Source: Defluviitaleaceae bacterium (GTDB taxonomy: Bacteria > Bacillota > Clostridia > Lachnospirales > WRAX01). From it: 33,991 nt of DNA. Shown piece by piece: positions 1-33,991 of the stretch. A program made the translations under genes and the position numbers. Every line of letters starts with the position of its first letter. Within the stretch, counting starts at the first letter, position 1. The notes under the pieces were generated by a model. That model ran no database searches, was not told the DNA's origin, and was given only the letters and a program-made list of their open reading frames with translations. The stretch is taken from positions 1 through 33,991 of the forward strand of contig WQSI01000004.1 in assembly GCA_009787945.1 (NCBI GenBank), read 5' to 3'.

Positions 1-1
1 C

Positions 2-307
2 CTCGCCCTTGCTCCAAAGTCCAACGCCCTTTACACCGCCTACAACACCGCTATGAGCGATATTGCCAAAAACCCAGCCGAACCTGTGCCGCTGACAATC
101 CGCAACGCCCCCACAAAACTAATGAGCCAGCTGGATTATGGAAAAGGCTATAAATACGCCCACGATTTTGAAAACAAGGTCACTGATATGCAGTGTCTGC
201 CCGACAGTTTAGCAGACAAAAAATATTACAATCCCACAAACCAAGGTCGGGAATTGCGGATTGGGGAGCATATGGAAAATATTAGCGAGTTACGCAAGGG
301 CAAATAG
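2..307 (+). CDS. rarA: RarA/MgsA-type AAA ATPase (replication-associated recombination protein A), C-terminal fragment, 5' end outside window
   Basis: Open frame from window start; C-terminus ...TDMQCLPDSLADKKYYNPTNQGRELRIGEHMENI resembles the conserved RarA C-terminus (LPDxLxxxxYYxPTxxGxExxI). Confidence 0.8.
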   Translation, partial: LALAPKSNALYTAYNTAMSDIAKNPAEPVPLTIRNAPTKLMSQLDYGKGYKYAHDFENKVTDMQCLPDSLADKKYYNPTNQGRELRIGEHMENISELRKGK

Positions 308-321
308 AATGTGAAATTTCC

Positions 322-350
322 TTGACGATTAGGTTAATATGGTTTATACT
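322..350 (+). promoter_or_regulatory. Sigma-A type promoter TTGACG-17-TATACT
   Basis: -35 at 322-327 and -10 at 345-350 with 17 bp spacing, just upstream of ORF 362-820. Confidence 0.7.
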
Positions 351-361
351 GGAATGTAGAG

Positions 362-820
362 GTGATTGCTTTGGAAGAAAAAGCTTTTGGCAAGGAAATT
401 GCAACCGTTGGCACGGTTATTTTGTATCGGATTAATGTTGCCATGGCGGCTATTTTGGTTTTTATAAATGTGCAGATATTTGTGGGGCTGTTTATGGATG
501 AGTATGCGGATTTTCCTATTGTCACTCTAATTATTTTATCTATATGTATCATTTACGGCTTTGTCGCTGTTAATTTTATGATAACAAGGATAAAGATTTT
601 TGAAAATGGCTTGGAATACCGAAGCCTGTTCAAACGCCGTTTTGTAAGTAACCAGGACATTAAACATACAGAATTTTACAGAAAAGACAAGCTGCGTATG
701 CGCATTACCATCCACATGAAGCAGGGCAACCCAATGGTGATAAACATTGCTAAATACAAGGATAATCAGCCCATTGTTGATTTTTGTGCTGATTTCAAAA
801 AGAAAGACAAATTAACGTAA
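362..820 (+). CDS. Hypothetical membrane protein: two predicted TM helices then a bacterial PH-like domain; GTG start
   Basis: 152-aa ORF with N-terminal hydrophobic segments and a C-terminal KIFENGLEYRSLFKRRFVSNQDI...-type PH-like region. Confidence 0.7.
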   Translation: MIALEEKAFGKEIATVGTVILYRINVAMAAILVFINVQIFVGLFMDEYADFPIVTLIILSICIIYGFVAVNFMITRIKIFENGLEYRSLFKRRFVSNQDIKHTEFYRKDKLRMRITIHMKQGNPMVINIAKYKDNQPIVDFCADFKKKDKLT

Positions 821-828
821 AAAGAAGC

Positions 829-857
829 TTGAAAGGTTACACATATTGCGTTATAAT
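829..857 (+). promoter_or_regulatory. Sigma-A type promoter TTGAAA-17-TATAAT for tdh-kbl
   Basis: -35 829-834, -10 852-857, upstream of tdh. Confidence 0.7.
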
Positions 858-902
858 TGATTTGAAAACAAATATTTAACATAATAAAGGAGATTTTTTG
901 AC

Positions 903-1949
903 ATGCAAAAAACCATGAAAGCAATTGTAAAAGCCCGTGCCGAATTTGGCGGGCTAGAAATTAAAGATGTGCCAGTGCCAGAGATTGGTCCAAATGAAGT
1001 TCTTGTTAAAATGCGCAAAAACGGCATCTGCGGCACCGATGTCCACATTTACAAATGGGATGCTTGGGCGCAACGTACAATCCCAACACCAATGACCATC
1101 GGGCATGAATTTGTTGGCACAATTGAACAAATTGGCTCAAGCGTCCAGGGTTATGAAATTGGGCAGCTTGTTTCTGGCGAAGGTCATGTTGTTTGCGGCA
1201 AATGCCGCTGGTGCATCACGGGCGAGCAGCATCTTTGCCGCGCCACTAAAGGTATTGGTGTCAATATGACTGGCGTTTTTGCAGAATATGCCGCAATTCC
1301 TGCAACTAACATCTGGCCTTGCGACCCATCTATCCCAGAAAGCATCTTGGCGATACAAGACCCTCTCGGCAATGCCATTCACACGGCATATTCTTTCCCT
1401 CTAATTGGTGAAGATGTGCTTATTACAGGTGCTGGTCCAATTGGTCTTATGGCTATCCCTGTTGCTAAAATGGCAGGGGCACGCAATATCGTGGTAACTG
1501 CCCGCCGTGACGCGCCTTTAAAGCTTGCCATGGAGCTTGGCGCAACCGCTACTGTAAACGTGAAAAACCAAAAAATAGCTGACGTTGCCAAAGAGCTTGG
1601 CATGAAAGAAGGCTTTGACGTAGGTATGGAAATGTCTGGCAATCCAGATGCTTTTGCTGAAATGGTAGACAATATGGCAAATGGCGGAAAAATCGCCATC
1701 CTTGGCATTTTTGCTGATGACATCAAGCTTGATTGGGATAAAATCATCTTCCGCATGTTAACCCTAAAAGGCATCTACGGCCGCACCATGTACGACACTT
1801 GGTACAAAATGACAGCCCTGCTTCAATCTGGTCTTGTTCCCCATATGGAAAAAATTGTAACCCACGAATTCCATTACAGCAAAGTGGAGGAAGCCTTTGA
1901 AGCAGCAATGGGCCCTGATGCGGTTAAGGTTGTGCTTAATTGGGATTAA
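903..1949 (+). CDS. tdh: L-threonine 3-dehydrogenase (zinc-dependent MDR family)
   Basis: 348 aa; GHEFVG, structural zinc Cys cluster (VCGKCRWCITGEQHLC), GAGPIGLMAIPVAK Rossmann motif; followed by kbl. Confidence 0.95.
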   Translation: MQKTMKAIVKARAEFGGLEIKDVPVPEIGPNEVLVKMRKNGICGTDVHIYKWDAWAQRTIPTPMTIGHEFVGTIEQIGSSVQGYEIGQLVSGEGHVVCGKCRWCITGEQHLCRATKGIGVNMTGVFAEYAAIPATNIWPCDPSIPESILAIQDPLGNAIHTAYSFPLIGEDVLITGAGPIGLMAIPVAKMAGARNIVVTARRDAPLKLAMELGATATVNVKNQKIADVAKELGMKEGFDVGMEMSGNPDAFAEMVDNMANGGKIAILGIFADDIKLDWDKIIFRMLTLKGIYGRTMYDTWYKMTALLQSGLVPHMEKIVTHEFHYSKVEEAFEAAMGPDAVKVVLNWD

Positions 1950-2044
1950 GAACCAGCAGTCAATAAATATTTGGTTTTGCAACCGATAAATTTGATATTA
2001 AATGGAATATGTGACAGAACTAACATAATAAAGGAGAACTTAAA

Positions 2045-3232
2045 ATGAAAACAGCATACAAACACTGGGCGGCACTTGCCCAAGAGATTAAAGATAGCGG
2101 TTTGTGGAAAACCGAGCGCATCATCACCACTCCACAAGGGGCGCAGATTGATACAACTGCCACCAAGGGCGTTATCAACATGTGCGCCAATAACTACCTG
2201 GGCTTGTCCAACAATGAGGACATTAAAAAAGCTGCAATTGAAGGCATTGGGCGTTGGGGCTATGGCTATTCCAGCGTGCGCTTCATCTGCGGCACAAGCC
2301 AGCTGCATAAAGACTTGGAAGAGAAGCTTTCCAACTTTTTAGGTATGGAAGATACAATTCTTTATAGCTCTTGTTATGATGCCAACGGCGGTCTTTTTGA
2401 AACTATTTTGACTGCGGAAGATGCCATTATATCTGACGAGCTTAACCATGCTTCCATTATTGATGGTGTGCGCCTTTGCAAGGCTATGCGCTACCGCTAC
2501 AAAAACAACAATATGGAAGAGCTTGAAAATTGCTTAAAAGACGCTACTGAGAAGGGTGCGCGCATTAAAGCAATCGTAACTGACGGCGTGTTTTCCATGG
2601 ACGGCACAATTGCAGACCTTGTTTCCGTTTGCGATTTGGCTGATAAATATGACGCAATTGTTATTGTGGATGATAGCCATGGTGTTGGCGTTATTGGCGA
2701 CAACCTAAAGGGCGCACACGAACATTGCGGCGTTATCGAGCGCATTGACGTGATGACAGGCACATTAGGCAAAGCCCTTGGCGGCTCATCTGGCGGCTAC
2801 ACCACAGGCAAAAAAGCCATTATCGACATTTTGCGCCAACGCAGCCGCACCTACCTATTCTCCAACACCCTATCCCCAATCATCGCATCTGCGTCTATCA
2901 AAGTTATTGATATGATTGAAAACGACAAAGAGCTGGTGGGCAGAATTAAAGAAAACACCGCCTATTTCCGCAAAGGACTAAAGGAAATTGGCTATGACAT
3001 AATCGAAGGCACTCACCCCATCGTGCCAATTATGACCTACGACGAAATTAAAGCAGGACAGCTTGCCGAGAAAATGCTAGAAAAAGGCGTTTACGTCATC
3101 GGCTTCTTCTTCCCCGTGGTTCCCCGCGGCAAAGCCCGCGTCCGCACCCAAGTGTCCGCCGCCCACACCCGTGAGCAGCTAGACCACGCGCTAAATGCCT
3201 TTAAAGAAGCCAAAGCAGAGCTTGGGATTTAA
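2045..3232 (+). CDS. kbl: Glycine C-acetyltransferase (2-amino-3-ketobutyrate CoA ligase)
   Basis: 395 aa; alpha-oxoamine synthase signatures ([29 protein letters not shown]); adjacent to tdh. Confidence 0.95.
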
Positions 3233-3239
3233 AATATAC

Positions 3240-3280
3240 AACAACCCCCGCAGATGCCTATGTCTGCGGGGTTTGTTGTC
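3240..3280 (+). terminator. Intrinsic terminator-like hairpin after kbl
   Basis: ACAACCCCCGCAGAtgcctatgTCTGCGGGGTTTGTTGT inverted repeat directly after the kbl stop. Confidence 0.8.
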
Positions 3281-3364
3281 ATTGGTCATATATTGATAAA
3301 ATCTTTTATTGACCTATTCCCCATAATGGACGAGCTACATAATTATCGACAACAATTATTCTGA

Positions 3365-4858
3365 TTAGTCAATTATGAAGTTTCCGCTTTGAACTCTACC
3401 GAAGTGAACTTGACCATTCTGTGACCACCTTGTAACATTGTGACCTGTGCGAGTTCCTAATCCCCAGTGTCCATACGTCCAATTCCCTTGGTACACATTA
3501 CCATGCCGCCAATACGTACCCCAACCGATTGCATTATTCCACCAGTGTGTACCCCCACCAATTGCATTATTATTTATATAATTCCCCTGGGACACATTAC
3601 CAGTATGCCACCAGAATGTTGCCGTTCCGTTGGGAAGGTCGTTTGTAAACCAACCCTGAATTATATTTCCATTATGCCACCAATATGTACCCCAGCCAGA
3701 CCTTAGTCCTTCTCCAGCAAAGCCACCAGAATAGATGTCCCCATTGATTAACCAAACTGTGCCTTGTCCATTTAACCAATTGTTAACAAAGTCACCTTGA
3801 GCAATATTTCCACTGGCTCTCCAATGGGTTCCCCGTGTACGCCAACCATTATTCCAACTACCTTGAAAAACACTGCCGTCTGGCCACCACATAGTGCCCC
3901 ATCCGTGAGGCTGAAGATTAACAAAGCTTCCCACATAAACAGCCCCGGAATCCCACCGCAGCGTGATGCTATCAGATGCTGGCCACTGGGGAGCAGGGCC
4001 TGGGCGAGCAGGTGGCTGTTGTTGAGGGCGCGAAGGTGCTGGACCTGGATGCGATGGTTGTGTTACGCTGGGTGGGGTTGGCTGCGTTGGTTGTGTCACA
4101 TGGGGCGGGGTTGGTTGGGATGTGTGTGGAGGTGTGGGACGCACTGACGAACCAGTATTTGTCTGACCTCTAACAACATTATTATAAATGTCCCTTGTAA
4201 CTTCGCTAGTGATAGTTGACACTATTGCTGTGGCTATTGTCTTACCAAGCCATTTTCCAACAGGTATCAACCAAGCAAGCGTGGGTTGCATTGGAGGATA
4301 ATAAGTAATTTCCCACCCCCCAAAGAATCCTCCGTATATAGCTTTGGAAACGCCCTCTGGCCACGAATAACTTAAAAACGTCACTTCCTCACCAACTGGC
4401 ACATATGAAGGAACATGAATGTAATAGGCAATTTCATAAATTCCGCCAAGCATGCCTAGGTTTGAAATAGCGTTGAAGGCGTTTCGTGTTTCTTCAATAG
4501 TGTTAAAATACATAACCAGATTGCCCAGTCCTTGGAAATATCCCGAAGCGTTTACGGAGCTTGCCAAGATGCTACCGTCAGTGGATGTGTTTACTAGCAA
4601 AATCCTAGATTGAAAAACATCATACAGATGTGTCGTACCCGTGTGAGTGTTTGTGACTGCGTAGGACATGCCATCGAGTTCAATAAAAACAAATCTGGTG
4701 TTGGTAGAATTAATGATGGATTGTATGTCATATACATTCCCATTGATTAGAAATCGACCATTGTCGTTTACAACCTGACCAGAAATCGGGGTAATATAGA
4801 TAGTTGATAATGAGATAATGAGTACCAAACTCATCATGCGTTTGAGAATTTTTCTCAC
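3365..4858 (-). CDS. Secreted protein with Pro/Gln-rich linker and C-terminal Trp-rich MORN-like repeats
   Basis: 497 aa; signal peptide-like N-terminus (MRKILKRMMSLVLIISLSTIYITPISG), PTPPHTSQPTPPHVTQPTQPTPP linker, repeated G-x-G-T-x-W-W/YxGxW units typical of MORN repeats. Confidence 0.8.
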   Translation of the reverse strand: MRKILKRMMSLVLIISLSTIYITPISGQVVNDNGRFLINGNVYDIQSIINSTNTRFVFIELDGMSYAVTNTHTGTTHLYDVFQSRILLVNTSTDGSILASSVNASGYFQGLGNLVMYFNTIEETRNAFNAISNLGMLGGIYEIAYYIHVPSYVPVGEEVTFLSYSWPEGVSKAIYGGFFGGWEITYYPPMQPTLAWLIPVGKWLGKTIATAIVSTITSEVTRDIYNNVVRGQTNTGSSVRPTPPHTSQPTPPHVTQPTQPTPPSVTQPSHPGPAPSRPQQQPPARPGPAPQWPASDSITLRWDSGAVYVGSFVNLQPHGWGTMWWPDGSVFQGSWNNGWRTRGTHWRASGNIAQGDFVNNWLNGQGTVWLINGDIYSGGFAGEGLRSGWGTYWWHNGNIIQGWFTNDLPNGTATFWWHTGNVSQGNYINNNAIGGGTHWWNNAIGWGTYWRHGNVYQGNWTYGHWGLGTRTGHNVTRWSQNGQVHFGRVQSGNFIID

Positions 4859-4894
4859 AAAAATAACCTCCTTCGGCTCTAAAAATATAGTTGA

Positions 4895-5004
4895 CTAATA
4901 AGCCTAAGTGAGGTAAAATTGTCACTAGGCTTATAAAGGCCGTACGGGACACGCAGGTCGCGAAACTTTTGCTGAGTAGACGACTTGCGTGTCCTTTTTG
5001 CCTT
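4895..5004 (-). ncRNA. Candidate structured 5' leader RNA (element A) of the MORN protein gene
   Basis: Minus strand: AAGGC-[long hairpin GGACACGCAAGTCG...CGACCTGCGTGTCC]-GGCCTT followed by hairpin TAAGCCTAGTGA-caattttacc-TCACTTAGGCTTA; same architecture as 33359-33462. Confidence 0.6.
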
Positions 5005-5013
5005 TGTAAATCA

Positions 5014-5042
5014 ATTATAAGTCAACCCGCTATTTTTGTCAA
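5014..5042 (-). promoter_or_regulatory. Perfect consensus sigma-A promoter TTGACA-17-TATAAT driving element A
   Basis: Reverse complement reads TTGACA AAAATAGCGGGTTGACT TATAAT. Confidence 0.85.
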
Positions 5043-5116
5043 CACAAAAATCGGGGGTTAAGCAATTTTAATGCCCGAAACCCGCTGCGACCAATCACCC
5101 TGCATCAAGTGCGGGA

Positions 5117-6442
5117 TTACGGGGTTTGTGTAACGACTTCCCCGACAACTTCATATTGGAAAGTTTCGGTTATGCGCACTTGGACAAATTCGCCAAGTTG
5201 CAGGTGGCGGTGGCTGGAGATGAAAACCATGCCGTCGATGTCGGGGGCTTCGCCAAAGGAGCGGCCGAAATATATGCCGTTTTCTTCCGCGCCTTCGACG
5301 ACGACTTCGTAAGTGCGGCCATCTCTTTTTGCTAGTTGGTTGGCGGTTGCGCCCTGTTGGATTTTCATTAGGCGGTCATAGCGAGCCAATTTGGTTTTTT
5401 CTTCTAAATGGTCTGGCAGGTTGTCTGCGGGGGTGCCTTCTTCTCTGGAATATGGGAAAACGCCAAGCCAATCAAATTCCATATCCTCCACAAATTTGCA
5501 CATGGCTGCAAAATCTGCCTTGGTTTCCCCTGGAAATCCTGTGATTAGAGTTGTTCGCAAAACCACATTGGGAACAGACTTGCGTATATGGGCAATGGTG
5601 TCCCGTAGGCTTTGCTCAGTGCTTCTGCGCCCCATTAGCTTCAAAATTTTATCGGAGCAGTGTTGGATTGGCAAGTCAATATATGGTAAAATTTTGGGGT
5701 TTTGCGCCATTTCTGCCAATAGGTCATCATAGATATGTTCTGGGTAGCAATATAGCAGGCGAAGCCAATGTATGCCTTCGATTTTAGATAGTTTATCAAG
5801 CAAAACATGGAGTTTTTGCCCTTCATAGATGTCTGTTCCATACAGGGTTGTGTCTTGGGCGACCAAAACAAGCTCGCGCACCCCTAAATCTGCCAATCGT
5901 TTGGCTTCTTCCAGCAAGCTTTCAAGGTGGCGGCTGGTATAGCTCCCGCGAATGGCGGGGATTGTGCAGTATGTGCAATTTTTGTCGCAACCTTCTGCAA
6001 TGCGCAAATATGCGTAATGTTTGGGGGTGGAAGGTATGCGCAAAAGCTCCAAATCCGTTGTTAGCGGTTGTATGGCGGCGGCAACCCCCAACGCCTTTTG
6101 TACAACAGGTATAAGGTTTGCGTATTCGTTAACGCCCATTACGGCATCCACGCCGTCCACTGCCAAAATGTCCTCACGATAGCGCACAGCGGCGCAGCCC
6201 GTCACAATTACAGCACGGCAGCATCCTGTTTCTTTTTGACCAATTGCCGACTGGATTTCTTGATAACTTTCATCAACTGCATCTTGCAAAAAACCGCAAG
6301 TGTTGATGATGATAACCTCTGCTTGACTAGCGTCAGCCGTCAACACAAACCCTTGACTAGCCAAAAGCCCAAGCATAACCTCGCTGTCCACGGTATTTTT
6401 ATCACAACCCAAAGACACCAAGGCGACTCTTAATTCACTCAT
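5117..6442 (-). CDS. rimO: Ribosomal protein S12 methylthiotransferase (radical SAM)
   Basis: VALVSLGCDKNTVDSEVMLGLL N-terminus, radical SAM CxxxCxxC (CDKNCTYCTIP), C-terminal TRAM-like region; start chosen at MSELRV. Confidence 0.95.
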   Translation of the reverse strand: MSELRVALVSLGCDKNTVDSEVMLGLLASQGFVLTADASQAEVIIINTCGFLQDAVDESYQEIQSAIGQKETGCCRAVIVTGCAAVRYREDILAVDGVDAVMGVNEYANLIPVVQKALGVAAAIQPLTTDLELLRIPSTPKHYAYLRIAEGCDKNCTYCTIPAIRGSYTSRHLESLLEEAKRLADLGVRELVLVAQDTTLYGTDIYEGQKLHVLLDKLSKIEGIHWLRLLYCYPEHIYDDLLAEMAQNPKILPYIDLPIQHCSDKILKLMGRRSTEQSLRDTIAHIRKSVPNVVLRTTLITGFPGETKADFAAMCKFVEDMEFDWLGVFPYSREEGTPADNLPDHLEEKTKLARYDRLMKIQQGATANQLAKRDGRTYEVVVEGAEENGIYFGRSFGEAPDIDGMVFISSHRHLQLGEFVQVRITETFQYEVVGEVVTQTP

Positions 6443-6443
6443 T

Positions 6444-6752
6444 TTAAGACCCTTTCTTTGTAACCTTTTTCTTGTTAAACGCCGACGGCACAAGGCGGTA
6501 GGCTTCTTTTTTATCCATTTTGGTTATATATCGCGTGGCGATTCTCTCCCCGCAATTTGGGCAAAACACCGCCCCATGATGCTGAGAAAAATCAACCGAC
6601 CCTTCTATAATTCGGTCATTGTACATTTTAACCAACCCGCTTTCCCCAACCTTTTGATAACGGGCAATAAAACCCTTGCACATAGCACAAGAGATTATCA
6701 AAATGTGACTGCCACGGATTTTTTTGCAGTTTGGGTTTGGGTATATTGTCAT
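6444..6752 (-). CDS. Small zinc-ribbon-like protein of unknown function
   Basis: About 102 aa from MTIYPN; CAMC...CPNC cysteine pairs; lies between rimO and the next upstream gene. Confidence 0.6.
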   Translation of the reverse strand: MTIYPNPNCKKIRGSHILIISCAMCKGFIARYQKVGESGLVKMYNDRIIEGSVDFSQHHGAVFCPNCGERIATRYITKMDKKEAYRLVPSAFNKKKVTKKGS

Positions 6753-7663
6753 GGGCTTTCTTCTCCCAAGGTGCTTATAACCAACAAAATTAACGACAAG
6801 CAACGATTGAAGAAATATTCGTGATGAAGGGGGTTTGTAATTTGCGTAACATCAGTTCCTTTATGTCGTATATCAAATCTATTCCCAATAGCCCACAATG
6901 TCTTAAACTCTTTGTCAAAAAGTTCGATAAATTCTTGCCTTTTGTCACCAATTGTCTTTATAACTTCTGTTTCTGAAGATTTTCGCTTACGGTCTGCATG
7001 ATATGTTTTGATATATTCAAATGCATCCCAAATTTTCTCGCAAGCGGTTTTTCTGCTAGACGGGTGGGGTTGCTTGTAATGATGAAACGCATCTTTAAGC
7101 AATTCCCTAATCCCTTCTTCTTGAAAATCATTAACCATATTTACAACAGATGGCGTTAAAATGGCGTTATAAACGACCCTCTCTACATTTTTGTCATCCG
7201 TCAGCACAAATAAAAGCCCAACTAAATCGAATATACCATTAATCTCTTTTTGGAATTCAATAAAGAAGTTATCTGTTCCGAGGTGCCTGATGTGATAATG
7301 CCTATGAAAGCTGTGCCAATTCATCTCCTCAAAGTCCTCGCCGTTTTTGGCGATATATTCAATTAAATCTAATAAGCTATATTGGTCGTAGTTGGAATAT
7401 TCGTTGGGAGTTCGCATCCAATTATAGCCGTCCTCGTATAGCCGAGGAATTATGAATTTCATTTTTCTGTTAAAGCTATCTTCATCAAGTCCACAACAAA
7501 CTTCGTTGTCGGGATAGTCTGAACACCAATCAGGGAACTGGTGAGAAAGGTTCTTGTAATACTTGCTGCAACATTCAAGTAATATCCCGAACATGTCAGG
7601 TGTTATTGTGGATGTTCTGTTAATTGGTGACCTCATACCATGCCTTTCAGTAAACAGCTCCAT
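6749..7663 (-). CDS. Possible AbiJ/HEPN-related protein (AbiJ-NTD4-like N-terminus)
   Basis: About 304 aa from MELFTERHGMRSPINRTSTITPDMFG; N-terminus resembles AbiJ-NTD4 starts (xLFSERxGx), C-terminus contains RFDIRHKG...LSLILLVISTL resembling a HEPN-type end. Assigned from memory only. Confidence 0.45.
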   Translation of the reverse strand: MELFTERHGMRSPINRTSTITPDMFGILLECCSKYYKNLSHQFPDWCSDYPDNEVCCGLDEDSFNRKMKFIIPRLYEDGYNWMRTPNEYSNYDQYSLLDLIEYIAKNGEDFEEMNWHSFHRHYHIRHLGTDNFFIEFQKEINGIFDLVGLLFVLTDDKNVERVVYNAILTPSVVNMVNDFQEEGIRELLKDAFHHYKQPHPSSRKTACEKIWDAFEYIKTYHADRKRKSSETEVIKTIGDKRQEFIELFDKEFKTLWAIGNRFDIRHKGTDVTQITNPLHHEYFFNRCLSLILLVISTLGEESP

Positions 7664-7664
7664 T

Positions 7665-8729
7665 TTATCCCTCCAACATCTTTTCAATTTCTTCAATGAG
7701 AACGTCAGCCATATTTTCCTCGGCAATTTTGCGCACAATCTCCCCTTTTTTAAACAAAATGCCGCTGTCGCGCCCGCAGGCGATGCCTATGTCGGCTTCT
7801 TTGGCTTCCCCAGGGCCATTTACCACACAGCCCATAATAGCGATGCTGATGGGGGCTGTGATGTGGGCAATTCTGCGCTGAACTTGCTCCGCCAGGGGGA
7901 TAAGGTCAACTTCTGTGCGCCCACAGGTGGGGCAGGAGATGATTTCAGGCCCAAAACTGCGCAGCCGCAGGGATTGTAGCATTTCTTTTGCGGCGCGTAT
8001 TTCTTCTACAGGGTCGGCGGTAAGGGAAACCCGCAAAGTGTCGCCCATGCCCTGGGTAAGAAGGGCAGACAATCCCGCGGTGGATTTTATTGTGCCAGAA
8101 TATAGCGTGCCAGCCTCTGTAATGCCGATATGTAAGGGATAATCCACCTGGGGGGCAAGGATTTGGTGGGCTTTTAAGGTCATGGGGATGTTGCTGGCTT
8201 TCATGGATATGATGATATTGTCAAAGTCCATATCCTCAAGAATACGGACGTTTCGCAGGGCAGATTCTGCAAGGCCTTCTGCTGATACGCCGTTAAATTT
8301 GTCAATCAAATCTTGCTCTAAAGAACCAGAATTTACACCAACACGAATTGGGATGCCCCTTTTGCGGCAAGCATCTGCCACAGCCTTCACCCTGTCCAAA
8401 CTGCCAATATTTCCAGGGTTTATGCGGATTTTGTCTGCACCTGCTTCAATTGCGGCAAGTGCCATATTATAATCAAAATGAATGTCGGCAACCAAGGGCA
8501 AGCCGTCAATTTTACGGCGTATTTCCTTGAAGCCTTCGGCGGCGGCTTTGTCGTTTACCGTCACCCGCACAATCTCACAGCCTGCTTCTGCTAAAGCTTT
8601 GATTTGAGCCACGGTTGCGTCCACATCTGCTGTTTTTGTATTAGTCATAGATTGAATTGTAACGGGGTAATCCCCCCCGATTGGCACGCCACCAACCCGA
8701 ACAACACGTGACTTTCTGCGATTATACAT
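7665..8729 (-). CDS. ispG: 4-hydroxy-3-methylbut-2-en-1-yl diphosphate synthase
   Basis: 354 aa; RVGGVPIGGDYPVTIQSMTNTKTADVDATVAQI, CPTCGRTEVDL, MGCVVNGPGEAKEADIGIACG. Confidence 0.95.
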   Translation of the reverse strand: MYNRRKSRVVRVGGVPIGGDYPVTIQSMTNTKTADVDATVAQIKALAEAGCEIVRVTVNDKAAAEGFKEIRRKIDGLPLVADIHFDYNMALAAIEAGADKIRINPGNIGSLDRVKAVADACRKRGIPIRVGVNSGSLEQDLIDKFNGVSAEGLAESALRNVRILEDMDFDNIIISMKASNIPMTLKAHQILAPQVDYPLHIGITEAGTLYSGTIKSTAGLSALLTQGMGDTLRVSLTADPVEEIRAAKEMLQSLRLRSFGPEIISCPTCGRTEVDLIPLAEQVQRRIAHITAPISIAIMGCVVNGPGEAKEADIGIACGRDSGILFKKGEIVRKIAEENMADVLIEEIEKMLEG

Positions 8730-8827
8730 AATGATGACCCCCTAAATGTTATTAAGCCGAGTATACCATAAAATCGGCTTGAAGGCAAGGGGTTGACGGT
8801 TTTTGGTAAATCTGATAAAATAAAACC

Positions 8828-10960
8828 ATGTCTAAAACTTTAATAATTGCTGAAAAGCCCTCTGTTGGGCGGGATATTGGGCGGGTTTTGAAAGCTACCT
8901 CTAAAGGGGATGGCTTTATTTTCGGGCAGAATTATATTATTTCCTGGGCGATAGGGCATTTGGTGACATTATGTGAGCCAGAAGATTATGACCCTGCCCT
9001 AAAGCGGTGGACTGCAGCAAGTTTGCCCATTTTGCCTGCCCAAATTCGCACAAAACCCATTAAAAAAACCGCAAGCCAGCTAAGGGTGCTGACTCGCTTA
9101 ATGAAAGATAAAGATGTTAGCTCTATCATTTGCGCCACGGACAGCGGGCGGGAAGGGGAGCTTATTTTCCGTTATATTTACAACCACGCAGGCTGTGGCA
9201 AGCCTGTTATGCGGCTATGGATTTCCTCTATGACTGACGAAGCAATACGTGAAGGCTTTGCCAATTTGCGCCCCTTGGCAGATTTTGATAATCTTTATCA
9301 ATCTGCCCTATGCCGCAGCCATTCAGATTGGCTAGTGGGGATAAACGCCAGCCGTGCCTATTCTATTGCTAATAACAGCAATTTGTCCATTGGGCGGGTG
9401 CAAACCCCTACCCTGGCTATGATTGTTAGCCGTCAGGCAGAAATTGACGGCTTTGTTCCTAAAGATTATTGGGAGATTTATGCAGATTTTACCGTGGCAG
9501 ATGGTCAATACCTTGGGAAATGGTTTAGCGAAGCAAATAAAGAGGGTAGGCTGGACACTAAGGACAAAGCCAGCGAAATAGCCGCGAAAGTCAAGGGGCA
9601 GAAGGGGCGGGTTCAATCTGTTACAGCCAACACTGTCCGCACCCCGCCGCCACTTTTGCACGATTTAGGGGATTTGCAACAGGAAGCCAACAGGCGTTTT
9701 GGCTTCTCTGCTTCAAAAACCCTAAGCGTTGCACAAGATTTATATGAAAAGCGCAAGCTGATAACATATCCGCGGACAGACAGCCGCCATCTAAGCCCTG
9801 ATATTAAGCTGCCCCCTGTTATCGCCATGTTGGCAAATTCAGCTGAATATGGTGAGTATGGTAAATATATCCAGTCACTTCCAAAACTGCCTATAACAAA
9901 GCGGATTGTGGACGCAAGCAAGGTCACGGACCACCACGCCATAATCCCCACAGGAAAAGGAGCAGGCGCGCTAACAACAGATGAGGCAAAAATTTATGAC
10001 CTTATTGCCCGCCGTTTTCTTGCGGTGTTCCACCCTGCCCATCTTCAAAATGTGACGGAAGTGGTGACGGAAGCCACCTTTGAAACCTTTTATTCTAAAG
10101 GTGCGGTGGTGGTTGACTTAGGCTGGAAATGCCTATACGGCAACGAAAAACCCGACAAAGCTGACCTTTTGCCAACAATTGCCGAGGGTGAGGATGCCCA
10201 AGTCGATAAAACCACTGTGAAAGCCAAGAAAACCCAACCTCCAAAGCCATATACCGAAGCCACCTTGCTATCTGCAATGGAAAATGCTGGTAGGCTTGTA
10301 GAAGATGATGAGATTGCCCAGGCAATGAAAGGAAGCGGTCTTGGCACAGCCGCCACCCGAGCCGCCACCATCGAAAGGCTGATAACTGTAGGGTATATAG
10401 TCCGAAAGGGCAAGGCTCTTGCTCCAACAGACAAGGCAAAGCTGCTAATCCAAATTTTGCCAACAGAAATTACATCAGCGGAAACCACAGGGCGTTGGGA
10501 AAAGGGCTTAAACAGCATAAACCAAGGCAATATGCAACCTAACCGCTTCATGGGCAGCATTGAAAAGTTTGTGCGGTATCTTGTGGAAGATGCTAGAAAC
10601 GCCCGTAATAGCGTGGCTTTCCCCGCAGAAGAGCGAGGTGGCAAAAAATCTGCCAAAAAAACAGGGGCTTTAGGCAAGTGCCTAAAATGCGGAGGGGATG
10701 TGCTGGAAAACAGCAAAAGCTTCTACTGCGCCAAATGGCGGGAGGGGTGCAAGTTCACCATTTGGAAAAACGAAACCGCCCGCTATGAATATGTGTTAAA
10801 ACCTGCGGATGTTGCGTCCTTACTGCGGGGCGAGGTTGTGCCTGCCAAAATCGTCATGCCAGACACAAGGGAGCGGGCAGATGCCCAAATGACCATTGAC
10901 GTGACATCACCGTCAATCCTGCGGTTTATTAATGTGAATGTTAGAACCAGCGGTCAATAA
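8828..10960 (+). CDS. topB: DNA topoisomerase III (type IA), with C-terminal zinc-binding segment
   Basis: 710 aa; MSKTLIIAEKPSVGRDIGRVL, active-site region LITYPRTDSRHL, GLGTAATRAATIERL. Confidence 0.92.
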   Translation: MSKTLIIAEKPSVGRDIGRVLKATSKGDGFIFGQNYIISWAIGHLVTLCEPEDYDPALKRWTAASLPILPAQIRTKPIKKTASQLRVLTRLMKDKDVSSIICATDSGREGELIFRYIYNHAGCGKPVMRLWISSMTDEAIREGFANLRPLADFDNLYQSALCRSHSDWLVGINASRAYSIANNSNLSIGRVQTPTLAMIVSRQAEIDGFVPKDYWEIYADFTVADGQYLGKWFSEANKEGRLDTKDKASEIAAKVKGQKGRVQSVTANTVRTPPPLLHDLGDLQQEANRRFGFSASKTLSVAQDLYEKRKLITYPRTDSRHLSPDIKLPPVIAMLANSAEYGEYGKYIQSLPKLPITKRIVDASKVTDHHAIIPTGKGAGALTTDEAKIYDLIARRFLAVFHPAHLQNVTEVVTEATFETFYSKGAVVVDLGWKCLYGNEKPDKADLLPTIAEGEDAQVDKTTVKAKKTQPPKPYTEATLLSAMENAGRLVEDDEIAQAMKGSGLGTAATRAATIERLITVGYIVRKGKALAPTDKAKLLIQILPTEITSAETTGRWEKGLNSINQGNMQPNRFMGSIEKFVRYLVEDARNARNSVAFPAEERGGKKSAKKTGALGKCLKCGGDVLENSKSFYCAKWREGCKFTIWKNETARYEYVLKPADVASLLRGEVVPAKIVMPDTRERADAQMTIDVTSPSILRFINVNVRTSGQ

Positions 10961-11108
10961 TGGGATGTGCGGATTTGCGTGCTGATTTTATGGCATTTCA
11001 AGAAGGTGAAGCCGCCGCATACCCATAGGTATGCAAGGATTTGGCTTCGCAGAAATGGCGTGAAAGCAGTACGTAAAGCCGTGCATCAGCTTATTGACCG
11101 CTGGTTCT
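10943..11108. repeat. 166-bp palindromic (MITE-like) element with 18-bp perfect terminal inverted repeats
   Basis: AGAACCAGCGGTCAATAA at 10943-10960 and its exact reverse complement at 11091-11108; interior has nested inverted repeats (GCATACCcatAGGTATGC, GAAGCC/GGCTTC, CATTTC/GAAATG). Confidence 0.8.
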
Positions 11109-11764
11109 TAATCCGAAATAATAGACATTAAATGGGCTATGTCCGCTATTTTATTGGCGATGGCAGTGCCTGTTTTTTCTTGCCCATGCCCTGCAAGCTC
11201 CCGCAATTGGCGGCTTTCTTGCAATAGGGCAAAGGATATGCCGCTGGCAAAGTCCGTCACGTCATCAACTTTGGTTTCTTCGGTTGCCTGTAACTGAACA
11301 AGGTCGGGGTTTGCCTTCTTTTTATGGTCTATAAGCTCCAAAATACGCCCTTTGTGTGCCTCGCTGACCTCTGACAATTTTTGGTAAAAGGCTAGGCTAT
11401 TAACCTCCCCCTGGATAAAAGTTTTTAAATTATCTGTATTGGTTTGGGGTGGAGCTTGGCTTGGCTGGGGCGGGGCAGGGGCTGGGGCTGCCATGCCTGG
11501 GGGCAGCAACCCTTGGGGAATAGGCTCAAAGCGGACTGATGGGTCGCTATATGGAGCTTGGGTTTGGGCTTGCTGTTGATGCTGGGGGTGGGCTTGGGCT
11601 TGTTGCATTGGCATCTGTCTAGGGGTTACTTGCGGCATCTGCGGCATTTGTTGCCTACCAGCCTGTTGCTGCCACTGGGCAGGGGCTGAATAACTCCTAT
11701 TTTGTTGAGCCTGCCTGCATTGTGGGCATGTGCAAACCTGCGCCCGCGAACGAAAAAAGGACAT
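11108..11764 (-). CDS. Hypothetical protein with N-terminal Cys motif and long Q/P-rich low-complexity segment
   Basis: 218 aa; CTCPQCRQAQQ, then Q/P-rich stretch, then helical C-terminus; RBS AGGAGG upstream of ATG. Confidence 0.7.
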   Translation of the reverse strand: MSFFRSRAQVCTCPQCRQAQQNRSYSAPAQWQQQAGRQQMPQMPQVTPRQMPMQQAQAHPQHQQQAQTQAPYSDPSVRFEPIPQGLLPPGMAAPAPAPPQPSQAPPQTNTDNLKTFIQGEVNSLAFYQKLSEVSEAHKGRILELIDHKKKANPDLVQLQATEETKVDDVTDFASGISFALLQESRQLRELAGHGQEKTGTAIANKIADIAHLMSIISD

Positions 11765-11823
11765 GGCGAACCTCCTGATGTTTTACCTCATCATATGGCT
11801 GCCCATGCCCTTTTGTGAATGTA

Positions 11824-12249
11824 TTAAATGCCCATATTATTTCCGCAATCTGGGCAAAACCTTTTCCCTGCTTCAACTTGCGCCCCGCAGTTGCAAGCAA
11901 CAACCCGAACAGAATGTTCCAGCTTCTTGCCACATTCGGAGCAGAAGTTTTGCCCCGTACAATTCAAAAAGCCGCAAAGGCACTTTGTACCAGAGGACAG
12001 GGCAATTCTGGACATAAGTGAAAACCCGCAAGCCCCGCAAAATTTGCTGTCCCCCGTGTTTATCTCACCACATCCCGTACATTGAATATCCCTTTCTGCC
12101 GCAAGGGGCTGCATCTGCTGCCCACGTGCCTGTTGCTGCTGATTATTGTTATTTCGGTTTTGAAAACTTGACATTACAGAGCCAACAACCTGCTGACCAA
12201 CGCTCATGCCAGCCCCCATGCCAACACCTTTCATAAGTGACCTTAACAT
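11824..12249 (-). CDS. Multi-zinc-ribbon protein with Gly/Gln-rich N-terminal segment
   Basis: 142 aa from MLRSLMKGVGMGAGM; CTGCGEINTGDSKFCGACG, CLCGFLNCTGQNFCSECG, CNCGAQVEAGKRFCPDCG; RBS GGGAGG. Confidence 0.75.
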   Translation of the reverse strand: MLRSLMKGVGMGAGMSVGQQVVGSVMSSFQNRNNNNQQQQARGQQMQPLAAERDIQCTGCGEINTGDSKFCGACGFSLMSRIALSSGTKCLCGFLNCTGQNFCSECGKKLEHSVRVVACNCGAQVEAGKRFCPDCGNNMGI

Positions 12250-12286
12250 AACTATTCCTCCCATTGCTACACAATCTTTTATAAAT

Positions 12287-12367
12287 ATTATACACCCAGA
12301 CCCAAACCCCGTCAATAATTTTCGCCAAAATAGTCTTGACAAGCCCGTGATTTGGCGGTATAATTAA
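12287..12367. promoter_or_regulatory. Divergent-promoter cassette, copy 1 (minus: TTGACG-17-TATAAT; plus: TTGACA-17-TATAAT)
   Basis: Plus promoter -35 12336-12341/-10 12359-12364; minus promoter -35 12310-12315/-10 12287-12292; about 90% identical in inverted orientation to 33486-33566. Confidence 0.85.
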
Positions 12368-12402
12368 CATAAGGTAACTATATATAACTTTACACAACAC
12401 CC

Positions 12403-12497
12403 CGTAGGGGCGCATATTATGCGCCCGTTGTCCGATAAAGTAATGCTAATGCAGAGTACGTTTGTCCAACAGTGGGCGCATAATATGCGCCCCTACG
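12403..12497. repeat. MITE-like palindromic repeat, copy 1
   Basis: CGTAGGGGCGCATATTATGCGCCCG...GGGCGCATAATATGCGCCCCTACG terminal inverted repeats. Confidence 0.85.
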
Positions 12498-12621
12498 ATG
12501 GGTAGTGATGCCCAAGTCAAGCGGGTGATGACGTGGTTATGGGGTTTATGTAAATTTGTGTATAATTACCTAACATAATTCCGATTAGTGTCAATTTATA
12601 TAGCAATGTAATAGAGGTTTT

Positions 12622-12658
12622 GGTTAGTGATTTCTATGTTTATACACATATACTAACC
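12622..12658 (+). promoter_or_regulatory. Leader hairpin immediately upstream of the ribosome-binding site of ORF 12683
   Basis: GGTTAGTgatttcTATGTttatacACATAtACTAACC followed by AAGGAG. Confidence 0.45.
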
Positions 12659-12682
12659 AAGCAAAGGAGTGTGTTTACAACC

Positions 12683-13297
12683 ATGAATGTGCATATTAGT
12701 GCTGCGGAATGGAGTCGTATTCGAGGTATGGCTAGTATTCAAGTGTTCGACCAAAGGCTTAGCTCTAATCCAAGACAGAGAACCCTGACCACACCTCAAC
12801 ATACAACGGGTGTGGGCTTTGAAGAACCAGCTGTGCAATTTATACCTTCAAAGGAGTGCGAAGAGTATTATTGCGAATACCATGATGATGAGCTAGTCAA
12901 AACACCCGAGGAACAAATCAGGATACACTTAGATACCATTATGTTTTGGGAAAGGTTTTATCAAATCGCCTACGAAGAAGGATATGTTACTCAAGATTTC
13001 GTTGAAGGTAGAACGAATAATATCAGATATACAACCGGAAAAATTATACATGACTTAAAATCCATCCGCGATGCAGATTTTTCTGATGAAATCAAGCTGA
13101 AATTAGAGGGGTTTTTTCAAGATTTGCAACCCTTCAACTTCGACTTTCAGGGTAGTATTGTCATTGGAGAAGTGACTAGAATATCTGCCATGTTAGAGGA
13201 GCTTTCAAACGAAATCGAAAACATCGTGGACTTGCTATCCCACCAGCACGACCGCATAAACGAACCCAAGGCTCCAAGATTTGATGAATATGTCTAA
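12683..13297 (+). CDS. Hypothetical protein, first gene of a two-gene unit
   Basis: Start chosen at MNVHISAAEW after AAGGAG; long coding frame, no recognised domain. Confidence 0.65.
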   Translation: MNVHISAAEWSRIRGMASIQVFDQRLSSNPRQRTLTTPQHTTGVGFEEPAVQFIPSKECEEYYCEYHDDELVKTPEEQIRIHLDTIMFWERFYQIAYEEGYVTQDFVEGRTNNIRYTTGKIIHDLKSIRDADFSDEIKLKLEGFFQDLQPFNFDFQGSIVIGEVTRISAMLEELSNEIENIVDLLSHQHDRINEPKAPRFDEYV

Positions 13298-13315
13298 GTT
13301 TCGGAGGAAACCAAC

Positions 13316-14197
13316 ATGAAAGTAAACCCATCACTAGCAACAAACCCCTTACAAATAAATATATCAAATGTGGTCGAAACAGGGGTCACTAGGAATAGGG
13401 GTGTTTCCGAGAATAGGAGTAGGTCAATCACGGGCGGTTTCGCAAATTCTAACGAATCCATAATAGACGAGGGTAAGTTGCGGGTTGAAAAACCAATGAC
13501 AATCGAAGAAAGTAATGCTGCAATGCGGTCTGCTGGATGGGTTACCACCCTAAGGGAGATTGACGAGAAAATAGAGCATGCTGCTTTAAATGGCGATAGA
13601 GCCAACGTTTGCCCGCGAACGTTCCTTTCAAGTTTATTGTATCGCACAGGAAATGCTCCAGAATCGAGAAGTTCTGACGATATTGCACACCGCCTCAGAC
13701 TGAGTGATTTTAACTTAGACGAAATGATAAACTTCATCGAGGAGCAGTTGTATCTCATTGATAATAATCCTGATATTTCTGATGAACGCAGGGTTATCGA
13801 AAGAGATTTGTTGGAACGCGCAGCGGTCGGGGCTATAGCTGGTAAATTGCAGGAGTCTTTTGGTGGTGCATTTCACGGGGTATGGAATGCGCGGGACATA
13901 GTTGCAACAAGACTAGATAACGAAGCCGCCAACAACAATATGAACAAGGCTTTAGCTCATGCGGAACAACTCCTTTCTAGGTTAGACAGTGCGAACCTAG
14001 GTACTGTAATGCACGAGATAGTACGACAGGCATCTGAGCAATTTTTGTTAATACAACTGAACCACACCAACGCCTCTCTTTACAACCATGAAATAAACCG
14101 ACATCAAGGAGATAGTGAAGTTGCTAGTGGAATTACGCGAGCTTTCCGAAATAGGTTCTTGCCCCTTATCGGACAAGTTTCGTTTTCGCATAGGTAG
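13316..14197 (+). CDS. Hypothetical protein, second gene of the two-gene unit
   Basis: 293 aa; GGAGG RBS 5-10 nt upstream; no recognised domain. Confidence 0.7.
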   Translation: MKVNPSLATNPLQINISNVVETGVTRNRGVSENRSRSITGGFANSNESIIDEGKLRVEKPMTIEESNAAMRSAGWVTTLREIDEKIEHAALNGDRANVCPRTFLSSLLYRTGNAPESRSSDDIAHRLRLSDFNLDEMINFIEEQLYLIDNNPDISDERRVIERDLLERAAVGAIAGKLQESFGGAFHGVWNARDIVATRLDNEAANNNMNKALAHAEQLLSRLDSANLGTVMHEIVRQASEQFLLIQLNHTNASLYNHEINRHQGDSEVASGITRAFRNRFLPLIGQVSFSHR

Positions 14198-14252
14198 CAT
14201 ATCTAACTATAACTCTAAATTTATGTGTCTAACAAAATAAACGACCAAACTA

Positions 14253-14285
14253 ACAGCCCCCGATGCTAAAGGGGGCTGTTTTTAT
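14253..14285. terminator. Intrinsic terminator between convergent genes
   Basis: ACAGCCCCCgatgctaaaGGGGGCTGTTTTTAT. Confidence 0.85.
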
Positions 14286-14289
14286 GAAC

Positions 14290-15210
14290 TTAATCTTCTT
14301 CAAAACCAAAGGTTTCTGTTAGCCTGTCATATCCAACATAGCTTTTAGGGAAGATTTTGCGGGCATTTTTTAGGTAGTCTTTGGGGTTTTGCATGGCGGG
14401 GGAAAAGTGTGTCAGCCACATTTTTTCCACCTCACCAGCCCGCGCCAGCATTGCGGCTTCAGAAAAAATCATGTGGCGGTGGCTTTTTGCCTTTGCCAAC
14501 AGCTCTTCATCACCATAGTGACCTTCGCAAACAAATAGGTCGCTGCCCCTTATAAAGTCTGGAAGCCATTTAGGCGGGCGGCTGTCGGTTATGTAGGACA
14601 CGCTAAGCCCTTTGCGGTCCTCCCCCATTACCATATTTGGGGTTAGGGTGCGACCCTCGTGTTCCATGATTTTCCCTTTTTGCAGTTTGTTCCAAAACTG
14701 CAAGGGGATGTTAAGTTCCTTTGCCTTGTCTGCATCAAACCGCCCTTTTCGGTGGATGTCCACCCGATAGGCGAAGCAGGGGCAATTGTGAAGGGCAGGC
14801 ACGGCAGACAGGGTAAAGCTGGTTAGGGGTATCTTAAAATCCCGCAGCCCTTCTTTTGGCAGCTCTACAAATTTAATGGCAAAGGGCAAGTCTGGAGCTA
14901 TGACACACAGGCTTCTAACCACATGGGCGACCCCAACAGGCCCTATAATGGTTATGGGTTCGTCCCGCCCTGCATGTGCGATGGATAGCAAAAGCCCAGG
15001 CAGACCAGCCACATGGTCCGCATGAAAATGGGTTAGGCAAATGCAGTCTATGGTTTTGTAACCCCATCCGATTTGCTTGACGCTGACCTGGTTGCCCTCG
15101 CCGCAGTCAATTAAAACCAAACGCCCTTCATACCGCAGAAGAAGGGAGGTTAAATGCCTATGGGGCAGGGGCATCATGCCGCCGCTTCCTACAAGGGCTA
15201 CATCAAACAT
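14290..15210 (-). CDS. rnz: Ribonuclease Z-like MBL-fold nuclease
   Basis: 306 aa; LIDCGEGNQVSVKQ, LTHFHADHVAGLPGLL, C-terminal KMWLTHFSPAM. Confidence 0.92.
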   Translation of the reverse strand: MFDVALVGSGGMMPLPHRHLTSLLLRYEGRLVLIDCGEGNQVSVKQIGWGYKTIDCICLTHFHADHVAGLPGLLLSIAHAGRDEPITIIGPVGVAHVVRSLCVIAPDLPFAIKFVELPKEGLRDFKIPLTSFTLSAVPALHNCPCFAYRVDIHRKGRFDADKAKELNIPLQFWNKLQKGKIMEHEGRTLTPNMVMGEDRKGLSVSYITDSRPPKWLPDFIRGSDLFVCEGHYGDEELLAKAKSHRHMIFSEAAMLARAGEVEKMWLTHFSPAMQNPKDYLKNARKIFPKSYVGYDRLTETFGFEED

Positions 15211-15226
15211 AAAATCATCCTTTGTG

Positions 15227-15391
15227 TTAACACACTCTAGTTTTTAGAAATTGGGTTGGCGTTAAAGCCTGGACTGGAGATTTGGAAAAATCTGCAATAT
15301 TGCGGGTTATTATATAATCCATACCGTTGCGGTAGGCACGTTCGGCAAGCAAAGCATCCAGAATTATATTGGTGTCAATTAAGATTTTCAT
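15227..15391 (-). pseudogene. Internally deleted PIN-domain protein (VapC-like toxin remnant)
   Basis: MKILIDTNIILDALLAERAYRNGMDYIITRNIADFSKSPVQALTPTQFLK: PIN N-terminus (DTNIILDALL) fused directly to PIN C-terminus (DYIITRNIADF...TPTQFL); about 54 aa rather than about 130. Confidence 0.75.
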
Positions 15392-15626
15392 AATCTCTCC
15401 ACCGTTCTTCCTGAATGAATTTTTCTGCGTCAAAATTTGCGGGCAAATCAATGGGGCCTACTATATCTTGAAAAACCTGAACACGGTCCACTATTTTTCC
15501 TGGCATGAAGGTCACGGTTGTGGTCACATTATCTTTAACGACTTCTAAATGCTCTATTTCGCCTTTGCCTAAATATTCGTAGATATTAGCCGCAAACTCT
15601 TCGGGTGTCAATTGTTTTGTCATCAA
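15375..15626 (-). CDS. Probable antitoxin partner of the PIN remnant
   Basis: 83 aa, overlaps the PIN start by 17 nt in typical antitoxin-toxin order. Confidence 0.55.
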   Translation of the reverse strand: MMTKQLTPEEFAANIYEYLGKGEIEHLEVVKDNVTTTVTFMPGKIVDRVQVFQDIVGPIDLPANFDAEKFIQEERWRDYENLN

Positions 15627-15892
15627 TCATCTCCCCCTCTTTCCTTTAAGTTTAATTCCGATTGTGGCACAACTGCAACCCGGCCTTCCCGCACATATTC
15701 AAAAATTTTGTCTGGGGAAACTCCTGTAGCTCTAGACACGGTTAGAGCGTCAGAATTTGGGTGGGCGTAGAGGAAATCGCGCACCTTGCGAAAGACGGCT
15801 TCTGCCGCTTCTGCGCAGTTTTCGCAGTAAGATGAATGGGTGAATTTGGCAAAAAGCTTTTTGCAGTGCTTACAATTTACAAATTCTGGCAC
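15623..15892 (-). CDS. YvyF/TIGR03826-like small Zn-finger protein (flagellar operon protein-like), GTG start
   Basis: VPEFVNCKHCKKLFAKFTHSSYCENC...KVRDFLYAHPNSDALTVSRATGVSPDKIFEYVREGRVAV; RBS GGAGGTG upstream of GTG. Confidence 0.65.
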   Translation of the reverse strand: MPEFVNCKHCKKLFAKFTHSSYCENCAEAAEAVFRKVRDFLYAHPNSDALTVSRATGVSPDKIFEYVREGRVAVVPQSELNLKERGGDD

Positions 15893-15919
15893 GCAACCAC
15901 CTCCGTTAGTCAATTGAGT

Positions 15920-17458
15920 TTAATGCCTAAAATGCCGCATACCAGTAAAGACCATGGCAATTCCTGCATCATTACAGGCTTTTATGCTTGCATCATCATT
16001 TTGCGAACCTCCAGGCTGCACAATTGCCGAAATGCCATATTTTGCGGCAATTTTAACACAATCATCAAAGGGGAAAAAGCCGTCAGAAGCAAGCACTGCG
16101 CCTTTTAGCGCATCTTCGCCAAAAAATTCTATGGCGTGGTCAATTGCGCCTGTTGTTGCCCAAATGCGGTTAACTTGCCCTCCCGCAAGCCCTAGGCTTT
16201 GCCCGTTTTTAGCTATGGCAATGCCGTTAGATTTCACATGTTTGCTTAAAGCCCAGGCAAATTTTAAATCCTCCATTTCCCCTTGGGTTGGGTGCTTTTC
16301 TGTCATAAAATTCGGCTCAAAATCCAGCAAATCGTCCTCATCTTGGATTAACAGCCCACCGCTGACCTTTTTAAGGTCAAGAGAGCCATAAGATTTTGCA
16401 GTGTCTAGCGCAAGTAAGCGAATATTCTTCTTTTGCTGAAGTATCTCCAAAGCTTCGGGTGTATATGAAGGAGCTATGACAATTTCAACAAAAATTTTGT
16501 TGATTTCTGTTGCCACGCTGTCATCAATTTCGCGGTTTGCGGCTACAATGCCCCCGAAAATGGAGGTGGGGTCGGCATCATGGGCTTTGTGCCAGGCTTC
16601 TGTTAAATTATTTGCAATGCCTACGCCGCAAGGGGTTGCGTGTTTAACCGCTACAACACAAGGCTTGTCAAACTCCCGCAACAGTTCAAGAGCGCCATGA
16701 GCGTCGTTAATATTGTTAAAGGACAATTCTTTGCCGTGGATTTGCTTGGCGTTTACCAAATCCACGGGCAACGCCTTAACTTCGCGGTAAAATGCCGCCT
16801 TTTGGTGGGGGTTTTCGCCATAGCGCAAATCCTGCACCTTTTCGTAGGTTAATGTCAGTGTTTGGGGGAATGGTTCGCCGCCAGTGAGCCACCCTAAATA
16901 TTTAGCGATAAGGGCGTCGTATGCCGCTGTGTGGGCAAAAGCCTTGGCGGACATTTTAAAGCGAAAATCGCGGCTTATTTCCCCCTCTGCAAGCTGGTTT
17001 AAAACCGCGTCATAATCGGCAACATCAACCACCACACAAACGCTGTCATAATTTTTGGCGGCTGACCGTAACATGGCAGGCCCGCCAATGTCAATATTTT
17101 CAATAATTTGCCCTAAATCGTCTGTGCGCTCTATGGTATCTTTGAAAGGGTACAAATTTACACAAACCAAATCTATGGTGTTTATGCCTGCTTCTCCAAT
17201 AAAATCCATGTGATGGGGCAAATCTCTCCTTGCTAAAATTCCTCCATGGATGTGGGGGTGCAGGGTTTTAAGCCGCCCATCTAAACATTCGGGAAAGCCT
17301 GTTATTTCGCTGGCTTCCACCGCGTCCACCCCTGCTTCTTTAAGGCTGTTAAAGGTGTTTCCAGTAGATATAACCGTAAATCCATGCCCATTAAGACCAC
17401 GGGCAAAATCTACAACTCCAGTTTTATCAGAAACGCTAATTAATGCGTATTTTTTCAT
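15920..17458 (-). CDS. purH: Bifunctional AICAR formyltransferase/IMP cyclohydrolase
   Basis: MKKYALISVSDKTGVVDFARGL, TLHPHIHGGILARR, RYGENPHQKAAFY, C-terminal GMRHFRH. Confidence 0.97.
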   Translation of the reverse strand: MKKYALISVSDKTGVVDFARGLNGHGFTVISTGNTFNSLKEAGVDAVEASEITGFPECLDGRLKTLHPHIHGGILARRDLPHHMDFIGEAGINTIDLVCVNLYPFKDTIERTDDLGQIIENIDIGGPAMLRSAAKNYDSVCVVVDVADYDAVLNQLAEGEISRDFRFKMSAKAFAHTAAYDALIAKYLGWLTGGEPFPQTLTLTYEKVQDLRYGENPHQKAAFYREVKALPVDLVNAKQIHGKELSFNNINDAHGALELLREFDKPCVVAVKHATPCGVGIANNLTEAWHKAHDADPTSIFGGIVAANREIDDSVATEINKIFVEIVIAPSYTPEALEILQQKKNIRLLALDTAKSYGSLDLKKVSGGLLIQDEDDLLDFEPNFMTEKHPTQGEMEDLKFAWALSKHVKSNGIAIAKNGQSLGLAGGQVNRIWATTGAIDHAIEFFGEDALKGAVLASDGFFPFDDCVKIAAKYGISAIVQPGGSQNDDASIKACNDAGIAMVFTGMRHFRH

Positions 17459-17470
17459 AATCAAATCTCC

Positions 17471-18679
17471 TTATCTAGTTGCAATTCCAATTGCAAAGGC
17501 TCGTGTGTCGTTCTCATCATCGGGAAAAACTTGGAAGCTCCATTGCCCAGCTGCCACATTTTCCACAATCAGCATGTTTTCGGTGGTGTAGGTGTATTTG
17601 CCGTCTGGCTGGGTTATGCGTAGGCGAAAACCTCCCGCCGCATCTACAGAAACCATAAAGTCCTGACCCTGCTCAAATGTAAAGGGGAAAGCCCTGTTTA
17701 TGGGGGCTGTCCAAGGCTCGCTTGCCGCCTCACCTGCAATTACCATATTAGAACCGTCAAAAGCAGAGGTTACAGCCATTTCTTCCCGCTCCATTTGCAT
17801 TGCCATGGTCATGCTGTCACCAAAAAAGCCAAACATTTGCCCTTGATGGGCGAAACCAAGCTCCGTTGCCCGACGCTCCATTTCCCTGTCAGCCTCAATA
17901 AATTTTATGCGGAACACAAGATATTCCACAAAATTTACCATATCTGAGGTTGCTTGGGCATTGTTGTGAAAGCTGGTGAAAAACACCGTGCCTTCCCCAT
18001 ATTGAAAGGAAAATGCCAAGGGCGAAACACCGTAACCAGGCACATAGCCCCTTATATAAACAGTGGCATCTTGGTTTAAATAGGTGGCAAGGTCCCAGCC
18101 GCCCATGTTAAAAACCACATCCAGATTTTCTGTCCTCATATGAGCTGCCAAGCTTTCATGGACAATTTCCGCCCTGCGAACAGTTTGAGAGGCAGAAACC
18201 GAGCTTGTGCTAAACGCCTGGGGAAAGGCTTCGGTTAAGGCGCTTGACACCAAGTCAGAGGCATAAACAATTCCGCCGCCGTAAACAAATTCCCTAAGGA
18301 CGCGGCTGTTCATGTCACTAGAGCCGCAATTGAGGAATACGGCATAAAACTCCCTTAACGTGTCAATATTATTTAATTCTTGACTGCCAACCAAAGAAAA
18401 ATTAATGCCGCCCCCGAAAAAATGAAGAATCTGCCCAACGTCATCAAAGCTGGCATGGGTGACACCGATTGGTAGAAGGTCTGGATTGCGCTCTTCTGGC
18501 GGCAATGGCTCTGGCGGCAGCAGCCTAGAACCTCCCTGGTCTTGGTCAGCAGGGGGCGAAGCCAACCCAATTACATAAGGGGCAGGGGGCAAAACCTCCC
18601 CCGCATTAGCGTTGCCGCAAGCCGCAAATATACCAAAACACAGAAGGGCTATTCCTAATGTAAAAAATTTTCTATTCAT
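17471..18679 (-). CDS. Predicted lipoprotein of unknown function
   Basis: 403 aa from MNRKFFTLGIALLCFGIFAACGNA (lipobox FAAC). Confidence 0.75.
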   Translation of the reverse strand: MNRKFFTLGIALLCFGIFAACGNANAGEVLPPAPYVIGLASPPADQDQGGSRLLPPEPLPPEERNPDLLPIGVTHASFDDVGQILHFFGGGINFSLVGSQELNNIDTLREFYAVFLNCGSSDMNSRVLREFVYGGGIVYASDLVSSALTEAFPQAFSTSSVSASQTVRRAEIVHESLAAHMRTENLDVVFNMGGWDLATYLNQDATVYIRGYVPGYGVSPLAFSFQYGEGTVFFTSFHNNAQATSDMVNFVEYLVFRIKFIEADREMERRATELGFAHQGQMFGFFGDSMTMAMQMEREEMAVTSAFDGSNMVIAGEAASEPWTAPINRAFPFTFEQGQDFMVSVDAAGGFRLRITQPDGKYTYTTENMLIVENVAAGQWSFQVFPDDENDTRAFAIGIATR

Positions 18680-18698
18680 AAATATCACCTCTATACAA

Positions 18699-18728
18699 TT
18701 ATACCCTATATTCACCTGTTTTGTCAAA
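18699..18728 (-). promoter_or_regulatory. Sigma-A type promoter TTGACA-18-TATAAT for the lipoprotein gene
   Basis: Reverse complement ttgacaaaacaggtgaatatagggtataat. Confidence 0.65.
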
Positions 18729-18729
18729 T

Positions 18730-21072
18730 TTAATTGTGGTAAGGGGTCAGCATGGTGTTTACGGTCATTCTTGTGCCATTGGTGCGGATGAGGATTGCGC
18801 CATGTGTTGCCGTGCTAAAATAGGGGATATTATGCTGGTCAAGGCGGTTTGTAACTTCCCTGTGAGGATGCCCATACATATTGTTACGACCTGCAGAAAT
18901 TATTGCTATTTGGGGGTTTACGTTCATCAAAAATTCTTCCGTTGTAGAGGTTCGGCTGCCTTGGTGGGCAATTTGCAAAACTTGCGCTGACAGATTGCGG
19001 TTTGCTGCCAGGTGGGCTTCTGCCTCCCTTTCAATGTCGGCAGGGAGGATGATGGTGTGGTTGCCATAAACCGCCCTAATCACAATTGATGCGTTGTTTT
19101 CATGGGCAAACATACGCTGGCTGTATGGAAAAATTATGTAAAGGCTCATGCCGTGGAAATCTATTTTATCCCCTGCGGATACGTAAGTAATCCGTGTGCC
19201 TGTGGCGTTGGCTTGGTATAATAACAGGTCATATAGTGGGCGGCCTGGTTCGCTGTTTGCTGTTGCCATTATAATGTGGTCAACCCGACCTGCTTGGGTA
19301 GCTTCAATAACCCCCATTATGTGGTCGCGGCTGTTGTGGGTGACAATTGCCGTGGCACGGTTTACACCGCGGTAATTTAAATATGGAATTAGCGTAAATG
19401 TGCCTACATTGTTGCCTGCTTCCCGCCCGAAAACCCCTCCGCCGTCAATTATAATACCTTGACCATTTCTGGATATTACGGTGGATTTGCCCTGACCCAC
19501 ATCTAAAAAAGTGACATTTATCTGGGGGCTAAGGCTTTGAGCCGCAAAAACCGTAAACATAACCAAAAAGACCATTGCCGAAACCGCGGTTATTCTTTTG
19601 GCTATGTTCTTGCCTTTGTTTGCAATGTGTGTGAACGCCATTAGGGCGGCGGTTAGGGCTGTTAGGGTTATGGGGTGGGGTCTGCCTGTTAGCACCACGG
19701 CAAAGGGCAGGTGCAAAAGAGCTTCCATAAGGGCTTGATACAGGCTAAGTAGTATCCAAATGGGAAAGGCGAAAATTTGCGCTAAGAAGGTGCTGAACAA
19801 GCCGACGATTGCGGTTAGTAATCCAAAACCCATGGTAACGGCAACTGTGGGCATTATTAGCAAATTAGCCAGGAGGGAATATGGCGAAAATTCAAAGAAA
19901 AAATGGGAGTTGATAAGGGTGTAAACAGTGGTTGCGGCGGCATTAAAAGCGATAAAACGGCGAACCTGCTTGTTTTTGATGACGTATAGCAATTTTTCCA
20001 TAGGCGGGGTCAGCACCACCAAGGCAAGCACCATGGTAAAGCTGTAAATAAAGCCCAAATCAAACAAAAACAGGGGCTGATGAATTAGCAAGGCAATGGC
20101 GGCAATGCTTAGGCTTGTTGGTGTGTCGTTTTCAAAGCCCGCAATACTTGTAAGGATTAGCAAAATGCCCATGATAGCGGCTCGGATGGTTGCCACCCCT
20201 GCCCCTGTTAAAATGGCAAAAGCCACAATAAAACCAATGGTTGCCAAGCCCCGCTTTGCCCTGGATTTAACCCCCACTTTCTCAAGCCCTTTACCAAATA
20301 TCAGCGACAAAATATTAACATGCAGACCCGACACAACCAAAATGTGGAACATGCCCACAGAGCTGTAAAGGTCGCGAACACCCCTATCCAGCCCGCTTCT
20401 GTCCCCAACCACCATAGCAGACATTATACCCGCTTGGTTTTCGGGCAAAACCTCATGGAACACAGCAGACAGGCGCAAGCCAAAGTTGCGGATGTGCATT
20501 GCTAAGGTCATGGACACTTCATAAGTTGCGGCATCCTCCACAAACAGGCGGTATTCAATGCCGCGAGAGCGTAGAAATTGCCATTCGTTAAAGCCCCCTG
20601 GGTTGCGGGCTGTGTCAAGGGTGGACAAATAGCCCGTTAGCACCACCCGCTGACCCAATACAGCCTGGGCCCCTTCAGGCAAAACAGCTTGAACACCAAC
20701 GGCGGCATAATGCACCTCATGGGCGGGGGCGGCAGAAAACCAGTCCGTTTGCACAGACACGCGGTAACGCCCTGCAAGGGTGGTTGACACATCTTGAACA
20801 ACCCCTTCAATGCGTACAAAGCCCTCTCTTGCGGCGGTTTGTTCCATTGTGTAGCTTGTTGGGGATAGGGTGTTGCCAATCAGCATAAACCCAAGCAGGG
20901 CAAAGGCAGGCAAGGCAAATGCGATTTTGCGGCGGTAAACCCAAAACATACCTCCCGACAAAAGAACCGCAAACACCACAAAAAGGGGCAAAATGCCAAG
21001 GTCAGCGAAAAACCGACCAAACAAAATGCCCCCTGCTAGAAATATGAAAATCCAGACCATTGGTCTTGCCAT
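18730..21072 (-). CDS. comEC: ComEC/Rec2-type DNA internalization protein
   Basis: 780 aa; multi-TM with competence domain (VGDRSGLDRGVRDLYSSVGMFHILVVSGLHV) and C-terminal MBL domain (VTFLDVGQGKSTVI...). Confidence 0.95.
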   Translation of the reverse strand: MARPMVWIFIFLAGGILFGRFFADLGILPLFVVFAVLLSGGMFWVYRRKIAFALPAFALLGFMLIGNTLSPTSYTMEQTAAREGFVRIEGVVQDVSTTLAGRYRVSVQTDWFSAAPAHEVHYAAVGVQAVLPEGAQAVLGQRVVLTGYLSTLDTARNPGGFNEWQFLRSRGIEYRLFVEDAATYEVSMTLAMHIRNFGLRLSAVFHEVLPENQAGIMSAMVVGDRSGLDRGVRDLYSSVGMFHILVVSGLHVNILSLIFGKGLEKVGVKSRAKRGLATIGFIVAFAILTGAGVATIRAAIMGILLILTSIAGFENDTPTSLSIAAIALLIHQPLFLFDLGFIYSFTMVLALVVLTPPMEKLLYVIKNKQVRRFIAFNAAATTVYTLINSHFFFEFSPYSLLANLLIMPTVAVTMGFGLLTAIVGLFSTFLAQIFAFPIWILLSLYQALMEALLHLPFAVVLTGRPHPITLTALTAALMAFTHIANKGKNIAKRITAVSAMVFLVMFTVFAAQSLSPQINVTFLDVGQGKSTVISRNGQGIIIDGGGVFGREAGNNVGTFTLIPYLNYRGVNRATAIVTHNSRDHIMGVIEATQAGRVDHIIMATANSEPGRPLYDLLLYQANATGTRITYVSAGDKIDFHGMSLYIIFPYSQRMFAHENNASIVIRAVYGNHTIILPADIEREAEAHLAANRNLSAQVLQIAHQGSRTSTTEEFLMNVNPQIAIISAGRNNMYGHPHREVTNRLDQHNIPYFSTATHGAILIRTNGTRMTVNTMLTPYHN

Positions 21073-21081
21073 ATCGTCACC

Positions 21082-21546
21082 TTAATAGCGTATTGTGCGG
21101 AAAGTGTAGTTAGAGTCGCCCTGCTCCCAAATGGCATTAACTTGCCAAATCCAGCCATAATGGCTATCGGCTACCGTGATAATGCCTGATTGTACAGCGA
21201 AAGCTTCTGGCGGTGTATCTGTATTGCCTAAGTCGTCCACGTTCCACCGCAACACCTGGATATAACTGGGTTGCCTACTAAATCTCAGGCTAATTTCACT
21301 GCACATGCCTTCCAAAAACAGGGTTGCACCACCCAAATCTTCCTCACTTAGCTGGAGCGAGTGGGGAGAGTCAAAAGACACGCCGCTGTTACCCTGCCAC
21401 CAATTTGTAACCCCTTGAATTGCGGTAATGGCTTGATTTTGGTGGGTTATATAAAGGTTGGGGGTGGTGATTTCGGGGTCATCACAGGATGCAAGACCAA
21501 AGGCGAGCAAGGTCATTATGATTAATTGCAACCTAAATATTTTCAT
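21082..21546 (-). CDS. Predicted small lipoprotein
   Basis: MKIFRLQLIIMTLLAFGLASCDD lipobox (LASC). Confidence 0.7.
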   Translation of the reverse strand: MKIFRLQLIIMTLLAFGLASCDDPEITTPNLYITHQNQAITAIQGVTNWWQGNSGVSFDSPHSLQLSEEDLGGATLFLEGMCSEISLRFSRQPSYIQVLRWNVDDLGNTDTPPEAFAVQSGIITVADSHYGWIWQVNAIWEQGDSNYTFRTIRY

Positions 21547-21554
21547 AATTGGCA

Positions 21555-22961
21555 TTATAAAGCTATGCGGTCTGTGATGAATTTTTGGAGGTCGGCAATT
21601 GGCACTCGCTCCTGTTCCATGCTGTCGCGGAAGCGGATTGTTACAGCATGGTCAGCGGGCTTTTCCTCGTCACCGACAGTTTCAAAGTCCACTGTCACAC
21701 AGAATGGCGTGCCAATTTCATCAAAACGGCGGTAGCGTTTGCCGATGCTGCCTGTGTCGTCATATTCACAGGTGAAATGTTTGCACAAATCTGCGTAAAT
21801 TTCGCTTGCCTTTTCCCCGAGTTTTTTAGACAAAGGCAAAACAGCCACTTTCACAGGGGCAACAGCAGGGTGAAAACGCAAAACTGTGCGAACATCCCCT
21901 TCTGCAATTTCTTCCTCGTCATAAGCTTCGCAAAGGAGAGCCAAAGCCAAACGGTCTGCCCCAAGGGATGGCTCAATCACATATGGGATATATTTATCCC
22001 CTTTTTCTGGCTCGCTGTAGGTCATGTCCTGCCCGCTGTGTTCCTGGTGGGCTTTTAGGTCAAAATCTGTGCGGTTGGCAATGCCCCAAAGCTCTCCCCA
22101 ACCAAAGGGGAACAAAAACTCGATGTCTGTTGTGTTTTTGCTATAATGGGAAAGCTGTTCTGGGCTATGCTCTGCAAACTTCATGTTTTCAGGCTTCATG
22201 CCCAAATCTAATAGAAATTTTTTGCAATATTCCAACCAAAACTCAAACCATTCGTCATCTGTTCCTGGCTTGCAGAAAAATTCAAGCTCCATTTGTTCAA
22301 ATTCGCGGGTGCGGAAGGTCAGCCCCTGAGGGGTAATTTCGTTGCGGAAAGCCTTACCAGTCTGAGCAATGCCAAAGGGGATTTTTTTGCGGGTTGTCCG
22401 CGCTACATTTTTGAAGTTTACAAAAATGCCTTGGGCAGTTTCAGGGCGAAGGTACACAACGCTGGTGCTGTCTGCCACAACCCCTGCATGGGTTTTAAAC
22501 ATCAGCTCAAACTCCCGAATATCAGTAAAATTATGTGCGCCGCAAGAGGGGCAGGGCAGCTTATGCTCGTCAACAAAGGCTTTTAGTTCTTCTTTAGACT
22601 TGCCATCAGCGGTTCCGCCCATGTTGTTAGCTTCCATATAGTCATCAATAATTTTATCGGCACGGAAACGCTCTTTACAGTCTTTACAGTCCATTAGGGG
22701 GTCAGAAAACCCGCCTACATGCCCGCTTGCTTCCCAAACCTTGCTATTCATTAGGATGGAAGCATCCAGACCCACGTTATATTTACATTCTTGGACAAAA
22801 CGCTTCCACCAAGCCTGCTTAATATTGTTTTTCAGCTCTACCCCCAATGGTCCATAATCCCATGTGGACTGCAAACCGCCGTAAATCTCACTGCCAGGGA
22901 ACAAAAAGCCTCTGCCCTTTGCCAACGCGCCTATCTTTTCCATTGTTTTCATATTATCCAC
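21555..22961 (-). CDS. glyQS: Glycyl-tRNA synthetase (single-chain, eukaryote/archaeal-like type)
   Basis: 468 aa; [32 protein letters not shown], class II motifs, [14 protein letters not shown]. Confidence 0.96.
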
Positions 22962-22967
22962 CTACTC

Positions 22968-23603
22968 CTAAAATTTAGCGAATTTTGCCCTTCTTAATGT
23001 TAGCACCAAAATTGTTACAAGTATCATATTTACGACCATTTCAATCAGCCCGTTACTGCTGGCTATGCCCATAAAAAACACGGTTACTCCAGCTTCTAAG
23101 CTGGCATGGTCAAGCCCAGGCAGAGGCGGAGCGATAAAGGAGAAAACCTGCCCATAATTAAACACTGACGAGGCATGATACAAATAGATACTGCCAAGAA
23201 CCAGTGCTGTGTTGGTAAGAGAGCCAACAGCCGCGGCAACCGCTGTAGAAACAGTGACCTTTACAGTTTTTGGAAACCCTGTTTTCATCAAGGCGTTAAA
23301 AACAAGCCACACCATCACCGCAATCATCACCCTTGGGAAAATGCTTATCAGCGGGTTGACGAAATAGGGCGCAAGAAGCCCAGGCATGAAAAAGCCCCTT
23401 ATCATACTTGCCGCCCCAGCCACAAAAGCCACGCTGACACCATTCCAAAACCCCAGCAAAATTGCCGCAACCATAGCAGGGATAAAGGCGAGAGTGCCTG
23501 CCACCACAGGCAAAATTAATGTGCCAACAAAGGGCAGGGACAAAACCACGGTAATGCCGCACAAAATGGCGGTAACTACCAACTTTCTCGTTTTTTCGTT
23601 CAT
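22968..23603 (-). CDS. ECF transporter S component
   Basis: 211 aa multi-TM; Ala/Gly-rich hydrophobic architecture MNEKTRKLVVTAILCGITVVLSLPFVG... Confidence 0.75.
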   Translation of the reverse strand: MNEKTRKLVVTAILCGITVVLSLPFVGTLILPVVAGTLAFIPAMVAAILLGFWNGVSVAFVAGAASMIRGFFMPGLLAPYFVNPLISIFPRVMIAVMVWLVFNALMKTGFPKTVKVTVSTAVAAAVGSLTNTALVLGSIYLYHASSVFNYGQVFSFIAPPLPGLDHASLEAGVTVFFMGIASSNGLIEMVVNMILVTILVLTLRRAKFAKF

Positions 23604-23679
23604 GGTAAAACCTCCATTTTTTTATTTGTCTTACAGTATACACCATAACAGCATCAATTTCAAGAATTTTTTTAACTAT

Positions 23680-23772
23680 GTAGGGGCGCATATTATGCGC
23701 CCGCCGTCCGATAAACACACTGTTGAATAAAAATACGTTTACAATGCAAAAGGCGCATAATATGCGCCCCTG
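23680..23772. repeat. MITE-like palindromic repeat, copy 2
   Basis: GTAGGGGCGCATATTATGCGCCCG...GGCGCATAATATGCGCCCCTGC. Confidence 0.85.
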
Positions 23773-23780
23773 CAATTATC

Positions 23781-25463
23781 TTAGAAAAGCCCTGAAATGC
23801 GCCCTTCTTTGTCTACGTCAATATTTTCAGCACTTGGCACTTTTGGAAGCCCTGGCATGGTCATAATATCCCCTGCAAGGGCAACGATAAAGCCTGCACC
23901 AGCGGAAATACGCAGGTCACGGATGGTCACTGTAAAATCCGTTGGGGCGCAGCGCATGTTTTGGTTGTCGCTGAAGCTGTACTGGGTTTTTGCCATGCAA
24001 ATCGGCAAGTTGCCAAAGCCCATAGCTTCAAGGTTTTTGGCTTGCTTTTTCGCTCCTGGGGTTAAGGCGACTCCCGCACCGCGGTAAATCTTTTGGACGA
24101 TTGCATTAATTTTGTCCTCAATGCTAACATCGTCACTGTAAACAAAATTTACAGACTTGTTAGAGTTTGCTTCTGCAAGGCGCACAACCTCACGCGCCAA
24201 AGCTTCGCCGCCTTCGCCTCCTTTTGCCCACACTTCAGACAAAGCCACATTTACGCCAAGCTCTTTGCACTTGGCTTCCACAAGGTCAAGCTCCTCTTTT
24301 GTGTCGGTGGGGAAGGCATTGATAGCCACAACAGCAGGCAAACCAAAAACTTTCGTAACATTTTCCACATGGCGGAGAAGGTTTGGCAAGCCAGCTTCCA
24401 AAGCCTTAACATCTGGAGTGTTAAGGTCGGTTTTAGCAACGCCGCCATGGTATTTTAGAGCGCGTACAGTTGCAACGATAACCACAGCATCTGGCACAAG
24501 CCCAGAAACACGGCATTTAATGTCAAGGAACTTTTCCGCACCTAAATCAGCACCGAAGCCTGCTTCTGTAACGGCATATTCGCCTAATTTCAAAGCCATT
24601 TTAGTGGCAGTGACAGAGTTGCAGCCATGGGCAATATTAGCGAAAGGCCCGCCATGGATGATGGCAGGGGTTTTCTCCAAAGTTTGCACAAGGTTTGGCT
24701 TTAAGGCATCTTTAAGCAGTGCCGCCATTGCGCCATGGGCTTTCAAATCTGCGGCGGTAATTGGTTTTTCTTCACGGGTATATGCAACGATAATGCGCCC
24801 AAGACGTTCTTTAAGGTCGTCGATGTCGCTGGCAAGGCACAGAACTGCCATAACCTCACTTGCCACAACAATATCAAAACCATCTTCGCGAGGAACGCCG
24901 TTTGTGCGCCCTCCAAGTCCGTTTGTCATAAAGCGCAGCTGGCGGTCATTCATGTCAACAGCGCGCTTCCAGGTAATTCTGCGGGTGTCAATATTTAGGG
25001 CATTGCCTTGGTAGATGTGATTATCCAAAAGAGCCGCCAAAAGGTTGTTTGCCGCCCCAATTGCGTGAAAATCTCCTGTAAAATGCAGGTTAATGTCCTC
25101 CATCGGCAAAACCTGGGCATAGCCGCCCCCGGCCGCCCCGCCCTTAACGCCAAAAACAGGCCCAAGAGAAGGCTCACGCAAGGCAACAACAGACTTTTTG
25201 CCGATTTTGCGCAAAGCATCAGACAAACCAACGGTGGTTGTGGTTTTGCCTTCCCCTGCAGGGGTTGGATTGATGGCTGTTACCAAAATCAGCTTGCCAT
25301 CTGGCTTTGAGGCGTTGTCATCAAGGTAGCTGTAGTTAATTTTCGCCTTGTAATTGCCATATTGCTCCAGATACTTCTCATCAAGCCCTAATGCCTGGGC
25401 AATCTCGCCAATCTTCACCATATTGGCAGACTGGGCTATTTCAATGTCACTTTTAAAACTCAT
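23781..25463 (-). CDS. fhs: Formate-tetrahydrofolate ligase
   Basis: 560 aa; [46 protein letters not shown]. Confidence 0.97.
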
Positions 25464-25486
25464 TTTTTATCCTCCTAAAATTGTTT

Positions 25487-25726
25487 TTATAATTGTTTGT
25501 ACAAATCTGATATTTCTAAACCATTCATATCGCAAACGTCTTTTACTATATTTTGCAATGTCCCGATTTTAACGGGTTGATGGTCTGGAACAGTTATATT
25601 GTGTTCGCCTTTATTAGTAATACTGGATAATCTGATATGACTACCCGTTTGTCTTATAACTGTGTAACCGTAACGGGATAAAAGCTTTATAAGCTGGCTT
25701 GCGTCAACATCTCTGGGTACTCTCAT
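25487..25726 (-). CDS. hicA: HicA-like toxin (type II TA)
   Basis: 79 aa; LIKLLSRYGYTVIRQTGSHIRLSS...HNITVPDHQPVKIGTLQNIVKDV. Confidence 0.85.
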   Translation of the reverse strand: MRVPRDVDASQLIKLLSRYGYTVIRQTGSHIRLSSITNKGEHNITVPDHQPVKIGTLQNIVKDVCDMNGLEISDLYKQL

Positions 25727-25932
25727 ACGGAGATAACCTCGCCTTTAACGAGGTGTATACGAATAACGGAGGGCATCTGGTCTTGATTAAAGTGGCAATT
25801 AACAGCATCTCTTAATGTCTGATGTATTTGACTATACTCATCACACTGGGTATATATAGAGTGACCGACAGCCTGAGCCTCAAACCCACCATCAAGGGAT
25901 TCTGTAACAGTAAAAATTATTTCATTAAGCAT
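25723..25932 (-). CDS. HicB-like antitoxin
   Basis: MLNEIIFTVTESLDGGFEAQAVGHSIYTQCDEYSQIHQTLRDAVNCHF; overlaps hicA by 4 nt. Confidence 0.75.
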   Translation of the reverse strand: MLNEIIFTVTESLDGGFEAQAVGHSIYTQCDEYSQIHQTLRDAVNCHFNQDQMPSVIRIHLVKGEVISV

Positions 25933-25955
25933 CTCTTTCACCTCGATTATCAAAG

Positions 25956-25992
25956 TTTTATGATTTTGCCTTTAGAAATTTTAAACACATCC
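25956..25992. repeat. 37-bp direct repeat, copy 1 (gene 3'-end remnant)
   Basis: TTTTATGATTTTGCCTTTAGAAATTTTAAACACATCC identical to 26141-26177. Confidence 0.9.
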
Positions 25993-26010
25993 TTAGGCAT
26001 CATCATCCAC

Positions 26011-26105
26011 CGTAGGGGCGCATATTATGCGCCCGTTGCTGGACAAACGTATTCTACATCACATTACCTTTGTCGGACAACAGGCGCATAATATGCGCCC
26101 CTACG
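26011..26105. repeat. MITE-like palindromic repeat, copy 3
   Basis: CGTAGGGGCGCATATTATGCGCCCG...GGCGCATAATATGCGCCCCTACG. Confidence 0.85.
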
Positions 26106-26134
26106 GGGTGGTGCGTAAATTGTATATGGTTACC

Positions 26135-26770
26135 TTATATTTTTATGATTTTGCCTTTAGAAATTTTAAACACATCCCCAATGACCGTAATGTCATCACC
26201 TTCTATACGAAGGGCACTTTCTTCGCAACCTGCATACACGTCCAAATCATTTGATAATGTTATAAATTTGGTTTCGTTTTCCAATTCTTTTTCTACTGCG
26301 TGGGGCGTGAACATTAGATTATCGAGGGCAAGACCATCATAAACTTTGTCGTAATCGTTGTAGGTGAATTTTGCACCCATATTCATGCCTCCTGCACTTC
26401 CTCCCATTATTACAGGGGCAGAGCTTTGGCCAATGGCTTCTTGCAGCCCATATTCTTCTATAAACTCCCTTAGCCCTATCTCTTTGCCGCCATGCAGGAG
26501 TATTGCAGACGCATTTTTAATAAGGTCAGCCGCTTCATTCTTATTCACGCGATAGTCAATGGAGTGGTACTCCTGAAAAACAACCCCTGCAGGCTCAAAC
26601 CAAACATCTTTAACAAAAGCCATTATGCTATCGCTTCCTGGGGCATCATCTGGAGCGGTGCTAATTGCTACTAAAGACTTTTTGCCTACAAGCTCTATAT
26701 TTAGCATATCCGCAAGCTTTTGAGGTATGGTTTTGGTGAACCAACCAAAATAATAATGTATTTTTTTCAT
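26135..26770 (-). CDS. Peptidase E-like (S51 family) protein
   Basis: 211 aa; ILLHGGKEIGLREF, APVIMGGSAGGMNMG nucleophile-elbow-like motif. Confidence 0.75.
   Translation of the reverse strand: MKKIHYYFGWFTKTIPQKLADMLNIELVGKKSLVAISTAPDDAPGSDSIMAFVKDVWFEPAGVVFQEYHSIDYRVNKNEAADLIKNASAILLHGGKEIGLREFIEEYGLQEAIGQSSAPVIMGGSAGGMNMGAKFTYNDYDKVYDGLALDNLMFTPHAVEKELENETKFITLSNDLDVYAGCEESALRIEGDDITVIGDVFKISKGKIIKI
26141..26177. repeat. 37-bp direct repeat, copy 2 (within 3' end of the peptidase E-like gene)
   Basis: Identical to 25956-25992. Confidence 0.9.
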
Positions 26771-26773
26771 AAT

Positions 26774-27157
26774 TTACTCCCTTAATTTAGCCATCGCATC
26801 ATCCTCGTCTGCCACAAAATACAACGGTCCGTTTTTGTTACATTCGTAGATATAATCATTTAATGCCTTGCTAGTGTATCCAGAAAAGTCGCCGTAAATA
26901 GCGAAGCGTATGCCGTAATTTACAAACTTTTGAGCAACCTCTCCTGCTATGCCTGTGGTAAGGTCGAAAAACCCCTCACAAACGGCAGACTTGTTAATGG
27001 CTATCCATATGCAGTTATGCTGATATTCAATGGTGGCAAAAAAGTCTAGGGCAGACTGCCCATCAAAAATAACAACCTCTTCGCTATTACAAAGAGCTAT
27101 TTTCTCTTTTCCTCCATCGACAACACGTAAATCCACAAAATCACCCCACCCATACAA
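26774..27157 (-). CDS. DUF4180 family protein
   Basis: 127 aa; SALDFFATIEYQHNCIWIAINKSAVCEGFFDLTTGIAGEVAQKFVNYGIRFAIYGDFS. Confidence 0.75.
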   Translation of the reverse strand: MYGWGDFVDLRVVDGGKEKIALCNSEEVVIFDGQSALDFFATIEYQHNCIWIAINKSAVCEGFFDLTTGIAGEVAQKFVNYGIRFAIYGDFSGYTSKALNDYIYECNKNGPLYFVADEDDAMAKLRE

Positions 27158-27232
27158 TTATACACATCAACACAACCCCAGTCAAGAATTTTTGTGAAAT
27201 TCTTGACTGGGGAGGGAGCTTAGGTGTATAAT
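27157..27232. promoter_or_regulatory. Divergent promoters with a 16-bp-arm perfect palindrome covering both -35 boxes
   Basis: Minus: -35 27180-27185/-10 27157-27162 (17 bp); plus: -35 27203-27208/-10 27227-27232 (18 bp); palindrome 27176-27191/27197-27212. Confidence 0.8.
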
Positions 27233-27285
27233 AAACCTGTGCAAGATAATGAAATGGAATAACGACTCTGAAAGGGGGTAACCCT

Positions 27286-28743
27286 TTGAATAATAACCCG
27301 CAAAATTTGACACCTATCGCCACTGCGCTGGAGCGGATGCGCACTAATAGAATTGTGCCTTTTGACGTGCCTGGTCACAAGCGCGGCAGGGGCAACCATC
27401 GCCTTGCAGAGTTTCTAGGCGAAAGAGCCATGGAGCTTGATGTAAATTCAATGTTGCCATTGGATTTTTTAGGAAATCCCGTTGGGGTTATAAAAGAGGC
27501 GGAAGAGTTGGCGGCTGATGCCTTCGGGGCTGATGCGGCGTTTTTTATGGTTGGAGGAACAACAAGCTCTGTACAGGCTATGATTTTATCTGCCGTTAAA
27601 CGTGGGGATAAAATTTTGATGCCTAGAAATGTGCATAAATCTGCCCTTACCAGCCTTATTTTGTCAGGGGCAGAGCCTGTTTATATCGACCCCTCAACAG
27701 ATAGCAACCTGGGGATTTCTTTAGGCATGAAAACCTGTGATGTGAAATCTGCAATCAACGCAAATACAGATGCTAAAGCGATTTTCCTTAACAACCCCAC
27801 ATATTACGGCATTTGTAGCGATTTAAAAAGCATTGTTGACCTTGCCCATGCCCATGATATGCTTGTTTTGGTGGATGAGGCGCACGGAACCCATTTTTAC
27901 TTTGGCGACAACCTGCCCATTTCTGCCATTTCAGCAGGGGCAGATATGGCGGCGGTTAGTATGCACAAATCGGGCGGGTCGCTGACCCAAAGCTCCTTGC
28001 TTTTAATGGGTAAGGGGGCAAAGCCTGCCTATGTCCGCCAGATTATAAACCTAACCCAAACAACTTCGGCTTCTTATTTGCTTTTGGCAAGTTTGGACAT
28101 TAGCCGCCGAAATTTGGCACTTAACGGCAGGGAGGCTTTTGCCAAGGTGCTTAACTTAACTGGGTACGCTCGGGATGAAATTAACCAAATGGGTGGTTAT
28201 TACGCCTTTGGGCGGGAGCTGTGCAACGGAAGCAGTGTTTTTGACTTTGATGCCACAAAATTATCTGTCAACAGCCTGAAAACAGGGCTTGCAGGCATTG
28301 AGGTTTATGACATTTTACGGGATGAATATGAAATACAAATAGAGTTTGGGGACATTGGCAACTTTCTTGCCTATATTTCCCTTGGGGATGCTAAGAAAGA
28401 CATTGAGCGGCTTTGTTCCAGCCTAAAGGATATATTACGCACCCATTCAAGAACAGCCAGCCCAGACCGAGCCACCCCCCCAAATGAGTACATTCACCCC
28501 CAAATTGTCACCACCCCACAAGAGGCGTTTTTCAGCGAAAAAAAGGCGGTTAGCCTGGCGGACAGCCTTGGGGAAATCAGCGGGGAATCTGTTATGTGTT
28601 ACCCTCCAGGCATACCCGTCCTTGCCCCTGGAGAGAGGATAACGAAGGATGCCTTGGAGTATTTAACATATGCCGAGGAGAAAGGCTGTAGCATCAGCGG
28701 AACAGAGGACCCTGCCGTTAAACAAATCCTAGTACTAAGATAA
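27286..28743 (+). CDS. speA: Orn/Lys/Arg decarboxylase family (speA-like arginine decarboxylase), TTG start
   Basis: 485 aa; VPFDVPGHKRGRG, VDEAHGTHFYFG, VSMHKSGGSLTQSS PLP-Lys motif; followed by speE. Confidence 0.88.
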   Translation: MNNNPQNLTPIATALERMRTNRIVPFDVPGHKRGRGNHRLAEFLGERAMELDVNSMLPLDFLGNPVGVIKEAEELAADAFGADAAFFMVGGTTSSVQAMILSAVKRGDKILMPRNVHKSALTSLILSGAEPVYIDPSTDSNLGISLGMKTCDVKSAINANTDAKAIFLNNPTYYGICSDLKSIVDLAHAHDMLVLVDEAHGTHFYFGDNLPISAISAGADMAAVSMHKSGGSLTQSSLLLMGKGAKPAYVRQIINLTQTTSASYLLLASLDISRRNLALNGREAFAKVLNLTGYARDEINQMGGYYAFGRELCNGSSVFDFDATKLSVNSLKTGLAGIEVYDILRDEYEIQIEFGDIGNFLAYISLGDAKKDIERLCSSLKDILRTHSRTASPDRATPPNEYIHPQIVTTPQEAFFSEKKAVSLADSLGEISGESVMCYPPGIPVLAPGERITKDALEYLTYAEEKGCSISGTEDPAVKQILVLR

Positions 28744-28768
28744 CAAAAGAAATGGAGATGAAACAATC

Positions 28769-29614
28769 ATGGAACTTTGGTTTTCAGAAATGCACACGCA
28801 AAATGTGCGGTTAGATATTAAGCTTGAAAAGCACCTTTTTAGTGGGCAAAGTGATTATCAACGGATTGATATATATGAATCCCTAGAATATGGGAGAATT
28901 TTGATTTTAGACGGCTTTACCATGCTAACAGAAAAAGATGAATTTATTTACCATGACATGTTGTCCCATGTGCCTATGGCGGTTAACCCTGATATTCAGA
29001 GGGTGTTAATTATTGGGGCAGGTGACGGTGGAATGGTTAGGGAGCTTGCCCGATACCCTTCCATTAAGCAAATGGACATGGTGGAAATTGATAAAATGGT
29101 GGTGGATGCTTGCAGGGAGTTTTTGCCACAGACAGCCCACGCCCTTGATGACCCCCGCCTAAACCTGTATTTTGAGGACGGCTTAAAATTTGTCCGCACA
29201 AAGCAAAATGAATATGACCTTATTGTGGTGGACTCCACCGACCCATTCGGCCCTGGCGAGGGTCTGTTTACCAAGGAATTTTACGGAAATTGCTACAACG
29301 CAATGACAGAGCAAGGCATTATGGTTAACCAGCTTGGCGGCACGTTTTACGACCATGACATTTTGTCCATGCAGCGGGCATTTGGCAAAATTAAAGGGGC
29401 TTTTCCTGTTGCGCGGGCGTATCAAGCCAACACCTACACATATCCAGGGGGGCATTGGCTTTTTGGCTTTGCTACAAAATCTGCCCACCCTGTCCGTGAT
29501 GCTAAATTTGACCAATGGTTGAAATTTGGGCTTATTACTAGGTATTATAACACAAAATTGCACATGGGGGCTTTTGCGCTGCCCACCCATGTGCTAAATT
29601 TGCTTGAAGTTTAG
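28769..29614 (+). CDS. speE: Spermidine synthase
   Basis: 281 aa; RVLIIGAGDGGMVRELARYPS, VDSTDPFGPGEGLFTKEFY. Confidence 0.95.
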   Translation: MELWFSEMHTQNVRLDIKLEKHLFSGQSDYQRIDIYESLEYGRILILDGFTMLTEKDEFIYHDMLSHVPMAVNPDIQRVLIIGAGDGGMVRELARYPSIKQMDMVEIDKMVVDACREFLPQTAHALDDPRLNLYFEDGLKFVRTKQNEYDLIVVDSTDPFGPGEGLFTKEFYGNCYNAMTEQGIMVNQLGGTFYDHDILSMQRAFGKIKGAFPVARAYQANTYTYPGGHWLFGFATKSAHPVRDAKFDQWLKFGLITRYYNTKLHMGAFALPTHVLNLLEV

Positions 29615-30495
29615 AGATTACCGAAAATAGCTTTAGGCATTACCACACGAAGGGTTCTTAGGGGATTAACCATTTGGCAAACTCTCACATCACCCGCTAG
29701 GGAAATGAGCATGGTGGCTTCCTCTGGGGTAAAACCTTCAGCCACCATATATTCTGCCATTTTTACAATGGCGCGGTCAGCGGCTATGTCTAGGGTTTGG
29801 TGGCTTGCAAGGGTCATCACCTGTGTGTCATTCATAATTGAAGGGGCGGGTAAATTTGTCTGCCCTTTTTTGATAAGGTCAATTTTTACAGTAACCTCCC
29901 CGCAAATTTCAAGCCCTGTCAAGCTTATTTCCCCATCACCCATAGCGGCGTGAAGGTCGCCGAGGGCAACCAAACCCCCTGCCACATTAACAGGTAAATA
30001 TACAGTTGTCCCTTCTGTTATATCCTTACAGTCCATATTTCCGCCATGCTCCCCAGGCTCACCGCAGGGAATTTCCCCTTCTGCAGGGGCTGTGCCTATA
30101 ACACCAATCATTTTATTGATGGGGAAGCTTATTTTGTCACTAAAAACAACCTTGTCGTCTACAATGGGCAGGATTTTAGCCTGGTTTTCAGCCACCATAT
30201 GCCCCAAAGCCCCAACCCCAGTACATGCCACAACCACGCCCTTATCAGCCACATGAATTTTCTCGATGTAGACAGCCAGAACATCCCCAACCTCTGCCCC
30301 TTCCACAAAAACAGGACCTGTGGCAGGGTTAACCTTATCCCAAGAAATACCCGAAAAGTCGCCTGGCTGTTTAATTTGACCCGTGAAGCAGTCATGGGTT
30401 TCAAACAACACCCGCTCCCCTGGCTTAATGTGAGCCGCAGGGGCGTTTGCGGCACTCATAGCATAAACGCAATTTTCCCTTGAAATTTTAAGCAT
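29611..30495 (-). CDS. Acetamidase/formamidase family protein
   Basis: About 294 aa from MLKISRENCVYAMSAAN; VLFETHDCFTGQI, GEPGEHGGNMDCKDI. Confidence 0.88.
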   Translation of the reverse strand: MLKISRENCVYAMSAANAPAAHIKPGERVLFETHDCFTGQIKQPGDFSGISWDKVNPATGPVFVEGAEVGDVLAVYIEKIHVADKGVVVACTGVGALGHMVAENQAKILPIVDDKVVFSDKISFPINKMIGVIGTAPAEGEIPCGEPGEHGGNMDCKDITEGTTVYLPVNVAGGLVALGDLHAAMGDGEISLTGLEICGEVTVKIDLIKKGQTNLPAPSIMNDTQVMTLASHQTLDIAADRAIVKMAEYMVAEGFTPEEATMLISLAGDVRVCQMVNPLRTLRVVMPKAIFGNL

Positions 30496-30508
30496 TTTCA
30501 CTCCTCCT

Positions 30509-30796
30509 CTATGTGTAGTCAAATGACACCACAACATCAATCACATCTCCCGCTTGTTTGCCGATTTTTGCCCTAATATCTTTTCGTACACCCAAAATAT
30601 AGCACACCGACCCGTCAGGATTTTTCACTCCCATGTTTACAATGCTCCCTTCATAAGGCGCGCCGTCAAAGGTGGCTTTAACTTTCACCCGCCCTTTGCC
30701 AAAAAGAGCCTTTATGTCAAAAGGCACGGCAATATAGGCAGCATCTTGGTCAGGTGTTTTTTGGATTATGGCTTTAAAGCCGAAATGTTTTTCCAT
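30509..30796 (-). CDS. DUF1905 domain protein
   Basis: [52 protein letters not shown]...[25 protein letters not shown]. Confidence 0.8.
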
Positions 30797-30806
30797 GACC
30801 CCACCT

Positions 30807-31631
30807 CTACAATACAAACTTACGTATAACCTCCGCCACTGCCCCTTCTTCTGCGGTTTTTTGGGTTATATATTTTGCAATTGCTTTGGCAGGCTCTACC
30901 CCGTTAGCGGTGGCAACTCCCAACCCTGCCCCTTCAATCATTGTTAGGTCGTTGTAATTGTCACCAATGGCGATTGTTTCGGCGATGTTTATGCCCAGTT
31001 TCCCACAAAGCCATTGCAAGGCAACCCCCTTACTGGCGCGGGGCGAGCCAATTTCAAGCAGATATTCTGACGAGAAAAACACCTCAGCAGTATCGCCAAG
31101 CTCTGCCACAAGCTCCTTGCGGAAGATTTCCAAAGGTTCGCGCCAGCCAATAAACACAACTTTAACAGCGCGCCCCCGCTTCCTGGTATCTCCCAAAACA
31201 TCATCTGTAAATTTCATTTCTGTTTGGGATATTTTGGAATAATTCTCCGCGGTGGTGCTTCCATGCTCTGTTATCACATTGTCCGAATCGTTATACACAA
31301 AAACCTCAATTTCCCCCTTGCGGGAGCGGCTTTTAAACAGCTCCACAGCACGGATAACCGCATAAAAAGGGGGATGCTCTTCATGGACAACGGCTTCCTG
31401 CTCCACACTATACACCGCGCCCCCGTTAAAACTGATTATATAGGCGTTTTCCCTAGGCAACTCTAATTCACTATGCAATTTCCGCAAACTTTTATAGGAG
31501 CGTCCAGAGCATAGCACAAAAGTCACCCCCCGCGCCACTGCCTCTGCAATTGCCGCCCTGTTGTCAGGATGTATCACCAAATCTTCTCCCATTAGCGTGC
31601 CGTCAACATCACTTGCAATTAATTTATACAT
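30807..31631 (-). CDS. Cof-type HAD-IIB family hydrolase
   Basis: [21 protein letters not shown]-terminal [24 protein letters not shown]. Confidence 0.92.
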
Positions 31632-31658
31632 AAAATCCCCTCCAAAATGGTTAATTGC

Positions 31659-31726
31659 ATTATAACCCAGCTTCACAGAAAAAGTCAACTGAATTACTTG
31701 ACGGTTTTGGGGAGAATGTGTATAAT
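31659..31726. promoter_or_regulatory. Divergent promoters (minus TTGACT-18-TATAAT; plus TTGACG-17-TATAAT)
   Basis: Minus -35 31683-31688/-10 31659-31664; plus -35 31698-31703/-10 31721-31726. Confidence 0.75.
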
Positions 31727-31751
31727 TAGACTTTAAGGAAGGAGTAGGGGC

Positions 31752-32330
31752 ATGAAGAAAAGGGATAAATTGCCATTTAAAGAGCTGCTATTTACATATC
31801 TTGCTATCACTAAAATCATGTACTGGATGGATTTGGTTATGGGGGTTGGCGGCGAAGGTTTTGACTTTATTGGTGCGGCTCAGGCGTTTGTGGTTCGGCT
31901 GTTAGAGAGGGATATTTTGCTGGTTTTAGGCATCATCGCCTTTTACTGGCTAGACAAAATGCTTGAGAAAAAGAAGTCCAAACATGGCAAGCTTATGGAA
32001 TATGTGGTGTTTTATGCCATTGGTTTTGTGGTGCTTGCAGGGATTACTGCCGCTTATCTTGGGATTTTCAGTTTGGTTTTCGGACCTATCCAAGTTGGTT
32101 CTTGGGGTGCTTTTATAGGATATGGCGCTTTGGGATATGTGGTTGTTGCCATTGGGCTTAATGTGAAAATATACTTTAAATCCAGAACAAAGCCTGATTT
32201 TACCACAAATGAGGACAAAATTAAAATGCTGAAAACCCTTAGGGAAGGCGGCATTTTAACACAAGATGAGTTTAATGACAAAATTGATATGATACAAGGA
32301 GATGATAACCATGCTGAAAATAGGAGATAA
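31752..32330 (+). CDS. Hypothetical membrane protein with C-terminal SHOCT-like segment
   Basis: 192 aa; several TM segments, C-terminus [26 protein letters not shown]. Confidence 0.75.
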
Positions 32331-32766
32331 AGCTCCAAGCTTCACACTGCCTGATGCAGAGGGCAATTTGATAAGCCTGTCAGACTTTGCTGGCAAAAAG
32401 GTGATTGTATATTTTTACCCGCGGGCGAACACCCCTGGCTGAAACACCCAAGCCTGCGGTTTTCGTGACGCACACCCTCAGTTGGAGGGCAAAAACGCCG
32501 TTGTTATCGGCATCAGCAAGGACAACCCCGCACCCCTTAAACGGGTGACAGAAAAATTTGGACTGCCTTTTGTGCTGTTGTCAGACAAAGAGCTGACCGC
32601 CATAGAAGCGTATGGCGTGTTGAAAGTGAATGATAAGCTGGTTAGCTCCGCATCCCGAAGCACATTTGTTGTTGACGAAAATGGGAATGTAGAAAAAATA
32701 TTTGAGAAGGCAAAAACCACCACTAATGCTAATGATGTTTTGGAGTATCTGGATGGATTGGTATAA
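32311..32766 (+). CDS. Bcp/PrxQ-type peroxiredoxin with in-frame TGA at the peroxidatic Cys position: candidate selenoprotein
   Basis: [43 protein letters not shown][TGA][63 protein letters not shown]...; TGA at 32440-32442 is codon 44 and in frame with ORF 32482-32766. Confidence 0.85.
32439..32481 (+). promoter_or_regulatory. Candidate bacterial SECIS hairpin overlapping the in-frame TGA
   Basis: CTGA(32439-32442)...TCAG(32478-32481) and TGCG(32455-32458)/CGCA(32469-32472), apical loop GTTTTCGTGA starting 17 nt after the TGA. Confidence 0.45.
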
Positions 32767-32780
32767 GCCCCCTCTTTAAT

Positions 32781-32881
32781 CGTCATTGCAGGCCCCGCCC
32801 GCAATCCCATCTGCACTAACCAGCCCCTATTTTCTGGGCTTGGAATGACATGTGGGATTGCGGGTCAAGCCCGCAATGACG
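32781..32881. repeat. Imperfect inverted repeat element (29-bp arms, 24/29 matching)
   Basis: CGTCATTGCAGGCCCCGCCCGCAATCCCA ... TGGGATTGCGGGTCAAGCCCGCAATGACG with an internal CCAGCCC/GGGCTTGG hairpin. Confidence 0.75.
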
Positions 32882-33034
32882 TTTTTGGGTGCTTTTTGCA
32901 TGGTGTGAATAGCACTTCAAATTTCAAGATTATGCCGTATTAGTAGCTCAATACTGATAAAGCCAGGTAAATCCAGTGTTATAGCTACCCTCGGTAATCG
33001 GCTTTATAAAGCAATCCCTTTAGCTTATGTTTGC

Positions 33035-33319
33035 CTAATCTTTATCCACAAGCCAATCACCCCAATCAGGGGAATTTTCATCCCTCTTTTTGCCACAAGT
33101 CTTACATTTTTTAGTAATACCTATTTTTCCTCCGCAGAATTTACATTCCTCAAGACATTTTTTGCCAAATTCGCAACTCCCAGCAGGAAAATCTTTATCG
33201 TGATACTGCTCCTCGAACTTATTACAAGAGCTGCATATAATCCTTTTGCAGTGCCTACAATAAACACCTTTATCAGCAATTTTGGCACTTTTTCCACAAT
33301 AATCACAACTTCTTGACAT
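33035..33319 (-). CDS. Small multi-Cys zinc-finger/ribbon protein
   Basis: 94 aa; CDYCGK, CRHCKRIICSSC, CKFCGGKIGITKKCKTCGKK; RBS GGAGG. Confidence 0.75.
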   Translation of the reverse strand: MSRSCDYCGKSAKIADKGVYCRHCKRIICSSCNKFEEQYHDKDFPAGSCEFGKKCLEECKFCGGKIGITKKCKTCGKKRDENSPDWGDWLVDKD

Positions 33320-33358
33320 AAAAAATCCTCCTTCTGCCCTTTAGGGGCTTGACAAAAG

Positions 33359-33462
33359 AGGCTACAGTGGTTAGAATTATCACTGAGCCTGTTTGGCTTT
33401 GTAGACACGTTGGGCGGGTTGTTTGGTAGACTTTGCCGCCCAACGTGTTCTTTTAATGCCAA
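33359..33462 (-). ncRNA. Candidate structured 5' leader RNA (element B) of the zinc-ribbon gene
   Basis: Minus strand: TTGGC-[GAACACGTTGGGCGG...CCCGCCCAACGTGTC]-GCCAA then AGGCTCAGTG-ataattctaac-CACTGTAGCCT; same architecture as 4895-5004. Confidence 0.6.
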
Positions 33463-33485
33463 CCCGCATATTTTGCGGGATTGTG

Positions 33486-33566
33486 TTAATTATAACGCCA
33501 AAGCAGGGGCTTGTCAAGGCTATTTTAGTAAAAATTATTGACGGTGTTTGGGTCTGGGTGTATAAT
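33486..33566. promoter_or_regulatory. Divergent-promoter cassette, copy 2 (minus TTGACA-17-TATAAT; plus TTGACG-17-TATAAT)
   Basis: Minus -35 33512-33517/-10 33489-33494; plus -35 33538-33543/-10 33561-33566; inverted near-copy of 12287-12367. Confidence 0.85.
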
Positions 33567-33627
33567 TGTTAGTGGACGAACCCCTATGGGGCTTTTATAA
33601 GGATATAAGTTTGAGAGGAATTAAAAT

Positions 33628-33991
33628 ATGTATTTAATAGTTGGGCTGGGCAATCCTGGTCGGCAGTATGATGGCACGCGCCATAATATTGGCTTTGATG
33701 TGGTGGATTTGTTGGCGAAACGCCATGACATTAAAATTAAGGCGACGAAATTTGATGCTTATGCTGGGGAAGGGTTTTTTTATGGGCAGAAGTTGGTTTT
33801 GGTGAAGCCCACAACTTTTATGAACCTTTCGGGGCGGGCGGTGCAGGATTTTGTGCGGTATTATAAAATCCCTGTGGAGGATTTGGCAAGCCGTTTGGTT
33901 GTTATTTATGATGAAACAAATTTGCCTGTGGGGCAGGTGCGCATCCGTGAGCGCGGCACGGCAGGGGGGCATAATGGGGTTAAAAACATCC
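33628..33991 (+). CDS. pth: Peptidyl-tRNA hydrolase, N-terminal part (truncated by window end)
   Basis: MYLIVGLGNPGRQYDGTRHNIGFDVVDLLA...KPTTFMNLSGRAVQ...LPVGQVRIRERGTAGGHNGVKNI; absent from the ORF track because it has no stop in the window. Confidence 0.93.
   Translation, partial: MYLIVGLGNPGRQYDGTRHNIGFDVVDLLAKRHDIKIKATKFDAYAGEGFFYGQKLVLVKPTTFMNLSGRAVQDFVRYYKIPVEDLASRLVVIYDETNLPVGQVRIRERGTAGGHNGVKNI

Follow-up and report, generated by a model that had tools for sequence, protein, structure and literature searches.

The stretch of Defluviitaleaceae DNA analysed here (33,991 nt, referred to as the window) contains two members of a family of structured 5' leaders. From their sequences, each is probably a modular leader that bears its own antisense RNA gene and places the downstream gene under cis-antisense control. 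Two promoters face each other across the leader, and both of its hairpins show compensating base changes. A T-tract is present on the antisense strand only, one apical loop is hypervariable, and the module recurs in many copies.

Architecture of element A

Element A is located at the left end of the window and is read on the minus strand. It extends a few bases past position 4895, to 4891, and the unit from promoter to start codon covers 4855–5042. The forward sigma-A promoter matches the consensus at 12 of 12 positions (TTGACA 5042–5037, a 17-nt spacer, TATAAT 5019–5014), placing the predicted mRNA start at about 5007. The leader opens with an outer stem (AAAGGC 5005–5000, GCCTTT 4940–4935) that encloses an A-run (4999–4995) and the first hairpin, H1 (4947–4994). 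The H1 arms, GGACACGCAAGTCG (4994–4981) and CGACCTGCGTGTCC (4960–4947), pair with one A·C mismatch and carry the hypervariable apical loop. The second hairpin, H2 (4899–4933), is formed by TAAGCCTAGTGA (4933–4922) and TCACTTAGGCTTA (4911–4899) with one bulged T. It is followed by the Shine-Dalgarno sequence AGGAGG (4872–4867) and a GTG start codon at 4858 (4855–4872 together). The leader folds at −50.4 kcal/mol, compared to −31.9 ± 3.3 kcal/mol for dinucleotide shuffles (z = −5.6, 0 of 200 shuffles).

The initial annotation had described the perfect promoter, the outer stem, both hairpins, the ribosome-binding site (RBS) and the start codon, all of which are confirmed here on the minus strand. 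It overlooked a convergent promoter inside H2. This reverse promoter (TTGACT-17-TAAAAT, plus strand, 4891–4919) lies within H2 and just past it, so that the H2 loop and 3' arm hold its −10 box and spacer. Read on the plus strand, the A-run becomes a T-tract past H1, and the two together form a predicted terminator. The promoter position and the T-tract predict an antisense RNA of ~75 nt (plus strand, 4926–5003), complementary to the H2 5' arm, the linker and H1 of the leader.

The gene downstream of element A (minus strand, 3365–4858) encodes a 497-residue MORN-repeat protein. The product matches solved MORN structures (E 9e-15), with the Pfam MORN match remaining below threshold, and its N-terminus resembles a signal peptide by eye.

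A family of leaders restricted to one lineage

A blastn search of the same genome identified a second copy of element A with 79% identity. The leader is kept up to the RBS, and the coding regions that follow are unrelated. A third copy in this genome lies at the opposite end of the window, and the initial annotation's element B is most likely this second family member of the window (33349–33517). On the minus strand, element B comprises a forward promoter (TTGACA-17-TATAAT, 33489–33517) and a leader (33359–33462) with the outer stem (33462–33458/33397–33393), H1 (33448–33436/33417–33405) and H2 (33390–33381/33369–33359). A reverse promoter (TTGACA-17-TAGAAT, 33349–33377) and a predicted antisense RNA of ~73 nt (33384–33456) are found on the plus strand. 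The downstream gene encodes a 94-residue zinc-ribbon-like protein (minus strand, 33035–33319).

Covariance models were built from 12 copies and then from 44 copies, and detect ~140 sites in 8 of the 16 genomes of the taxonomic family. At E ≤ 1e-4, the query genome has 9 sites, two sister species have 75 and 11, and five further family members have 22, 12, 9, 1 and 1; with the looser 12-copy model, one sister genome yields 79 distinct sites. An order-wide search of 392 genomes returned the same 8 and none of the ~384 others, and a class-wide search of 388 genomes returned the query genome alone, both under stricter filters that may lose weak matches. No match to the element was found among plasmid and phage records by blastn, and two DNA patterns of the element had no exact match in viral contigs. 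The single viral-contig match, to a third pattern, sits inside an open reading frame (ORF) and was rejected as an instance of the element.

Several copies are located at contig ends (L085, L086 and L087, and the first bases of contigs C4, C13 and C38 of genome G012). The leader repeats probably break assemblies, and the real copy numbers are probably higher.

The window also contains other repeats. A paired palindrome, GGGGCGCATATTATGCGCCC ... GGCGCATAATATGCGCCCC, occurs three times (12402–12497, 23680–23771 and 26010–26105) and resembles REP/BIME intergenic repeats. Two 91-nt inverted copies (12282–12372 and 33481–33571) are 88% alike and each have promoters in both directions; the latter overlaps the forward promoter of element B. 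An exact 37-nt direct repeat occurs at 25956–25992 and 26141–26177, 185 nt apart. A 57-nt inverted repeat with 79% complementarity (10943–10999/11052–11108) immediately follows a topoisomerase gene.

Pairing is maintained by compensatory changes

In an alignment of 44 distinct copies, itself fitted to the structure, 90% of cells in the H1 and H2 stems are paired and 24 of 25 pairs show double changes; the pattern is unchanged in a plain MAFFT alignment of 12 copies. None of 500 shuffles reaches the observed value on any of five pairing measures; because the copies share descent, this and the other shuffle statistics overstate significance. The outer stem was assessed in 79 copies without alignment: 5' arms score 15.3 with their own partners and 12.2 ± 0.22 with permuted ones. 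The proposal of an unrecognised structured leader is thus borne out by homologues and compensatory changes that reach far beyond one pair of copies.

The bulge in H2 is present in 53 of 82 copies and was rejected as a defining feature. Because of this bulge, an attC-like recombination hairpin was considered; it was rejected, as the GTTRRRY core is absent and the hairpin carries a promoter.

The opposite strand carries a promoter and a putative terminator

Read backwards, the H2 loop corresponds to a −10 box, and a −35 box lies immediately past the 3' arm at a spacing of 16–18 nt. At this spacing, a reverse promoter matching at least 10 of 12 consensus positions is present in 79 of 83 copies, compared to 0.8% of composition-matched shuffles. 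For the forward promoter, the same threshold is reached in 78 of 83 copies (3.9% of shuffles). The reverse hexamers stand out as conserved columns amid less conserved neighbours, despite their location in the H2 loop or outside the stem.

The sequence around H1 is similarly one-sided. At least four A residues occur within 8 nt on the 5' side of H1 in 76 of 83 copies, corresponding to a T-tract past H1 on the reverse strand, while at least four T residues within 8 nt on the forward 3' side occur in 0 of 83. Since the T-tract lies on the reverse side only, H1 looks like the terminator of a short reverse transcript, whose predicted median length is 76 nt (83 copies). An intrinsic terminator acting in the forward direction was rejected, as no T-tract follows H1 or H2. 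Independent support comes from the better pairing of H1 on the antisense strand: in 31 cases a pair is broken in the mRNA sense but can form G-U in the antisense, against 8 of the converse (26 to 8 for distinct stems); H2 mismatches have no strand bias. Two observations count against a terminator: the H1 loop is long for one, at ~20 nt, and a standard terminator scan does not detect H1. At the level of sequence, the leader nevertheless contains the two hallmarks of cis-antisense control, an internal promoter for the opposite transcript and a predicted terminator that would keep this transcript short. The predicted product is an antisense RNA of ~75 nt directed against the mRNA leader of the element itself.

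A long, conserved and structured leader with a strong promoter before it and an RBS at its end could also belong to a ligand-binding riboswitch or another cis-acting metabolite leader. We consider this very unlikely. The conserved unpaired bases, namely the A-run, the H2 loop and the GTCAA after H2, are accounted for by the opposite-strand promoter hexamers and the T-tract. No conserved unpaired core resembling an aptamer or ligand-binding site was found, and H1 loops are near-random between close copies. The genes downstream share no pathway. The absence of a known riboswitch match, as initially claimed, holds: Rfam 15 covariance models give 0 matches at the gathering threshold across the whole window, and with relaxed filters element A and its second copy yield chance-level matches only (best E 4.4). 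The riboswitch-like framing of the leader is therefore not supported.

The dyad of H2 overlaps the reverse −10 box and spacer, and its half-site RRCCTNAG recurs. H2 could thus be a DNA operator, bound by a dimeric repressor over the reverse promoter in a protein-controlled promoter switch. The lack of strand bias in H2 mismatches and the presence of AbrB-like regulators among the downstream genes are in line with this. An operator leaves H1, the outer stem and the T-tract unexplained, however, and within one genome the H2 arms of different subtypes show compensated differences. In addition, the bulge makes the dyad asymmetric in those copies that have it. As the main function of the element, an operator appears improbable, but it could hold alongside antisense control.

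The H1 apical loop is hypervariable

We compared 44 pairs of closely similar copies. Identity is 95% in the H1 arms and 91% in H2, but only 56% in the H1 loops, compared to 45% for shuffled loops. The loop centre is enriched in the U-turn motif YUNR, which is linked to fast antisense pairing (PMC4485353), on the sense strand (40 vs 21 ± 3.5) as well as on the antisense strand (60 vs 46 ± 4.2). Such fast change of the loop in a conserved frame would be expected if the antisense RNAs must avoid paralogues. Variable loops would also result if constraint were relaxed in the loop alone, but the U-turn enrichment would not. In three copies (L084, L086 and L030) the loop looks inverted when compared with sister copies whose arms are identical, as though it flipped between the inverted arms.

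Hypervariable loops of ~20 nt on a constant scaffold, present in many copies of which some have no ORF, might also suggest trans-acting small RNAs, with the loops targeting other genes and the forward gene being incidental. Across 355 kb of sequence, however, the loops match only other element copies when up to 2 mismatches are allowed, and most copies are in register with an RBS and an ORF, making this role quite unlikely.

Downstream genes and genomic context

A Shine-Dalgarno sequence and a start codon follow the element in 58 of 79 copies, compared to 22% of random sites. About a quarter of the copies have no clear ORF with an RBS, which counts against control of a downstream gene. The products range from 60 to 500 residues and include MORN, AbrB/MazE-like, zinc-ribbon and copper-amine-oxidase-N-like secreted proteins, as well as many small ORFs of no known family. 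These genes are mutually unrelated, and the suggested tie between the leader and a MORN gene is not supported. In one sister genome (G001; L070, L077, L082 and L084), many small AbrB/MazE-like genes have a terminal CxxC motif and are each accompanied by a separate element copy.

Element A and its gene are missing beside rimO in both sister genomes, where other genes follow rimO, and are therefore accessory. This absence, the many copies, the restriction to one lineage and the joining of one leader to unrelated genes would fit a promoter-bearing mobile repeat, either MITE-like or a duplicating leader cassette, whose structure serves spreading and whose reverse transcript is non-regulatory. Features specific to RNA nevertheless appear to be under selection, including the compensatory pairs, the T-tract on one strand, the spacing of the reverse hexamers, and the RBS with its ORF. 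Many copies also diverge strongly in stem and loop, unlike products of recent transposition, and the phage and plasmid records contain no match. A purely mobile repeat is thus unlikely.

Proposed mechanism of control

In the cis-antisense model, the two strong promoters are convergent. The forward one would produce the mRNA, whose leader would fold into the outer stem with H1, followed by H2 and the RBS. The reverse promoter in H2 would produce a ~75-nt RNA with a 5' tail complementary to the H2 5' arm, followed by the H1 intrinsic terminator and its U-tract. Contact between this RNA and the mRNA is most likely made at the H1 apical loop, in a kissing interaction aided by the U-turn, and via the 5' tail of the antisense RNA. 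The antisense RNA would then zip along the leader, lowering expression. One possible route is the opening of H2, in which the freed 3' arm masks the Shine-Dalgarno sequence; another is cleavage of the exposed sense/antisense duplex. Because the loop sequence differs between copies, an antisense RNA is expected to control chiefly the gene behind its own leader. We infer expression of the antisense RNA, repression and masking, with masking being the least certain step.

The masking route was modelled with ViennaRNA. Blocking the antisense region lowers Shine-Dalgarno accessibility from 0.41 to 0.28 across 62 copies, with a fall of more than 0.2 in 21 copies and a rise in 4. For element A, the modelled value drops from 0.61 to 0.01. 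Native freed H2 arms mask better than shuffled arms (accessibility 0.26 vs 0.37; Wilcoxon p = 4e-5, uncorrected for the kinship of copies). Since the effect is absent from the modelled copies of two genomes, G012 and G005, masking is likely to be the route in some members only. Control may also run through duplex cleavage or through interference between the two promoters.

Comparison with known systems

In plasmid copy control, antisense RNAs recognise their targets via a tail or U-turn loops, and RNAII is 48 nt long (PMC4485353). The element resembles such RNAs (pMV158 RNAII/repB and the pT181 and pIP501 attenuators) in having a convergent promoter in the target leader and a predicted short antisense RNA composed of a 5' tail and an intrinsic-terminator hairpin. 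It differs in being chromosomal, with up to ~75–79 copies per genome on many unrelated genes and no replication gene; the target in copy control is a rep gene on a plasmid, and none of the downstream genes is rep. The leader further contains the outer stem and carries the antisense promoter within H2.

AapA/IsoA of Helicobacter pylori is a type I toxin-antitoxin system with several chromosomal copies, cis-overlapping antisense RNAs of ~80 nt, anti-Shine-Dalgarno masking and strict module specificity (PMC6733600). The element shares the multiple chromosomal copies and, as predicted features, a cis antisense RNA of similar length, masking and specificity. AapA genes encode toxic peptides of ~30 residues, while the genes behind the element are diverse (MORN, AbrB-like, zinc-ribbon and secreted stalk domains), and nothing in them points to a shared toxin. 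Judged from sequence, these products are not the small hydrophobic toxins of type I systems, and the predicted antisense RNA, unlike IsoA, overlaps the leader only.

The DonS family of Bacteroides consists of PUL-associated cis-antisense RNAs of 78–128 nt that repress a recurring gene class (PMC7366714). It is likewise a family of cis-antisense RNAs, but belongs to Bacteroidota, is tied to susC homologues, has no shared two-hairpin leader and is unrelated in lineage and sequence. ArrA of Bacillus subtilis is an antisense RNA over the dnaA 5' UTR that represses the gene, transcribed from a sigma-A promoter inside the leader region that faces the mRNA promoter (PMC12112137). The element has the same opposing arrangement, whereas ArrA is a long RNA (~270 or 667 nt) from a single locus with no conserved hairpin pair.

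By analogy, the element would work like plasmid antisense control and AapA/IsoA. It appears to be a member of neither, having no replication gene, toxin or sequence-family match. The open-access literature yielded analogues only and no description of the element; judged on that literature, its scale, its modularity and an antisense promoter located within a hairpin of the leader are new for cis-antisense-controlled leaders.

Antisense control of leaders has been described chiefly for plasmids, toxin loci and individual genes. Our data raise the possibility, which we put forward tentatively, that one RNA module has spread over dozens of unrelated chromosomal genes and is insulated by fast-changing loops, providing orthogonal sense/antisense switches in one cell. 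If so, a modular version with ~10 to 75 copies per genome on unrelated genes would show that antisense control can be reused chromosome-wide. The family would then constitute a natural collection for the study of antisense-pair specificity and a source of orthogonal RNA regulators.
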